This document shows positions 1 to 50,006 of a stretch of DNA of 50,006 nucleotides, one piece after another. The DNA is taken from positions 1-50,006 of the IMG/VR virus record IMGVR_UViG_3300015199_000067; one strand, written 5' to 3'. The number at the start of each line of letters is the position of its first letter. Within the stretch, counting starts at the first letter, position 1. The position numbers and the translations under genes were made by a program. The notes under the pieces are model-generated. The model ran no database searches and was not told the origin of the DNA. It worked only from the letters and a program-made list of their open reading frames with translations. This DNA comes from a virus.

Positions 1-233
1 TGTTAGCGGAGGCGATGGAAGATGAGCGCCTCGCCGATCTTCTGGAGGAGCTCTCAGAGGATGAGCAGGTTCGCATCGTGGAGGGCTTGGACCTGGATCG
101 CGCCGCTCGGGTGCTTGACGAGATGGTGTCTCGGGAGGCGAAGCGGGCGGAGATCTCAGATCCTGTGGATGATCCTGTGGGTTCTGTGGACGGAGCGGTG
201 TCGGATCCCGCCACGTCGGATCGCGACACATAG
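1..233 (+). CDS. Terminase small subunit-like protein, C-terminal part (gene spans contig ends)
   Basis: The frame is already open at base 3. If base 50006 is joined to base 1, the last base of the window plus bases 1-2 form GTG and the frame runs on from the ORF starting at 49718, giving a 173-aa protein of which this part supplies the last 76 residues. They are helical and strongly acidic (LADLLEELSEDEQ) with a disordered Asp/Pro-rich tail. The N-terminal part carries the helix-turn-helix expected of a small terminase, and the large terminase lies three genes downstream. If the molecule were linear here, a 72-aa ORF from ATG 15, preceded by GCGGAGGCG, is the alternative. Confidence 0.7.
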   Translation, partial: LAEAMEDERLADLLEELSEDEQVRIVEGLDLDRAARVLDEMVSREAKRAEISDPVDDPVGSVDGAVSDPATSDRDT

Positions 234-244
234 CGCGATCCGAC
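215..244 (+). terminator. Hairpin at the end of the small-terminase gene
   Basis: GTCGGATCGCG (215-225) and CGCGATCCGAC (234-244) form a perfect 11-bp stem with an 8-base loop that contains the TAG stop codon. There is no T-tract, as is usual in high-G+C genomes. A -10-like box follows within five bases, so the hairpin probably separates two transcription units. A role as a packaging (cos/pac) element is an alternative, given its place beside the terminase genes. Confidence 0.6.
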
Positions 245-248
245 AGGC

Positions 249-254
249 TACAAT
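249..254 (+). promoter_or_regulatory. -10 box TACAAT of a likely leaderless promoter
   Basis: TACAAT matches the -10 consensus at five of six bases and lies exactly six bases before ATG 261, where transcription would begin. The same layout (hairpin, TAnnnT, six bases, start codon) occurs at 3587-3599 and 49706-49718. No clear -35 box is visible. Confidence 0.5.
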
Positions 255-260
255 GGCGGA

Positions 261-446
261 ATGCCCGACACCGATAGTTCGGCTTTGAGCGAGGCCGCTG
301 AGGCCGCGAAACAAATCAAGGCGTGGGAGAAGCGACGGGACCAACGGATCCGTCAGGCGCGCGCCGAGGGTGCGTCTCTGCGCGCCATCGCGTCGGAGGT
401 CGGGTTGCATCACTCGACAGTGAAAGTGATCGGTGAGAAGGAGTGA
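261..446 (+). CDS. Small helix-turn-helix protein
   Basis: A 61-aa protein. Residues 1-30 are a charged helix (AAEAAKQIKAWEKRRDQR) and residues 30-56 fit a helix-turn-helix of the resolvase/Sigma-70 region 4 kind (GASLRAIASEVGLHHSTVK). It probably binds DNA. Its place just upstream of the large terminase suggests a packaging or regulatory role, but the HTH protein spanning the contig ends is the better small-terminase candidate. The ATG is chosen because a -10-like TACAAT lies six bases upstream, implying a leaderless message; GGCGGA could act as a weak ribosome site instead. The next gene starts inside its last codons (GTGA overlap). Confidence 0.75.
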   Translation: MPDTDSSALSEAAEAAKQIKAWEKRRDQRIRQARAEGASLRAIASEVGLHHSTVKVIGEKE

Positions 447-733
447 CACTTCGGTCCGTCCCGACCGGAGACGCCGTCCGGCTCGACGTTTCTAAGGCGC
501 GCCGATGGGTTGTCGCCCACGGGTTCTCGCGACTCACCGTGGTTGTCGCTACGACGGAGGACGAGGCTCGCGCTATCGGAGCGGTCTGGTTCGCTCGCCG
601 CGAGGGACGCACCTATTACCGGGTCCCTGAGAAACGGGACTTCCGGGTTCGCCCAGCGACCGACCAGGACGTGGAGTCGTTCCTCGCGCTCCTCGCCCAG
701 GATCGAGCCGGTAAGGCTGGCGTCGCCCGGTGA
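443..733 (+). CDS. Hypothetical protein upstream of the large terminase
   Basis: A 96-aa protein that I do not recognise. It starts at GTG 443, overlapping the previous stop by four bases, and its own end overlaps the GTG of the large terminase, so it is translationally coupled in a packaging operon. It is a mixed alpha/beta, moderately basic protein (RLTVVVATTEDEARAIGAVWFARREG...YYRVPEKRDFRVRPAT). No metal-binding, membrane or nucleotide-binding motif is visible. A packaging accessory role is only an inference from position. Confidence 0.65.
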   Translation: MTLRSVPTGDAVRLDVSKARRWVVAHGFSRLTVVVATTEDEARAIGAVWFARREGRTYYRVPEKRDFRVRPATDQDVESFLALLAQDRAGKAGVAR

Positions 734-2172
734 GCACGAGTCTCGCGCTCCGCTACGCCCAGCTCCCCGACACCGATCGGGACGCCTTTCGGGCCCAAGC
801 CGGCGTATCCGAGGCCGACCTCCTCGACGACTGGCGGTTCTGGGCTCGCCCGGAGCAGCTCCCACCGCCCGGTGACTGGATGATCTGGTTCCTTCAGGCC
901 GGACGGCGGTTCGGGAAAACCCGTGCCGCGTCAGAGTGGATCGTCGAGGGTCTCCGCGAACTCACCCCGCTCGTGCCCGGCGGACAGGTCCAGGTTGGGC
1001 TTGTCGGGACGAAGCTCGAAGCGGTCCGGCTCATCATGGTCGAGGGTGAGAGCGGGCTGTCGAAGACGCTCCCACGGTCGATGTGGAAAGACGATTCGTG
1101 GGAACGAACGTGGAACCGCGGCCCGTGCGAGCTGCACCTATCGACCGGTGCGTTCCTCAAGGGCTACTCGGCTGAACGCCCTCGGGATCTCCGCGGACCG
1201 AGTTTCCACCGGATCTGGGTTGATGAGCCCGCGACCCTCAAAGACGCCCACCTCGGGCTCACCGAAGACACCACGTTCTCTAACGCGCTCCTCGCTCTGT
1301 CCGCCCCACCAGACCCGCGCATGATCGTGACCGGGACCCCGAAGAACAACCGGCTCATCCATCAACTCCTCGACGATCCGACGATCCCGGTGTCTCGCGG
1401 CTCCACGTTCGACAACCTCGCTCACCTCGCACCGAAGTACTTCTCGTCGACCGTCGCCCGCTACCGAGGGACCCGCCTCGGGCAACAGGAGCTGTACGGC
1501 GAACTCCTCGAAGACCTCGGTCAGGTGTTCCAGCGCGGCTGGTTCGACATCGTGCCGGCGCTCCCCGTCTCAGCGTGGACCCGGCTCCGGTTCTGGGACC
1601 TCGCGTCAACCGAGCCGTGGGAAGGGAACCAGGACCCGGACTGGACGGTCGGCGCGCTCGTCGCCGTCGAGCACCCCGAGCCCGTCAAACTGGAGGACGG
1701 GACGGTGTTCCTCCGCCCGCGCCGAATCGCGATCGAGCACATCGCCCGTTTCCGGAAGCGGGCGGGACCACGCAACGAGGAGATCCTTAAGATCTCGAAC
1801 GCCGACGGGATCCCGAGAGTCGGCATCGAGCAGGAACCGGGTCGGGGCGGACCGGACACGATCCGGGACCTCACCGCCTACTTGCACGGGGTCGCGCGGG
1901 TGATCCCGTGGCCACAGTCAGTCGACAAACTGACCCGCTCGGAGATCCTGTCGGGCCCAGCGGAACAGGGTCGGGTGCTCCTGGTGCGCTCCGGGTGGGA
2001 CATCGACGCTTTTCTCGACGAGGCCGACGAGTTCCCGAACGGCGCGCACGACGACATCGTTGACGCGATCTGTTCCGCGATCGCGGTGCAAACCCCGACC
2101 GGCTCGGAGATCCCTCCGCCGGCTGTTTCCGGTAAGAAGTTCATGGACAAGGGATCCGTATCCCTCCGATGA
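730..2172 (+). CDS. terL: Terminase large subunit
   Basis: The 480-aa DNA-packaging motor and genome-cutting nuclease. The N-terminal ATPase has the terminase-type Walker A motif AGRRFGKT (residues 57-64) and a Walker B ending in Asp165-Glu166 (WVDEPA). A motif-III-like VTGTPKNN follows. The C-terminal RNase H-like nuclease shows Asp290 in RFWDLAS and Asp441/Asp442 in HDDIVDAI, with an intervening GIEQEPG strand. Length is normal for the family. GTG 730 overlaps the previous stop (GTGA). The protein would dock on the portal encoded at 3775 during head filling. The family assignment is secure; the packaging mode (cos or headful) cannot be told by reading. Confidence 0.95.
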   Translation: MSTSLALRYAQLPDTDRDAFRAQAGVSEADLLDDWRFWARPEQLPPPGDWMIWFLQAGRRFGKTRAASEWIVEGLRELTPLVPGGQVQVGLVGTKLEAVRLIMVEGESGLSKTLPRSMWKDDSWERTWNRGPCELHLSTGAFLKGYSAERPRDLRGPSFHRIWVDEPATLKDAHLGLTEDTTFSNALLALSAPPDPRMIVTGTPKNNRLIHQLLDDPTIPVSRGSTFDNLAHLAPKYFSSTVARYRGTRLGQQELYGELLEDLGQVFQRGWFDIVPALPVSAWTRLRFWDLASTEPWEGNQDPDWTVGALVAVEHPEPVKLEDGTVFLRPRRIAIEHIARFRKRAGPRNEEILKISNADGIPRVGIEQEPGRGGPDTIRDLTAYLHGVARVIPWPQSVDKLTRSEILSGPAEQGRVLLVRSGWDIDAFLDEADEFPNGAHDDIVDAICSAIAVQTPTGSEIPPPAVSGKKFMDKGSVSLR

Positions 2173-2185
2173 AGGAGCACACCGA

Positions 2186-2902
2186 ATGCAGATAGCGATT
2201 GTCAACCAATCCCACACGATCACCGACGCCCAGGTCGCCGCGGCTGCCGTGGATCTCAACACCCAGATCCAACGCGATGTGGGCCCAGCCTGGAATGTGT
2301 CGGGTGCCGTGTTCGCTTGCGTCCGCGGGATCGCGCCACCACCCGGTGCTGCGCAGGTGCTGGTCCTCGACGACTCGGACCAACCCGGAGCCCTCGGGTA
2401 TCACTCGGTCACCCCACAAGGCCGACCGATAGCGAAAGTGTTCGCCCACACCGACCAACTCCACGGGCTTTCGTGGACGGTTACGACCTCCCATGAGGTC
2501 GTCGAGATGATCGTCGATCCGCTCTGTGTCCAGGCAGCACAGATCGGCCAGTCTTCGTTCGCGGCGTGGGAGGCATGCGATCCGTGCGAGGCAGACCGGT
2601 TCGGGTATCTCATCGGCACCACCCACGTCTCCGACTTCGTGCTCCCCGCGTGGTTCACGCGAGGACCGGGACCCTACGACTTCGGCCACCACATCACGGC
2701 TCCGCTCTCGCTCCTCCCCGGTGGGTACATGAGCGTGTGGGCTCCCGGAGCCGGGTGGACACAGAAGTTCGCGGAGACCGACGACGGGTCGATCTCCCGC
2801 CTGGCACAATCCACCCGGAACGAGCTACGGAACTCGGTGTGGCTCGGGGTCGAAACCCCTCCCGCCCCGGTGTCGGGTGTCGGCCAGAGCGACCCAACAT
2901 GA
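2186..2902 (+). CDS. Putative zinc-metallopeptidase-like protein with HExxE motif
   Basis: A 238-aa protein starting at ATG 2186 behind GAAGGAG (2171-2177). Residues 102-110 read SHEVVEMIV: His103-Glu104 with Glu107 make an HExxE pattern, followed by DP and later EACDPCE and a VSDFVLPAWF segment. I recall this combination from uncharacterised bacterial proteins that look like zinc peptidases, but I cannot name the family precisely. No signal peptide is visible. Its place between terminase and portal is unusual, and it overlaps the next gene by four bases. It could act in virion maturation or on a host protein; neither can be shown here. Confidence 0.65.
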   Translation: MQIAIVNQSHTITDAQVAAAAVDLNTQIQRDVGPAWNVSGAVFACVRGIAPPPGAAQVLVLDDSDQPGALGYHSVTPQGRPIAKVFAHTDQLHGLSWTVTTSHEVVEMIVDPLCVQAAQIGQSSFAAWEACDPCEADRFGYLIGTTHVSDFVLPAWFTRGPGPYDFGHHITAPLSLLPGGYMSVWAPGAGWTQKFAETDDGSISRLAQSTRNELRNSVWLGVETPPAPVSGVGQSDPT

Positions 2903-3261
2903 CCGCCGACTCAATCCTCGGGGCTCTCGTCGTGGCCTTCGCCTCCTACCGTGTCACCCGCCTCATCGTCCTAGACGTTCTCATCGACGAACCCCGAATG
3001 TGGGTGCTGCGCTCACTCGCTCCTCGTCCGAACCCGTCGGCAGGGATCTCCGGACGGCTCCCTAGTGCCCGTCGAGGCTCCCGGCTCCCTCGCGCCCGGA
3101 TGAAGCTCGCGGAGGGGCTCCAGTGTTCGTTCTGTGTCGGGGTGTGGGTCACGATCGGGCTCGCTGGTGCGTGGCACCTCAACGGATACGCTCGGGCCCC
3201 GATCGTCGTCGCCGCGATCTGTGGGCTCCAGGCCCTCCTCTCGTCGTGGGAGGGCGAGTGA
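2899..3261 (+). CDS. DUF1360-like membrane protein
   Basis: A 120-aa protein starting at ATG 2899, overlapping the previous stop (ATGA). Residues 5-25 form a hydrophobic segment ending ASYRVTRLIVLD, and a second hydrophobic region follows the cysteine motif LQCSFCVGVWV (around residues 74-84). The xSxRLTRLI start and CxxCxGxW motif are typical of DUF1360 proteins, small membrane proteins of unknown function found in phages and in spore-forming bacteria. A region rich in Arg, Pro and Ser lies between. Membrane location is likely; function is not known. Confidence 0.65.
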   Translation: MTADSILGALVVAFASYRVTRLIVLDVLIDEPRMWVLRSLAPRPNPSAGISGRLPSARRGSRLPRARMKLAEGLQCSFCVGVWVTIGLAGAWHLNGYARAPIVVAAICGLQALLSSWEGE

Positions 3262-3431
3262 GCATCCTGCCGTGCGGCACCCGTCCCGTCTGGCCGACGG
3301 AAACCGAAGCGCTCGACGGGATCTCGGACGGCTGGACGGCTCGATGGTGCGAACGATGTGAGGCGTGGCACCGAGAGCGGAGCCGTCCTCCCGCCGTCTG
3401 CCGATCCTCTCCTCGCGGGAGCGGAGAGTGA
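3258..3431 (+). CDS. Small CxxC protein
   Basis: A 57-aa ORF starting at GTG 3258 within the previous stop (GTGA overlap). The sequence has a central RWCERCEAW, a CxxC knuckle, and a basic Ser/Pro-rich end. One pair of cysteines is not enough for a full zinc site unless it dimerises. The overlap with its neighbour and compact spacing support translation. No function can be assigned. It ends just before the candidate small-RNA promoter at 3429-3437, which overlaps its last codons. Confidence 0.5.
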   Translation: MSILPCGTRPVWPTETEALDGISDGWTARWCERCEAWHRERSRPPAVCRSSPRGSGE

Positions 3432-3437
3432 TACAGT
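3429..3437 (+). promoter_or_regulatory. Extended -10 promoter for a candidate small RNA
   Basis: TGATACAGT fits the extended -10 pattern TGnTAnnnT. Start of transcription would fall near 3444, exactly where a nested fold begins that ends in a strong hairpin at 3556. No protein start follows before that hairpin. No -35 box is evident, which is usual for extended -10 promoters. Confidence 0.45.
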
Positions 3438-3443
3438 CGGAGA

Positions 3444-3556
3444 TCTACAAGGGCCCCTAGAGATCGTTCCGGCTGTCTGTTGCAACAGATGAGCGTGGGC
3501 CCAATGGAGCAGGTAGAGGGAAGTGCCCAACGAGCCCGTCAGCCGCGGGCTCGTTG
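3444..3556 (+). ncRNA. Candidate structured small RNA, about 113 nt
   Basis: The interval lies between an extended -10 (3429-3437) and a perfect 11-bp hairpin (3528-3556), with no plausible coding frame. Three nested stems can be read: TCTAC (3444-3448) with GTAGA (3513-3517); GGGCCC (3451-3456) with GGGCCC (3497-3502); and TCTGT (3476-3480) with ACAGA (3485-3489), closing a TGCA loop within the 14-bp palindrome TCTGTTGCAACAGA. The order is consistent with one branched or stacked fold. It is not a tRNA: there is no TTCRA T-loop and the arms are wrong. An alternative fold uses 3433-3440 with 3469-3476 and would require transcription from further upstream. Function unknown. Confidence 0.45.
3528..3556 (+). 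terminator. Strong hairpin, likely terminator
   Basis: CAACGAGCCCG (3528-3538) and CGGGCTCGTTG (3546-3556) form a perfect 11-bp stem with a 7-base loop. No T-tract follows. It closes the candidate small RNA and lies 30 bases before the -10-like box at 3587. Its AACGAGC/GCTCGTT core recurs in the hairpin at 29709-29738. Confidence 0.6.
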
Positions 3557-3586
3557 CGCGTCCGCGCCCAGCTCGCTCGCCGTGAT

Positions 3587-3592
3587 TACACT
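3587..3592 (+). promoter_or_regulatory. -10 box TACACT of a likely leaderless promoter
   Basis: TACACT lies exactly six bases before GTG 3599, which has no ribosome-binding site. The spacing is identical to TACAAT/ATG at 249-261 and TACCCT/ATG at 49706-49718, and as in those cases a hairpin lies just upstream. It would drive the portal operon. Confidence 0.45.
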
Positions 3593-3598
3593 CGCGCC

Positions 3599-3778
3599 GT
3601 GACCTCTCGATCGAGAGCCGATCTCTACGGATGGGCTGTCGTCATCGTCGCTGGGTTCGGGCTCGGGCTCGGAGCCGGCACGGTCATGATCCGGATCCTG
3701 AATCGACACGAGGCTCGAACTGTGAACCGTCCATCAACTGTCCGCCCACTAGCGGAACCGATCGGGTTCCGCAGATGA
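3599..3778 (+). CDS. Small single-pass membrane protein
   Basis: A 59-aa protein with one transmembrane segment (residues 10-29, WAVVIVAGFGLGLGAGTVMI) preceded by Arg-rich residues, so the N-terminus is probably cytoplasmic. The C-terminal 25 residues are basic and soluble. A longer frame from TTG 3554 would start inside the hairpin stem and is less likely; GTG 3599 fits a leaderless message from the box at 3587. Its stop overlaps the portal start (ATGA). Function unknown; small membrane proteins before the portal are not a standard head component. Confidence 0.55.
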   Translation: MTSRSRADLYGWAVVIVAGFGLGLGAGTVMIRILNRHEARTVNRPSTVRPLAEPIGFRR

Positions 3779-6672
3779 CCGACACGATCGACGCTCTGCC
3801 CGATCTCCGTCACAGGTCATTCGACGAAGCACGAGGATTCCTCGACCGCATAGACCGCGCTGTCCACGTCCGCGAGACGAAACAGGCGTCCGCTACGCCG
3901 GCTCGGGCGATCCCTCAGAAATGGCTCAACCGCGAGGAGTCGTGGCAGCGACGCGTTCGCGAGTACGACCGCAACGGTCCCGGCTTCCTTGGCTACGTGT
4001 TCGACACCAAGGCGCAGGTCGCGTCGATGGTCCCGCTCCACATGGAGCAGATGGACCGGCGCGGCGTGTGGTCCCGAACCGCGGACGCATCCGCGCAGGC
4101 TGCCCTCGCCGCGTTCATCGGGATCGGCAACGACCAAGACAACCTCGTCTACTCCCAGTTCCGGTCGCTCGAATCGGTCGGTGAGTACTGGCTCGCCGCG
4201 GTCGACACACCCGAGGGGTTGCGGTGGGTGGTCGCCCAAACCCCGCAGCTCGACTTCAAAGCCAACGACACGGTCATCCTCCGGACCCGCCGCGAGGAAT
4301 CCCCGAACGACCCGACCGTCTACCGGCTGTCTCGCAACCAGGTGGTCCGATGCCATCACCCCGACCCGGAGTGGTCGGGCGAGGCGTACTCGGCTGTTCG
4401 CCGCGCTCTCCCCGACATCGAGCGGTACCGGTCAACGGTCCGGAACATCGCTCGCACCCTCGACTCCCGGCTCCTCACGAACGGTCTGATCTGGTTCGCC
4501 CCGGATGACCCGGACCGCCCGTCGCGCCCGAGCCCCGACACCCCGATCCAGACCGTCGAACAGGTGATGTCCGACTACACGGAGATCGCGTGGAAGGCGC
4601 TCAACGACGATTCGGACTTCGCGGCCTACGCACCGTTCCCGGTGAGCGGAGCGAACAAACCCGAGTTCGTTGACGTGGGGAGGTCGCTCGACCCGGAGGT
4701 CCTCGCCGCTGAAACCAAGGCGCTCGAAGCCGTCGGCCGATCCCTCGACTACCCGCAGCAGCTCCTGGTGCAAGGGCCCGGAGCCGGCAACCACTGGTCA
4801 GATCTCCTCCTCAAGGACGACTTCCTGAACTCTGCGATCGCCCCCGGTCTCGGAGAGGTGTGCGGGTACATTTCGACCGTGGCTGTTCGCCCGCTCCTCG
4901 AAGTGATGCGCGCCCGAGGAGCGAACCTCGAAGATCCGGTTCGGTATCGGGTGTGGTACGACCTCTCCGATGTGGCGAAACGCCCGGACACGTCCGATCA
5001 GATGCTGTCGGCGTGGCGTGATGGCATCGCGAGTTTCGAAGCGGTCGGCCAATCGATCGGGTTGTCACATGACGAGCTTCTCCCGCTGCCCGAGGGAATC
5101 ACCGAATACGAACATTGGCGGGAGTCTCACAGCAAGACTGCCGGTCTCGCCCCAGGAGCGTCGGCTCCGTCGGCGGCGTCTCCTCCCGCCGCGCCGAACC
5201 CCGCGCAGTCACCGTCGATGCAAACCGCCGCGGCGTCGAGCCCCGACCACTCAACGGGCGTGATGATCGCTCTCGTCCCGGACCGCCCGCAGACGCTCGC
5301 CGTAGCGGACGGGCTCGACCCATCCGACCTCCACGTCACCCTCGGGTACTTCGGGACGGTCGACAACATCTCACCGGACCGCCAGGGCGAACTCCTCGCC
5401 GCTGTCGAGGATCTCGCGACCCGGTACCAGCCCCTCGACCTTCGGATCTCCGGGACGGGATACCTCGGAGACGACGACCCTCAAGCCACGGTGTTTCTCG
5501 TCGAGAACCCGGACCTCGGAGCGATCCACGACGCGGCTATCGCCGCGGCTGCCGGAGCCGGCGTACCGAACGGGTCGTCCCACCCAGGGTTCATCGGCCA
5601 CATGACGATCGGGTACGGGGTGGAGCGACCCGCGACAGTCGTCAAATCGTTCCGGGCGTCCACGATCAGGCTCACTCTCGGACCCGAAACCCATGACGTG
5701 AGCCTTGGGTCCGGGAAAATGGCCGCGGCGTCCCGAGCGAAGATCCGGGTCGCGGCACCGACCCAACCGGTCAATATTGGGCCGAAACTCACCAATGTTG
5801 ACCGCCGTCTGTTCGACCGGATCCGCACGGCAGCCGAGATCGCGCTGGCCGCGGCGATAGCGAACGCTGGTCGGGCCGTGCTCCGGGCCCTCCCGCAAGG
5901 CGAGCTGCGATCCTCGCTACGAAACGTCCCGTTGTCCGACGTGTGGTTCTCGGTCCCTCAGGAGATCCGAGATCAGGTCGGGATCACCGAAACGGACGTT
6001 CTCGGAGACAACCCTTTCGGTTCGCTCGATGAGGACGTGCTCGCCGCTTTCGAAGCATCCGACGAGCAAACCGACCGGGTGCTCGGAGGAGCCGGGATCG
6101 GTCCGGGCCCGAAGGCGGAGGCAGCCGCGGCCACCGCGTTCCTCATGGCTGGGCTCTCAGCGTTCGCGGTGAGCCGGCTCAACAACCCGAACCCTCCGCC
6201 TCCCACCCGTGGCGAATACGACCAGTTCCGGGCGGTCCCGCCCTCGCTTGTCCGCGACACTCTCCGGGTCTCAGCGGGCGCGTCGCATAGTTCAACGGCG
6301 CTGGTGTCCGACCCTGTAGGTCGACCGCAGCTCCCCGACAACGGGAAATGGGTTGGTGGCGACGGGCCAGCGACCGGGCCGACGACCGTCGACTACCTGG
6401 AGAACCTCGGGGTGATCGCGAGCCCGATCACCTACCAGTGGATCCACGGCGACGCGGCACGCCCGTTCGAGCCCCACGAAGCGCTCGACGGCACCGAATA
6501 CACAGAGGAGGACCGCGACTCGGTCCTTGCGAACGCCGACTCGTTCCCCGACGGAGAAGTTTACTTTCCTGGCGACCACTCCGGGTGTACGTGCTACGAG
6601 GGAATGGTCCTTGAACTCACGGTCGGGATTATCGAACCCGGAGCCGACGGAGCGCCGGAGGGCGAGTCGTGA
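3775..6672 (+). CDS. Portal protein fused to a 2H phosphoesterase domain and a MuF-like domain
   Basis: A 965-aa protein. Residues 1-470 are portal-like (the dodecameric ring for DNA entry; segments NGPGFLGYVFDTKAQ, QTPQLDFKAND, LDYPQQLLVQGPG). A Pro/Ala/Ser linker (about 475-505) leads to a 2H phosphoesterase (2'-5' RNA ligase-like) domain with both signature motifs: His520-Val-Thr522 in LHVTLGYFG and His609-Met-Thr611 in GHMTIGYG. After a helical stretch with few landmarks, residues 887-945 look like the MuF/SPP1 gp7 C-terminal domain (YQWIHGD, EALDG, DHSGCTCYE with Cys938 and Cys940). Typical portals are about 450-550 aa. ATG 3775 overlaps the previous stop. The portal call rests on position and general pattern; the 2H motifs are clear. 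Confidence 0.8.
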   Translation: MTDTIDALPDLRHRSFDEARGFLDRIDRAVHVRETKQASATPARAIPQKWLNREESWQRRVREYDRNGPGFLGYVFDTKAQVASMVPLHMEQMDRRGVWSRTADASAQAALAAFIGIGNDQDNLVYSQFRSLESVGEYWLAAVDTPEGLRWVVAQTPQLDFKANDTVILRTRREESPNDPTVYRLSRNQVVRCHHPDPEWSGEAYSAVRRALPDIERYRSTVRNIARTLDSRLLTNGLIWFAPDDPDRPSRPSPDTPIQTVEQVMSDYTEIAWKALNDDSDFAAYAPFPVSGANKPEFVDVGRSLDPEVLAAETKALEAVGRSLDYPQQLLVQGPGAGNHWSDLLLKDDFLNSAIAPGLGEVCGYISTVAVRPLLEVMRARGANLEDPVRYRVWYDLSDVAKRPDTSDQMLSAWRDGIASFEAVGQSIGLSHDELLPLPEGITEYEHWRESHSKTAGLAPGASAPSAASPPAAPNPAQSPSMQTAAASSPDHSTGVMIALVPDRPQTLAVADGLDPSDLHVTLGYFGTVDNISPDRQGELLAAVEDLATRYQPLDLRISGTGYLGDDDPQATVFLVENPDLGAIHDAAIAAAAGAGVPNGSSHPGFIGHMTIGYGVERPATVVKSFRASTIRLTLGPETHDVSLGSGKMAAASRAKIRVAAPTQPVNIGPKLTNVDRRLFDRIRTAAEIALAAAIANAGRAVLRALPQGELRSSLRNVPLSDVWFSVPQEIRDQVGITETDVLGDNPFGSLDEDVLAAFEASDEQTDRVLGGAGIGPGPKAEAAAATAFLMAGLSAFAVSRLNNPNPPPPTRGEYDQFRAVPPSLVRDTLRVSAGASHSSTALVSDPVGRPQLPDNGKWVGGDGPATGPTTVDYLENLGVIASPITYQWIHGDAARPFEPHEALDGTEYTEEDRDSVLANADSFPDGEVYFPGDHSGCTCYEGMVLELTVGIIEPGADGAPEGES

Positions 6673-7850
6673 CCCCTCGCCTCGCTTCCGCCCTCGGTGT
6701 CCGACCCGACGACCCTTCGATCTCCGGTGAACTCCACGACCCGTTCGCCCCGGATCTCCGCCACCCGGACATCTCGTGGTTCTTCGACCCACCGGAATGG
6801 TTCGATGACTCGGTCAAGATCTGGGTCGATTCGGATGGGCGCGCCGCGGGTTGGTACTACCACGCCGACACCTGCATCATCGACGGGAACGAGGGCGAGT
6901 GCTGGTCGCCGTCCCCGTCTCCGACCGGCAACGAGTTGTTCCATCAGGGCTCGGTCATCGCGATGGACGGCGACACCCCGACAATCGTCGAGATCGGGGT
7001 GATCGGCGGTGGTGGCGAACACGCCCCGGTGTGGATGACCGCGGAGGCCGCGGCCGACTACTACGCCGATGTGACCAAGCAACTGTTGATCGGGCGGATC
7101 TACGACGACCCGAACCGAGGAGGGTTCTTCCTCGGGTGTGTCCTCCCGCAGGTCTCGAACGCCCAGGTCGATATGGTCCGCCGGTCCGCGCTGTCGGGTG
7201 ACTGGCGGTGGCGTCGAGCCAACCTCGCTGGGCACGCCCTCAACTCCTACGACGCGATCGGCCCGTGGCTTGTGACCCGCCCAGGGCTCCCGCTGCACCG
7301 GATGGGCCACACCGTCATGCGGCTCGCCTCCGCCGGCTCCGACCACCCAGTCATTGTCAGCGCGATCTGCGGACCGATAGATGTCGGGCCCGGAGACCGC
7401 CGGTCTGTCGGAAAGGACGACTACTCTGACGAGATGCCCTACCACCTCGAAACCCGTGGTGATCACTTCGCTGTGGTCGAGTCCCGGACCGGAGCGTTCG
7501 AAATGTTCGACTCCCTCGACGAAGCGAACGCAACCCTCGCGGAGCGATGCCGTCCCGTGGCAGCAGCCGCGGCCGAACCCGAAACAAACCAAGGAGCAGA
7601 GATGACCCCACCCGCGACCGCCCCAGAGACCGCCGCTCCGCCACCTCCCGCCCCGGACGCAGCGACTCCGCCCGACGCCCCGTCCGGTCCCGCTGACACA
7701 GGTGCGACGGCCCAGGACGCAGAGCAGGACGCACGGCTCGACGCCTTAGAAGGTCGGGTGTCCGATCTCGAAGCGCTCGTCGCGGAGATGATGACCGCCG
7801 ATCTCCAAGTCGACGACATCATGCCAGCCGAACAACTGCCAGGAGCCTGA
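6669..7850 (+). CDS. Putative capsid maturation protease with scaffold-like C-terminus
   Basis: A 393-aa protein; GTG 6669 overlaps the portal stop. Residues 70-230 follow the pattern of actinophage capsid maturation proteases: a SPSPTGNELFHQGSV segment, GGGGEHAP, an ADYY helix, GGFFLGCVLPQVSNAQVD, then SALSGDWRW and a region leading to TRPGLPLHR. His residues near 95 and 117 are candidates for catalysis, though I cannot fix the active site by eye. From residue 312 the chain is Pro/Ala-rich, then a coiled coil (DARLDALEGRVSDLEALVAE), as in scaffolds. An internal ATG with a strong ribosome site could make this tail separately (7602). It lies directly upstream of capsid genes, as expected. Confidence 0.65.
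   Translation: MTPRLASALGVRPDDPSISGELHDPFAPDLRHPDISWFFDPPEWFDDSVKIWVDSDGRAAGWYYHADTCIIDGNEGECWSPSPSPTGNELFHQGSVIAMDGDTPTIVEIGVIGGGGEHAPVWMTAEAAADYYADVTKQLLIGRIYDDPNRGGFFLGCVLPQVSNAQVDMVRRSALSGDWRWRRANLAGHALNSYDAIGPWLVTRPGLPLHRMGHTVMRLASAGSDHPVIVSAICGPIDVGPGDRRSVGKDDYSDEMPYHLETRGDHFAVVESRTGAFEMFDSLDEANATLAERCRPVAAAAAEPETNQGAEMTPPATAPETAAPPPPAPDAATPPDAPSGPADTGATAQDAEQDARLDALEGRVSDLEALVAEMMTADLQVDDIMPAEQLPGA
7602..7850 (+). CDS. Nested in-frame scaffold-like product (internal start)
   Basis: ATG 7602 is codon 312 of the gene at 6669-7850 and is preceded at five bases by AAGGAG (7591-7596), inside AACCAAGGAGCAGAG, the same leader seen before many early genes. Translation here would give 82 aa: a Pro/Ala/Thr-rich stretch and a C-terminal coiled coil. 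Phage lambda makes its scaffold Nu3 from an in-frame start inside the protease gene C; this is the same layout. The site is seen directly; use of it is inferred. Confidence 0.5.
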   Translation: MTPPATAPETAAPPPPAPDAATPPDAPSGPADTGATAQDAEQDARLDALEGRVSDLEALVAEMMTADLQVDDIMPAEQLPGA

Positions 7851-7851
7851 C

Positions 7852-8016
7852 GTGGGGTGTGGTTGCGGTGGGTCCGATCCGGCGGCACCCTCCGCGGGAC
7901 TCACCCAATACCGGTTGACGTACCCGGACGGGCGTGTCCAGGTCTACCTCCACGCCGAGCAAGCACAACGCGAAGCGGTCCGCGCCGACGCGGCGCTGGA
8001 GATCATCCACCTGTGA
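7852..8016 (+). CDS. Small head-region protein (MGCGCGGS start)
   Basis: A 54-aa ORF from GTG 7852, one base after the previous stop and behind AGGAG (7841-7845). It begins MGCGCGGSDP and then has a compact beta-type unit (YRLTYPDGRVQVYLHAEQAQREA) ending in a helix. Similar very short proteins with a GCGCG start and a YPDG strand sit between protease and capsid genes in actinophages, from memory. The function is unknown; a minor head or assembly factor is likely by position. Confidence 0.65.
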   Translation: MGCGCGGSDPAAPSAGLTQYRLTYPDGRVQVYLHAEQAQREAVRADAALEIIHL

Positions 8017-8025
8017 TCCGCCGCG

Positions 8026-8034
8026 TGTTACCGT
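8026..8034 (+). promoter_or_regulatory. Extended -10 candidate upstream of the capsid gene
   Basis: TGTTACCGT fits TGnTAnnnT. Transcription would start near 8041, giving a 94-base leader with a small hairpin (CTACTCGGGTAG) before the capsid GTG. A capsid-specific promoter in a 118-base gap is plausible but rests on this one motif. Confidence 0.3.
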
Positions 8035-8134
8035 GACACCCAATCCGGCCGACCTACTCGGGTAGCGACGCCATCGCGGAGGGCTCGGGTCCTCTCAACC
8101 CACCACAATTCACTCTCCCCTTGGAGGAACACCC

Positions 8135-9772
8135 GTGGACGAGGAACTGACCTTGCCCGAAGATCTCGAAGCTCTGACCGTCGAGGCGGTCCGGGAACTG
8201 CACGGAAACTGGACGGCTCGGATCTCCGAGTTGCGTGCCCAAGACTCCCGGACGATCGCGGAAGCCCGCGAGATGCGCCGGCTGGTCTCCGAGGCGAACC
8301 AGTTCGTCGAGATCATCAACTCGGTGTCCGGTGACGAACCGGTCGTCGAGGATCTCCCCGAGGAAACCCCGGTAGCTCCGGTCGAACCCGAAGCGCCGTT
8401 GGTGGTCGAGGACGCACCCGTAGAGGGCGAAGCCGAAGCCGAAGCCGTCGCTCGTGCCGCTGGTGTCTCCGCCCGTGACCTCTCGCTCCCCGGTGCCGGT
8501 CAGGTCCCGCCGTCCGAAGCCCCGAGGGTCGCATCAGCGACGTTCCGTGCGTCCGCAGGACAGCAGACCGTGCCGTCGAACTCCGAGCTGTCCATCGACG
8601 CGCTCGGTGACGTGTTCGAGTCGGCTCGTCGGAACGCCCTGAACTCGACCGAGATGCCGAAGTCGTATCTGGCTTCGGTCAACCGGTTCGACCCGGAGGG
8701 CCCACGGCTCTCCTCGCAGAACGGCACGGCTGCCAACACCGCGCTGATCGCGGATCTCCCGCAGAACCCCCGGACGGCCGCTATCTGCGGTCCGCTCGAC
8801 GTGGTACGGACCATCCCCGACTGCATCGCCAACGGTCGGCCCGTTCGCGACATCTTCCGTCAGGTCCCCGCCGATCGTGGGGCGTTCCTGTTCCAGCGGT
8901 CGGTCGGGCTCGCTGATGTCGCTGATGGCGTGGGCGAATGGACCGACGCCCAGCAGGTCGCAGTCGATCCCGGAAACCCCGCGACGTGGAAAGCGTGCCA
9001 CGCCCTCGTGTGTTCGCCGCCGGTCACCGCTCAGGTCGACTCGATCTTCCGGTGCCTCACCACCGACGTGAAACAGGAGTTCAGCAACCCCGAGCAGGTC
9101 CAGAACAACATCAACACCCTGTCGGCCGCGACCGACCGGTTGGCTGAGGGGCTCCTCCTCCGCCAGATCGACGTGTTGTCCTCGGCGTACACCTTCAACG
9201 GTGCGTACGGTGCGCTCGCCCAGATGGCCGCGATGATCGCCCGAGTCGTCGCGAAGGGCGCGGACGTGACGAGGGAGACCGACCCGAACCCTGGGTACAT
9301 GGCGATCATCCCGCTCGGGCTCATCAACCAGCTCGTCGTGGACGACATCTCCAGGGCGTTCGAGGACGACGAGGCCAACGCCCGCGCAGCGATCGACGAG
9401 GTGTTCAAGGCCGCGGGTCTCGACTCCTACGTCATCACACCGGACCCCGCGTTCGGTGCTGTGAGCCCGTGGGCACCGTTCGTGCTCAACCCTCCCGGTG
9501 CGGCAGCGGTGGTCCTCCCGCCGGCCCCGTCGACCTGGCGGATCCGGATCCTTGACCCGGACGACTGGTTCTATTTCTCGACCGGTGAGATTGCCTTCGG
9601 GATGCAACGCAGCCCGGAGCTGTACCGGCAGAACAAGATCCAGTGGTTCGGTGAGCAGTTCGAGGGGCTCAACAAGCAGGGGTGCTCCCCGTCTTTCACC
9701 ATCGACGCCACACTCTGCCCGAACGGCTCTCGTGCCGGAGCAATCGCCCCGGTCGCCTGCCCGCTCCCGTAG
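8135..9772 (+). CDS. Major capsid protein (HK97 fold expected)
   Basis: A 545-aa protein starting at GTG 8135 behind GGAGG (8123-8127). Residues 1-150 are an acidic, helical and low-complexity region (EELTLPEDLEAL, then Pro/Glu/Ala-rich), like the delta/scaffold domain that is removed during maturation. Residues 180-500 resemble HK97-type shell proteins: GRPVRDIFRQVPADRGAFLF, a long helix with QVDVLSSAY-like turn (RQIDVLSSAYTF), and C-terminal WFYFSTGEIAFGMQRSPEL. The last 30 residues are Cys-containing. With its own delta domain the need for a separate scaffold is uncertain. The call rests on position, size and fold pattern. Confidence 0.8.
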   Translation: MDEELTLPEDLEALTVEAVRELHGNWTARISELRAQDSRTIAEAREMRRLVSEANQFVEIINSVSGDEPVVEDLPEETPVAPVEPEAPLVVEDAPVEGEAEAEAVARAAGVSARDLSLPGAGQVPPSEAPRVASATFRASAGQQTVPSNSELSIDALGDVFESARRNALNSTEMPKSYLASVNRFDPEGPRLSSQNGTAANTALIADLPQNPRTAAICGPLDVVRTIPDCIANGRPVRDIFRQVPADRGAFLFQRSVGLADVADGVGEWTDAQQVAVDPGNPATWKACHALVCSPPVTAQVDSIFRCLTTDVKQEFSNPEQVQNNINTLSAATDRLAEGLLLRQIDVLSSAYTFNGAYGALAQMAAMIARVVAKGADVTRETDPNPGYMAIIPLGLINQLVVDDISRAFEDDEANARAAIDEVFKAAGLDSYVITPDPAFGAVSPWAPFVLNPPGAAAVVLPPAPSTWRIRILDPDDWFYFSTGEIAFGMQRSPELYRQNKIQWFGEQFEGLNKQGCSPSFTIDATLCPNGSRAGAIAPVACPLP

Positions 9773-9807
9773 GTTCCATCTCCGACCCGGCATAGGAAGG
9801 AGATCGG

Positions 9808-10629
9808 GTGACGAATCTGTTTCAACCGGTCGCACCGATCAGGGTCGAGGCTCCGAAGGTCTCGCTCCTGACGGTCGCCCGCACGCTCCCCGCGGGGACT
9901 GAGTGGCGTTCGGGTATCTCTCATCTCCCGAATGGTTGTTCGCCAGCAACCGGCCACCCGAACTGTGAGGTCAACCCTGGTCCTGTGGAGAAGTGCCTAC
10001 CGCTTTTTCAGACCAGGGCGGACTTCGCCCCGTGGATGTTTTATGTCCCCGACGGGTGCGATGTCGCCCCGTTCTACGCGGAGGACTGGAACGCCCGCGG
10101 GGAGGACGCTCTCAAGGCCTACACGCCGTGGGCGATCTCAAACGAGTTGGATACGGGTGCGATGTCCGGCAACCCGTCGCTGATCTCCACCGCCGTTGAC
10201 ATCTCCTCAGGGGCCGCGATCCCGATCGTTTCAGCGCTCTCCGCGCTGATCCGAGCACGGGTCAACCGAGGCCTTGGCGGCATCGCCACGGCTCACGTCC
10301 CCGCGTGGTTGGTCCCCTCCCTGGCGGACCACTACCAACTCGACGATGCTGGGGCCGCTCACGCCGGAGGGATTCTCCGGATCTCTCCGGGGCCGGGATA
10401 CACCGGGTTCTCCCCGACATCCTCCGGCCACGTGGCTCCTCCCGTCGGGGAGGGGTGGATCTACATCACGGGTCCGGTCGAGTATGAGGTCGGGCCGATC
10501 ACGACCCAACCCGACCAGGATCATCAGCAACGGCTAACGAACCGGGTCGAGGTCTACTCGGAGCGCGCCGGGATCCTCCGGTTCGATCCGTGCGGCGTGT
10601 TCGCCATCCGAGCGAAGGCCGATAGCTGA
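9808..10629 (+). CDS. Putative virion protein following the capsid gene
   Basis: A 273-aa protein from GTG 9808 behind AGGAAGGAG (9794-9802). It has a Cys-rich early part (NGCSP, NCEVNPG, EKCLPL, DGCDVAP), a helical middle (GAAIPIVSALSALIRARVNRGLGG) and a late strand-rich part (GEGWIYITGPVEYEVGPI) ending with a region that recalls the C-terminus of shell-lining proteins (RVEVYSERAGILRFDPCGVFAI). It may be a minor capsid or head-associated protein. I do not recognise a named family. The next gene begins on the last base of its stop. Confidence 0.55.
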   Translation: MTNLFQPVAPIRVEAPKVSLLTVARTLPAGTEWRSGISHLPNGCSPATGHPNCEVNPGPVEKCLPLFQTRADFAPWMFYVPDGCDVAPFYAEDWNARGEDALKAYTPWAISNELDTGAMSGNPSLISTAVDISSGAAIPIVSALSALIRARVNRGLGGIATAHVPAWLVPSLADHYQLDDAGAAHAGGILRISPGPGYTGFSPTSSGHVAPPVGEGWIYITGPVEYEVGPITTQPDQDHQQRLTNRVEVYSERAGILRFDPCGVFAIRAKADS

Positions 10630-11153
10630 TGCCTCTACCTGTTCCCGTCCCGTGCCCACCGCCCGCTGTGACTCCAGGACCAGCGCCGCCCGGTCCCAGT
10701 GCTCCGTGGTCGAACGTCGAGGCGGTCGTTCTCTGTGACCAAGGGACGGTCCCTCCTACCCCGTTCATCCGCCACATTTTCTACATGTTCGCCGGATTCC
10801 CTCAGGTGCTCAACACGACATTGGATCCGACGGTTGGGTACGCGCCGGTCGGGCCGCTCACGCCGGAGTGCTCACCCGCCCTGGCCATAGCGGAACACCA
10901 CTCCCTCCTCGCTGGTGCCGGTACGTTCTCTACGCCCGCGCTCGGGGTCATCTCCGTGACGGTTCATGTTCGAACAGTCGGTGCTGCCGGGTCGGTGACG
11001 GTCACAACAGCGGACGGGGCGTTCGTCGCGCTCGCAGGGGAGACCTACACCTGGTCGGTGATCCGCGACCAGGACAACCACCTGCAACCGGTGACGGTCA
11101 CGACCACCAACGCAGGAGACGCCGTCCTCATCACCTACGCCGCGGTGGTTTAG
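10629..11153 (+). CDS. Putative virion protein (head or fibre type)
   Basis: A 174-aa protein; ATG 10629 overlaps the previous stop by one base. A Pro-rich N-terminus (PLPVPVPCPPPAV) leads to VVLCDQG...TPFIRHIFY and then a beta-rich, Thr/Val-dominated C-terminus (VHVRTVGAAGSVTVTT...ETYTWSVIRD). The VLCD-x-TPFxR signature appears in structural proteins of actinophages, from memory. The composition suggests an exposed virion protein. No enzyme motif is visible. Confidence 0.5.
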   Translation: MPLPVPVPCPPPAVTPGPAPPGPSAPWSNVEAVVLCDQGTVPPTPFIRHIFYMFAGFPQVLNTTLDPTVGYAPVGPLTPECSPALAIAEHHSLLAGAGTFSTPALGVISVTVHVRTVGAAGSVTVTTADGAFVALAGETYTWSVIRDQDNHLQPVTVTTTNAGDAVLITYAAVV

Positions 11154-11155
11154 GC

Positions 11156-11824
11156 GTGGGTCGCTGTTCTTGCGCTCAGGCCACCTGCCAGTGCGTACTG
11201 GTCGACTCCCCGACAATCGACTTCTCCGGCGCGGGCTCCGCCGCGGTCCCCTACGCGGGGGTCATCAAACCGCTCGGGGTCGCTCCGCTCCTGATCTCAA
11301 CCGACGCGGGCAACACGCTCGGGCTCGGAGCGGACGGGCTCCTCAAGACCGGGGTGCGAGCACCACGCACCTTGTTCTCCACGGGGGTCCCGGTCGGGAA
11401 CGTCGGGCCGGGCGTCGACCCGCTCGCCACCGTCGTGATCCCAGCGAACACGCTGACGGTCAACGGCGACCGGCTCCGGTTCCGCGCCGCGTTGTTTCTC
11501 GACGCCGCGTTGTTCGACTTCAACGGGTTCGTATTCTCCTACGGCGGAGCCGCGTTGTTCACCCGCCCGACAACGCAGGCGACCGTGAGCCGGGTCTACG
11601 TCGAGGGCGACATCATTCGGACCGGAGCCGCGACGGAACGCTGCGACATCTCTGCGCTTTTCGAGGACAACGGCGGAGGGGTCTCGAAGATCCAAGGGAA
11701 CATCGCGCTCCCGGCTGCGAACAACGCCGCGGCGAACACGTTTCTTGTCACCGGTGAAACCGCGGGAGCGTTGAACGATCAGGTGGTGTTACACACCCTC
11801 ACCATCGACGTGTGGCCGGTGTGA
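11156..11824 (+). CDS. Putative virion protein with CxC start and GSGSAAxPY-like motif
   Basis: A 222-aa protein from GTG 11156, two bases after the previous stop. It starts GRCSCAQATCQC and continues PTIDFSGAGSAAVPYAG, a pattern often found at the start of actinophage tail or fibre proteins (Cys pairs, then a G-S-G-x-x-x-P-Y element). The rest is beta-rich and Ala/Thr/Asn-rich (GVPVGNVGPGVDPLATVVIPANTLTVNGDRLRF...ALFDFNGF), resembling a knob or carbohydrate-facing domain. Receptor binding is possible but unproven. Confidence 0.5.
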   Translation: MGRCSCAQATCQCVLVDSPTIDFSGAGSAAVPYAGVIKPLGVAPLLISTDAGNTLGLGADGLLKTGVRAPRTLFSTGVPVGNVGPGVDPLATVVIPANTLTVNGDRLRFRAALFLDAALFDFNGFVFSYGGAALFTRPTTQATVSRVYVEGDIIRTGAATERCDISALFEDNGGGVSKIQGNIALPAANNAAANTFLVTGETAGALNDQVVLHTLTIDVWPV

Positions 11825-11827
11825 TCG

Positions 11828-12103
11828 ATGAATCTCGATGACCAAGCTAATCGGGACCGGGACCGGGATCGGGCCGCGGCGGCATCATCGCCTTACGGCA
11901 ACGCCCGCGACATCTTCGACTTGGAACTTCGGATTGTTGCGGTGGAGCATGACATCGTGAGCATCAAAGAAGACGTGGCTGAGATCCGGGTGGACCTCGC
12001 AGCGGTCCAGAAGACGGCGACCCAGATCCTGATCGCTGTGGTTGTCGCCTGCCTGATGTTGCTCCTCAACGTCGGCTTGTACGTCGGGAAGGTGGGTCGT
12101 TGA
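11828..12103 (+). CDS. Small coiled-coil membrane protein (XhlA/holin-like)
   Basis: A 91-aa protein. Residues 1-27 are polar and charged, residues 28-65 form heptads (LELRIVAVEHDIVSIKEDVAEIRVDLAAVQ) and residues 68-86 are one transmembrane segment. This order, soluble coiled coil then one C-terminal membrane helix, matches XhlA-type lysis-associated proteins. It starts four bases after the previous stop and its own stop overlaps the next ATG. It heads a cluster of four small membrane proteins, which makes a lysis or membrane-attachment role plausible. Confidence 0.6.
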   Translation: MNLDDQANRDRDRDRAAAASSPYGNARDIFDLELRIVAVEHDIVSIKEDVAEIRVDLAAVQKTATQILIAVVVACLMLLLNVGLYVGKVGR

Positions 12104-12507
12104 TGTCGCCCTATCTGGCAGAACCCGAAGCCTCCTCGCTTGAGGAGCGAGAAGCGAAGGTCGAGGAGGCGGAGGCCAAAGTCCGCACCTGGCTCGAAGT
12201 CCTGGCCGTCATGGTCGCGGTTGGGGTCGTGATGACGATTGTCATCGTGACAATCTTCCTGACCACCGCCGCGGGGACCAACGAGCAACTGTCGAAGGTC
12301 CGAGCGAACAGCGACGGTATCGGTGAGAACCAGGCCATCATTCTCAACAACCACAAACTCGTGGTGTGTGTCCTCTCTGCGGTCCATGACGCCCAGGCCA
12401 CCAGAACCAACACGACGACAACGACAACGGTTCTCTCTGCGGATTACCTGGTCGACAACTGTGGTTTGACAAGGGACGAAGCCCGCCGACTTGAAACCCC
12501 GCCCTAA
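12103..12507 (+). CDS. Coiled-coil membrane protein
   Basis: A 134-aa protein starting at ATG 12103, overlapping the stop of the preceding membrane protein. An acidic coiled coil (residues 9-29, ASSLEEREAKVEEAEAKVR) precedes one transmembrane helix (about 33-55). The outer portion has a TNTTTTTTV linker and two cysteines (VVCVLSA, DNCGLT). The end may be extracellular. Together with its neighbours it may form a holin or spanin-like set suited to a Gram-positive envelope, but no known family is recognised. Confidence 0.55.
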   Translation: MSPYLAEPEASSLEEREAKVEEAEAKVRTWLEVLAVMVAVGVVMTIVIVTIFLTTAAGTNEQLSKVRANSDGIGENQAIILNNHKLVVCVLSAVHDAQATRTNTTTTTTVLSADYLVDNCGLTRDEARRLETPP

Positions 12508-12517
12508 AAAGGACCCA

Positions 12518-12643
12518 ATGGAACTTTGGTTGCTGATCCTCATCGTGGCGGTGGCTACTACCGACGGCGCTGAGCAGGAACCCCGAGCCGTTGCCCTCGG
12601 TGGCGTACCATCGCGACCAGACCCCGACCCCTCGATGAGATGA
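12518..12643 (+). CDS. Very small hydrophobic protein
   Basis: A 41-aa ORF from ATG 12518, ten bases after the previous stop, with AAAAGGA a few bases upstream as ribosome site. Residues 2-14 are hydrophobic (ELWLLILIVAVAT), followed by a polar Pro/Arg/Asp-rich end. It may be a small membrane or secreted peptide. Support is only its ribosome site and its place in a run of tightly packed membrane genes. Confidence 0.35.
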   Translation: MELWLLILIVAVATTDGAEQEPRAVALGGVPSRPDPDPSMR

Positions 12644-12649
12644 GCCCAC

Positions 12650-12811
12650 ATGCAGATCTTCGCTTTCGTTATCGCTGTTGTCGCCGCCGCGCTGTTCGCC
12701 GTCGAGGCGTCGCGCACCAAGTCGTTCGTTGCGTGGGGTCTCGTCGCGCTCACCGTCGCGTGGATCGTCCAGAACGTCTACCAGTCCGCGTCGACCATCG
12801 TGATCCACTAG
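12650..12811 (+). CDS. Small two-helix membrane protein
   Basis: A 53-aa ORF from ATG 12650, six bases after the previous stop. Residues 2-18 (QIFAFVIAVVAAALFAV) and 27-43 (VAWGLVALTVAWIVQNV) are two membrane segments joined by a short Arg/Lys turn. Size and topology fit a minimal class II holin or a hydrophobic accessory. The upstream GATGAG is a weak ribosome site, so coupling to the previous ORF is likely. A second holin candidate lies at 25682. Confidence 0.55.
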   Translation: MQIFAFVIAVVAAALFAVEASRTKSFVAWGLVALTVAWIVQNVYQSASTIVIH

Positions 12812-12825
12812 AGGGAGCCCCCGGA

Positions 12826-13455
12826 ATGCCAGCATGTGTAGAGGACGGCTGTGGCGCTCACCTAGAGATCAGCCCCACCGGGAAACTCAAAGCCAACGCC
12901 GTGATCGCCGCCCTGGCGTGCAACGGGATCTCCTGTGTGCCAGGCAAGGGTTTGTTCGCCCTGGAGGACGAGGCGGCTGTCCAGGCCGGAACCGTGCCCG
13001 CTGGTGGTGCCGGATGGGGTCCCGTTGATCTGAACGCGATCGGGGTCGGAGGGTTCGTTGTCGTCGCGTCGATGGCCGCGGTTAACACGTTCACCAACGA
13101 ATCGGTCTGCGAGTACTCGAACACGATCTGGGCGGTCACCCAACGCGAGGTCCTATACACCGGACCGGCCGGCGCACGGTTCCGGGTCACCGTCCAAGAA
13201 AACCTCGCGGGCTACGGGTTCTACCCGATCATCGATCTGATCTTCGACTACCGGTTCACGTTCGCTGGTGGTGGAGGCGGAGCGATCTCCGAAGCACGCG
13301 AGGGCGGGTCGTACACCCAAGGGCGGTTGTTCTTCCCGAACGAGTCGCTGGGCTACCAGTACCGGATCATCCTGACGAACCTCGCTCCCGCCCAACCCGG
13401 CTCACTGGTCCGGTCGGCGGGGTTGGCGTTCTCGTGGTTCTCGAAGTCGAACTGA
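12826..13455 (+). CDS. Virion protein, first of two tandem paralogues
   Basis: A 209-aa protein from ATG 12826, preceded by GAGGGAG. It begins PACVEDGCGAHLEIS and shares a framework with the next gene: a VEDGCGxHL start, NGISCVPGKGLF against NAVQCIPGQGLF, AGTVP, VDLNAI, NES, REVLYTGPAGARF and YRIILTNLAP. The mixture of Gly, Thr and hydrophobic strands suggests a beta-sandwich, perhaps a head-decoration or fibre-like protein exposed on the particle. Four cysteines fall near the N-terminus. No enzyme motif is seen. Tandem duplication is clear; function is inferred from position among structural genes. Confidence 0.6.
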   Translation: MPACVEDGCGAHLEISPTGKLKANAVIAALACNGISCVPGKGLFALEDEAAVQAGTVPAGGAGWGPVDLNAIGVGGFVVVASMAAVNTFTNESVCEYSNTIWAVTQREVLYTGPAGARFRVTVQENLAGYGFYPIIDLIFDYRFTFAGGGGGAISEAREGGSYTQGRLFFPNESLGYQYRIILTNLAPAQPGSLVRSAGLAFSWFSKSN

Positions 13456-13467
13456 GGAGTCGAACAG

Positions 13468-14112
13468 ATGGCAAGCCCGTGCGTTGAGGATGGCTGTGGA
13501 ATCCACCTGTCGGTCACGAACGACGTTCTGAAAGCAGCGGCCGTGATCGCACCGCTCCCGTGCAACGCCGTGCAGTGCATCCCAGGTCAAGGGCTGTTCG
13601 TCGGCAAAGACGAATCTGTTGTCGCACCGGGCACCGTCCCGTTCGGTGGTGGCGGCTGGTCCGTTGACCTGAACGCGATTCCGGTCGGGATCGCCCACGA
13701 GGTCTCCTCTCCGCCCTACTCCGCAGTGGGCCCGCAACCCACGATCACGATCCCGAACGAATCGGCGTGCTTCGCTGAGAATCTCATCTCGATTGTCACG
13801 TCCCGCGAGGTCCGCTACGACGGCCCAGCCGGCGCTCACTTCCAGGTCGTCGTCCAAGGCGACTTCCTCGGAGCCGGGTACGTCGACCTGTTCAACATCG
13901 TGTCGGACTACCGGTTCGCGTCGACCGCACCCGGAGGGCTCGTCTCCGACGCCCGAGCGGGCGGAGCTGGTGCCGCTGGGACCGTCATCGCGCCGGCTGC
14001 GAACTACACGTTCCGGTACCGGATCCTGCTGACCAACCTCATAGCGGTCGCCGCTGGGAGTATCGTTTCTTCACCCGGTCTTTCCTTCGCCCACCTCGCG
14101 GTCACGAACTGA
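13468..14112 (+). CDS. Virion protein, second of two tandem paralogues
   Basis: A 214-aa paralogue of the preceding protein, starting at ATG 13468 behind GAGGAG. It begins SPCVEDGCGIHLSVT and keeps the same order of conserved blocks (CNAVQCIPGQGLF, VDLNAI, NESACFAEN, SREVRYDGPAGAHF, YRILLTNL) but differs strongly in the central loop after VDLNAI and in the Gly-rich region near residue 160. Duplication followed by divergence in the exposed loops would fit a surface protein that recognises variable host or glycan targets. The role is inferred. Confidence 0.6.
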   Translation: MASPCVEDGCGIHLSVTNDVLKAAAVIAPLPCNAVQCIPGQGLFVGKDESVVAPGTVPFGGGGWSVDLNAIPVGIAHEVSSPPYSAVGPQPTITIPNESACFAENLISIVTSREVRYDGPAGAHFQVVVQGDFLGAGYVDLFNIVSDYRFASTAPGGLVSDARAGGAGAAGTVIAPAANYTFRYRILLTNLIAVAAGSIVSSPGLSFAHLAVTN

Positions 14113-14120
14113 GGGTTGCT

Positions 14121-14981
14121 ATGACAGTGCAAGGTCTCGATTCGTTCGGTCAGATCACCGAAGCCGGCGCGAAAGCCGCGGCCGACGCAGGGATCCTTGT
14201 CTGGGGCCGGTACCTCTACAACCTTCACCCGAACGAGATCGCGATTGCTCACGATCACGGGATCGGGGTGCTCCTTATCGCGGAGCACGACACACCGACG
14301 TGGCATCCGATCCACGGTGGGTACCCGGTCGGGTTCCAGCACGGCCAAGCCGACCGGTTGCTCGCCATCGCTCTTGGTGCTCCGCAGGGCGCGGGGATCG
14401 GGCTCGTCGCGACCGCGGACGACAAGGTGTTCGACGGGGCCGACACGATCCAGCTCGGCTCGTACATGGACGGGTTCCGCGACGGGCTCGGAGGTCCGTT
14501 CCTCCACTCGCTCTACGGCGGTGCTGGCCCGGTGCTCTGGGCGCGCCAGAACGGGCACATCGGAGGGTCGACGTGGGTGGCCGGCGCTTCGTATTGGAAC
14601 AACGGCGTCGATCCCGCGAACGCTCAAGCGCAGATGCACCAGCTCGCGGCTCCAGCGGTCGCCTACGGAGGGACACCCTGTGACCTCAACGAGGTCTACG
14701 ATCTGGGAGGGCTCCACGCGTGGATGCCCTCGTCCGTTCCGATCCCTCCACCCCCACCCCCGACCCCGCAACCACTCCCAGGAGGAGCGATGGAAATCCT
14801 ACGGTTCCACGACAAGGACGATCTGTGGCTCTACGGGGTCGACCGCGACGGCGAGTGGTGCACCCACATCTCCGATCCGACCACGTTCGACCCGATCCTC
14901 ATCGGATCGCTCCCGATCCGTTGGCTCGGAGCGGGAGACGACGAACTCGACGCCCGCTTCCACCGTCTCACAGGAGTTTGA
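14121..14981 (+). CDS. Putative lysin: Rv2525c/DUF1906-like glycoside hydrolase-type protein
   Basis: A 286-aa protein from ATG 14121 behind GAGGG. Residues 1-205 resemble the Rv2525c-like (DUF1906) domain, a TIM barrel related to GH25 muramidases: QGLDSFGQ at the start, VWGRYLYN, a strand with AEHDTP, GFQHGQADRLLAIALGAP and GIGLVATADD in place of the usual VxVD. A Pro-rich linker (IPPPPPPTPQPLP) leads to a C-terminal domain of about 65 aa (EILRFHDKDDLWLYG) that may bind the wall. It lies among structural genes, so it may be a virion-borne or a general lysin. No other lysin-like gene is evident. Confidence 0.6.
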   Translation: MTVQGLDSFGQITEAGAKAAADAGILVWGRYLYNLHPNEIAIAHDHGIGVLLIAEHDTPTWHPIHGGYPVGFQHGQADRLLAIALGAPQGAGIGLVATADDKVFDGADTIQLGSYMDGFRDGLGGPFLHSLYGGAGPVLWARQNGHIGGSTWVAGASYWNNGVDPANAQAQMHQLAAPAVAYGGTPCDLNEVYDLGGLHAWMPSSVPIPPPPPPTPQPLPGGAMEILRFHDKDDLWLYGVDRDGEWCTHISDPTTFDPILIGSLPIRWLGAGDDELDARFHRLTGV

Positions 14982-14986
14982 CCACA

Positions 14987-15403
14987 ATGGACGACCAGAC
15001 CGAACCAGCGAACCCCGACGAGTCCGGGTCCGTGCCCGAAGCCGACCCGAACGATCACGGGCTCGGTGCCCTCCAGTTCGACGGTGAGGTCGACCATCCT
15101 CCGCACATCGGGGTCGCGTCGACCGACGGCATCGACGAAACGGTCGACGAGGACGAGGTCGCGGTCGCGGCTGCGCTCTCCCTCGACGAGGCGGCGTCTA
15201 TGCTCGATCCGGCTCCCATCCCGGACGAGGACGGGACCTCGGAGGAAGGGACCTCCTTCCCGACCTCCGAGGCACCCGACCAGACCGAGGTAGAACCCCT
15301 CCCGGCACCCGAGGAGGACGATCCCGACCATCCCAACACCGAGACCGACGACGCGGGTACAGTGTCGGCCGTAACCGGTGACGATCAGGAGGCAGCCGAG
15401 TGA
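14987..15403 (+). CDS. Acidic, disordered protein
   Basis: A 138-aa protein from ATG 14987, with AGGAG ten bases upstream. It is extremely rich in Asp, Glu, Pro and Ser (DDQTEPANPDESGSVPEAD, EETSFP-type runs) with one short ordered-looking patch (AAALSLDEAASMLDPAP). It may be a DNA mimic, assembly factor or interaction scaffold. I recognise no family. It overlaps the next gene by four bases. Confidence 0.6.
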   Translation: MDDQTEPANPDESGSVPEADPNDHGLGALQFDGEVDHPPHIGVASTDGIDETVDEDEVAVAAALSLDEAASMLDPAPIPDEDGTSEEGTSFPTSEAPDQTEVEPLPAPEEDDPDHPNTETDDAGTVSAVTGDDQEAAE

Positions 15404-15585
15404 AGGTCAAGTTGAAGATGTCGTCGGGTCTAGGCCGGTACGACGAGGTCGTCGAGATCGAGGACGACACGCTCGCGAAAACGCTGATCGCTCAGGGCAC
15501 CGCCCAAGCGGTCAACGCGCCGGCACCGCCGGCTCCACCCTCACCGGGATCGTCGGTCCCGTCCGCCCTCACCAAGGAGGCCTGA
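15400..15585 (+). CDS. Small head-tail region protein
   Basis: A 61-aa protein starting at GTG 15400 inside the previous stop. Its first 38 residues could form a small beta/alpha unit (KVKLKMSSGLGRYDEVVEI, then LAKTLIAQGTAQ) and the end is Pro/Ala/Ser-rich. This resembles small phage proteins in which an alpha/beta motif of the form 'DDxLAxxLIxxGxAxxV' precedes a linker. It sits immediately before the tail tube candidate. Function unknown. Confidence 0.55.
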   Translation: MKVKLKMSSGLGRYDEVVEIEDDTLAKTLIAQGTAQAVNAPAPPAPPSPGSSVPSALTKEA

Positions 15586-15588
15586 TTC

Positions 15589-16323
15589 ATGGCCGGTGAT
15601 TGTTTCGCACCCATCGACATCTGCGGTATCCAGATCAACCGTCTCGCTTGCAACGGCTCGCTCCTCGGTGGCCCTACCGATGTTGTGGTCATGTGCGAGG
15701 GCGTCGACATTTCGGTTACCCCGAAGCTCGTCGCTTCCGTTACCGACGTGACCCGCAACGGCGGTGGTGCGATCTGCGCGCAACGCACAACCCACGCCCG
15801 CATCGAGGGCTACGACATTCTGTGGAACATGTGCCCGAAGATCGACGCCCAGGCGTGGGAGCTGCTCAAGCTCTACGACGCGGTCGTCGACACGGGAGGC
15901 AATACCGGCGGAGCGGTCGGAGACACCGTCGGCATCCGCGACGGTGCGTCGGGGAACCCCTGCAACTGCCAGAACACCCCGTGCAACAACTCGGGTGTCT
16001 CCATGTTGCTGTGGATGAACAACACCGACAAGAACGGGATCTCGACCACGAAGCCGTTCACGGTCCTCGCCCTCACTAAGGTCCTGTTCGACCCACCGCC
16101 CATCAAGATCTCCGAGAAGTACCAGAACGTCCCGGTGGCCGGTCGGACCCAACCGAACCCGTTGTACGCCCGCGGACCCGGCAACATCTACCCAGAGCTG
16201 CTCGGGTTGACCTCGGCATTCGCCTTGTGGGACACGATCCAAACCCCGCCCGGCGGATGCCAGTGCGGACTCTGCGGTTTCGCCTCCGGGGTCGGATCAC
16301 CGTACGCGATTCCTGCCGTCTGA
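15589..16323 (+). CDS. Putative major tail (tube) protein
   Basis: A 244-aa protein from ATG 15589 with a very strong ribosome site AAGGAGG (15574-15580), consistent with high expression. It starts AGDCFAPIDICGIQINRLACNG and has Gly-rich strands (VTDVTRNGGGAICAQRTTHARIEGYD), a Cys/Asn-rich insertion (GNPCNCQNTPCNN) and KPFTVLALTKVLFDPP. Position upstream of the adaptor, terminator and chaperone genes and upstream of the tape measure, plus the strong translation signal, point to the tail tube. Sequence alone does not prove it; a second structural role is possible. Confidence 0.55.
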   Translation: MAGDCFAPIDICGIQINRLACNGSLLGGPTDVVVMCEGVDISVTPKLVASVTDVTRNGGGAICAQRTTHARIEGYDILWNMCPKIDAQAWELLKLYDAVVDTGGNTGGAVGDTVGIRDGASGNPCNCQNTPCNNSGVSMLLWMNNTDKNGISTTKPFTVLALTKVLFDPPPIKISEKYQNVPVAGRTQPNPLYARGPGNIYPELLGLTSAFALWDTIQTPPGGCQCGLCGFASGVGSPYAIPAV

Positions 16324-16344
16324 TTTCGGGCGGGAGGCTCGCTC

Positions 16345-17091
16345 TTGCTCGGTCCCGAAACCCCTTGTGCGCCGTGGATCACCGAAGCCGACCTGTGCTG
16401 TCCGCTTGGTGGTGTGCCGCCGGCTCTCATCGCGTCGAGTATCCAGGCGTCAACCGAGTTCCTTTACGACAAGACCTGCCGTCGTTGGCCCGGCACGGCT
16501 TGCACGGCGACGGTTCGCCCATGCCTCCCGTGTGAGTGCTGCGTCTCGCCCTACGCCTACTCGGGCTTCGGGTGGCCCGGAAACCCAAACACGGCGTGGT
16601 CTCCGAACTGTCAGTGCCGTTGGCGTCACTTCGCTCTCCAGGCTCCATACCCGATCCAGGAGATCCTCGCGTTCATGATCGACGGGGTGGATGAAACGCC
16701 CACGGTCCGATTGGATTCTAAGCGGGAGGTAACGCTCCTCGATTCGTCCGCCCGGTCATGCTTCCCGATCCAACGACTCGATCTCCCGGACGGCGCGCCC
16801 GGAACATGGTCGATCCGTTACCGGTTCGGGCTCGCCCCCATCGGGCTAGCGAAACTGGGCGCGGCGGACCTGGCGTGCGAGCTGATCAAATCGTGTCAAG
16901 GTCTGGACTGCACGCTCCCCGACAACGCCGAGTCGGTGACGAAGCGAGGGATCACGGTCCGGTTTCGTGGTCCTGGGTTCACGAACGTGAAAACGGCGGA
17001 CCTCCTCATCGACGGGTATGGGTGCCCGAAAACGGGAACCCGCCGGATGATCGACCCGGCTGTCCGCCCGCACGTCTACCGGGGTGTGTGA
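16345..17091 (+). CDS. Head-to-tail adaptor-like protein
   Basis: A 248-aa protein. The start is TTG 16345, preceded by GGGAGG at seven bases; no ATG or GTG would keep the N-terminus. It begins with CAPWITEADLCC and continues ASTEFLYDKTCRRWPGTACTATVRPC, a pattern typical of actinophage head-to-tail adaptors (W-x-T-x-A-D, then a helix and R-W/F-P-G-x-C...TVRPC). It has 16 cysteines, including CLPCECC and NCQCRW. It would join portal or neck to the tail. Its last codons overlap the next ATG. Confidence 0.7.
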   Translation: MLGPETPCAPWITEADLCCPLGGVPPALIASSIQASTEFLYDKTCRRWPGTACTATVRPCLPCECCVSPYAYSGFGWPGNPNTAWSPNCQCRWRHFALQAPYPIQEILAFMIDGVDETPTVRLDSKREVTLLDSSARSCFPIQRLDLPDGAPGTWSIRYRFGLAPIGLAKLGAADLACELIKSCQGLDCTLPDNAESVTKRGITVRFRGPGFTNVKTADLLIDGYGCPKTGTRRMIDPAVRPHVYRGV

Positions 17092-17495
17092 TGAGCGCCG
17101 CGGATCAGACGATGGCGATCATGGAGATGGCCGAGCGGGACCGGTTCGCTCTCGCTCAGGCATCGATGATCGACCTTGTGAAGGCGGAAGCACCAGTCAA
17201 GAGCGGAGCGACACGGAATGCTGTGGTCGCGGAGCGGTCAACGACGCAGGGCACGCTGTGGTCCGTCGAGATCGCGGCGCGAACCCCACAGGCTTTCTAC
17301 ACCGAGGTCGGAACGGGGCTGTTCGGCCCGGAGGCCGCGCTGATCCGCCCGCAGGTAGCCAAGGCGCTCCACTGGATCGACGGAGGGAAGGACGTGTTCG
17401 CGATGTCCTCGAAGGGTTCCGGGAAGCACAAAGGCTGGTTCTCGAACGCCACGAAGCGGTGGCCGGATCTCCTCGCGCAGAGTTCTCTAGGCTGA
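17091..17495 (+). CDS. HK97 gp10-like tail completion protein
   Basis: A 134-aa protein from ATG 17091, overlapping the previous stop by one base. It has a long helix (ADQTMAIMEMAERDRFALAQ), then the family signature APVKSGATRNAV followed by strands (WSVEIAARTPQAFYTEVGTG) and a Lys-rich end. This is the pattern of HK97 gp10-type neck proteins (PxxTGxLRxS...YAxxVExGT). It would take part in head-tail joining. Confidence 0.7.
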   Translation: MSAADQTMAIMEMAERDRFALAQASMIDLVKAEAPVKSGATRNAVVAERSTTQGTLWSVEIAARTPQAFYTEVGTGLFGPEAALIRPQVAKALHWIDGGKDVFAMSSKGSGKHKGWFSNATKRWPDLLAQSSLG

Positions 17496-17499
17496 GCCC

Positions 17500-18015
17500 G
17501 TGTCTCCTCCGATCCCCGACCCGTCCAAACTGTTCGACCTCTCGTGTGATCTCCTCACCGCCGCGAGGAACTGCCTCGTCGAGAACGGGCTCCCGGTCCC
17601 GACGAAGGTGTACCCGTCGGCGTGCGACCCCGACCTGTTCTGCTGCTCGAACCTCGTGGTGAAACCAGGGCGGATCGACATCATCGAGGACCCGAACTCC
17701 GCGGGGAGGAACTGCCTCTACCGCCGTCAGCTCCACTTCGACCTGTGGATCGAGCGGTGCGTCCGGGTGTTCGACAAGAACGGCGACGAGATCGCGACCG
17801 GATCATGCACGGTTCACCCAGCCGGCACCCTCGCGGGCGACGCCTTCACCGTCCTAAAGGACCGATGGGTTATCCTCCAGTGTCTCGTGGGTCATCTACG
17901 AGAACTCGGGTCAGGGTCCGCGTGGTGCTGTCAGCCGGTCTCGATCGTTCAGGTCGAGGCGGTGTGTGAGGGCCAGTGCGCAGGAACCCGGTTCGAGATC
18001 CAGCTCACGATCTAG
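17500..18015 (+). CDS. Tail terminator-like protein
   Basis: A 171-aa protein from GTG 17500. Its position (after gp10-like, before the chaperones) and its alpha/beta order (PSKLFDLSCDLLTAARNCLVE, then YPSA...RIDIIEDPNS, HFDLWIERC) fit a tail terminator that ends tail-tube growth and binds the neck. It has 13 cysteines, including LFCCSNL and AWCCQP, more than the family usually carries. No ribosome site is visible, though TAGGCT stands six bases before the start, which could be chance. Confidence 0.5.
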   Translation: MSPPIPDPSKLFDLSCDLLTAARNCLVENGLPVPTKVYPSACDPDLFCCSNLVVKPGRIDIIEDPNSAGRNCLYRRQLHFDLWIERCVRVFDKNGDEIATGSCTVHPAGTLAGDAFTVLKDRWVILQCLVGHLRELGSGSAWCCQPVSIVQVEAVCEGQCAGTRFEIQLTI

Positions 18016-18028
18016 AGGAGGCAGATCC

Positions 18029-18382
18029 GTGGCCACACCAAGAAAACCAACCCAGCCCCGACGGACCACACCCAAGAAACCGGCCGTGAAACCCTCCCGG
18101 CTCGCCGCGTTCGATTCGGCCGCGGATGAGTGGAAGGGCGAACCGGTCGCCTTTGTCCTAGACGGCAAGACGTGGTTGTGTGACGGCTCTCCGTCGTCGC
18201 ACGTCGTCCGCTACCTCCGGGACCCAGGGAGCGTTTCCACTCTCGACTTCATCTCGGCTTGTGTGGTCGACCGAAAGGGGTGGGACGAATATCTCGATGA
18301 GCACCCGGTTCCAGCGTCGCTCCTCTCCGGGATTTCGCAGTTCCTGATGCGTGTCTACCTCGGGTTCGATCCGGGAAAATAG
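18029..18382 (+). CDS. Tail assembly chaperone, upstream (G-like) product
   Basis: A 117-aa protein from GTG 18029 behind AGAGGAGG (18014-18021). A basic Thr/Pro/Lys-rich N-terminus is followed by a helical domain (SRLAAFDSAADEWK...HVVRYLRDPGSV...FLMRVYLGFDPGK). Located directly before the tape measure gene, it occupies the position of the lambda G protein. Its last sense codons are GGA AAA in the sequence G GGA AAA TAG, a canonical -1 slippery site, so a fraction of ribosomes should continue into the next frame to make a G-T fusion. Confidence 0.75.
   Translation: MATPRKPTQPRRTTPKKPAVKPSRLAAFDSAADEWKGEPVAFVLDGKTWLCDGSPSSHVVRYLRDPGSVSTLDFISACVVDRKGWDEYLDEHPVPASLLSGISQFLMRVYLGFDPGK
18373..18379 (+). 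promoter_or_regulatory. Programmed -1 frameshift site GGGAAAA
   Basis: The heptamer is in phase as G GGA AAA directly before the TAG of the upstream chaperone. After a -1 slip the frame reads ATA GCG GTG CTT and enters the next ORF, with no stop between. The fusion would be 219 aa. GGGAAAA-type sites for tail chaperone fusions are well known in siphophages. Confidence 0.8.
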
Positions 18383-18384
18383 CG

Positions 18385-18687
18385 GTGCTTGCCCAGATCG
18401 TCACTGGCGACTGGCCGACGTGGGAGACTCGGCTGTGGAAAGTGGCGAGCCGAGATCCGGGTGAGTTATCGCTGCGTCAACTCCTCACACTGACCGAAGG
18501 GTTGTTGCGCGACGGGCGCGACGCCCAGGGCTGCGAGAATCTCGACGCCGTGTTCGAGGACCGTCTCCCGGTGAACCTGACCACTGGTAAACCTCTCGGG
18601 CTCGAATCGGATGATCCGGACGTTCGGCACGCGACGCGACTAAAAATGCTGGAACGAAAACAACGGGAGGACCAACGTGGCGAATGA
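18385..18687 (+). CDS. Tail assembly chaperone, downstream (T-like) part
   Basis: An ORF of 100 codons from GTG 18385, in the -1 frame relative to the preceding chaperone. It has no ribosome site and is probably made only as the C-terminal half of the frameshift fusion. Sequence: GDWPTWETRLWKVASRDPGELSLRQLLTLTEGLLRD (quoted in pieces: GDWPTWETRLW, LRQLLTLTEGLL) then a charged end RLKMLERKQREDQRGE. It would help tape measure folding and tail-tube recruitment. The tape measure gene starts within its last codons. Confidence 0.7.
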   Translation: MLAQIVTGDWPTWETRLWKVASRDPGELSLRQLLTLTEGLLRDGRDAQGCENLDAVFEDRLPVNLTTGKPLGLESDDPDVRHATRLKMLERKQREDQRGE

Positions 18688-21600
18688 GGAGGTCCGGGCC
18701 CGGCTCGTCTACGACGTGTCCGCCGCGCAACAATCGCTGCGCTCCCTAGGCTCGGATCTCGACAAGCTGGACCGCCCGATTTCGCTGACGATCGTGGTGA
18801 ACGACTCTCAGCTCACCGAGGCCGTAGCGAACGTGCAGTCCCTCAAGCAGGAGGTTCTCTCGCTCGTCGGTGCGATCGCACTCGACGATTCGCAGCTCAC
18901 CGCGGCGCAGGCCGAAGTAACGACCGTCGGGTCGGAGTTGCAGGGGCTCTCGGGTGTTGTCGAGGTCGACGACACCCAGGTTGTCGCGGCGGAGGCCGAC
19001 CTCGCGAAGGTTAAGGACGAGGTCGACGGGCTCGAAGGCAAGACGGTCCTCGACGGGGCGTTCGAGAACCTGATCACCGGAGCGGGCACCGCGGAGGAAT
19101 ACCTGCTCGCACTCGACGAGTCCCTCGGGTTGACAGCCAACGACGCTGAGGTCGCGGCGACCGCGGCGGACTCGCTCGCCTCCTCGTTGCAGAACGCTTC
19201 GGACGCCAGCCTGGCCGGTGCCGTGTCCCAGCTCGACGAAGTGGCTTCGGAAGCGGAGCGGGCTTCGTCGGAGTCCGCGACCCTCGCGGGGTCGCTCGGG
19301 ACCGCTGGGGAGGCGGCAGGCGAGCTGGCGGGAGGGTTCGGCCAGCTCTCTGGGGCGGGAGCTGTAGCGGGAGGAGAACTCGAAACAGTCGGTGGTGTCG
19401 CCACGCTGACCGGTGAGGGGTTCTCGGGGCTCCTCGAAAAAACGGAGGGGCTCGCCACAGCGTTCGGTCAGGATCTCGGTCCGGAGGCAGCGGCGTTGAT
19501 CGGGACGCTGGCTGGGCTCGGTGCCGCAGCCGGCGTGTTCGGGACGGTAGTCGACAAGATCGTGGCCGGAGCGACCGACCTCCAGTCCGCGGAAGCTCGT
19601 CTCGACATCACGACCAAAGGCCAGGCCGAATCGTTCCAGTCGCTCCAGGGAGCCGGTCTCGGAGCGATCGACACCCAACAGAAACTCGCGTCGGTTCTGG
19701 GTTCGACGGCCGCGGCGACGGACCAGGCGAACGCCAAGCAGGCGGTCCTGATCGAGCAGAACACCCTCCTCACAGCCGAACAGAAAAAGCAGTTCGAGTT
19801 GAACCTGTCGTTGATTTCCGCTTCGGCCACGACGGTCGGGTTGCAACAGGACTACTCGACCGCCCTCGAAGGCTCGATCAAGGGGTTGGCGAACTACCAG
19901 CGCGCCGGACTCGCCTACGGGGTCGCGCTCCAGAAACAAGACATCGAGCAGGAGCAGGCCAAGCTCGGGATCGAAGGGACGTTCGCTTCGCTCGACAAGG
20001 TCACCAAGGCGTTCGTGGTGTCGGAGGCGGCTGTCGCGAAGTACGGCGACGGGATGCGCTCCAACGTGGCGCGCGCCAACGAGATCTCTGCGCTTTCGTT
20101 TGCCTCAATCCAGTCCGAGTTTAAGAACTTCATCGCGGAGATCGGGCAACCGCTGATCTCTCCGGCGCTCGACCTTATTCGCGCGGCCGAACCGCTCGGT
20201 CGGGACGTGGCCGGCTCGTTCGCTGATCTCGCGAAGGTGGTCCTCCCCGCGGTCACGACGGTTATCAACTCGATCGAGCCGTTGGTGAAGATCTTCACGG
20301 ACGAGTTCGCGACGATCCTTCCCGAGGTCACCCCCGCGATCCAAGCGGTGGGTACGGCGATCGCGGAGGCGTTCGGAGACCCGCTGTTCGTTGCCTCCGT
20401 TCGTGATCTCGCGATCGAGTCTGGGCACCTGCTCGTGGAAGTCGCTCCGCTGCTCCCTCTGTTCCTACAGCTCGGACCGTCGGTCCAGATCCTCTCGGTC
20501 TCGCTCGAAGCGGCTCTCCCATCGCTCCAGGCCACCGGGCTAGCCATCGAGGCGACTCTCGCTCCGCTAGAAGCCATCGGGCTCATCACAAAGAAACGAC
20601 CCGACGAGGTGTTTAAACCCCCGAGGAAGGAAGACATCAAGGACATCAAGGATGCGGGTGAGGCCACCGGCGAATTGGCCAATAAGGCATCGGAGGCGAG
20701 CCTGAAGACCGCGGCGCAGAAAGAGGCGACCACTCAGCTCGCGTCGCAGCTCCGCGACGCTCGGGTATCGGTCGACGAACTCGCGAAGGCGCTCGACGAC
20801 CAGTTCAAGAAGCCGACCCAGTTCAGTGTGGCGGAGGCCCAGGCCAAATTCATCAAGGACGCAAACGACGCGCAGGCGAAGGCGTTCAAGGAGGGCGGGC
20901 TCTCGCTTGTTGATCCGAAGAAAGCGGTCGAGTCGTTCGCTCTCCTCGACACGCTTACGAAGGACTTCCAGGCGCTCACCGACGCGCAGATCAAGACCGG
21001 TCAGTTCGATCCCACAAAGTTCGATGTTGGGAAACAACAGTTGATCGAACTCGGGAAGCGGCTCGGGCTCACGAAGCACGACCTCGATCTGTTCGCGGAG
21101 CGGATCAACTCGGTGCCCGCAGGGAAAGATATTCAGATCAAGGCGACGATCGGGGTGGCGCGCGCCGAACTCGACAAGCTGACTTCGGTAGAGGACACCA
21201 TCGCGTTCCTCAAGGCGAACCCGGAGGTGAAAACCGATGTTGAGGTCAACGGGACCCAAGGGTTGAAGAACGTCGGGCTAATCAACACGGCGCTCGATGT
21301 GATCGCGGGGAGGAAAACGAACGCTGAGGTCGGCATCGACGACAAGACACAGGACAAGGCGGACGAGATCGACCGCCGGATGAAAGTCCTCGACGAGCTG
21401 AACCCGCGCCCGAAGGTCACGCTCGACGACGAGGAGGCGAACCGGGCGTTGAAAGATGTCAACGACCGGTTGTTCGGGATCGGGCAGGTCGTAGCACGCC
21501 CGACGGTGACGATCCAGGATTTCACGTCGTTTGCTCTGTCGGCCATCTCTGGGACGCTCTCCGCGATCAACTCTGTGAGGGTCGCCCCGACGGTGTCGGT

Positions 21601-22105
21601 GGAGGACGAAGCGACCGGGAAGCTGAGTGGCATCCTCGGGCTCCTCCGAGGGATCCAACAGTTCCGGGCGGTCTCGATCGCCGCGAGCGTTTTCGGGTCT
21701 ATCCCAGGGTTCGAGCACGGAGGGATCTCCGAGCACCACCAACTCGCCCAGATCTCCGAGGGCAACAAACGGGAGCTGATCCTCCCGTTGGAGGGTCCGT
21801 GGGAACGGCAGGTCGACTTGTTGGACCAGGCCGGTGTGCTCGCCCGGATGGAACAACAATTCTCCGCGGAGGAGCAGACGAGAGCGTCGGTGCTCTCCCA
21901 GGCGGTGGCGTGGTCGCCGCGCGGTATCGACTCCGTGGTGCGTCCGACGATGGCGGACCTCGAAGCGATAGCAACCCGGATGGAGACGGCCGCACGTATC
22001 ATCGCTTCGGAGTCGAGGCCGATCACCGCGGAGATCACGGTGCCGGCGCTCCACGACGAACACGAGACCGCCCGGATCCTGAGACGCAAACTTGTGAGGC
22101 TGTGA
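18677..22105 (+). CDS. Tape measure protein
   Basis: At 1142 aa this is the longest protein in the window. GTG 18677 follows GGGAGG (18665-18670). The first 150 residues have repeated beta/alpha units (LTIVVNDSQLTEAVANVQS, IALDDSQLTAAQAEV, VEVDDTQVVAAEADL), a similar pattern returns near residues 815-980 (PAGKDIQIKATIGVARAELDKL, VKTDVEVNGT), and the middle is Ala/Gly-rich and helical with hydrophobic stretches around 255-300. It sets tail length: at about 0.15 nm per residue the tail would be close to 170 nm. The C-terminal PGFEHGGISEHHQLAQ...GNKRELILPLE is a typical tape measure ending. Confidence 0.9.
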   Translation: MANEEVRARLVYDVSAAQQSLRSLGSDLDKLDRPISLTIVVNDSQLTEAVANVQSLKQEVLSLVGAIALDDSQLTAAQAEVTTVGSELQGLSGVVEVDDTQVVAAEADLAKVKDEVDGLEGKTVLDGAFENLITGAGTAEEYLLALDESLGLTANDAEVAATAADSLASSLQNASDASLAGAVSQLDEVASEAERASSESATLAGSLGTAGEAAGELAGGFGQLSGAGAVAGGELETVGGVATLTGEGFSGLLEKTEGLATAFGQDLGPEAAALIGTLAGLGAAAGVFGTVVDKIVAGATDLQSAEARLDITTKGQAESFQSLQGAGLGAIDTQQKLASVLGSTAAATDQANAKQAVLIEQNTLLTAEQKKQFELNLSLISASATTVGLQQDYSTALEGSIKGLANYQRAGLAYGVALQKQDIEQEQAKLGIEGTFASLDKVTKAFVVSEAAVAKYGDGMRSNVARANEISALSFASIQSEFKNFIAEIGQPLISPALDLIRAAEPLGRDVAGSFADLAKVVLPAVTTVINSIEPLVKIFTDEFATILPEVTPAIQAVGTAIAEAFGDPLFVASVRDLAIESGHLLVEVAPLLPLFLQLGPSVQILSVSLEAALPSLQATGLAIEATLAPLEAIGLITKKRPDEVFKPPRKEDIKDIKDAGEATGELANKASEASLKTAAQKEATTQLASQLRDARVSVDELAKALDDQFKKPTQFSVAEAQAKFIKDANDAQAKAFKEGGLSLVDPKKAVESFALLDTLTKDFQALTDAQIKTGQFDPTKFDVGKQQLIELGKRLGLTKHDLDLFAERINSVPAGKDIQIKATIGVARAELDKLTSVEDTIAFLKANPEVKTDVEVNGTQGLKNVGLINTALDVIAGRKTNAEVGIDDKTQDKADEIDRRMKVLDELNPRPKVTLDDEEANRALKDVNDRLFGIGQVVARPTVTIQDFTSFALSAISGTLSAINSVRVAPTVSVEDEATGKLSGILGLLRGIQQFRAVSIAASVFGSIPGFEHGGISEHHQLAQISEGNKRELILPLEGPWERQVDLLDQAGVLARMEQQFSAEEQTRASVLSQAVAWSPRGIDSVVRPTMADLEAIATRMETAARIIASESRPITAEITVPALHDEHETARILRRKLVRL

Positions 22106-22109
22106 CCTG

Positions 22110-23351
22110 ATGGCAACGCTGCCCGGATACCTCTGCCTCGGAGGAGACGAGGTCCTCAACCACTGCCGGACCCTCGCCTACGTTCGCGCTGGGCTCGCTC
22201 CCGCCTGGTCGGCGTTCGCCGCGACGTGCGATTGCTGCTGCGCGAACACCGACGACGGGAACTACACGATCCCGAACTCAGTGGTGAACCCGGCTCCGTG
22301 GTGGGATCCGACGAGACCGGAGTCAGCGGAGTTCCTCGGGCTGATCGTCAAGGAGTTCTCGTCGTCGGTCCCGATGCAGTCCGCGCCGTCGCGGGGGTCC
22401 GGGCGGTCGTGTGCGATCCCGGTGCCTCGGGTGTTCACCGCGGACGGAGCGATCGTCGCGTCGTCGTGTCGTGGCACCGAATACGGCAAAGAGTGGCTGG
22501 TGCGGGCCCTCAACGGGGCGTGCATCGACAACGGGTGCTGCCCTGAACGAACCGGGATTATCCAGCGGTGGTGCGATGCGGGCTCCGCCGGTGAACGCAC
22601 GATGGTCGATGTTCGGATGGCGACCGTCGACTTCACTGACCGCCCTCCGACCGTCCCGTGTTGCGAGGGCTCGCCGTTTCATTTCACTCTTGAATCCGAC
22701 CCGTGGCTTTACGGGACCTCGCAGGGGTGCGTGATCAACCAGCCGTGGGACCTCAACCCAGCGGACGCCACGTGCATCGATTGGTGCCCGAACTGCCCGG
22801 AACCGCCGACCATTCCCGGTGCCGGAGGGATCGACCCGTGCGCGCCACAACCAGCGATCGCTCCTCCTCCGGTCGCGCTGTCGGTTTGCTGGTGCGAGCC
22901 GATCCTCTCGACCCGGCAATGCTGCCATGTGGTCGGTCTGCCGCAGTGGTCGGATTCGGTGATACGGATCTCGATCCGCTCCGGGTCGAAGCCACTCAAG
23001 AACGCACGGGTTCGGATCTGGCCCGACAACCCGTCGCTCCTCGACCCCTCAACCCCCGCGGGAGCAGCGGCGTTCCATTGCTTCCCTGAGTGCGCGATCG
23101 CGGAGATCACCCAGATCCCAGCGAACTCGACGCTGGTGATCGACGGGGTTACCCGGATGATCACCTTGACCGAGCCAGGAGACGTGACGGTCCGGGCGGA
23201 GAACCTCGTGTTCGGGCCGTCCCGCACCCTGTGGGACCATCCCGCTGTGCTTTGTGGGCTCGGGAACTGGGTGTGCATGGACGCCGACATTTTCAACACC
23301 GCCGCTGACGCGACGCTGACCGTCGAGCTGATCCCCCGTGAGATCGGCTGA
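22110..23351 (+). CDS. Minor tail protein (distal tail type), cysteine-rich
   Basis: A 413-aa protein from ATG 22110, directly after the tape measure, where a distal tail protein is expected. It opens LPGYLCLGGDEVLNHCRTLAYVRAG, similar to actinophage minor tail proteins that begin with a G-G-x-E-x-x-N...R segment. It has 27 cysteines, including CDCCC, DNGCC, VPCCEG, CIDWCPNC and RQCCH. The C-terminus is beta-rich (NSTLVIDGVTRMITLTEPGD). It probably forms the tail tip ring. Confidence 0.65.
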   Translation: MATLPGYLCLGGDEVLNHCRTLAYVRAGLAPAWSAFAATCDCCCANTDDGNYTIPNSVVNPAPWWDPTRPESAEFLGLIVKEFSSSVPMQSAPSRGSGRSCAIPVPRVFTADGAIVASSCRGTEYGKEWLVRALNGACIDNGCCPERTGIIQRWCDAGSAGERTMVDVRMATVDFTDRPPTVPCCEGSPFHFTLESDPWLYGTSQGCVINQPWDLNPADATCIDWCPNCPEPPTIPGAGGIDPCAPQPAIAPPPVALSVCWCEPILSTRQCCHVVGLPQWSDSVIRISIRSGSKPLKNARVRIWPDNPSLLDPSTPAGAAAFHCFPECAIAEITQIPANSTLVIDGVTRMITLTEPGDVTVRAENLVFGPSRTLWDHPAVLCGLGNWVCMDADIFNTAADATLTVELIPREIG

Positions 23352-23353
23352 GC

Positions 23354-25444
23354 GTGCCGTCCTCTGATCCGCTGACAATCGTCGCGGGTTCGCTCGGAGG
23401 GGTCGCCGGCTTCGTCGATGGTGTCGGGCCAGCAGCACGGTTCTCCTCCCCGTTCGACACGAAACTGAACGGCGATGCCTCCGCTCTGTTCATCACCGAC
23501 ATCGGGAACCGTGCCCTCCGGCGGATGGACACCGCGACCTACGCGGTGACAACCGTCCGGACGTGGGCTGCCGGTCTTTACCCGGCACGGCTCGCGGTCC
23601 ACCCGATCAGCAACAACGTTTACGTCTCGGTGCTGAACTGGCCTGGGAACTCCACTGAGGTCTGGAAGATCTCACCAGCCGGCGCTTCGACCCTGATCGG
23701 GACTATCGCGGGAGGGTGGGGAGTCGCTGAGGTCACCCCCGACGAGACCACACTGATCGGGTCGTGGCAGGACACAGCGATGGCGTCGTCGTTCGTCAAC
23801 AACAAACGGAACATGAACATCGCGACCGGGGTGTTCACGGTGTTCGCTGGTGAGAGCGCGTTTGCTAGCAAGTACGGCGCGCCCGGCTCGCTCCTCGGGC
23901 TCGACTCCCACTCCTGGCTGATTCGCGATTACATCCCGCCCTCGGCGTCGGGGTGTTATGTCATTGACAACGCCGCGCCGAACGCCGCGCCGGTCCTCCT
24001 GAGCCCCTATGATCTCCCGCCGACCTGGTTCGAGCCTGTGTGGCTTGGCGCTGCACGCAAAGGCCCTACGACGATGGCGGGCACCCGCGGGCAGGTCGAC
24101 CCGTTCGGAGGGTTCCTGTGGGCGATCCGGGAGATCGAGTACAACCCGGTCACCCACGTCCCGCTCGCCCCGGTCATGTTCGCTGGGAAGATGCCCTACT
24201 CCGTGTTCTACATGGGTGGGCTCGCTTACGCGAACGACGCCTATTTCGTGGCGTCCGGTGTGGCTCTGACCGGCGGGAACTTCGGTGTCGGCCCACCAAA
24301 CCCCGCGTTCACCGGAGACCCGTCGTTTGGTCACGCGATCTGGTCGGCCGGCGCTGTCATTCCTCCTCCCGTCCCGGTCGTGTCGCCGTCGGTCGCGTCG
24401 TGCTCGTTCGGGAGGTCGACGGGCTACTCCGCGGCGATGTTCTCCCGGGCTTCCGGCGCTCTGATCTGCGCGTTCAACGAGAGGTTCGACGGGAACTGGA
24501 CCCGGAAGCTCGACAAGACCTCGACGGTTGATCTGACGGTCACGGACTCGTGCTGCTCGTGTGTTCCGGTCCCGTGGGCCCATGAGATCGCGTTGTATCG
24601 GGCTGGGCAACGAGAGCCGGTGTGGCAGGGCCCGGTTGATTCGGTGACGGACACGGGCCGCGAGATCCGGGTGACCGGGCTCGACAAGTCGGGCTATTGG
24701 TACAAGCGGGCGACCTCGGCTGATCTCTCGCACGCTGGCGCGCCGGTCGACGCCGCGGTCCTGTTCTCCGAGTTGGTAGCACAAGCCGAACTCGGGTCGC
24801 CGTCGGGGCTCGCGTTTGTTCCGTCCGGACCGACCGGGGTGCAGGTGACACGGGTTCTTCCAACGAATCAGAAGATCGGTCCGGCGCTCGACGATCTCGC
24901 GAACGGTGCGATCGACTGGACGGTCGTCGGGTTGCGCGCCTACGCCGGAGGGGTCACGATCTCAGCGGGAGGAGCCCTCGTGCTGACCACCGCGGATGAT
25001 TGGACCGAGCAGGAGCGACCCGAGATCATCACCGACGGGACTTCCCAGGTTACACGGGTGATCCTCCACGGTCAGGGCGCGATCACCGCTATCTACCCGC
25101 CTGGTCCGGCGGTGCCCGACCCGATCTTCGGGATCGTGGAGGAGGAGATCTCCCGCCCTCAGATCGCCTCTCAGTCCGAGGCCGACGCGTACGCCCGCTC
25201 GTACTACGACCGGCACCAGGGACCGCAGGTCCACATCTCGACGGCGCGGGCTGCGCTTTCCAAACGCTTTCCATACGAGATGGCGGACCTGATTCCGGGT
25301 CGGTTGTTCAACGTGCTCGTCAACACGGCGTGCGCGGATCGGTTGTTGACGCTCCGCCTGTCCGCTCTGATCGCGGAGATCGTCGCTGGGCACGAGGCCG
25401 CGGTGAGGATTGATCTGCAACCGGTCGGGAAGGAGAAGCCGTGA
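23354..25444 (+). CDS. Tail protein: N-terminal NHL-type propeller fused to a tail-hub domain
   Basis: A 696-aa protein from GTG 23354. Residues 1-340 look like an NHL/SMP-30-type beta propeller: AGSLGGVAGFVDGVGPAARF then LFITDIGNRALRRMD (the classic A.F..P...ADxxNxxIR pattern), with further blade-like units (YPARLAVHPISNNVYVSV, VWKISPAGASTLIGTIAGG, WGVAEVTPDETTLIG). From Cys350 the sequence resembles minor tail hub proteins of actinophages (SGALICAFNERFDGNWTRKLD, ALYRAGQREPVWQGPVDSV), ending with a domain found in Tal/gp27-like proteins. The propeller may contact the cell surface. Confidence 0.65.
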   Translation: MPSSDPLTIVAGSLGGVAGFVDGVGPAARFSSPFDTKLNGDASALFITDIGNRALRRMDTATYAVTTVRTWAAGLYPARLAVHPISNNVYVSVLNWPGNSTEVWKISPAGASTLIGTIAGGWGVAEVTPDETTLIGSWQDTAMASSFVNNKRNMNIATGVFTVFAGESAFASKYGAPGSLLGLDSHSWLIRDYIPPSASGCYVIDNAAPNAAPVLLSPYDLPPTWFEPVWLGAARKGPTTMAGTRGQVDPFGGFLWAIREIEYNPVTHVPLAPVMFAGKMPYSVFYMGGLAYANDAYFVASGVALTGGNFGVGPPNPAFTGDPSFGHAIWSAGAVIPPPVPVVSPSVASCSFGRSTGYSAAMFSRASGALICAFNERFDGNWTRKLDKTSTVDLTVTDSCCSCVPVPWAHEIALYRAGQREPVWQGPVDSVTDTGREIRVTGLDKSGYWYKRATSADLSHAGAPVDAAVLFSELVAQAELGSPSGLAFVPSGPTGVQVTRVLPTNQKIGPALDDLANGAIDWTVVGLRAYAGGVTISAGGALVLTTADDWTEQERPEIITDGTSQVTRVILHGQGAITAIYPPGPAVPDPIFGIVEEEISRPQIASQSEADAYARSYYDRHQGPQVHISTARAALSKRFPYEMADLIPGRLFNVLVNTACADRLLTLRLSALIAEIVAGHEAAVRIDLQPVGKEKP

Positions 25445-25671
25445 GCGCACGCCAGGACTACCCGTCGTCGGATCCGGGAGAGAACATCGTCGAGGTGATC
25501 GACGGGGTCCGATCGACGGGCGAAGCGAACGCTAAGGCGGTGGCGCGGGGAGCGTTGCCCGAACCTCTGTTGTTCCGGGCCACTACGATCGCTCCGGGCC
25601 CACCGCCGACGTTCAAGATCGAGATCGTCAACCCGTTGACCGGTGGCGTCATTGTGCTTGGAACCATCTGA
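25441..25671 (+). CDS. Small tail-region protein
   Basis: A 76-aa protein from GTG 25441, overlapping the previous stop by four bases. A helix-forming N-terminus (DPGENIVEVIDGVRSTGEANAKAVARG) is followed by a strand-rich end (TFKIEIVNPLTGGVIVLGTI). Its overlap with the hub gene suggests a tail-associated or accessory role. I recognise no family. Confidence 0.55.
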   Translation: MSARQDYPSSDPGENIVEVIDGVRSTGEANAKAVARGALPEPLLFRATTIAPGPPPTFKIEIVNPLTGGVIVLGTI

Positions 25672-25681
25672 GGAGGACACC

Positions 25682-25942
25682 GTGACCGAACCGCTCACCA
25701 CCGACGCGAAGAACCGGAGTTGGCGAACCTTGTTGCAGGGGCTTGTGGCTTCGGTCCTCCTCGGGATCTGGCCGATCGTGCAGGCCGCGCTCAACAACGG
25801 GATCCTCTCCGTTGACTGGTCGACGCTTCGGCTTTCGGCAATCAACGCCGCGGCCACCGCCGGAGTCTCGTTCTTGTGGCGGAGGTTCCTCGATCCGTCC
25901 CGGATCCCGTCCGCGGCTCCTCCGGTACCCACGAAACGATGA
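25682..25942 (+). CDS. Putative holin
   Basis: An 86-aa protein from GTG 25682 behind GAGGAGGA. An N-terminal NRSWRTLLQG leads to a first membrane helix (LVASVLLGIWPIVQAAL), a short turn (NNGILSVDWSTLR) and a second helix (AINAAATAGVSFLWRRF), ending with a basic/Pro tail. The SWRTLLQG start and two-helix layout match holins of actinophages that end in an RR(F/L) anchor. It follows the tail genes, a usual place for a holin, although the lysin lies 11 kb away. It overlaps the next gene by four bases. Confidence 0.65.
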   Translation: MTEPLTTDAKNRSWRTLLQGLVASVLLGIWPIVQAALNNGILSVDWSTLRLSAINAAATAGVSFLWRRFLDPSRIPSAAPPVPTKR

Positions 25943-26295
25943 TCGGAGAACCGTTCGTTTACCGGGCGGCGATCGAGCGGGTAGTGCGAGCGGACTGGAT
26001 CGACGTTCGGGTTGATCTCGGGTTCCGGGTCTCAGAGGAGCTGTCGGTGTTCCTTGTCGGGGTGAGTGTCCCTCCCGACGGGGTGCTCGCTGCCAAGGCG
26101 AAAGGATTCGTCGAGCGGTGGGCGGCGGAACGGTTGGATCCGACATCGAAGTGGCCGGTCCTTGTCCGAACGATTGAGGCGGGACCGCGGTCGGGGTGGT
26201 CGGCGGAGGTGTGGGCTGTGGGAGCGGAGGTGACCCTGAACTCGGGGCTCCTCGATCTGGGGTTGGTTGAGCCGGCGCGGGACGGCTGGGTGTGA
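25939..26295 (+). CDS. Staphylococcal-nuclease-like protein, apparently inactive
   Basis: A 118-aa protein from ATG 25939. The order of strands fits SNase-type domains: YRAAIERVVRADWIDVRVDLGFRV aligns with the usual 'Y.A.V.RVVDGDT..V.VDLGF.' and LLDLGLVEPARDG with the family end. But the catalytic VVDGDT is VVRADW, the 'G(I/V)DAPE' segment reads VGVSVPPDG and the GRxLA arginine region is RSGWSAEVW, so the acid residues and arginines of the active site look lost. It may bind nucleic acid or have another role. The homology is by eye and moderate. Confidence 0.5.
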   Translation: MIGEPFVYRAAIERVVRADWIDVRVDLGFRVSEELSVFLVGVSVPPDGVLAAKAKGFVERWAAERLDPTSKWPVLVRTIEAGPRSGWSAEVWAVGAEVTLNSGLLDLGLVEPARDGWV

Positions 26296-26561
26296 GATAC
26301 GACCAGCGGCTCGCGATGGCGTGTTTGTTCCTCGGGCTCGCTGTGATCCTCCTCGGGCTCGTCCTCGCCTTCGCCCAGGTGCGTCTCTCCGCCCCTCAGA
26401 ACGCCGAAGCGGGCAGATACGCAGGGACGGGCTCCGGTGGCGTAGAGGGCCACACAGGGTCCTCGTCTACAACGTCGAGGACCCCTCGTTGGCCGCGGCG
26501 GTTCGGAGCGACCGGAGCCGGCGTGATCCCGAGGTCCTTTCGCATCGCGTCGCGCTCGTGA
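26292..26561 (+). CDS. Possible small membrane protein overlapping the WhiB gene
   Basis: An 89-aa ORF from GTG 26292, which overlaps the previous stop (GTGA). Residues 8-28 are one membrane segment (AMACLFLGLAVILLGLVLAFA). The remaining 60 residues lie antisense to the WhiB gene (26396-26773) and are low-complexity (Ser/Thr/Arg-rich), so at least the C-terminal part may not be under selection. The start and membrane helix are in clean sequence; a real gene ending in the convergent overlap is possible. Confidence 0.35.
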   Translation: MRYDQRLAMACLFLGLAVILLGLVLAFAQVRLSAPQNAEAGRYAGTGSGGVEGHTGSSSTTSRTPRWPRRFGATGAGVIPRSFRIASRS

Positions 26562-26773
26562 GTTGAGGTCCCGCCCCACACACCGACCACCCGGTTCTCC
26601 AGCGCGTAGATCAGGCACTCCGAGATCACCGGGCACTCCCGGCAGTAGGCCGCGGCGGTTTCCGACACTTCGTCATCCCCGCGCCCTTGAGGCGAATACG
26701 CTTCGATCGGGAACCACGGCGATTGGTCCGTGACCCCTTTGCACGCTGCTCGTTCGGCCCATCGAGCGATCAT
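26396..26773 (-). CDS. WhiB-family transcriptional regulator
   Basis: A 125-aa protein on the minus strand, starting at 26773 so that it overlaps the upstream gene's stop (ATGA). It has all WhiB hallmarks: Trp5, four cysteines Cys11, Cys44, Cys47 and Cys53 in the C-xn-C-x2-C-x5-C pattern that binds a [4Fe-4S] cluster, WFP (20-22), and the turn GVWGG (64-68) before a basic helix (STHERDAMRK). The tail is Pro-rich and low-complexity. WhiB proteins bind the domain-4 part of the primary sigma factor in actinobacteria; phage copies are known, as in mycobacteriophage TM4. It could redirect host transcription or block superinfection. Confidence 0.93.
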   Translation of the reverse strand: MIARWAERAACKGVTDQSPWFPIEAYSPQGRGDDEVSETAAAYCRECPVISECLIYALENRVVGVWGGTSTHERDAMRKDLGITPAPVAPNRRGQRGVLDVVDEDPVWPSTPPEPVPAYLPASAF

Positions 26774-27087
26774 CGGTCGATGCTCCCGGAGGCGAGAACC
26801 GCGCGGAGTTCCTCGACGTAGGCCGCGGAGAACCACGGGCGGCGACACCCACGGTTCTGGCACTCACCGATCCCGTCAGGATCCGGATCGATGCAGACAC
26901 ACACGAGATCGTCGGTGTGCCGAGCTACTGGTTGCCATGCCGACGGATCGGACCCGGATCGGTACCACCGCTGGTAGTGAATAGCGCACCAACCGCGGCC
27001 TACCGCGGTTAGGTCACAATCCCCGACCTTGCAGGGGCGGTTGTGGGTCCGGACGTTCGCGAACGGGTCGATAGTCGTCGTGCTCAT
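26770..27087 (-). CDS. Zinc-finger protein, first gene of the minus-strand operon
   Basis: A 105-aa protein starting at 27087, with the shared leader (ACCCCCAAGGAGCC) upstream. It has the phage-type knuckle CKVGDCDLTAVGRGWCAIHYQRW (split: CKVGDCDLTA, GRGWCAIHY), in which three cysteines and a histidine can hold zinc as in the N-terminal part of some HNH proteins. A second set (CVCIDPDPD, ECQNRGCRRPWF) follows. No HNH catalytic motif is present, so it is more likely a DNA- or protein-binding factor. It overlaps and is coupled to the WhiB gene. Confidence 0.7.
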   Translation of the reverse strand: MSTTTIDPFANVRTHNRPCKVGDCDLTAVGRGWCAIHYQRWYRSGSDPSAWQPVARHTDDLVCVCIDPDPDGIGECQNRGCRRPWFSAAYVEELRAVLASGSIDR

Positions 27088-27107
27088 TTCGTGGCTCCTT
27101 GGGGGTT

Positions 27108-27116
27108 TGCTATGGT
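27108..27116 (+). promoter_or_regulatory. Extended -10 candidate in the divergent region
   Basis: TGCTATGGT fits TGnTAnnnT on the + strand, with transcription expected from about 27123 rightward. A related GGCTATGGT occurs at 29684-29692. The transcript would meet the hairpin at 27191-27220 after about 98 bases with no start codon of quality, so it may produce a second small RNA. Confidence 0.35.
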
Positions 27117-27122
27117 TCGAAA

Positions 27123-27220
27123 TCGGTAGTCGGAAATAGTTGTCCGGGTTCGCTCGGGCTCCTTGGGGCCGACTCCTCCCTGTATGGGCCGAGGAGCCGT
27201 CACTTCGGTGGCGGCTCCTC
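27123..27220 (+). ncRNA. Candidate small RNA in the divergent region
   Basis: About 98 bases between an extended -10 (27108-27116) and the strong UUCG hairpin. AGTCGG (27128-27133) can pair with CCGACT (27169-27174) around an unstructured centre, and no plausible ORF is present. The case is weaker than for 3444-3556 because the box may instead be chance within the leader of the minus-strand operon. Confidence 0.25.
27191..27220 (+). terminator. UUCG tetraloop hairpin, likely bidirectional boundary
   Basis: The 30-base segment folds into a 13-bp stem (one G-U pair) closed by a C(TTCG)G tetraloop: GAGGAGCCGTCAC (27191-27203) against GTGGCGGCTCCTC (27208-27220). This is the most stable simple hairpin seen in the window. 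It separates the divergent WhiB operon from the first early promoter at 27231. Confidence 0.65.
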
Positions 27221-27230
27221 CGGATTCTAG

Positions 27231-27246
27231 CCTTATCCTGCTAAGG
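27231..27246 (+). promoter_or_regulatory. TTAG-palindrome promoter/operator, copy 1
   Basis: CCTTATCCTGCTAAGG, with a following T: arms CCTTA and TAAGG. TGCTAAGGT forms an extended -10; transcription would start near 27254, about 50 bases before ATG 27304. First of seven copies; it heads the early region. Confidence 0.6.
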
Positions 27247-27303
27247 TCTGCCAGTGATCGGAGAGGAGATCCCCTCTCCGCCTTCCCCGAGGAGCGAACC
27301 GAA

Positions 27304-27582
27304 ATGATGAGAGACGACGAGGGTTACGAGGAGTGGCCCGACGAGCAAGACAGTCGGGCGACAGACGAACCATCGGACCCGATCGAGGTGGATCCTTCGA
27401 TCTGGTTTGGGATCACCAAGAGCTACGACGATCTCCGACGAATCACGTTTCAGATCGAGTCGATGATCGACACCGCGAACCTCGCCCGGCGTGACTCCAC
27501 GGCACTCCGTGCCGCCGACCGTCAGGTGCGTGCAGCGACCCGTGCCCTCTCGGGTGCTCTCGGAGCGAGGGCGCTGCTGTGA
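27304..27582 (+). CDS. Early acidic hypothetical protein
   Basis: A 92-aa protein from ATG 27304 (a second ATG follows directly), with GAGGAG nine bases upstream. The first 40 residues are acidic (DDEGYEEWPDEQD); residues 45-90 are helical (ITFQIESMIDTANLARRDSTALRAADRQVRAATRALSGALG, in which charged and hydrophobic residues alternate). First gene of the rightward early block, behind palindrome copy 1. It overlaps the next gene by four bases. Unknown function. Confidence 0.6.
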   Translation: MMRDDEGYEEWPDEQDSRATDEPSDPIEVDPSIWFGITKSYDDLRRITFQIESMIDTANLARRDSTALRAADRQVRAATRALSGALGARALL

Positions 27583-28055
27583 GCGGGACGGAGTTCGGGC
27601 ACGTCGGGAGCGAGGTCGAACGGGTCGCTGTTCGCCTCCGGGAGGTGTACGACTTGGAGCTGCTCGCCGCGGAACTCCGCGATCTGCGCCGGCTCGGGAG
27701 AACCCTTCGGATCATCGACGATGAGATCACCGAGAAGATCGTCCCGCAAATCTCGGGGCTGGTCTCCGCTGAGATCGAGGGTGTCGGGGTGATCCAGGCA
27801 AAGAAGGGGTCGGAGCGAAAGGCGTGGGATCACGCGGCGCTCCTCCGGATGGTGGTGGCCCGAGGCCGAGACGAACGGCGCATCGACCCGGACACGGGCG
27901 AGGTTCTCGAATCGGAGGTCGACGCGGTTGTGCGCGCCATCACGGCGTGCGCTGGGATCCGCGATTGGAAAGTCACGGGGCTCCGCTCTCGGGCGATCGA
28001 CCCAGATGAGCACTGTCAGGTTTCGTGGGGTCCAGCGAAGGTGGTCGGGATATGA
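27579..28055 (+). CDS. Helical early protein upstream of the RecA-like ATPase
   Basis: A 158-aa protein from GTG 27579. Its N-terminal two thirds are coiled helices (ELLAAELRDLRRLGRTLRIIDDEITEKI) and the rest has the pattern KAWDHAALLRMVV...RRIDPDTGEVLESEV...DWKVTGLRSRAIDPDEHC. I have seen this arrangement in actinophage proteins encoded next to recombination ATPases, but no function is established that I can name. A role in replication or recombination is inferred from context. Confidence 0.55.
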   Translation: MSGTEFGHVGSEVERVAVRLREVYDLELLAAELRDLRRLGRTLRIIDDEITEKIVPQISGLVSAEIEGVGVIQAKKGSERKAWDHAALLRMVVARGRDERRIDPDTGEVLESEVDAVVRAITACAGIRDWKVTGLRSRAIDPDEHCQVSWGPAKVVGI

Positions 28056-28249
28056 ACGAGGTTCTCGATTTCCTCGGGCGCGCCGTCTCGGTCGGTGCCG
28101 TTCTCGCCGTAGCGCTGGCCGCGGCGGTGTGCTTCGGAGCGAACGAGATGGAGCTGTGGCGCTACCGGCAGGATCACAAACGGGCCCAGGCTCAACACCC
28201 GATAGCGGACCGTTGGCGTCAACCGCCCGGAGGGTGGAGACGACGGTAG
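28052..28249 (+). CDS. Small membrane protein
   Basis: A 65-aa protein from ATG 28052, overlapping the previous stop. Residues 10-31 are a membrane segment (AVSVGAVLAVALAAAVCFGA) and the C-terminal 35 residues are strongly basic (LWRYRQDHKRAQ, WRQPPGGWRRR). The topology suggests a cytoplasmic basic tail. Unknown role; it might anchor a replication factor or modify the membrane early in infection. Confidence 0.55.
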   Translation: MNEVLDFLGRAVSVGAVLAVALAAAVCFGANEMELWRYRQDHKRAQAQHPIADRWRQPPGGWRRR

Positions 28250-28281
28250 TTCGCCCGGCACACCCCACCACACCAGGCTAG

Positions 28282-28297
28282 GCTTAGCCCTCTAAAC
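28282..28297 (+). promoter_or_regulatory. TTAG-palindrome, copy 2
   Basis: GCTTAGCCCTCTAAAC keeps the TTAG and CTAA half-sites with the standard spacing. The right arm ends in AAC rather than AGGT, so it is a poor -10. Upstream GGCTAGGCT (28276-28284) may act as the -10. It lies 21 bases before the ATPase start. Confidence 0.5.
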
Positions 28298-28318
28298 CAA
28301 CCCCCAAGGAGCAGAAAC

Positions 28319-29668
28319 ATGTTGCAAACACGGAAGCCGACCGGGAACCCCGCTTGGCCGCTTGTTCTCGTCGAGGGCGAGGAAAAAGCCGGGAAGTCGT
28401 ACGCCCTCGCCCAACTATCGGCGTCGCCTCTTGTCGGGCGGACCTTCGTGTGGGATCTCGGTGATGGGACAATGGACGAATACGGGACGCTCGGACGGTA
28501 TGAGATCGTCGAGACGACCGGGACGTTCACCGATCTGCGCGACAGCATCCGGGAGGCCGTCGCGATCCCACCGGAGGGTGGGAAACCCAACGTGTACGGG
28601 ATCGACTCCGGGACCGATCTGTGGGAGCTGCTCAAGCGGTGGACCGACGGCCGAGCCCGCGAATCGAAGAACGGGCGAGCGAAGCTCCGGGAGGACCCCG
28701 ACGCAGAAATCGACCCGTCGATGAACCTCTGGAACGACGCGAAGGACCGGTGGGCGGAGATCGTGAACCTCCTCCTCCGAGCCCCAGGGATAGGGGTCAT
28801 CACCGCTCAGGGAGGAGAGGTGGTCCTGGTTGAGAACGGAGCGCCGACCACAAAGAAAACGTGGAGCGTCCAGGCCGAGAAAACGATCCCGCGGGTCGCT
28901 ACGGCCTGGGTCCGGGTCCGCCGCGACCCTCGCTCCGCGACGCTTGTCGGGGTTCGCCGGCTCGGGCTCGATCTCCCCGCTGGTGGGCTCGCCCTCCCGT
29001 TGGAGGACACCATCCACAACCTCGTGTTCGAGGTGATCGGAGCCGGCGCACAGTTCGCGACCCCGACGGTGACCCGAACACAGGTCGGCATGAGCGCATC
29101 CACCGCGAAGGCGAGGATCGTCGGCGCGGTGAAAGCGAACCTTCAGCTCCCCGACGACGAGGCGGTAGCGGAGGCCGCGGTCCTGTGGCTTGACGCTGGG
29201 CTCGGGCACTTGAAAGGCTCCGATGAGGCCCCGGTCCAGACCGTCGCGGATCTGATCACGGGGATAACAGACCGTCAGCTCCCGCCTGAGGCTCCCAGGA
29301 CCGCCGAGGAACGAGCCGAGGACCACGCACGGGCGATCGGGGAGTCCGAGGGCTCCGTGCCCGTAGGCGACGAATCCGGGGCGGATGCGGGCGAACCACC
29401 GAAGGGTGACCTCTCCGAGATCGTGAAGGGAATGTCGAAGCCGGAGGTGAAGGCGGCTCTCGAACGGCGCGGGCTGCCGGTAGACGGCGATGTGTCGACG
29501 CTCCGGGCGCGGCTGCTCGCCGCGCTGGTCGCCCCCGTTCCTGACGCCCTCGCCGCGGAGTTCAACGCGCTCGTCGAGCGGTCCACGAACCCGGATCTGA
29601 CCGTCACGGAACGGGAGGAGATCGCGGATCGGCTTGTCGAACTGGAGGAACGAGCCGACTCCATGTAG
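28319..29668 (+). CDS. RecA-like ATPase (Sak4-type) with C-terminal SAP domain
   Basis: A 449-aa protein from ATG 28319 behind AAGGAG. Walker A is GEEKAGKS (20-27) after the strand PLVLVEG; IDSGTDLW (about 94-101) is the probable Walker B region, and GVITAQGGE is near the expected sensor strand. This resembles phage Sak4-type recombinases/AAA proteins. Residues 320-370 are charged and likely flexible, and residues 372-403 (SKPEVKAALERRGLP then STLRARLLAAL) fit a SAP motif, which often binds DNA. Role: homologous recombination or replication restart. Sak4 identity is by pattern only. Confidence 0.7.
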   Translation: MLQTRKPTGNPAWPLVLVEGEEKAGKSYALAQLSASPLVGRTFVWDLGDGTMDEYGTLGRYEIVETTGTFTDLRDSIREAVAIPPEGGKPNVYGIDSGTDLWELLKRWTDGRARESKNGRAKLREDPDAEIDPSMNLWNDAKDRWAEIVNLLLRAPGIGVITAQGGEVVLVENGAPTTKKTWSVQAEKTIPRVATAWVRVRRDPRSATLVGVRRLGLDLPAGGLALPLEDTIHNLVFEVIGAGAQFATPTVTRTQVGMSASTAKARIVGAVKANLQLPDDEAVAEAAVLWLDAGLGHLKGSDEAPVQTVADLITGITDRQLPPEAPRTAEERAEDHARAIGESEGSVPVGDESGADAGEPPKGDLSEIVKGMSKPEVKAALERRGLPVDGDVSTLRARLLAALVAPVPDALAAEFNALVERSTNPDLTVTEREEIADRLVELEERADSM

Positions 29669-29708
29669 CACTCTGATCGGATGGGCTATGGTCCGGACCC
29701 CAAACGCA

Positions 29709-29738
29709 GAACGAGCGACCCGCGACGGTCGCTCGTTC
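29709..29738 (+). terminator. Perfect 12-bp hairpin
   Basis: GAACGAGCGACC (29709-29720) and GGTCGCTCGTTC (29727-29738) pair perfectly around a 6-base loop. It follows the ATPase gene by 40 bases. GGCTATGGT (29684-29692), a -10-like box, stands between gene and hairpin, so attenuation of the downstream operon is possible. Shares its AACGAGC core with the hairpin at 3528-3556. Confidence 0.55.
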
Positions 29739-29760
29739 AAGAACCGAGGAGGTACCCTCG

Positions 29761-29943
29761 ATGGACGAAATCCTAGCTGACGAGCCGATCGCAGCGACAC
29801 AACGCAAGGCTGAGTTCGCCTACCGGCTCGCCCGCGACCTCTATGTCCGACGCCAAGGCCACGGGCGGATCACCCAGGCACAGCGGGTAGCGAAGCTCGC
29901 CGCGCGGCACGCCCGGTGGCTCCGCGATGGGGAGCTGACGTGA
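29761..29943 (+). CDS. Small basic early protein
   Basis: A 60-aa protein from ATG 29761 behind GAGGAGG. It is helical and basic (QRKAEFAYRLARDLYVRRQGHGRI, RVAKLAARHARWLRDGELT). It may bind nucleic acid or act with the replication initiator whose gene overlaps it by four bases. No family recognised. Confidence 0.6.
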   Translation: MDEILADEPIAATQRKAEFAYRLARDLYVRRQGHGRITQAQRVAKLAARHARWLRDGELT

Positions 29944-30770
29944 GCGGGAGGGCAACGGGGTGGGTCGGACGGTTCGGCCCTCACCCCGACGACATCGATC
30001 GGGACGGGAAACCCTACGGAGCGAGAGCGCGAGGGCTCCGGTCGGCTCTCCTCGCGGTCGCTGACGCGGCCGACGTGAACGGACGCCACGCCCACCCCGG
30101 AGTCGAAAACGTCGCGGAGTTCTCGCTCTACTCCTTCGGGCAGGCGCGCCGGCTCCTTTCCGATCTCGTAGCTGAGGGCTGGCTGAATATCACGGAGAGT
30201 GGCGGAGGGCGAGGGCTCGCTACGGTGTTCGATCTCGTGACCGACCCCTCGAACCGGCATCTGGAAACCCGCGCATCATGCGCGGCGCTCTCCGAGGGAA
30301 ACGCGCGCACGGGCGATCCTAAACGCGCGCATGGCGACGCTAAACGCGCGCACCCAGAGGCGCGCCCAACGGTAGCAACGGTAGAACCTTCAACGGTAAA
30401 GACTCTCTCGCTCACGCTCGACGACGCGACCCCTCCCGAATCCTCGTTCACCTTCGACGATTTCTGGGGTGCCTATCCACGCAAGACCGGGAAAGCGACC
30501 GCGCGCAGAGCGTGGGATACGGCGACCCGGAAACACCCTCCCGGCTCGATCATGGGCGGGCTTGCCGCGAACCTCCCCGATCTCCGATCGAGAGCCCCAC
30601 AGTTCGTCCCGCACGCCGCGACGTGGCTCAACGGCGAGCGATGGCACGACGAGCCGGTGACAGCGACCTCAGGGCGTCAGGGCCCGGCTCCGGTCAGCTA
30701 CCCGAACACCGAACGGGCCGAGTTCGCTCATATCGACCCGTTCGCCCACAAACGAAAGGCCGAGGGATGA
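29940..30770 (+). CDS. Replication initiator-like protein (winged helix plus DnaD-like C-terminus)
   Basis: A 276-aa protein from GTG 29940. Residues 30-95 are a winged-helix domain as in phage replisome organisers (SALLAVADAADVNGRHAHPGV, then SFGQARRLLSDLVAEGWL). A low-complexity linker (about 115-155) holds the repeats NARTGDPKRAHGDAKRAH. The C-terminal region opens FDDFWGAYPRKTGKATARRAWDTATR (read as FDDFWGAYPRK, ATARRAWDTA), a signature of phage replication proteins. It would bind the origin, and the DNA coding for its linker contains direct repeats that could be that origin, as in lambda O. The next gene is a DnaC-like helicase loader. Confidence 0.75.
   Translation: MSGRATGWVGRFGPHPDDIDRDGKPYGARARGLRSALLAVADAADVNGRHAHPGVENVAEFSLYSFGQARRLLSDLVAEGWLNITESGGGRGLATVFDLVTDPSNRHLETRASCAALSEGNARTGDPKRAHGDAKRAHPEARPTVATVEPSTVKTLSLTLDDATPPESSFTFDDFWGAYPRKTGKATARRAWDTATRKHPPGSIMGGLAANLPDLRSRAPQFVPHAATWLNGERWHDEPVTATSGRQGPAPVSYPNTERAEFAHIDPFAHKRKAEG
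30299..30399 (+). repeat. Direct repeats within the initiator gene; candidate replication origin
   Basis: Three copies of AAACGCGCGCA occur at 30299-30309, 30321-30331 and 30342-30352, so 22 and 21 bases apart (about two helical turns). They are followed by CAACGGTAG at 30367-30375 and 30376-30384 and CAACGGTAA at 30391-30399. Iterons inside an initiator gene, between its DNA-binding and C-terminal domains, are the lambda arrangement. Alternatively they may only reflect a low-complexity protein linker. Confidence 0.45.
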
Positions 30771-31414
30771 CCGAACCCGAACCGATAGCAGCGAAACTCG
30801 AACGGATCGGGTCCGTGGTCGCGGACCGATCGTCGCGCCGGCTCGTTCCAGCCGAGGACGACGACCCGAACCCGGAGGCGAGGACACTCGACGAGGTCCG
30901 GCAGACCCGGTGGGTGCTCTCGATGCCGTCGCGGTTCCAGTGGGCGAAACTCGACGATCTCCCACCGGGCCCTCGGGCTCCGTTGACAGAGTGGGCGGTG
31001 AACCCGATGGGGAGGAACCTCCTGCTGTTCGGGTCGGTTGGCTCCGGGAAATCCCACGCAGCCGTCGCGGCGTGCCGGCGCTCCTTTTTCTGTGGGCTCG
31101 ACGTGATGTTCTGCCCGGTGGTGGAGATGCTCGACGACCTCAAACCAGGAGGACCCGACGGGTATCTCGGGGATCTCATGGGCGTCGACCGGCTGATCCT
31201 CGACGACCTCGGGCAGGAACGCCCGACCGACTGGACCGCCGACCGCTTGTACGCCCTCGTCAACCGGCGGTGGTTGGAGGAACGCCCAACAGTAGCGACC
31301 ACGAACCTGTCACCGGAAGCCCTCGAAGCGTCGGTGGGTACCCGCATGTTCTCCCGGCTCGCGGGCAACGCCGTGACCGTCATGGTCACCGGACCGGACC
31401 GGAGAGTCCCGTGA
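30767..31414 (+). CDS. DnaC-like helicase loader ATPase
   Basis: A 215-aa protein from ATG 30767, overlapping the initiator stop. Walker A is GSVGSGKS (89-96) and Walker B LILDDLG (143-149), followed by a QERPTDWTADRLYALVNRRW segment and the sensor strand TVATTNLSPE (TTNL is typical of DnaC/DnaI loaders), and SRLAGNAVTV near the end. With the initiator gene it would load the host replicative helicase on phage DNA; no phage helicase of DnaB type is encoded here. Its stop overlaps the next GTG. Confidence 0.85.
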   Translation: MTEPEPIAAKLERIGSVVADRSSRRLVPAEDDDPNPEARTLDEVRQTRWVLSMPSRFQWAKLDDLPPGPRAPLTEWAVNPMGRNLLLFGSVGSGKSHAAVAACRRSFFCGLDVMFCPVVEMLDDLKPGGPDGYLGDLMGVDRLILDDLGQERPTDWTADRLYALVNRRWLEERPTVATTNLSPEALEASVGTRMFSRLAGNAVTVMVTGPDRRVP

Positions 31415-31752
31415 AGGGCTGCGAATCATGCGAGTTCGGGTGGCGCGCCGTCTCCTCGAACTACCCGGTCACCCACTACCCGATGCCCGACCTTACGGGG
31501 CTCCCCGACGACCTGGCAGCCGCGGCACAAGCCGAGGTCGAGACACGCCGCGCGGCGCTCACCGACTCGGTGTACCCGTGCAAACAATGCCAACCCCACC
31601 TTTTTTTCAGGTGGGCGGAGGGCCACCTCGCCTCGAAACACGACCAGGACGACTGCGACGAATGCTCCGAGATCCGCCGCGGCAAACGCCCACAACGACG
31701 CTCCGCTCCGACCCAGGGACTTCCGCCGGCTCGAAAGGACACCGATTTCTGA
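31411..31752 (+). CDS. Zinc-ribbon-like protein
   Basis: A 113-aa protein from GTG 31411. Cysteine pairs occur in CESCEFGW, YPCKQCQPH and DDCDECSE, which could hold one or two zinc ions. The middle is helical (DDLAAAAQAEVETRRAAL) and the end basic (RGKRPQRRS). It overlaps the helicase loader upstream and the methyltransferase downstream, so it is likely part of the replication operon. No named family. Confidence 0.55.
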   Translation: MKGCESCEFGWRAVSSNYPVTHYPMPDLTGLPDDLAAAAQAEVETRRAALTDSVYPCKQCQPHLFFRWAEGHLASKHDQDDCDECSEIRRGKRPQRRSAPTQGLPPARKDTDF

Positions 31753-32519
31753 TGATCACCAAACCTGTGAGGCACCCAGCGAAGTTCTCCGACTCGATCC
31801 TCATGCAGATCGCGTTGGTCCTCGACGAACTGGCCGACAACGGGAGACTACCCGAGGGCGGGAGGATCCTCGATCCGTTCGCTGGGATCGGCAAGGTCCA
31901 CAAACTCGCTGACCGAGGATGGTCTACGAAAGGCGTCGAGCTGGAACCGGAGTGGGCGGAGCAGGACCCCCGGACCGTGGTGGGCGACGCCCGGTCCCTC
32001 CCGTGGGCCGACCACTACTTCGACGCGGTGGTCACGAGCCCGTGCTACGGGAACCGGATGGCCGACCACCACGACGCGAAGGACCCGTGCTCGAACTGTC
32101 AGGGTGCGCGCCACGACGACGACGGCGATTGTCGGGCGTGTGGTGGGTCGGGGCTCTCGAAACGCAACACCTACCGGCACGCCCTCGGCCGCGAACTCAC
32201 TCCCGGTTCCGGTGCGGGGTTGCAGTGGGGCTCCGCCTACCGGGCACTCCACGAGCAGGCGTGGCGCGAAGCCGTCCGGGTCGTGAAACCCGACGGGTTC
32301 CTGGTCGTGAACGTCTCGAACCACATTCGAGGAGGCGAGGAGCAACGGGTCGTGGAGTGGCACCTAAACACGCTTCTCCTCCTCGGGTGCTTCCTATGGG
32401 AGGTCCTCCGGGTGTCAACACCGCGGCTCGGGTTCGGAGCGAACGGAGACGCACGAGTCGACGGCGAGAACATCATCGTGGTTCGGACCCCTCCTCCGGG
32501 CCCACCCCGGCTGCTATAG
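31752..32519 (+). CDS. DNA methyltransferase with an inserted zinc knuckle
   Basis: A 255-aa protein from ATG 31752. It has the AdoMet-binding motif LDPFAGIG (Asp41) and the catalytic motif SPCY (96-99), a variant of the N4/N6-amino methyltransferase (S/D/N)PPY, with a third strand WADHYFDAVVTSP. Between SPCY and the next helix is a cysteine-rich insert, Cys113-x2-Cys116 and Cys127-x2-Cys130-GGSG, much like DnaJ-type zinc repeats. Later VVKPDGFLVVNVSNH and GENIIVVR match family strands. The target base and site are unknown. Modification could protect phage DNA from restriction. Confidence 0.8.
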   Translation: MITKPVRHPAKFSDSILMQIALVLDELADNGRLPEGGRILDPFAGIGKVHKLADRGWSTKGVELEPEWAEQDPRTVVGDARSLPWADHYFDAVVTSPCYGNRMADHHDAKDPCSNCQGARHDDDGDCRACGGSGLSKRNTYRHALGRELTPGSGAGLQWGSAYRALHEQAWREAVRVVKPDGFLVVNVSNHIRGGEEQRVVEWHLNTLLLLGCFLWEVLRVSTPRLGFGANGDARVDGENIIVVRTPPPGPPRLL

Positions 32520-32534
32520 CTTAGGCTGCTAAAC
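32519..32534 (+). promoter_or_regulatory. TTAG-palindrome, copy 3
   Basis: GCTTAGGCTGCTAAAC, overlapping the last base of the methyltransferase stop. TTAG and CTAA half-sites are intact. TATAGC (32515-32520) just upstream is an additional -10 candidate. It precedes ATG 32557 by 22 bases. Confidence 0.5.
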
Positions 32535-32556
32535 CACCCCCCGAGGAGCGAACCGA

Positions 32557-32808
32557 ATGAGCCAATGCAGGTCCTGCCGAGACCCGATCCTGTGGATCAC
32601 GATGATCGACTCCGGGCGATCGATGCCAGTCAACGCCGAACCAGCGCCGAACGGAAACGTCGAGGTGTTCCCGGTCGACGGCAACCCGCGCCGCGGTCGG
32701 GTTGTCTCCGGCGGGTTTTTTGAGAGCGAAGCGAATCCCGAGTCGACCTTCCATGTCCCGCACTTCGCTTCCTGCCCGAACGCCGACGGACACCGGAAAT
32801 CCCGATGA
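32557..32808 (+). CDS. Small zinc-binding-like protein
   Basis: An 83-aa protein from ATG 32557 behind GAGGAGCGAACCGA, the leader also used at 27304. It starts CRSCRDPILWI and ends HFASCPNADGHRKSR, so a CxxC at the N-terminus and a Cys/His group at the C-terminus could form one zinc site, with a strand-rich centre (MPVNAEPAPNGNVEVFPV). This pattern is common among small phage proteins. No activity known. Confidence 0.65.
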   Translation: MSQCRSCRDPILWITMIDSGRSMPVNAEPAPNGNVEVFPVDGNPRRGRVVSGGFFESEANPESTFHVPHFASCPNADGHRKSR

Positions 32809-33038
32809 GGTGCCCTCAATGCGGCGGTCGGATGGTGGGCGACACCAAGGTCAGGACCTGTGTCCGCTGTCAGGTGTTCCACGTGAAACACCGACCGGTC
32901 CGCCGGCTGGAACCGAAGCCGCGGACGGTCCTCAAAGATCCTCCCCGACCGGACCCCTCGACGTACTGCCCAGCGTGCGGGCTCAAACGCTCCCACTGGG
33001 ACGGGTGCCCGCAACCGAAACGGCCGGTCGCGAAATGA
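32805..33038 (+). CDS. Two-zinc-knuckle protein
   Basis: A 77-aa protein from ATG 32805, overlapping the previous stop. It has CPQCGGRM and CVRCQVFH near the N-terminus and CPACGLKRSHWDGCPQ near the C-terminus, enough for a zinc ribbon and a second Cys site. It is basic. Possibly a nucleic-acid-binding factor. Its last codon overlaps the following HNH start. Confidence 0.6.
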   Translation: MRCPQCGGRMVGDTKVRTCVRCQVFHVKHRPVRRLEPKPRTVLKDPPRPDPSTYCPACGLKRSHWDGCPQPKRPVAK

Positions 33039-33637
33039 AACGCTCCGGACCGATCAAGCCGATCAGCAAACGCCGGCAGGGCGAGCGAGCGCAGCGCGCC
33101 GCGACCCGCGCCGAGGTTCTCCGTCGCGCCGGTGACCGATGCGAAGCCGAACGTCTCGCTGTCCACCTGTGCGGCTCTCTCCCTGGTCGCCGTGCGCTAG
33201 AAGTGGACGAACGCCACGGCGGGTCCTTTCGTTCGACCGAGTACCTCGATCCAGACTCGTGCCAGGCGCTGTGCCCGATAGCGCACCAACTCAAGACGGA
33301 CAACCCCAAGGAGGCCGCAATTGTTGGACTTGTTGACATCGACGTGCAAGACAGGTGGGTGCTCGAAGGAAGTGAAATCGACAGGATTGTGCGTGACGCA
33401 CTACGAGCGTGGGCGACGCTCGAATCTCGGCTCGTGCAGCGTCGGCGGTTGTCCTCGCCTGCAGCATTCGAGAGGGCTGTGTCCGACTCACTACCAGCGG
33501 TGGCGGAAGCGCGGAACAGTCGGATCTCCGAATCTGGAGATCGCATACGGCTCTGGCAGATCCGAGACGACGGACGGCTATGCGAGGCTCTACCTCCCGG
33601 GCCATCCGCTAGCCACGGCCCAAGGATGGGTGCTTGA
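33035..33637 (+). CDS. HNH endonuclease with an overlapping out-of-frame extension
   Basis: The ORF starts at ATG 33035 and is 200 aa long. The first 95 residues look like a phage HNH protein: MKRSGPIKPISKR start, AEVLRRAGDRCEAERLAVHLCG, then LEVDERHGG and SCQALCPIAHQLKTDNPKEAA, the usual C-terminal element. Family members typically end shortly after that 'NPxEA...GL' element (about residue 95). Here the frame continues for another 100 residues that lie over the next HNH gene in a different frame and have no recognisable pattern. The original stop may have been lost when the second gene inserted. Confidence 0.6.
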   Translation: MKRSGPIKPISKRRQGERAQRAATRAEVLRRAGDRCEAERLAVHLCGSLPGRRALEVDERHGGSFRSTEYLDPDSCQALCPIAHQLKTDNPKEAAIVGLVDIDVQDRWVLEGSEIDRIVRDALRAWATLESRLVQRRRLSSPAAFERAVSDSLPAVAEARNSRISESGDRIRLWQIRDDGRLCEALPPGPSASHGPRMGA

Positions 33638-33923
33638 ACACCGGGCGATAGCGTGGGATGCGGGGATCTTCTCCGACCCGTCGCTCCATGTCCATCACCG
33701 GGACCATGATCGGTCGAACAATTCTCTCTCCAACCTGGAGCCGATGACGAAGAAAGCCCACTCCAAGATCCACGCCGCGGCCACGAAGCTCGACCGGGAC
33801 GAAGCGGTGCGTCTGTACCTCTCGGGTCTCAAGATGGCGGAGGTCGCCGCGGTGATGGGAACACATAGCGGCAGAGTGTCGAGGATGCTCAAGGAACGCG
33901 GCGTGAAGGCGCGCAAGCGATGA
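33321..33923 (+). CDS. HNH homing endonuclease-like protein with two zinc knuckles and a C-terminal HTH
   Basis: A 200-aa protein. Start is TTG 33321, six bases after AAGGAGG (33308-33314). Two knuckles: Cys9, Cys14, Cys24, His27 and Cys39, Cys44, Cys54, His57. Then GYARLYLPGHP...EHRAIAW and the HNH core HVHHRDHDRSNNSLSNLE (His125-His126 with downstream Asn), the classic phage homing type. The C-terminal 45 residues (DEAVRLYLSGLKMAEVAAVMG, then SRMLKERGV) are a helix-turn-helix. Base use is less G+C-biased than its neighbours, which suggests recent entry. Free-standing homing endonucleases cut DNA of related phages. Confidence 0.8.
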   Translation: MLDLLTSTCKTGGCSKEVKSTGLCVTHYERGRRSNLGSCSVGGCPRLQHSRGLCPTHYQRWRKRGTVGSPNLEIAYGSGRSETTDGYARLYLPGHPLATAQGWVLEHRAIAWDAGIFSDPSLHVHHRDHDRSNNSLSNLEPMTKKAHSKIHAAATKLDRDEAVRLYLSGLKMAEVAAVMGTHSGRVSRMLKERGVKARKR

Positions 33924-34087
33924 CTCCCGAGGAGATGGACGTGCTGGCGGCGGATCTCTGGGATTTCGTCGTATGCGACCACGTTCGAGAGGTCGAGTTG
34001 TACGGGGAGAATCCTGATCCTGATCCGAATTGTCAGATGTGTTCAGACGCCACCGCACGAGGGCTATGGACGGAGAGCGAGTCGTGA
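33920..34087 (+). CDS. Small acidic CxxC protein
   Basis: A 55-aa ORF from ATG 33920, overlapping the stop of the homing endonuclease, and ending in GTGA overlap with the next gene. It has a helix (TPEEMDVLAADLWDFVV), a cysteine-histidine pair CDH and later PNCQMCSDATARGL, which together resemble the short zinc-type phage proteins of pattern 'CDH...CxxC'. Function unknown. Confidence 0.55.
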   Translation: MTPEEMDVLAADLWDFVVCDHVREVELYGENPDPDPNCQMCSDATARGLWTESES

Positions 34088-34428
34088 GCCGGCTCATGTC
34101 GGTGAGCCACACCGAGCAACAAGTCGAGGACCGCTCGAAATCGATGACCCGACGGCTCGGCTGGAAAATGGTTCGGGTAGGCGACCACCTGACGCTGTGC
34201 CGCAAAGTGATGGGCCGCAAACCGGGTGAACCGTTGGTGCGGATCACCGAGGTCGAGATCACCGCGATCCGCGAGGAACGACTGTGGGAGATCTCCCACG
34301 AGGACGTGATCGCGGAGGGGTTCCCGGACTGGAGCACCGACCAGTTCATCGAGTTCTTCTGCCGTCAGTTCAAAGTCCAAGAATGGGTTGTGGTCACGGT
34401 CCTCGAATGGAGGTACCTCGATGGGTGA
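34084..34428 (+). CDS. ASCH-domain protein
   Basis: A 114-aa protein; GTG 34084 is chosen because it overlaps the previous stop, although a second start, ATG 34096, is possible. The sequence has the pattern of phage ASCH proteins: QQVEDRSKSMTRRLGW, VRVGDHLTLCRKVMGRKPGEPLV, RITEVEITAIREERLW, DVIAEGFPDWSTDQFIEFF and a terminal WVVVTVLEWRYL. ASCH domains are PUA-related folds thought to bind RNA; some hydrolyse modified nucleosides. It is in the nucleic-acid-modifying part of the genome. Confidence 0.75.
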   Translation: MSRLMSVSHTEQQVEDRSKSMTRRLGWKMVRVGDHLTLCRKVMGRKPGEPLVRITEVEITAIREERLWEISHEDVIAEGFPDWSTDQFIEFFCRQFKVQEWVVVTVLEWRYLDG

Positions 34429-34762
34429 CCTCATCTGCAAAGCGAAAGTGCCGGTGCCCGGCTCCCAGCGGATGCTCCGGTGGTGTGGGAACTCTGCGCA
34501 GCCGACCGAGGCCGGTCCGCGCTGCGATCACCACTCGCCTCCTCCGAGGGGCGGGCACCCGAACGGGCAACGGATCCGGGCGATCATGCTGGCCGACGCC
34601 CTCACGCTCTCACGGGAGGAACGCCACGAGTTCGCGGAGATGCTCGTCAAGCACAAGGGGTCATGGTCGAACCTTGGGGAGGCCGAAGCGCGCAGGATCG
34701 CTGACGCCCTCGAAGGGTTCCCGATCGTGCAAGCGATCCTGTACATGAGGACGAACCGGTGA
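34421..34762 (+). CDS. Hypothetical protein with CDH motif
   Basis: A 113-aa protein from ATG 34421, overlapping the ASCH gene by eight bases with AGG as ribosome site inside it. It opens LICKAKVPVPGSQRMLRWCGN...RCDHHSPPP, with Cys/His residues that could bind metal, and continues as a helical domain (RIRAIMLADALTLSREERHEFAEML). No family is recognised. The gene overlaps its neighbour on both sides. Confidence 0.55.
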   Translation: MGDLICKAKVPVPGSQRMLRWCGNSAQPTEAGPRCDHHSPPPRGGHPNGQRIRAIMLADALTLSREERHEFAEMLVKHKGSWSNLGEAEARRIADALEGFPIVQAILYMRTNR

Positions 34763-35256
34763 GCGCACGGTTGCGGCTCCGGCGCGCCGACGGCCGTGTC
34801 TACCTCGACCGCTACGGGTTCGAGTTCCCGTCGAAACGCGAGCCCACCGATGACGGCCCGAGCCGGCTCCCCTGGTTCGGTATCTTCCTCCACCGGATGG
34901 ACGCCCCCGATCCCGGGATCGATCTCCACGACCACCCGTGGTGGTTCGGTTCCCTGATCCTGTGGGGTGGCTACACGGAGGAGCGCGCACCGATCCGGGA
35001 ACCCGATCGTGGGGTGATCGTCTCCCGATCCTGGCTGTCGTGGCGGACGATGCGGCTCGACGAATCCCATCGCATCACCGGGCTATCAAGGAAACGGGTG
35101 TGGACCCTGGTCATCCACGGTCCCGTCCGGCGCGGCTGGGGCTTCTACCTCTGTGACGGGTGGATGCCGTGGCGGGTCTACGACTCCACGGTCCGGGCGG
35201 AGCGTCGGGATATGTTCGCTGAGATCTCAAACGACGGTCGGGTCCCGAACCGATGA
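34759..35256 (+). CDS. Cupin-like protein
   Basis: A 165-aa protein from GTG 34759. The central part reads GIFLHRMDAPDPGIDLHDHPW-WFGSLILWGGYTEE: the DLHDHPWxFxSxxLxGGYxE block is a cupin metal-binding motif, with paired histidines and a later His in VWTLVIHGPVRRGWGFY. These phage cupins are of unknown activity; some cupins are dioxygenases or isomerases. It lies between DNA-processing genes, but its substrate cannot be inferred. Confidence 0.65.
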   Translation: MSARLRLRRADGRVYLDRYGFEFPSKREPTDDGPSRLPWFGIFLHRMDAPDPGIDLHDHPWWFGSLILWGGYTEERAPIREPDRGVIVSRSWLSWRTMRLDESHRITGLSRKRVWTLVIHGPVRRGWGFYLCDGWMPWRVYDSTVRAERRDMFAEISNDGRVPNR

Positions 35257-35744
35257 AACGCCAACCCGAACCAACCGAGATCCTCGTGTGCCCGTACTGC
35301 TCGGGGAGGTTCTCGAAACGGTCGAGCTTCCGACGCCACGTCGTTCTCGACGAGTGCGGGAGGGTGCCGCTCGAAGCGTCCTGTTCGATGATGGCAACGG
35401 AGGGAAAGACGATCCGAGAAGACGAGTTCCAACGGCTCGTCATGGTCCTCGCGGAACGAAACGGGTGGATGACCTGCCACGTCCGGCGCGCCATCATGTC
35501 CGACGGCAGGATGCTGACCGCGACCTCCTCTCCAGGATTCCCGGACCTGACCCTGTGCCGCCCACCGCAGTTGGTGTTCCTCGAATTGAAAGCCGAACGG
35601 GGTCGGACCTCACCGGAGCAAACCCGGTGGATCCGGTCCGTCCAGGGCTGCGACGGGGTCGAGGCGTACATCGTGAAACCGTCGGATTGGCGGGAGATCC
35701 TCGGTCTCCTGACCCCCAAAGTCACCAGCCCCTTATCGTGCTAA
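35253..35744 (+). CDS. VRR-NUC nuclease with an N-terminal C2H2 finger
   Basis: A 163-aa protein from ATG 35253. Residues 11-30 (CPYCSGRFSKRSSFRRH, read as CPYC then a His) form a C2H2-like zinc finger. The rest is a VRR-NUC domain: helix EDEFQRLVMVLAERNGW, GFPDLTLCRPPQLVFLELKAERG with Asp98, Glu111 and Lys113 as the PD-(D/E)xK set, and SPEQTRWI. VRR-NUC proteins cut branched DNA and are proposed as Holliday-junction resolvases in phages. Its last codons overlap palindrome copy 4. Confidence 0.8.
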   Translation: MKRQPEPTEILVCPYCSGRFSKRSSFRRHVVLDECGRVPLEASCSMMATEGKTIREDEFQRLVMVLAERNGWMTCHVRRAIMSDGRMLTATSSPGFPDLTLCRPPQLVFLELKAERGRTSPEQTRWIRSVQGCDGVEAYIVKPSDWREILGLLTPKVTSPLSC

Positions 35745-35746
35745 GT
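35731..35746 (+). promoter_or_regulatory. TTAG-palindrome promoter/operator, copy 4
   Basis: CCTTATCGTGCTAAGT; the right arm gives TGCTAAGTT as an extended -10. It lies over the end of the VRR-NUC gene, 37 bases before ATG 35783, and would drive the block that includes the ParB-MTase fusion. Confidence 0.55.
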
Positions 35747-35782
35747 TCCGCTTTTCCCGACACAGATGAGAGAAGGCCCCGA

Positions 35783-36235
35783 ATGACCAAACCAGTGCCA
35801 ACCCCGGACCCTGCTGCCCTCGACGACTTCGAGGGAGCGAACGTCATTCGCTCCGGCGTGGAGATCCCAAACGCGGCGGGAGGGCTCCGTGACGCGATGG
35901 CGATCGAGCCACAGCAGTTCCATCACGGCGAACGGGTCTACGTCGTTCTCGAATGTGTGGTCGGCAAGGTCCGTTTCGATCCGATCAAGGACAGCGACGA
36001 CCTAGCACGGGTCCATGTGTTCACCGCGGAGCACGCGGTGATCGTCGACGCGGATCTCGTCAAGACGCAGCTCGACGAGCAGAACGCCCGGATCCTCAAA
36101 GCCAAGGAGGAGGCAGCCGGCCTCCAACGGTTGCAGTTCGAGGACACCACCGACGAGGAGTGGGAAGCGGAGCAGGCCGCGGCGAAGGACGAAGGCGCGC
36201 CGGCACCGATCAAGGGTCGGGCGTCTGATGGGTGA
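35783..36235 (+). CDS. Early protein upstream of the modification block
   Basis: A 150-aa protein from ATG 35783, with GAGAGAAGG nearby. It has a beta-rich core (RVYVVLECVVGKVRFDPIKD, RVHVFTAEHAVIVDADLVK) followed by an acidic coiled coil (LKAKEEAAGLQRLQFEDTTDEEWEAEQ). Similar proteins are found in actinophages as an unknown early family. It is the first gene behind palindrome copy 4. Function unknown. Confidence 0.6.
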   Translation: MTKPVPTPDPAALDDFEGANVIRSGVEIPNAAGGLRDAMAIEPQQFHHGERVYVVLECVVGKVRFDPIKDSDDLARVHVFTAEHAVIVDADLVKTQLDEQNARILKAKEEAAGLQRLQFEDTTDEEWEAEQAAAKDEGAPAPIKGRASDG

Positions 36236-36461
36236 GCGATCACAGGATGAGATCCTCTCGGAGTTGGAGGAGATCCGCTCGGGGCTCGCGGAGCACCAGG
36301 AAGCGCTCTCCGCGCTCTACAGCCGGAGGATCGCTCTGTGGCTCGAAGGCCGCGGCATGGACCCACCGATGCGCCACACCATCCTCGGTGAGGCATGCGG
36401 GGTCGGTGAGGCAGCGGTCATCAACGCCCTCCGGGCCCGACGAGAAAAGGGTGAGGGATGA
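36228..36461 (+). CDS. Small helical, possibly HTH protein
   Basis: A 77-aa protein from ATG 36228, overlapping the previous gene by eight bases. It begins with a coiled coil (DEILSELEEIRSGLAEHQEALSALY) and ends RHTILGEACGVGEAAVINALRAR, which fits a helix-turn-helix where ACGVGEAAVINAL would be the recognition part. It may guide the following ParB-type protein to DNA. Both genes overlap by four bases. Confidence 0.6.
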   Translation: MGERSQDEILSELEEIRSGLAEHQEALSALYSRRIALWLEGRGMDPPMRHTILGEACGVGEAAVINALRARREKGEG

Positions 36462-39214
36462 CCCAGCGGTCGGTCTCCTACATGCCGTTGGCTGACCTCT
36501 CCGGTCGGCGCGCACCGGGCAACCCGAAGAAACACGACGCGGCGATCATCGAGCGGTCCGTGTCCCGGTTCGGGTTCGTCGAACCGATCGTGATCGACGA
36601 ACGCACCGGCAGGCTCGTCGCCGGTCACGGACGACTCGACGACATCGAAGCTCGCCGCGACGCGGGACACGAACCACCCGACGGGATCGAGATCGACGAG
36701 GGCTCCTGGTTGGTGCCCGTGATCCGAGGGTGGGCGTCGAACTCCGACGACGAAGCGAACGCGTATCTCGTCGTCTCGAACCAGGCGACGATCCTCGGAG
36801 GGTGGGACGAGCAGGCGTTGGCGGATCTCCTCGGCTCGCTCAAATCCTCCGACCATGTGGTGTTCGAAGCGTCCGGGTTCTCCGACGCAGGGCTCGAACA
36901 ACTCCTGTCGTCGCTCGACGCATCCTCGGGCCCGGAGGACACCGAACCGGAACCTCCCCGTCCGAGCCTGGCCGACCGGTTCTTGGTGCCACCGTTCTCT
37001 GTCCTGGACGCCCGGCAGGGCTATTGGCAGGACCGGAAGCGGGCGTGGCTCGGGCTCGGATTCCGCTCCGAGTTGGGTCGCCCCGTGAACCTCCTCAACA
37101 TGAGCGAGCAGGTCACCACCGGGTACTCCACCCCCAACAAGTCGATCCCGTCCGTCTCCGGGAACGACCCAGCGTTCTTCTACAAGAAACGGGAGGCAGA
37201 AAAGGCGGTGGGGCGGGAACTGACCACGGCTGAATTCCTGGCCGACCACTACGCCTTCGACTACGTGCGAGGAACGTCGGTGTTTGACCCGGTGCTCTGC
37301 GAGGTCGCGTACCGGTGGTGGTGCCCTCCCGCCGGTCAGGTCCTCGACCCGTTCGCTGGTGGTTCGGTCCGAGGGATCGTCGCCGCGAAACTCGGCTGCG
37401 ACTACACGGGAGTGGACCTCCGCTCCGAACAGGTCGACTCGAACGTAGAGCAACTCACCGCGATCGCGGACGATCTCCCTGGCGCGGCGCGCTGGGTTGT
37501 CGGTGACTCCCTCCGAGACCAACCCGAGGGCCCCTACGACTTCGTGTTCACCTGCCCACCGTATTTCGACCTGGAGCAGTACTCCGACGACCCCGCGGAC
37601 CTCTCGAACGCCGACTCGTATCAAGAGTTCCTCCAGTCCTACCGGGCGATCATCGATCAGGCCGTCTCCCGGCTCCGCGACAACCGGTTCGCTTGCGTAG
37701 TCGTCGGAGATATTCGCGACTCGAAGGGCCACTACCGCGGGTTCGTCGGTGACACCATCGCGGCGTTCGAGCAGGCGGGTACCCGGTTCTACAACGAGGC
37801 GATCCTGGTCACTCCCGGAGGGTCTCTCGCTCTGCGCGCCGCTCGGATCTTCAACGGCGGACGCAAGGTCGGGAAGGCCCACCAGAACGTCCTCGTGTTC
37901 GTCAAAGGCGATTGGCACGAGGCGTCCGAGGCGTGCGGAACGATCGACCCGGTTGACGTGGCGGAGCTGTTCGGGATCGTCCTAGACGACGAACCGGAGA
38001 CCACCGCGGTCGAGCCCTCGGAGATCGCTTCGCCGTCCTGGGCGAAGGGCTTTGATCTCGCTCGGCTCAAGGTCGTGGCCGACCTATTCGACCGGTTCGA
38101 CGGTCCGCTCCCTCTCGGGGCGTTCTCCCGCGCCAAAGAAACAACGATCGCAGAATGGGCGTCCGCCGGAAAACTCCAGGCGTTCGGCATCGATGACACC
38201 CCGGTCGCCGCGGTCGTCTCCTTCCAGGCGCATCAAGCGCGCGGGATCTCCGACTTCCGAGGACGGGAGATCGCCCGAGTGAAAACGGGCGATCAGGTGG
38301 TGACGCGGGTTGCTTGCGATGCGGAGCACGCCCCGATGCTCGTCGAACTTCTCCGAGGGTTCCTTCCTCGTCTGTTCGTCGAGGTTTGGCAGGAACACCC
38401 GATCTCCCGAGCGATCGTCGACGCTCTCGGGCTCGAATGGCTCGGAACGAAGGTGAAAGCGTCCTCGGAGTTGATCGGGATCTACGGGCCAGCGCCGGCA
38501 GACCCACCGTCGGGGCTCGACGCCTGGGGTCTCGTCGAGTTCGGGGTTTCCTACGATCTCGCCGCGCTCCGCTCGGAGATCGAGCACGCCGCGGTCGAGT
38601 GGGCGGACCACTACGCGGTTTACAACAAGGGCAAGTCGTGGTCAGCGGTCGCTCTCCGAGGCTATGGAGGCGACCCGGAGTTCATCATCAAGCCGTCCGA
38701 GATGTCGAAGAAATGGAAGGCGGAGAACGAGGAGAAGTTGGCGTGGGAGTTGGCCGACACACCGCTGGCCGACCGGGTCCCCGTTGCGTGCTCCATTGTC
38801 GATTCGATCCCAGGGGTCAAACACCGGGTGCGGCTGATGCGTCTCTCCGGCGGGCAGGGCGAGCTATCACGCCACGCCGACAGCACCGACCCCGACGCTG
38901 GGATCGCTCCCGGTCAACTCCTTAGACTCCACCTCCCGATCGTGACAAACGAAGCGGTCCGGTTCCGTTCGTGGCTCCCCGTCGGAGACGAACAGACCAC
39001 TCACATGGCAGCCGGGTCGGCGTGGTATCTCGACACCCGGAAACCACACACCGCACGCAACGACGGAGACACCGATCGGATCCATCTCGTCGTCGATGTC
39101 GAATCGAACCCGGAGCTGCTCGCCCTAGCGCGGGACGAAGCGGAGATCGACACAACAATGAACCGGTTCGAACTTCCACCGACGGTCCTCCCGGTTGAAC
39201 CGTGGACGCTCTGA
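36458..39214 (+). CDS. ParB-like / DNA methyltransferase / GNAT-like / aspartyl-asparaginyl hydroxylase-like fusion
   Basis: A 918-aa protein from ATG 36458. Residues 1-125 match ParB-type nuclease domains (FGFVEPIVIDERTGRLVAGHGR, with GHGR at 56-59). Residues 195-485 are an amino-methyltransferase: DPFAGGS at 297-303, then TCPPY (365-369) and VVVGDIRD. Residues 525-690 look GNAT-like (FDLARLKVVADLFDRF...VVTRVAC...VEVWQEHPISRAIVDALGLE). Residues 705-910 fit an aspartyl/asparaginyl beta-hydroxylase (2-oxoglutarate, Fe) domain: His806-Ala-Asp808, distal His864 and Arg874. ParB-MTase fusions are known in actinophages; the added domains suggest that a methylated or hydroxylated base is further altered. 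It directly overlaps a PLP-enzyme-like gene. Confidence 0.8.
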   Translation: MTQRSVSYMPLADLSGRRAPGNPKKHDAAIIERSVSRFGFVEPIVIDERTGRLVAGHGRLDDIEARRDAGHEPPDGIEIDEGSWLVPVIRGWASNSDDEANAYLVVSNQATILGGWDEQALADLLGSLKSSDHVVFEASGFSDAGLEQLLSSLDASSGPEDTEPEPPRPSLADRFLVPPFSVLDARQGYWQDRKRAWLGLGFRSELGRPVNLLNMSEQVTTGYSTPNKSIPSVSGNDPAFFYKKREAEKAVGRELTTAEFLADHYAFDYVRGTSVFDPVLCEVAYRWWCPPAGQVLDPFAGGSVRGIVAAKLGCDYTGVDLRSEQVDSNVEQLTAIADDLPGAARWVVGDSLRDQPEGPYDFVFTCPPYFDLEQYSDDPADLSNADSYQEFLQSYRAIIDQAVSRLRDNRFACVVVGDIRDSKGHYRGFVGDTIAAFEQAGTRFYNEAILVTPGGSLALRAARIFNGGRKVGKAHQNVLVFVKGDWHEASEACGTIDPVDVAELFGIVLDDEPETTAVEPSEIASPSWAKGFDLARLKVVADLFDRFDGPLPLGAFSRAKETTIAEWASAGKLQAFGIDDTPVAAVVSFQAHQARGISDFRGREIARVKTGDQVVTRVACDAEHAPMLVELLRGFLPRLFVEVWQEHPISRAIVDALGLEWLGTKVKASSELIGIYGPAPADPPSGLDAWGLVEFGVSYDLAALRSEIEHAAVEWADHYAVYNKGKSWSAVALRGYGGDPEFIIKPSEMSKKWKAENEEKLAWELADTPLADRVPVACSIVDSIPGVKHRVRLMRLSGGQGELSRHADSTDPDAGIAPGQLLRLHLPIVTNEAVRFRSWLPVGDEQTTHMAAGSAWYLDTRKPHTARNDGDTDRIHLVVDVESNPELLALARDEAEIDTTMNRFELPPTVLPVEPWTL

Positions 39215-39909
39215 CCCCTCCCACCCTCTCGTGGCACGACGACATTCTCGTTGTCCGCGACGACCTCCTCGAGGGCGGGTCCAAAGTCCGGGTCGCTCCT
39301 GATCTCCTCGACTCCGCGGATGAGTGGGTGTTCGCTGGTCCCGCTCAGGGCCACGCCCAGCTCGCGCTCGCGATCGCGTGTGAGCGCACCGGGAAACGCG
39401 GTGTGTTCTTCACCGCGGCGCGAAAGAAACCGCTCCCGCTCACGATCCAAGCGATGACCCACGGGCTCAAAGTGGTGTTCGTCCCTTACGGGCGGATGAG
39501 CAACGTCCAAGCCAAAGCCCGCGCCTACTGCGAGGCGACCGGCGCGCAGTTCATCCACCTCGGGCTCCTCCTCCCAGGGATGGAAGACGCTCTGTTCGCC
39601 CTCGCGTCGACCCTCAACGTGTCGCCCGATCAGGTGTGGGTGACCGCCGGCTCCGGGACACTCTCACGGGCCCTCGCTCGGGCGTGGCCGAACGCAGAGA
39701 TCAACTCGGTCCAAGTCGGCATGGCGTCGAGGCTCCCCGAGCGGGCGGTGCGATGGGTCGCCCCGGAGCGGTTCGAGGAAAACGCGACCGGGAAACTCCC
39801 GCCGTTCCCGTCGGCCCGGAACTACGACGCGAAGGCGTGGCGGTTCGTGGACGCCCACGCCCGACGGGACGGCACGGCTTTGTTCTGGAATGTCGCCGGA
39901 CCGATATGA
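39202..39909 (+). CDS. PLP-dependent enzyme-like protein (ACC deaminase/cysteine desulfhydrase type)
   Basis: A 235-aa protein from GTG 39202, overlapping the fusion gene by 13 bases. It opens LSWHDDILVVRDDLLEGGSKVRVAPDLLDSADEWVFAGPAQGHAQLALA, parts of which match fold-type II PLP enzymes: RDDLLEGGSK (Lys28 is the likely Schiff-base residue) and GPAQGHAQLALAIAC for the phosphate-binding/substrate loop; VWVTAGSGTLSRAL is the later glycine loop. It is shorter than the usual 330 aa. Such enzymes are found near phage DNA hypermodification genes. It may act on an amino-acid substrate attached to a base. Confidence 0.65.
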   Translation: MDALTPPTLSWHDDILVVRDDLLEGGSKVRVAPDLLDSADEWVFAGPAQGHAQLALAIACERTGKRGVFFTAARKKPLPLTIQAMTHGLKVVFVPYGRMSNVQAKARAYCEATGAQFIHLGLLLPGMEDALFALASTLNVSPDQVWVTAGSGTLSRALARAWPNAEINSVQVGMASRLPERAVRWVAPERFEENATGKLPPFPSARNYDAKAWRFVDAHARRDGTALFWNVAGPI

Positions 39910-39960
39910 GGGCGCGAAACCCCACACCCACGCCGGTTGACACGAGTGTCGCACCCTCAC

Positions 39961-39976
39961 CCTTAGGCTGCTAAGG
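39961..39976 (+). promoter_or_regulatory. TTAG-palindrome promoter/operator, copy 5
   Basis: CCTTAGGCTGCTAAGG: perfect 6-bp arms with a GCTG spacer. The following T completes the extended -10 TGCTAAGGT. TTGACA at 39937-39942 is a textbook -35 sequence but lies too far upstream (29 bases) for that -10. It precedes ATG 40026. Confidence 0.65.
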
Positions 39977-40025
39977 TGGTGGTTGTTCGGGACGGCCCGA
40001 GCCAATCCCCAAGGAGCAACCAACC

Positions 40026-40859
40026 ATGCGAACAGCCACGATCCGACGAGGCAAGATCAAGACCTCCGACACCCACGCCCCGATCGACCAAGCAGCGAAA
40101 CCGGACGACGACCGGCCCTCCCCTCTCCCTGGCGATATGAGCACCGCCCAACTACGGGCCCTCCTCAAGACGAACGGGGTCGCCTACTCCGGGAAGGACC
40201 GGAAAGCCGACCTGGTTTTCAAGGCCCAGCAGCTCCGCTACGGCCCGAACGAGCGAAAGGGCGCTGCGGTCACCGAGGTCGAGAAAGCGGAGGCTCGTAT
40301 TGACGAGCTGGCAGCGGAGATCATCTCCGGGTCCTCCTCCTTTGAGGAGGTCGTTGTCGGGCTCCTCACCGAGCCCGCGAAGCGAGGCAGGACGGCACCC
40401 ACGACGGAGCGGGTCGCGGAGCCGGAGCCGGCTGCGATCAAGGTCGTGGACGGTAAAACGCGGGTGGAGCGCACCGCCGCTGCACGGTCGGAGTTCGAGG
40501 CTCTCAAGGCGTGGACCGAGGGTGGTCGCACCGACCCTCGCCCCTCGACCCCGAACCTCGATGCGATCACCGAGGAGTCGACGCACCCCGGAGCCAAGAC
40601 GGCACGTCGGGCACCCAAGCAACCCAAGCGGGCGTCCCACGAGGTCACGGTCAGGTTCGAGGTCGACGGCAAGCCGGTAGGCGCAACCCAGAACCGGCTC
40701 TCGTCGATCGCCAGGGTTACGGCCACGGCCGACTCCCCACGGTGGCCGGCTCCGCAGCTCCGCGAGTGGTTGGTCGAGAACGGGATCACCGACCCGGAGA
40801 CCTCCGCCTGGTCGATCGAACTCCCAAACGGTCGGACGATCGGCGCGAAGCTCCCCTGA
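40026..40859 (+). CDS. SAP-domain early protein
   Basis: A 277-aa protein from ATG 40026 behind the shared leader with AAGGAG. Residues 38-70 fit a SAP motif (STAQLRALLKTNGVAYSGKDRKADLVFKAQQ). The middle is charged, helical and likely flexible, and the last 75 residues are beta-rich (HEVTVRFEVDGKPVGATQNRL...PQLREWLVENGI). SAP domains are DNA-binding. Its strong leader and perfect palindrome suggest high early expression. The role could be structural on DNA. Confidence 0.65.
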   Translation: MRTATIRRGKIKTSDTHAPIDQAAKPDDDRPSPLPGDMSTAQLRALLKTNGVAYSGKDRKADLVFKAQQLRYGPNERKGAAVTEVEKAEARIDELAAEIISGSSSFEEVVVGLLTEPAKRGRTAPTTERVAEPEPAAIKVVDGKTRVERTAAARSEFEALKAWTEGGRTDPRPSTPNLDAITEESTHPGAKTARRAPKQPKRASHEVTVRFEVDGKPVGATQNRLSSIARVTATADSPRWPAPQLREWLVENGITDPETSAWSIELPNGRTIGAKLP

Positions 40860-40881
40860 GCCCTCGCTCTCCCGCCCTGGT

Positions 40882-40907
40882 GCCCTCCTCGCTCCCGCGG
40901 GGAGGGC
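40882..40907 (+). terminator. Hairpin after the SAP protein
   Basis: GCCCTCC (40882-40888) and GGAGGGC (40901-40907) form a 7-bp G+C-only stem with a 12-base loop; an alternative inner CTCCC/GGGAG stem competes. No T-tract. Confidence 0.5.
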
Positions 40908-40922
40908 TTCGGCGGTGACAAG

Positions 40923-40938
40923 GAGCCCGATCGGGCTC
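40923..40938 (+). promoter_or_regulatory. 16-bp perfect palindrome upstream of the DUF932 gene
   Basis: GAGCCCGATCGGGCTC is a perfect palindrome 25 bases before ATG 40964. This early unit lacks the TTAG palindrome that heads the others, so this sequence may be its operator, or a stem in the leader. Confidence 0.4.
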
Positions 40939-40963
40939 ACCAACCCCCAAGGAGCAAACCACC

Positions 40964-42034
40964 ATGCCTGCCTACTTCGACACTGGGTTCTGCGTCCGCC
41001 AACCCTCCTGGCACCGTCAAGAACTCCTCCTCGACGAATACCCGACCGACTGGGCCGACGCCCGCGAGAAGGCCGGTCTCCTCTGGGAGCCGGAGGTCGT
41101 TGACGCCTACCGTCAGCTCCCCTCGACCCTGTGCCCGATGTGCACCGCGGTACCCGGCTCGCTCCACGGCGAGTCGTGCGTCGACTTCGGGCTCCTCAAC
41201 CCGGACACCCCGACCTACCTCGCGGCGGAAAACCAACGGCTCGTCGTCCGCAACGATACGGGAGCGGTCCTCGGAGGCGTCTCCGACCGGTTCGAGCTGA
41301 TCTCCCACGAGGAGATGGGGCGGATCCTCGAAGCCCTAGCGGAGGTCGGTGGCACCAACCTCCGCTTCGAGACCGCCGGCTCGTGCAAGGGAGGAGCGCA
41401 GGTCTGGGCGGTCCTCTACCTCGACGAGCCCTACAACGTCGCGGGCGACAACACCGAGACGTTCCCGTTCATCTCGATCCTCAACGCCCACGACGGCTCC
41501 GGTGCGTGCAAGGTGGTCCGCAACCAGGTCCGGGTCGTCTGTTGGAACACCTACAACGCGGCGTCGATGGAGGGCGACCGCACCGGACTCCAATACGTGT
41601 TCCGCCACACCTCCGGAGCGAAAGTCCGGGTCGAGGACATGATCGGTGACGCCACGGCAGCGCTCGAAGGGCTCCGCACCGAAGCCCGAGCGTGGCAGGT
41701 CCTCGGAGAAGAACTCTCGGGGCTCCCAGCCGACGAGATCCAACTGAACCATTTCCTCTCGGAGTTCATCCCCGCGCCGGAAGCCGACATCGTCTCGGAT
41801 CGGGTCGCGGCGAACATCGACAAGGCTCGGGCCATGTTCCGGCAGATCTACCTCGACTCCCCGACCTGTGAGGGCCACCGCGGCACCGGGCTCGGGCTCA
41901 TCGACGCATCCGTCGAATACCTCGATCACGTCCGAGGGTTCCGGAACACCGACTCCTACATCGGGCGGACGGTCCTCCGCCCGGAGCCCCTCAAGGCGAA
42001 GGCTCTGGAGATCGTCCGGCGGGTCTGCGCCTGA
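40964..42034 (+). CDS. DUF932-family phage/plasmid protein
   Basis: A 356-aa protein from ATG 40964 behind the AACCCCCAAGGAGC leader. It matches the DUF932 (phage/plasmid-like TIGR03299) pattern: FCVRQPSWHRQELLLDEYP at the start, RLVVRNDTGAVLGGVSDRFELISHEEM, GGAQVWAVLYL, FISILNAHDGSGACKVVRNQVRVVCWNT and FRHTSGAKVRV. Such proteins are widespread in phages and plasmids, with unclear function. The distinctive cysteines (LCPMC) near residue 55 may be an additional metal site. It is in its own transcription unit, ended by a hairpin. Confidence 0.85.
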   Translation: MPAYFDTGFCVRQPSWHRQELLLDEYPTDWADAREKAGLLWEPEVVDAYRQLPSTLCPMCTAVPGSLHGESCVDFGLLNPDTPTYLAAENQRLVVRNDTGAVLGGVSDRFELISHEEMGRILEALAEVGGTNLRFETAGSCKGGAQVWAVLYLDEPYNVAGDNTETFPFISILNAHDGSGACKVVRNQVRVVCWNTYNAASMEGDRTGLQYVFRHTSGAKVRVEDMIGDATAALEGLRTEARAWQVLGEELSGLPADEIQLNHFLSEFIPAPEADIVSDRVAANIDKARAMFRQIYLDSPTCEGHRGTGLGLIDASVEYLDHVRGFRNTDSYIGRTVLRPEPLKAKALEIVRRVCA

Positions 42035-42067
42035 ATCCTAGGATCTGGGATCGCCTTTCCCCTCCGC

Positions 42068-42091
42068 CTCCGCCCTCGGGTGGGGGCGGAG
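42068..42091 (+). terminator. Hairpin after the DUF932 gene
   Basis: CTCCGCCC (42068-42075) and GGGCGGAG (42084-42091) pair perfectly (8 bp) around an 8-base loop, between the DUF932 gene and palindrome copy 6. Confidence 0.55.
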
Positions 42092-42125
42092 CCGCGTTCC
42101 GGGCGAAGCGGGTTGCACCCCTCGC

Positions 42126-42141
42126 CCTTAGCGGGCTAAGG
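42126..42141 (+). promoter_or_regulatory. TTAG-palindrome promoter/operator, copy 6
   Basis: CCTTAGCGGGCTAAGG: the most symmetrical copy, with 7-bp arms (CCTTAGC/GCTAAGG) around GG. The -10 would be TAAGGT with GGC instead of TGC before it; TTGCAC at 42113-42118 is a weak -35 at 18 bases. It precedes the helicase gene. Confidence 0.65.
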
Positions 42142-42200
42142 TTCCTTCTCGACGGGTCCGTGTGGTACGGGCCCCAACCCCTAGCAGAAGGACACGAACC

Positions 42201-43670
42201 ATGAACCCAACACCCGAACAGCAACGAGCGGTGGACCTTTTCCTCACCGGGAACCCGCTGGTCATCGAAGCCGGAGCCGGGACCGGCAAGACCTCGACTC
42301 TCAAACTGCTAGCGGAGGCAGCCCCGGACCGCTCGATGCAGTACGTCGCTTTCAACCGGGCGATCGTCGAGGAGTCCCGCTCGAAGATGCCGAAGAACGT
42401 GACCTGCTCCACGATCCACTCCCTCGCGATGCGGGCGGTCGGCTCGAAGTACCGGCACCGCCTCAACGGAAACCGGCTCAAGTCGATGGAGATCGCCCGC
42501 CGGCTCGGAGTCGACGACCTCATAATCACGGTCGGGCCCGACCAGACCAAGCGGATGAGCGGAGGGTTCCTCGCCTCGCATGTGATGCGCGGGATCGTCC
42601 AGTTCTGCCAGTCCGCCGACTCCGCCCCATCGGGCGACCACCTCCCCTACATCGACGGCATCGATCTCCCGACGGCGAAGGGCAAACGGACCTACGACAA
42701 CAACCGGGCGATCGCCAAGCACCTCTCCGGTGCGATCTCCCGAGCGTGGGCGGACCTCCAAGACCCCGACGGGGTTCTCCCCTTCGGCCACCACGTCTAC
42801 CTCAAAGTGTGGGAGTTGTCCGGGCCCACGATCCACGCCGACGTGGTGTTGTTCGACGAAGCGCAGGACGCATCGCCGGTCATGGCATCGATCATCGCTC
42901 AGCAGACCAAGGCGCAGCGGGTCTACGTGGGCGACTCCCAGCAGCAGCTCTACGCCTGGCTCGGGGCGGTCAACGCTCTCGGCTCGATCGACGGAGCGGA
43001 GCGAGCGTTCCTCACCAAGAGCTTCCGGTTCGGCCCGGAGATCGCACAGACAGCGAACCTGGTCCTGGAGTGGCTCGAAGCGGACCTCCGGATCACCGGG
43101 AACGAGGAGATCTCCTCCCGGACCGCCCGCCTCGACAACGCCGACGCTGTGCTCTGCCGGACCAACGCCACGGCGGTCTCGACCTGCCTCGCGGAGATGA
43201 GCGCCGGCAGGAAGGTCCACCTCGTCGGCGGAGCGAAAGACATCGTCGACTTCGCCAAGGGTGCCCGCGACCTCCAGAACGGGAAGCGCTCCTACCACCG
43301 GGAACTCGCCTGCTTCGACTCGTGGAGTGAGGTCCAGGTCTACGTCGAGAACGACCCGCAGGGCTCCGATCTCAAACTCATGACCCGGCTGATCGACGAC
43401 TACAGCCCCGAGAAGATCATCGAGGGGCTCGGGCGGACGGTCTCGGAGGCCGCGGCTGACCTGATCGTCTCGACCGCCCATAAGTCGAAGGGGCGGGAGT
43501 GGCCGACGGTCCGCCTCGCGGGCGACTTCCCCGAGGACACAACCGACCCCGGTGAGCTGCGACTCCTCTACGTCGCCTCAACCCGCGCCCGTCTCACCCT
43601 CGACCACTTCGCCGCCCCGATGTTCTTCCCGGCACGCCCCAAGGCGGAGCCGGTCCCAGCCTCCCGCTAG
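42201..43670 (+). CDS. UvrD/Rep-type superfamily 1 DNA helicase
   Basis: A 489-aa protein from ATG 42201 behind AGAAGGA. All SF1A motifs are present: TPEQQRAV (Q motif), AGAGTGKT (24-31), STIHSLA, LFDEAQD, VGDSQQQLYAWLGA, KSFRFGPEIA, STAHKSKGREW and LLYVASTRAR. It is short for a UvrD-like helicase because the 2B insert is reduced. It would unwind DNA for replication, repair or recombination, with the RecA-like and SMC-like ATPases of the same region. It is a single-gene unit bounded by palindrome copy 6 and two strong hairpins. Confidence 0.9.
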   Translation: MNPTPEQQRAVDLFLTGNPLVIEAGAGTGKTSTLKLLAEAAPDRSMQYVAFNRAIVEESRSKMPKNVTCSTIHSLAMRAVGSKYRHRLNGNRLKSMEIARRLGVDDLIITVGPDQTKRMSGGFLASHVMRGIVQFCQSADSAPSGDHLPYIDGIDLPTAKGKRTYDNNRAIAKHLSGAISRAWADLQDPDGVLPFGHHVYLKVWELSGPTIHADVVLFDEAQDASPVMASIIAQQTKAQRVYVGDSQQQLYAWLGAVNALGSIDGAERAFLTKSFRFGPEIAQTANLVLEWLEADLRITGNEEISSRTARLDNADAVLCRTNATAVSTCLAEMSAGRKVHLVGGAKDIVDFAKGARDLQNGKRSYHRELACFDSWSEVQVYVENDPQGSDLKLMTRLIDDYSPEKIIEGLGRTVSEAAADLIVSTAHKSKGREWPTVRLAGDFPEDTTDPGELRLLYVASTRARLTLDHFAAPMFFPARPKAEPVPASR

Positions 43671-43677
43671 GGGAGCC

Positions 43678-43732
43678 GGTCCCACCCCGTACCACCCCGC
43701 GCCGGCTTCGGCCGACCGGGTGGGGTGGGACC
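43678..43732 (+). terminator. Nested hairpin, first of a pair
   Basis: GGTCCCACCCC (43678-43688) and GGGGTGGGACC (43722-43732) make a perfect 11-bp outer stem; within it CGGC(TTCG)GCCG forms a UUCG tetraloop hairpin. It follows the helicase stop by seven bases. Confidence 0.65.
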
Positions 43733-43750
43733 AACCTCGCACCAGCCCAC

Positions 43751-43788
43751 CGGATTCGCCTCCCTGGTCGCCTCGGGAGGCGAATCCG
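43751..43788 (+). terminator. Perfect 14-bp hairpin, second of a pair
   Basis: CGGATTCGCCTCCC (43751-43764) pairs fully with GGGAGGCGAATCCG (43775-43788) around a 10-base loop. The two stems lie 18 bases apart, a double stop between the helicase unit and the next one. Confidence 0.65.
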
Positions 43789-43857
43789 CGCCAGACCCCC
43801 CGTTTCGAGGGCCCGTCGCCGTAGAGGAGCGTCTGTGAGATCACCTCCCACCTCGCC

Positions 43858-43873
43858 GTTTAGCCTGCTAAGG
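43858..43873 (+). promoter_or_regulatory. TTAG-palindrome promoter/operator, copy 7
   Basis: GTTTAGCCTGCTAAGG; TTAG and CTAA half-sites kept, and TGCTAAGGT (with the following T) is a full extended -10. It drives the last rightward block from ATG 43919. Confidence 0.6.
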
Positions 43874-43918
43874 TTCGGGCTAATCGGATCCACCGCAACC
43901 CCCAAGGAGCAGAACCCG

Positions 43919-44308
43919 ATGACACAGACACCAGGACGACAGATCGCCTCGGAGATCCACGAGAACCTGATCGGAGGGCACGGAGGAGGACACCACTCCG
44001 GGTGGTCCGTGACCGAAACCTACGACCAGCAGTGGTGGGTCCTGATCCACCCCGACGGAGGCGAATCGATGCACCGCGACTTCGATCAGATCGCGGAACG
44101 GATCGAGGACGAGATCGTCGCCGCCGACGAGGCCGAAGCCGACCGGCTCGCGTACCTCACCGACGACGAACTCGCCGCCGAACACCGCTCAGCGACCCGG
44201 TCCCGCTCGGGGCTCTCCCGCCTCCCCGCGATCAACGCCGAGGTCATCCGCCGCGCCATCGAGACTTGCCCGCTCCCCGCGGACCCGTTCGCTGGGCTCC
44301 CTCGATGA
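43919..44308 (+). CDS. Hypothetical early protein
   Basis: A 129-aa protein from ATG 43919 behind CAACCCCCAAGGAGC. The sequence has a His/Gly-rich loop (IGGHGGGHHSGWSV), two strands (TYDQQWWVLIHPDGG), then an acidic helix (RIEDEIVAADEAEADRLAYL) and ends PLPADPFAGLPR. It might be a small metal-binding or regulatory protein. No family recognised. It is first in a block of eight tightly packed genes. Confidence 0.6.
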   Translation: MTQTPGRQIASEIHENLIGGHGGGHHSGWSVTETYDQQWWVLIHPDGGESMHRDFDQIAERIEDEIVAADEAEADRLAYLTDDELAAEHRSATRSRSGLSRLPAINAEVIRRAIETCPLPADPFAGLPR

Positions 44309-44493
44309 GCGGGCGCGCCGGCTGGCCGTATCGCTCCGAGAAAGAGCGTCAGGAAGCCCTCTACCACGGCCACCACAACGACCCTGGGTTCGCCCCGGAC
44401 CCGGAGGAGCCCTACGAGCCGATCTCATCGAGGATCGCACGCAGGGACCCGAGCCTGCCCGCGACGCTCCGCAGGTGGGAGCACGACCGATGA
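44305..44493 (+). CDS. Small hypothetical protein
   Basis: A 62-aa protein from ATG 44305, overlapping the previous stop. It is rich in aromatic, acidic and basic residues (GWPYRSEKERQEALYHGHHND, PDPEEPYEPISSRIARRDPSL) and has no clear domain. The ATGA overlaps on both sides indicate that it is translated as part of the operon. Confidence 0.5.
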   Translation: MSGRAGWPYRSEKERQEALYHGHHNDPGFAPDPEEPYEPISSRIARRDPSLPATLRRWEHDR

Positions 44494-44741
44494 GGAAAGA
44501 CCTGTTCGTGCTCCGCGTCGACCGCCCCGACGGGTCCCGCACCTACAAGGGCCCGTGGTCCTCCGCTCACTGCGGACGGGAGGAGAAGGCGTGGAACGAC
44601 AGCCTCCCGAACCACCGCACCGAGATCGTCTCCTACCCGGAGGCACGCGCCGACTTCCTCGCCTGGTCCAAAGCGATCCGGGACCAACGAAAGGCGTTCA
44701 ACAACTCCCCGCGGTACTTCCCGGTCAAGGAGGGCCCGTGA
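44490..44741 (+). CDS. Small hypothetical protein
   Basis: An 83-aa protein from ATG 44490, overlapping the previous stop. Strand-helix pattern: KDLFVLRVDRPDGSRTYKGPWS, then HCGREEKAWNDSLPN and EARADFLAWSKAIRDQRKAF. No motif is recognised. Its stop overlaps the GTG of the next gene. Confidence 0.5.
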   Translation: MRKDLFVLRVDRPDGSRTYKGPWSSAHCGREEKAWNDSLPNHRTEIVSYPEARADFLAWSKAIRDQRKAFNNSPRYFPVKEGP

Positions 44742-45325
44742 ACCTCCTCGACGCCCTCTGCCGCGACTGGGTGACACACGTCGCGAAGGACTACCGCCCC
44801 GACTGTTGCATCGCCGCGACCGCGATCGGCTCCGAGGCTCTCCGCTATTTCGGGGTCGCCGCCGAACCGGTCGCAAGCGATGTGGTGCTGTTCAACCCGG
44901 AGGCATGGGAGCTTCAGAACCGAGGAGTCCCGGTCCCGGAGTGGCCGAGCACGGCGTGGTCGCTCGGGGTTCAACGCGAGATGCTGGTGGCCGAGGGCCG
45001 AGACGGGTTCTGTGGGCACCTGGTCATCATCATCGGGGATCTCCTCGTTGATCTCTCCGCCGCACAATTCGACCGCCCTAAAAAGGGGCTGCGTTGCGAC
45101 AAGCCGTTGATCCTCGACGGAGGAAAATGGGACGACGAAGCCGGGAGGATGAGCTTCGGTGCGATCCTCCCCGACGGGACCACGATCATCTACTGGCTCC
45201 GCCCCGAGAACCGGGCGTGGAAAGCCGCGCCCGACTGGAAGAACCGGGCCGAGCGCGCCGGACCAATGATCCGCCGGTTGCGCTCCCTCGACATCGATTC
45301 ACCAACCCAAGGAGCACAAACATGA
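44738..45325 (+). CDS. Hypothetical protein with possible Cys-His-Asp catalytic set
   Basis: A 195-aa protein from GTG 44738. The N-terminal helix PDCCIAATAIGSEALRYFG and the strand pair FCGHLVIIIGDLLVDLSAAQF (read as GHLVIIIGDLLVDL) contain Cys, His and Asp in the order used by papain/transglutaminase-like folds. Similar-looking proteins occur in actinophages as unknowns. A peptidase- or transglutaminase-like function is a weak inference. Its last codons carry the CCAAGGAGC ribosome site of the next gene. Confidence 0.5.
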   Translation: MNLLDALCRDWVTHVAKDYRPDCCIAATAIGSEALRYFGVAAEPVASDVVLFNPEAWELQNRGVPVPEWPSTAWSLGVQREMLVAEGRDGFCGHLVIIIGDLLVDLSAAQFDRPKKGLRCDKPLILDGGKWDDEAGRMSFGAILPDGTTIIYWLRPENRAWKAAPDWKNRAERAGPMIRRLRSLDIDSPTQGAQT

Positions 45326-46653
45326 AGATCATCCAGTTGCAGGCGGAGAACGTGAAACGTCTCCGCGCCATCGAGATCACCCCGGAGGGATCCACGGTCG
45401 TGATCGCAGGGCGAAACGGCCAAGGCAAGACCAGCGTCCTCGACTCGATCTGGTTTGCTCTCGGAGGAGGCAACGCGACCCGCGAGACCTCCCGCCCGAT
45501 CCGGGACGGCGAGGACCACGCCTCGGTCCGGCTCGATCTCGGCTCCCTGGTCGTGACCCGCAAGTGGTCGAAGGAGACCGGAAAAACCACGCTCACCGTC
45601 GACTCACCTGACGGTGCCCGCTTCCGGTCCCCTCAGGCGATGCTCGACGATCTCGTCGGCCGGCTCTCCTTCGACCCGCTCGGCTTCTCCCAGCTCCCCG
45701 ACCGGGAGCAACGGGCGACCCTCCTCGACCTGATCGAGCTACCGTTCGACCCCGAAATGCTCGAACGGGACCGGGCAGGGATCTTCGACGGCCGAACCGA
45801 GGTCAACCGCCAACTCCGGGCCCTCGAAGCCCAACTCGCCGCGATGCCCGACCCACCGGAGGATCTCCCCGACGAGGAGATCTCCTCCGCCGCGGTCCTC
45901 GCGGACTACCAAGCAGCGCAGGAACAGGTCCGGAAGAACGACCGGGACCGCGCGGCGGTCTCCGAAGCGCAACGACGAGCCGACGAATCGAAGGCAGCGG
46001 TCCAGCTCCTCGAACAACAGGTCGAGGACGCCCGGAAACGAGCGAAGAAGTACGCGGTCGCGGCCGACGACCTCTCAGAGCAGGTCTCGACTCTCGAAGA
46101 CCCCTCTCTCGATGGGTTCGAGGAACGCCTAGCCTCCCTGGAGGCCACGAACCAGGCTGTGCGTGCCGCTCACGCCCGTTCGAGGGTCCTGGCGGAGGTT
46201 TCCGAGGTTCGGGGCTCCTCGGAGGCTCTCACAGCGAAACTCGACGCGATCGAGAAACAGAAACGCGACGCGATCGAAGCCGCGAAAATGCCGATCGACG
46301 GGCTTGCCTTCGACGCCGAAGGGGTCCTGTACCAGGGGGTGCCGTTCAAACAGTCATCCGCGGCGGAACAGCTCCGGGTCTCGCTCGCGATGGCGATGTC
46401 CCTCAACCCATCCATCCGGGTCATCCGGATCACCGACGGCTCGCTCCTCGACTCGGAGAACATGGCGTTAATCGAGGAGATGGCAACCGACAACGACTAC
46501 CAGGTCTGGATCGAAAGAGTCGATGAGACCGGGAAGATCGGGATCACGATCGAGGACGGAGCGGTAGTCGAAGCCGAGCCGGTCGACCCGATCCGAGGTC
46601 CGATGGTGGTCCCCGACCCTAAGGGCGGTCCTGGCGCGGTGGTTGACCGATGA
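45322..46653 (+). CDS. SMC/RecF-like ATPase
   Basis: A 443-aa protein from ATG 45322 behind CCAAGGAGC. It begins with the strand KIIQLQAENVKRLRAIEI and Walker A AGRNGQGKTS (29-38). A coiled-coil middle (about 160-320, EQVRKNDRDRAAVSEAQRRA...) separates it from the signature-like SSAAEQLRVSLAMAMSL and the strand VIRITDGSLLD, where the Walker B glutamate is not obvious. Short SMC/RecN-type proteins of this form work in recombination or as SbcC-like nuclease subunits. No partner nuclease of SbcD type is seen. The last bases overlap the next ATG. Confidence 0.8.
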   Translation: MKIIQLQAENVKRLRAIEITPEGSTVVIAGRNGQGKTSVLDSIWFALGGGNATRETSRPIRDGEDHASVRLDLGSLVVTRKWSKETGKTTLTVDSPDGARFRSPQAMLDDLVGRLSFDPLGFSQLPDREQRATLLDLIELPFDPEMLERDRAGIFDGRTEVNRQLRALEAQLAAMPDPPEDLPDEEISSAAVLADYQAAQEQVRKNDRDRAAVSEAQRRADESKAAVQLLEQQVEDARKRAKKYAVAADDLSEQVSTLEDPSLDGFEERLASLEATNQAVRAAHARSRVLAEVSEVRGSSEALTAKLDAIEKQKRDAIEAAKMPIDGLAFDAEGVLYQGVPFKQSSAAEQLRVSLAMAMSLNPSIRVIRITDGSLLDSENMALIEEMATDNDYQVWIERVDETGKIGITIEDGAVVEAEPVDPIRGPMVVPDPKGGPGAVVDR

Positions 46654-47060
46654 CACTCGCTCGCGTCATGCGACCGGAGCTTGCGGATTTCGGTAAGGAG
46701 CTGATGAGCGCAGGGTTCCGGGTGTACGTGTTCCGCTCGGACCAGGACCGAGTAGCCAAAGGAGGGCGCGAGGGATGCGCCACCACCCTCGGTTTCTCCC
46801 GGCAGGTCGAAGGTCGAGAGTGCTTCGGGTCGGTGAGCTTCGGCCTTTCCGGGTTCCAATTCTCGATGCCGATCAAGCCGTCGACCAAACACGGGTCGGC
46901 CATGTTCATATCCAAAGCGGACCGCGCTCCCGAGTTCGACGATCTGACGCTCACCAACGCGGAACTCTACGCATCCCCGACCGGGTACAACCCGCTGGTC
47001 GGCACCCACGAAAACCACCCGGATTGGGTGTTGGATATCTACGTGGAGGTCGTGGCATGA
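46650..47060 (+). CDS. Hypothetical protein
   Basis: A 136-aa protein from ATG 46650, overlapping the ATPase stop. It is mixed alpha/beta (ELADFGKELMSAGFRVYVFRS, then GFSRQVEGRECFGSVSFGLSGFQFSMPI), with a late YASPTGYNPLVGTHENHPDW segment. No catalytic motif is recognised. It is probably coexpressed with the SMC/RecF-like protein. Confidence 0.55.
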   Translation: MTLARVMRPELADFGKELMSAGFRVYVFRSDQDRVAKGGREGCATTLGFSRQVEGRECFGSVSFGLSGFQFSMPIKPSTKHGSAMFISKADRAPEFDDLTLTNAELYASPTGYNPLVGTHENHPDWVLDIYVEVVA

Positions 47061-47293
47061 ACGACGCGCCGATGGCGATGTGCCCTCGCTGCCGCGAGGT
47101 TCTCGTCTCCACCTTCGAACGGCCCCACAAGGAGTTCCTCTGCCTCGGGTGCGGTGAGTGGTGGGAGTTCCTCCAACCCCTCCCAGCGGATCCGACCCCG
47201 GAGCGTCTCGAACGCGCTGAGGAACTCGACGCCCTGTTCCGCTCCGGTGTCCGCAAACTCGACGAACCGATGATGGACTGGACCGAGGGATGA
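47057..47293 (+). CDS. Zinc-ribbon protein
   Basis: A 78-aa protein from ATG 47057, overlapping the previous stop. CPRCREVL and CLGCGEWW form a clear C-x2-C / C-x2-C zinc ribbon, followed by an acidic helix (PERLERAEELDALFRSG) and an end with MMDW. Such ribbons bind DNA, RNA or proteins. Unknown role. Confidence 0.65.
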   Translation: MNDAPMAMCPRCREVLVSTFERPHKEFLCLGCGEWWEFLQPLPADPTPERLERAEELDALFRSGVRKLDEPMMDWTEG

Positions 47294-47324
47294 CCCCGGC
47301 CGCTGTGGCGTCTGGGGAGGCGAC

Positions 47325-48161
47325 GTGACTGACCCGACCCCCGCCCCGTGTGTAGCCGCCTACCTCGAACCCTGCCCGCACGTCACGTCAGGACGAGAGC
47401 AGGACTGCCCGCCGTCAGGTGCGTACCGAGCCGATGGCCTTGCCCCGTGTCTTGGGTGTGCTGGTGGCGCACAACGGCGTGTCGTCCACCCTGAGATACC
47501 CGCCATCCCCCAAACCGACCACGACGACGAAGTCGAGAAGGCCAAACGGTTCTGGGGCGAACAGACCAGGGCGGGCCACGACGAGATTGTGCGGGACCTT
47601 GAAACGGCTCTGGCAGCGTCCCAAGCCGAACACGACGGGCCGACCCCCGGGCAAATCAGCGAACAACGAGAGAAGGGCTGGCCCGACTTCCACCCCGAGG
47701 ATTACTGCCACGAATGCGCCGCGCCGAACCCTGGATGGTTCACCCCCGACTGGCTGGAAGCATTCCCCGGCCACGGCGGCATAGTTTGCCCGAGATGCTT
47801 TGCCCTTAGAGCCGACCCCGACAAACTCTCGACGTGGATACTGACCCGATACACCCGACACGACGAGGACTCACAGGACCGGCTCGCCGCCTTCCTCCGG
47901 CACTGCTCGGGGCTTGAACCCGACTCCGAAAACGACCGGCTCGCGACCTGCATCCTCGACGCCGGATACCGGCACTGGTCCGACGAGGGGTTGGACGCGT
48001 CCATCCCGGTCGCTGACGTGCTCGCCATCATCGACGCCGAACGGGAACGACTCCGAGCTAACACCGGGCTTTCGACCGCACACCGCACGACCGCAATGGC
48101 CGAGTGTGACGCCATCCGTGCGGCTGTTGAGGCTGCGGCAACCGAAACGAGGACAACGTGA
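47325..48161 (+). CDS. Hypothetical protein sharing a C-terminal module with 48418
   Basis: A 278-aa protein from GTG 47325. It has several cysteines (CPHV, DCPPSG, CLGCAGG; later YCHECAAPNP and CPRCFAL, the last two pairs forming a zinc site). Its C-terminal 55 residues (ASIPVADVLAIIDAERERL then DAIRAAVEAAATE) match the end of the protein at 48418, and 32 bases of the DNA there are nearly identical. Base use looks less like the neighbouring early genes, so it may be recently acquired. Unknown function. Confidence 0.55.
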   Translation: MTDPTPAPCVAAYLEPCPHVTSGREQDCPPSGAYRADGLAPCLGCAGGAQRRVVHPEIPAIPQTDHDDEVEKAKRFWGEQTRAGHDEIVRDLETALAASQAEHDGPTPGQISEQREKGWPDFHPEDYCHECAAPNPGWFTPDWLEAFPGHGGIVCPRCFALRADPDKLSTWILTRYTRHDEDSQDRLAAFLRHCSGLEPDSENDRLATCILDAGYRHWSDEGLDASIPVADVLAIIDAERERLRANTGLSTAHRTTAMAECDAIRAAVEAAATETRTT

Positions 48162-48421
48162 TTGACTCCGCGACATGGGACCGCTTGGCGGCGTTGGAAG
48201 ATGGGTGGGACAGCTATGGCGCTGCACCTATCGACCCGAGAGCCATCGAAGCGATGCGCTCCATCCGCTCGGCCCTCCACGTCTCGCCGTGCATCGACGG
48301 CGGGTTGAACCTCCAAGCGCACGCCGCTGGACTCGACATCGAAATTGAGTTGAACCCTGACGGCACTCTCGAATCGGTATTCGTCTGCCGTGTGGCGGCA
48401 ACCGAAACGAGGCAACCATGA
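48158..48421 (+). CDS. Small hypothetical protein
   Basis: An 87-aa protein from GTG 48158, overlapping the previous stop. Its N-terminal LAALEDGWDSYGAAPIDPRAI and later GGLNLQAHAAGLDIEIELNPDG match a widespread small domain of unknown function, with a GWDxYGAxPI motif, found in bacteria and phages. The DNA at its end (48395-48412) repeats that at the end of the previous gene (48135-48152), including the ribosome site of the next gene. Confidence 0.6.
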   Translation: MIDSATWDRLAALEDGWDSYGAAPIDPRAIEAMRSIRSALHVSPCIDGGLNLQAHAAGLDIEIELNPDGTLESVFVCRVAATETRQP

Positions 48422-48771
48422 GCGACGCCACCGAATGCCGCACCTGCCGCGGCGGCAACTTTTTCACGACTCTGTGGTACGGCCGGGGAATCGTAAGGGT
48501 GATGCTCGGTGGCGAGGAAGGGATGACGTGTCCAACGTGTGGGAGCGCCGGACGCGATGAGGGGACCGACCGAAGCCAGTCCCCTCATCAAACGCCGAAG
48601 CGGCGCACTGTCACCGATCTAGACGAGGCCAGCATAGCCGTCGCTGATGTGTACGCCATCATCGACGCCGAGAAAGCGAAATGGATGCGCTGCGAGCACG
48701 ACGAAGTGGCCGACCTTCTCGACGCCATCCGTGCCGCCATCGAGAAGGCCACCGAAATGAGGAATCAATGA
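48418..48771 (+). CDS. Zinc-knuckle protein with the shared C-terminal module
   Basis: A 117-aa protein from ATG 48418, overlapping the previous stop. CRTCRGGNFF and CPTCGSAG form a zinc ribbon across the N-terminal 45 residues. After a basic linker (PHQTPKRRTV) comes the ASIAVADVYAIIDAEKAKW...LDAIRAAIEKATE module, a version of the end of the protein at 47325. Function unknown; the module may be an interaction helix pair. Confidence 0.55.
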   Translation: MSDATECRTCRGGNFFTTLWYGRGIVRVMLGGEEGMTCPTCGSAGRDEGTDRSQSPHQTPKRRTVTDLDEASIAVADVYAIIDAEKAKWMRCEHDEVADLLDAIRAAIEKATEMRNQ

Positions 48772-49031
48772 AAGCTGACCGCCCGGACGCCCCCTCCTCG
48801 TTCGTTGAGGACGTGGCAGCGGCGTTGCGTCCCACTTCTGGCCGACCCCGCGAGTACGACAGCCGGGTCACCACTCAGATCCGGATGGACCCCGACCTCC
48901 ACGAGGCGTTGAAACTCGCAGCGGAGGAGCGAGGGCTCTCGACGAACAACCTTGTGTGCCGGCTCCTCCGGGAATCCCTCCCACGCTTGGTGCCCGTCCA
49001 CGAGTTGCTGATCACAAGGGACAGACCGTGA
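48768..49031 (+). CDS. Ribbon-helix-helix (Arc/CopG-type) DNA-binding protein
   Basis: An 87-aa protein from ATG 48768, overlapping the previous stop. The core RVTTQIRMDPDLHEALKLAAEERGLSTNNLVCRLLRESL (read as TTQIRMDPDL, then LHEALKLAAEERGLST) is a clear ribbon-helix-helix: strand, two helices. RHH dimers bind operators; an antitoxin role is unlikely, as no toxin gene accompanies it. It could bind the TTAG palindromes or other sites. Its position just before the packaging region suggests a regulator of late expression. Confidence 0.75.
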   Translation: MKADRPDAPSSFVEDVAAALRPTSGRPREYDSRVTTQIRMDPDLHEALKLAAEERGLSTNNLVCRLLRESLPRLVPVHELLITRDRP

Positions 49032-49282
49032 CCACAGACAACGCGCTCCGGATCCTGGCAGCCGGCGTAATTACGCTAAGTGCGCTCCTCTCCGCCGCGA
49101 TCGTCTCCCGAGGAGCCGAGATCGACCGCAACCAAGCCTGTGTCGCCGCCCTCAACGACCACAAAGACACCCTCCGGGTCATGGCCCAAGCCCTCGGGCA
49201 ACACCCCGACCAAACCCCGTCCCGCCCGATCGGTGAGATCACAGCCGCGCTGAAACAACACGACGAGCAGTGCCGAGGATGA
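49028..49282 (+). CDS. Small membrane protein
   Basis: An 84-aa protein from GTG 49028, overlapping the previous stop. Residues 5-26 are a membrane or signal segment (NALRILAAGVITLSALLSAAIV), then a soluble helical part with two cysteines (NQACVAAL, DEQCRG) near the ends that could form a disulfide outside. Function unknown. It may be secreted or anchored outward. Confidence 0.55.
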   Translation: MTTDNALRILAAGVITLSALLSAAIVSRGAEIDRNQACVAALNDHKDTLRVMAQALGQHPDQTPSRPIGEITAALKQHDEQCRG

Positions 49283-49641
49283 CCGACCCAGCGATCCTCC
49301 TCCAGATGTACTCCGCCCCAGGGCTCCACGTCACCGACGAGAACACCCGATGGATACCCGTCAAGGAAGCGGCCCTCATCGCGGAGAACCTCATCAACCG
49401 AGCCCTCAACGATTACCGTGCCAACCAACCCACAGCAAAGGACAACCGAATGCCAGCAGAAACCGTCATCACAATCACGTTCGACTCCACGAACGGCGAC
49501 CTCGTTCCCGTCACCAACGCGATCACCGCGGCAGCCCCACCCATGCTCTCCGTCCTCGAAGCCATCAACGCCACCCCCGGTGTCGAAGGCCAAGCCCACA
49601 TCACCATCACCTCCTACTTCGGGACCCTCCCACCCCAATAA
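49279..49641 (+). CDS. Last gene of the early block, hypothetical
   Basis: A 120-aa protein from ATG 49279, overlapping the previous stop. Its first 55 residues are helical (AILLQMYSAPGLHVTDENTRWIPVKEAALIAENLINRAL) and the rest beta/alpha with VITITFDSTNGDLVPVTNAI, and AHITITSYFGTLPPQ at the end. The middle ATG at 49451, preceded by AAAGGA, might allow a shorter product. No family recognised. A 14-bp hairpin follows within 22 bases. Confidence 0.55.
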   Translation: MTDPAILLQMYSAPGLHVTDENTRWIPVKEAALIAENLINRALNDYRANQPTAKDNRMPAETVITITFDSTNGDLVPVTNAITAAAPPMLSVLEAINATPGVEGQAHITITSYFGTLPPQ

Positions 49642-49662
49642 CCAACAAGAACAACCCACACC

Positions 49663-49700
49663 GAGAGCCCCGAGGGCCACCCGCCACCCTCGGGGCTCTC
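49663..49700 (+). terminator. Perfect 14-bp hairpin ending the early block
   Basis: GAGAGCCCCGAGGG (49663-49676) and CCCTCGGGGCTCTC (49687-49700) pair completely around a 10-base loop. Only five bases separate it from the next -10-like box, so transcription units change here. Confidence 0.7.
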
Positions 49701-49705
49701 CGCGC

Positions 49706-49711
49706 TACCCT
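49706..49711 (+). promoter_or_regulatory. -10 box TACCCT of a likely leaderless promoter
   Basis: TACCCT lies six bases before ATG 49718, the same spacing as at 249/261 and 3587/3599, and directly after a strong hairpin. It would start the packaging and structural transcripts. GTCGGG is a poor ribosome site, supporting a leaderless message. Confidence 0.5.
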
Positions 49712-49717
49712 GTCGGG

Positions 49718-50006
49718 ATGCCCGACGCCCCACACCGACCCTCCCTCCTCACCCCAGAAATGGAACGGGTCTGCCTCGAAGCCCTACTCGCCGTCCCCGT
49801 CAAACGCTACGCAGCCGAACACGCAGGCATCAGCCCCCGCACCTGGCACTCCTGGGAACACCAAGGCGAAACCCAACTCCTCGAACGAGCCACCACCCTC
49901 AAAGTCGAACCCGAAACAATCTCCCTCGACACCGTCCCCTTCCACGAAGCCCCACACCTTCACTTTCTGCTTAGCGTAAGAAAAGCGAGGTCGGATTATC
50001 TGACGG
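49718..50006 (+). CDS. Terminase small subunit-like protein, N-terminal part (continues at base 1)
   Basis: The frame from ATG 49718 is open to the end of the window (96 codons plus one base). Residues 12-45 read LTPEMERVCLEALLAVPVKRYAAEHAGISPRTWHSW (split here: MERVCLEALLAVPVKRYAAEH, then AGISPRTWHSW minus overlap), the helix-turn-helix of phage small terminases (AGISxxTWxxW). Later comes HLHFLLSVRKARSDYL, like the helix that follows in that family. Small terminases recognise the packaging site and stimulate the large subunit. The gene ends at 233 if the contig is circular. Confidence 0.7.
   Translation, partial: MPDAPHRPSLLTPEMERVCLEALLAVPVKRYAAEHAGISPRTWHSWEHQGETQLLERATTLKVEPETISLDTVPFHEAPHLHFLLSVRKARSDYLT

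Follow-up and report, generated by a model that had tools for sequence, protein, structure and literature searches.

Several described systems come close to the locus considered here. In the Ackermannviridae, the conserved 5-hmdU genes include one for a PLP enzyme (PMC6336734). CmoA/CmoX/CmoY makes 5-carboxymethylcytosine-glycine, and a ParBc protein is often encoded close by (PMC12783734). In the caprazamycin pathway, Cpz10 beta-hydroxylates a four-carbon amino-acid chain on glycyluridine, the chain being proposed to derive from SAM (PMC9814697).

How does our locus compare with these? The window (the whole stretch of 50,006 nucleotides that was analysed, from virus record IMGVR_UViG_3300015199_000067) contains an open 918-aa ORF (36458-39214, + strand) that carries four domains in one chain, in the order ParB-like, N6/N4-type methyltransferase (MTase), GNAT-fold and Asp/Asn/Pro-type 2OG hydroxylase (HYD). 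Its 3' end is overlapped, by 13 bases, by the start of an ORF for a short fold-type II PLP enzyme. We consider that this is probably a tailed-phage system for the hypermodification of DNA bases with an amino-acid-derived adduct; a role in DNA hypermodification is well supported, and its chemistry is what we infer. An initial annotation, made from the sequence alone, had held that GNAT and dioxygenase parts, in this order on a ParB-MTase, are not known to have been reported as a system, which agrees with the open-access literature searched. The architecture that it described is real, being recognised by PHROGs and Pfam profiles (and, for the GNAT part, by fold) and recurring at two further loci (L101 and L104), and the motifs that it quoted lie at the residues given here.

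36458..36937, + strand: ParB-like N-terminal domain, residues 1-160 (PHROGs 620/15396/723; GHGR at 56-59)
36947..38002, + strand: N6/N4-type DNA MTase-family domain, residues about 164-515 (phrog_498 7.9e-105, PF01555 6.9e-10)
37346..37366, + strand: MTase motif I, DPFAGGS, residues 297-303 (DPFAGG[SP] in relatives scanned)
37550..37564, + strand: MTase motif IV, TCPPY, residues 365-369 ([ST]CPPY in 85/85 motif matches)
38006..38512, + strand: GNAT-fold domain without canonical acyl-CoA loop, residues 517-685 (AlphaFold2 model, Foldseek against PDB, motif scan)
38567..39103, + strand: Asp/Asn/Pro-type 2OG-Fe(II) hydroxylase domain, residues 704-882 (PF05118 4.2e-14; AlphaFold2; best Foldseek match in PDB 4p7w, 3.7e-11)
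38873..38881, + strand: Fe ligands H806-A-D808 (invariant in 33/33 relatives)
39047..39049, + strand: Fe ligand H864 (invariant in 33/33 relatives)
39077..39079, + strand: R874, presumed 2OG-binding arginine (invariant in 33/33 relatives)
39202..39909, + strand: short fold-type II PLP enzyme ORF, 235 aa, GTG start (phrog_7093 6e-35)
39283..39285, + strand: presumed PLP Schiff-base lysine K28 (invariant in 25/25; aligns with the GGNK lysine of 1j0a)

The domains and their relatives

The N-terminal domain was recognised in PHROGs (phrog_620 1.6e-24, phrog_15396 9e-25), and a Pfam scan made no ParB call on the N-terminus of the 918-aa chain. With a ParB-like part followed by an amino-MTase bearing DPFAGG and [ST]CPPY, the chain belongs to the phage ParB-MTase family (phrog_498/phrog_12517). 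DPPY or SPPY at motif IV is diagnostic for the target base; such a reading was rejected here, as this family has an invariant Cys in the motif.

Structure prediction gave both a GNAT fold and a double-stranded beta-helix (DSBH) fold in the C-terminal part of the chain, so neither of these elements of the initial annotation was refuted. The GNAT-fold model is a confident one (pLDDT 93.7, pTM 0.87), and GNAT acetyltransferases made up essentially all of its top 50 Foldseek matches in the PDB (best E 3.6e-5, TM about 0.6). No significant sequence-profile match was found in Pfam, PHROGs or PDB profiles, so the domain is recognised by fold only. The R/Q-x-x-G-x-G/A pyrophosphate loop (beta4-alpha3) was absent from the window domain in a motif scan, just two residues separating beta4 from the start of alpha3 in the model, and only 5 of 33 relatives have the pattern anywhere in their sequence. 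PHROGs and Pfam scans of the window proteins gave no match to the Mom family. The Mom-like acyl transfer first suggested is made doubtful by the missing loop, and the domain may be a recognition module.

The hydroxylase belongs to PF05118 (Asp_Arg_Hydrox) by its profile, its DSBH fold, an HxD...H Fe site and a distal Arg. A search of the PDB with its profile gave two matches at E<=0.001, L-proline cis-4-hydroxylase and Cpz10, and did not reach AspH; the nearest solved relatives hydroxylate free proline or, in the case of Cpz10, an amino-acid chain on a nucleoside.

In the PLP enzyme, RDDLLEGGSK (residues 19-28) and GHAQLA (50-55) were confirmed, as was the 13-base overlap, and the phosphate-binding Gly-Ser-Gly loop is conserved in its family, which places it among the fold-type II PALP enzymes. 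Scored alone, the window protein falls below the 35-bit Pfam cut-off for PALP (1.6e-5, 24.8 bits), which is exceeded by its relatives in phages Mae-JY30, Vincenzo, ZS04 and Pam4. A profile built from three sequences found no match in the PDB; one of 25 sequences matched ACC deaminase (1j0a, 4.4e-12), and the family resembles both ACC deaminase and cysteine synthase. The PLP enzyme of Ackermannviridae is a distant homologue (profile-profile 99.0%, linked via intermediates), although by direct profile it is no nearer to the window type than are cellular ACC deaminases. Recognised thymidine-hypermodification gene sets that contain PLP relatives are those of Ackermannviridae and that of Montesquieu, where the PLP gene adjoins two PF18751 kinases and a gene annotated as an aGPT-PPlase.

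Recurrence and gene linkage

Among viral contigs we counted 431 PLP loci and 194 GNAT-HYD loci; some of the loci counted in this work are near-duplicates of one virus. An MTase-family match was present in 77 of 80 PLP loci in IMG/VR, and PLP and/or MTase genes adjoin most of the GNAT-HYD loci on the MTase side. (When the C-terminal part of the window protein was used alone as query, IMG/VR gave no match; the GNAT-HYD relatives were retrieved with an alignment that included gp4 of Mycobacterium phage LilMcDreamy.) PLP plus MTase is the widespread core, to which GNAT-HYD is a less common add-on, a point absent from the initial annotation.

The four-domain architecture of the window is repeated in viral contig L101, and an assembly artefact was therefore rejected as its source. 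At L104, all five units form a single ORF of 1275 codons in which MTase motifs I and IV flank PLP, GNAT and HYD; the PLP unit of Erythrobacter phage ZS04 lies within the MTase ORF between the same motifs, and that of Pseudanabaena phage Pam4 is likewise fused with the MTase. Because it sits inside the MTase fold in these relatives, the PLP enzyme is probably located near the MTase active site. The recurrence at L101 and L104, together with the invariance of the HYD and PLP catalytic residues among relatives, excludes a chance architecture.

A sister lineage of GNAT-HYD proteins has a different setting, as the last gene after ParB, TET/JBP and ADDT (amino-acid:DNA transferase) in intact loci; Pfam cut-offs were passed by TET at L008 and by ADDT at L008 and L015. 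The GNAT-HYD tree shows only one switch of context (MTase/PLP versus TET/ADDT), so the analogy rests on one event. No TET/JBP or ADDT match was found in the window, GNAT-HYD being the only part in common with that cassette, and the window ORFs scanned with PHROGs or Pfam included no ADDT, 5hmdU kinase, aGPT-PPlase or hydroxymethyltransferase (the record may be incomplete). The case for DNA hypermodification, as first proposed, is strengthened both by this sister gene, with its TET/JBP and ADDT companions, and by the adjacency, fusion and insertion inside the MTase domain that link PLP, MTase and GNAT-HYD.

Neighbouring genes were clustered to see whether another modification gene is conserved at these loci; the clusters were of terminase, recombination and T4-like genes, with no obvious modification enzyme among them. 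The Mae-JY30-type PLP gene was on no plasmid searched.

A proposed function and its alternatives

We suggest that the chain is brought to DNA by its ParB-like domain. The MTase-family domain would there engage a base, on which it and the PLP enzyme would jointly install or process an alpha-amino-acid-derived group. Candidate chemistries for this step are transfer of the 3-amino-3-carboxypropyl group of SAM and PLP beta-replacement; no single chemistry has more than a rather low probability. HYD, as a relative of amino-acid hydroxylases, would then hydroxylate the amino-acid-derived side chain, the GNAT-fold domain might position or acylate its amino group, and the modified product may shield virion DNA from host nucleases. 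The hydroxylation step of the initial annotation is retained here with a changed substrate: the nearest HYD relatives and the TET-ADDT cassette make an amino-acid-derived chain likelier, and a methylated base less likely. In a more specific version, to which we attach rather low probability, the MTase and PLP enzyme would form a DNA alkyltransferase with two cofactors, SAM and PLP, that puts an amino-acid chain (3-amino-3-carboxypropyl from SAM, or another) straight onto the base for beta-hydroxylation by HYD. If true, this would involve no 5-hydroxymethyl intermediate, unlike the known kinase/transferase routes to amino-acid-decorated DNA.

The MTase may, of course, only methylate, as the same family is common in phages that lack PLP or GNAT-HYD (prophiGD43A-5 is one example), and the closest matches of the domain in a defence library are type II MTases. 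The product would then be ordinary N6-methyladenine or N4-methylcytosine, with PLP and GNAT-HYD modifying the methyl group or being accessory, and there would be no amino-acid adduct. This is doubtful, since the near-constant linkage of PLP to MTase and the insertion of PLP, or of PLP, GNAT and HYD, within the MTase fold point to one joint reaction; moreover, fold-type II PLP enzymes use amino acids as substrates, not methyl groups, and the nearest HYD relatives hydroxylate amino-acid chains.

Might the amino acid instead be processed in free form, by PLP and HYD together, and coupled to DNA by a separate ligase, the fusion serving for colocalisation only? Among PDB structures, HYD is indeed closest to a hydroxylase of free L-proline, and the likeness of the PLP enzyme to ACC deaminase and cysteine synthase fits this too. 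We think it unlikely, as neighbour clustering found no ligase or transferase gene recurring near the loci, and a substrate borne on DNA is what one would expect of units fused to a DNA-binding ParB-MTase. Very unlikely is a role in host takeover, in which the ParB-MTase would tether HYD, GNAT-fold and PLP units to phage DNA while they acted on a host or phage protein. Classic AspH does hydroxylate proteins, and host RNA polymerase is a known target of some phage GNATs (PMC7824862), but at E<=0.001 AspH lay beyond the reach of the HYD profile, and the parallel GNAT-HYD cassette contains TET/JBP and an amino-acid:DNA transferase, both of them DNA-base enzymes. That this is a phage-carried restriction-modification or defence module is scarcely credible, even though type II MTase models match the MTase domain, since no nuclease recurs within 5 kb and, of the 48 HYD loci that bacterial and archaeal genome assemblies yielded, PLP and/or MTase adjoin HYD in only 2 (the other 46 lack the remaining units), which argues for a phage system and led us to reject a chromosomal restriction-modification origin.

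Hypermodification with an amino-acid-derived adduct would mean that four enzyme types are joined in a recurring phage system, and the prediction is of a class of DNA base, decorated with amino acids, that has not been reported. Candidate roles follow for the phage ParB-MTase family, for LilMcDreamy gp4 and for PLP genes that carry an ACC deaminase or threonine dehydratase annotation. New DNA modifications are of interest for the evasion of restriction, for the engineering of phages and as a source of DNA-modifying enzyme tools, and both the PLP-MTase core and the sister TET-ADDT-GNAT-HYD cassette are present in cultured phages.

Comparison with known systems

Mu Mom shares with the window a GNAT fold and a setting in phage DNA modification, but the window domain has neither the canonical acyl-CoA loop nor a Mom family match, and is set within a multi-enzyme chain. 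The 5-(2-aminoethoxy)methyl-dU pathway of Ackermannviridae (Vi01, CBA120) is a DNA-base hypermodification set that likewise has a fold-type II PLP enzyme, distantly related to the one here, but it acts on thymidine via a 5hmdU kinase and aGPT-PPlases (not found in the window), and has no ParB-MTase fusion or HYD. In CmoA/CmoX/CmoY, an enzyme of a DNA MTase family transfers a non-methyl group derived from SAM and an amino-acid build-up follows, much as might happen here, but the components are a C5-cytosine MTase, a Cx-SAM synthase and an ATP-dependent ligase, none of which was identified among the window ORFs scanned. Caprazamycin Cpz13 and Cpz10 (PMC9814697) offer an amino-acid chain on a nucleoside, beta-hydroxylated by a HYD relative of the Asp/Asn type, although in a small-molecule antibiotic pathway and not on DNA.

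Phages in culture offer further comparisons. Vincenzo/AlanGrant (Mycobacterium), Mae-JY30 (Microcystis), ZS04/R6L (Erythrobacter) and Pam4 have the same MTase family with a PALP-type PLP enzyme adjoining or inserted in it, GNAT-HYD not being found in their records. In LilMcDreamy, gp1-gp4 are ParB, TET/JBP-like, ADDT and GNAT-HYD: these are separate genes, and TET/JBP and ADDT replace MTase and PLP, but a ParB gene again opens the cassette, and its GNAT-HYD protein is homologous to that of the window along its whole length (BFVD 7.6e-33, TM 0.78/0.86).

Gene content and domain composition

The two ORFs described in the initial annotation, with every motif quoted for them, were found in the window, a 50-kb virus contig that also carries terminase, portal and major head genes:

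36458-39214, + strand, 918-aa ORF: ParB-like, DNA methyltransferase (MTase), GNAT-fold and 2OG-Fe(II) hydroxylase (HYD) parts
39202-39909, + strand, 235-aa ORF with a GTG start: PLP enzyme, overlapping the 918-aa ORF by 13 bases

In Pfam and PHROGs scans, the MTase part matched phrog_498 (7.9e-105) and the hydroxylase part PF05118 (4.2e-14, Pfam), the ParB-like part being recognised in PHROGs only, not Pfam; the 235-aa ORF matched phrog_7093 (6e-35) and, under the Pfam cut-off, PALP (1.6e-5). At motif IV (37550-37564), where Asp, Ser or Asn is usual, this MTase family has an invariant Cys ([ST]CPPY, 85/85 motif hits), seen also in a member without PLP (prophiGD43A-5); the Cys does not indicate whether the target base is adenine or cytosine.

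The window also holds a second methyltransferase-like ORF (31428-32519, 363 aa; Methyltransf_11, 3e-7; N6_N4_Mtase, 4e-4), a VRR-NUC nuclease upstream (35253-35744) and, downstream (40026-43670), a HeH/SAP-domain protein, a DUF932 protein and a UvrD-type helicase. An ORF 1.2 kb upstream of the 918-aa ORF (34759-35253) matches phrog_4786 'cysteine dioxygenase' (1.3e-30); it may contribute another redox enzyme to this pathway or have nothing to do with it.

The initial annotation would have been refuted by the absence of a GNAT or double-stranded beta-helix fold from residues 525-910, and AlphaFold2 predicted both folds: the model of residues about 510-915 (pLDDT 82, pTM 0.79) opens with an alpha-alpha-beta sheet domain and continues as a double-stranded beta-helix, which matches L-proline cis-4-hydroxylase (3.7e-11), Cpz10 (2.7e-9) and AspH in PDB. 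Modelled alone (pLDDT 93.7), the GNAT domain had GNAT acetyltransferases as essentially all of its top 50 PDB matches (best 3.6e-5, TM about 0.6). A motif scan found no canonical acyl-CoA loop (R/Q-x-x-G-x-G/A) in the window, and only 5/33 relatives have the pattern at any position. At E<=0.001, the HYD profile reached only L-proline cis-4-hydroxylase and Cpz10 in PDB. Cpz10 beta-hydroxylates the 2-aminobutanoate chain of a glycyluridine, for which transfer from SAM by Cpz13 has been proposed, and Mur23 can decarboxylate the same compound (PMC9814697).

Recurrence and linkage

IMG/VR was searched with a GNAT-HYD alignment that included gp4 of Mycobacterium phage LilMcDreamy (13 loci, then 194) and with a PLP alignment (431 loci), the best 80 of each being read; these counts take in near-identical viruses. 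An MTase-family match, usually with ParB, was present in 77 of the best 80 PLP loci. Locus L101 has the architecture of the window, and L104 is a single 1275-codon ORF (ParB - MTase N-part - PLP - GNAT - HYD - MTase C-part), in which MTase motifs I and IV lie at 366 and 1133. PLP likewise sits between motifs I and IV in Erythrobacter phage ZS04, and is fused to the MTase in the same way in Pseudanabaena phage Pam4. Only 70/50,697 records of the phage collection matched the window protein, and all three records with window-type PLP were among them, far above chance. The PLP gene of Vincenzo/AlanGrant (L006:1406-2275), partnered by a ParB-MTase gene, is labelled 'carboxylate deaminase' or 'nucleoside deaminase' depending on the record.

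In marine-like T4-type IMG/VR contigs, the MTase adjoining HYD-PLP matched the MTase profile only partially, and may be another DNA MTase. One T4-like contig (L145:2467-5073) has HYD, a PLP enzyme of the Ackermannviridae type and a DNA MTase of another kind, with an SPPD motif, in succession, and is thus a version of the system in which the MTase differs.

The tree splits GNAT-HYD into two lineages with full support, so the gene context switched once; the only exception, L014, comes from a contig whose upstream part is missing. In the sister lineage, all intact loci (L008, L009, L011, L012, L015, L018, L019, L020) have the order ParB - TET/JBP (DNA-base oxygenase) - ADDT (amino-acid:DNA transferase) - GNAT-HYD. 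ADDT is above the Pfam cut-off in LilMcDreamy, L008 and L015, and TET in L008 (slightly under in L015). LilMcDreamy is the only cultured phage in the collection with GNAT-HYD. Its gp2 (L005:855-1787) is a 'queuine tRNA-ribosyltransferase' by record and phrog_6059, a label that looks wrong because gp2 and its relatives in L008 (over the Pfam cut-off) and L015 match the Tet_JBP oxygenase family.

PLP relatives

By profile comparison the PLP enzyme is ACC-deaminase/cysteine-synthase-like, and its relatives keep the Schiff-base Lys, GSG loop, Tyr208 and Lys211. The family relative Vincenzo gp2 matched PLP genes in 335 phage records, including Ackermannviridae and Glutamicibacter phage Montesquieu, where the gene has an annotated aGPT-PPlase on one side and two PF18751 kinases on the other. 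This Montesquieu region (L233:3943-7059), its PLP enzyme PALP-like, resembles a compact thymidine-hypermodification operon. The conserved 5-hmdU gene set of Ackermannviridae includes a PLP enzyme (PMC6336734), and their DNA contains 5-NeOmdU (PMC11721090). The CBA120 genome has one PALP match. The Ackermannviridae enzyme is said (Lee et al.) to decarboxylate base-linked serine. Window-type PLP is linked to the Ackermannviridae clade via intermediates (L145, L176, Pam4, L104), and profile comparison placed it no demonstrably closer to that clade than to cellular ACC deaminases. HYD adjoins Ackermannviridae-type PLP in L145, L146, L137 and L176.

Proposed mechanism and comparison with known systems

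Domain composition, folds, intact catalytic residues and recurrent physical linkage are the observed base for a mechanism in which the ParB-like part would recruit the chain, MTase and PLP would place an amino-acid-derived group on a base, the side chain of that group would then be hydroxylated, and the GNAT fold might position or acylate, the product presumably protecting virion DNA. Transfer of a SAM-derived aminocarboxypropyl group and PLP beta-replacement (cf. beta-substituted alanine synthases) are both compatible with this. The idea of group transfer by MTase plus PLP is reasonable, since CmoX, a DNA MTase of phages, is documented to transfer a group from SAM other than methyl (PMC12783734).

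Each domain family is known. In the open-access literature, with incomplete coverage, we found no account of PLP placed inside an MTase, of a DNA-modifying role for the GNAT-HYD unit, or of the two combined. A two-cofactor DNA alkyltransferase would be the more novel reading, and is less likely than a variant of phage DNA hypermodification, the known kind within which the system probably falls.
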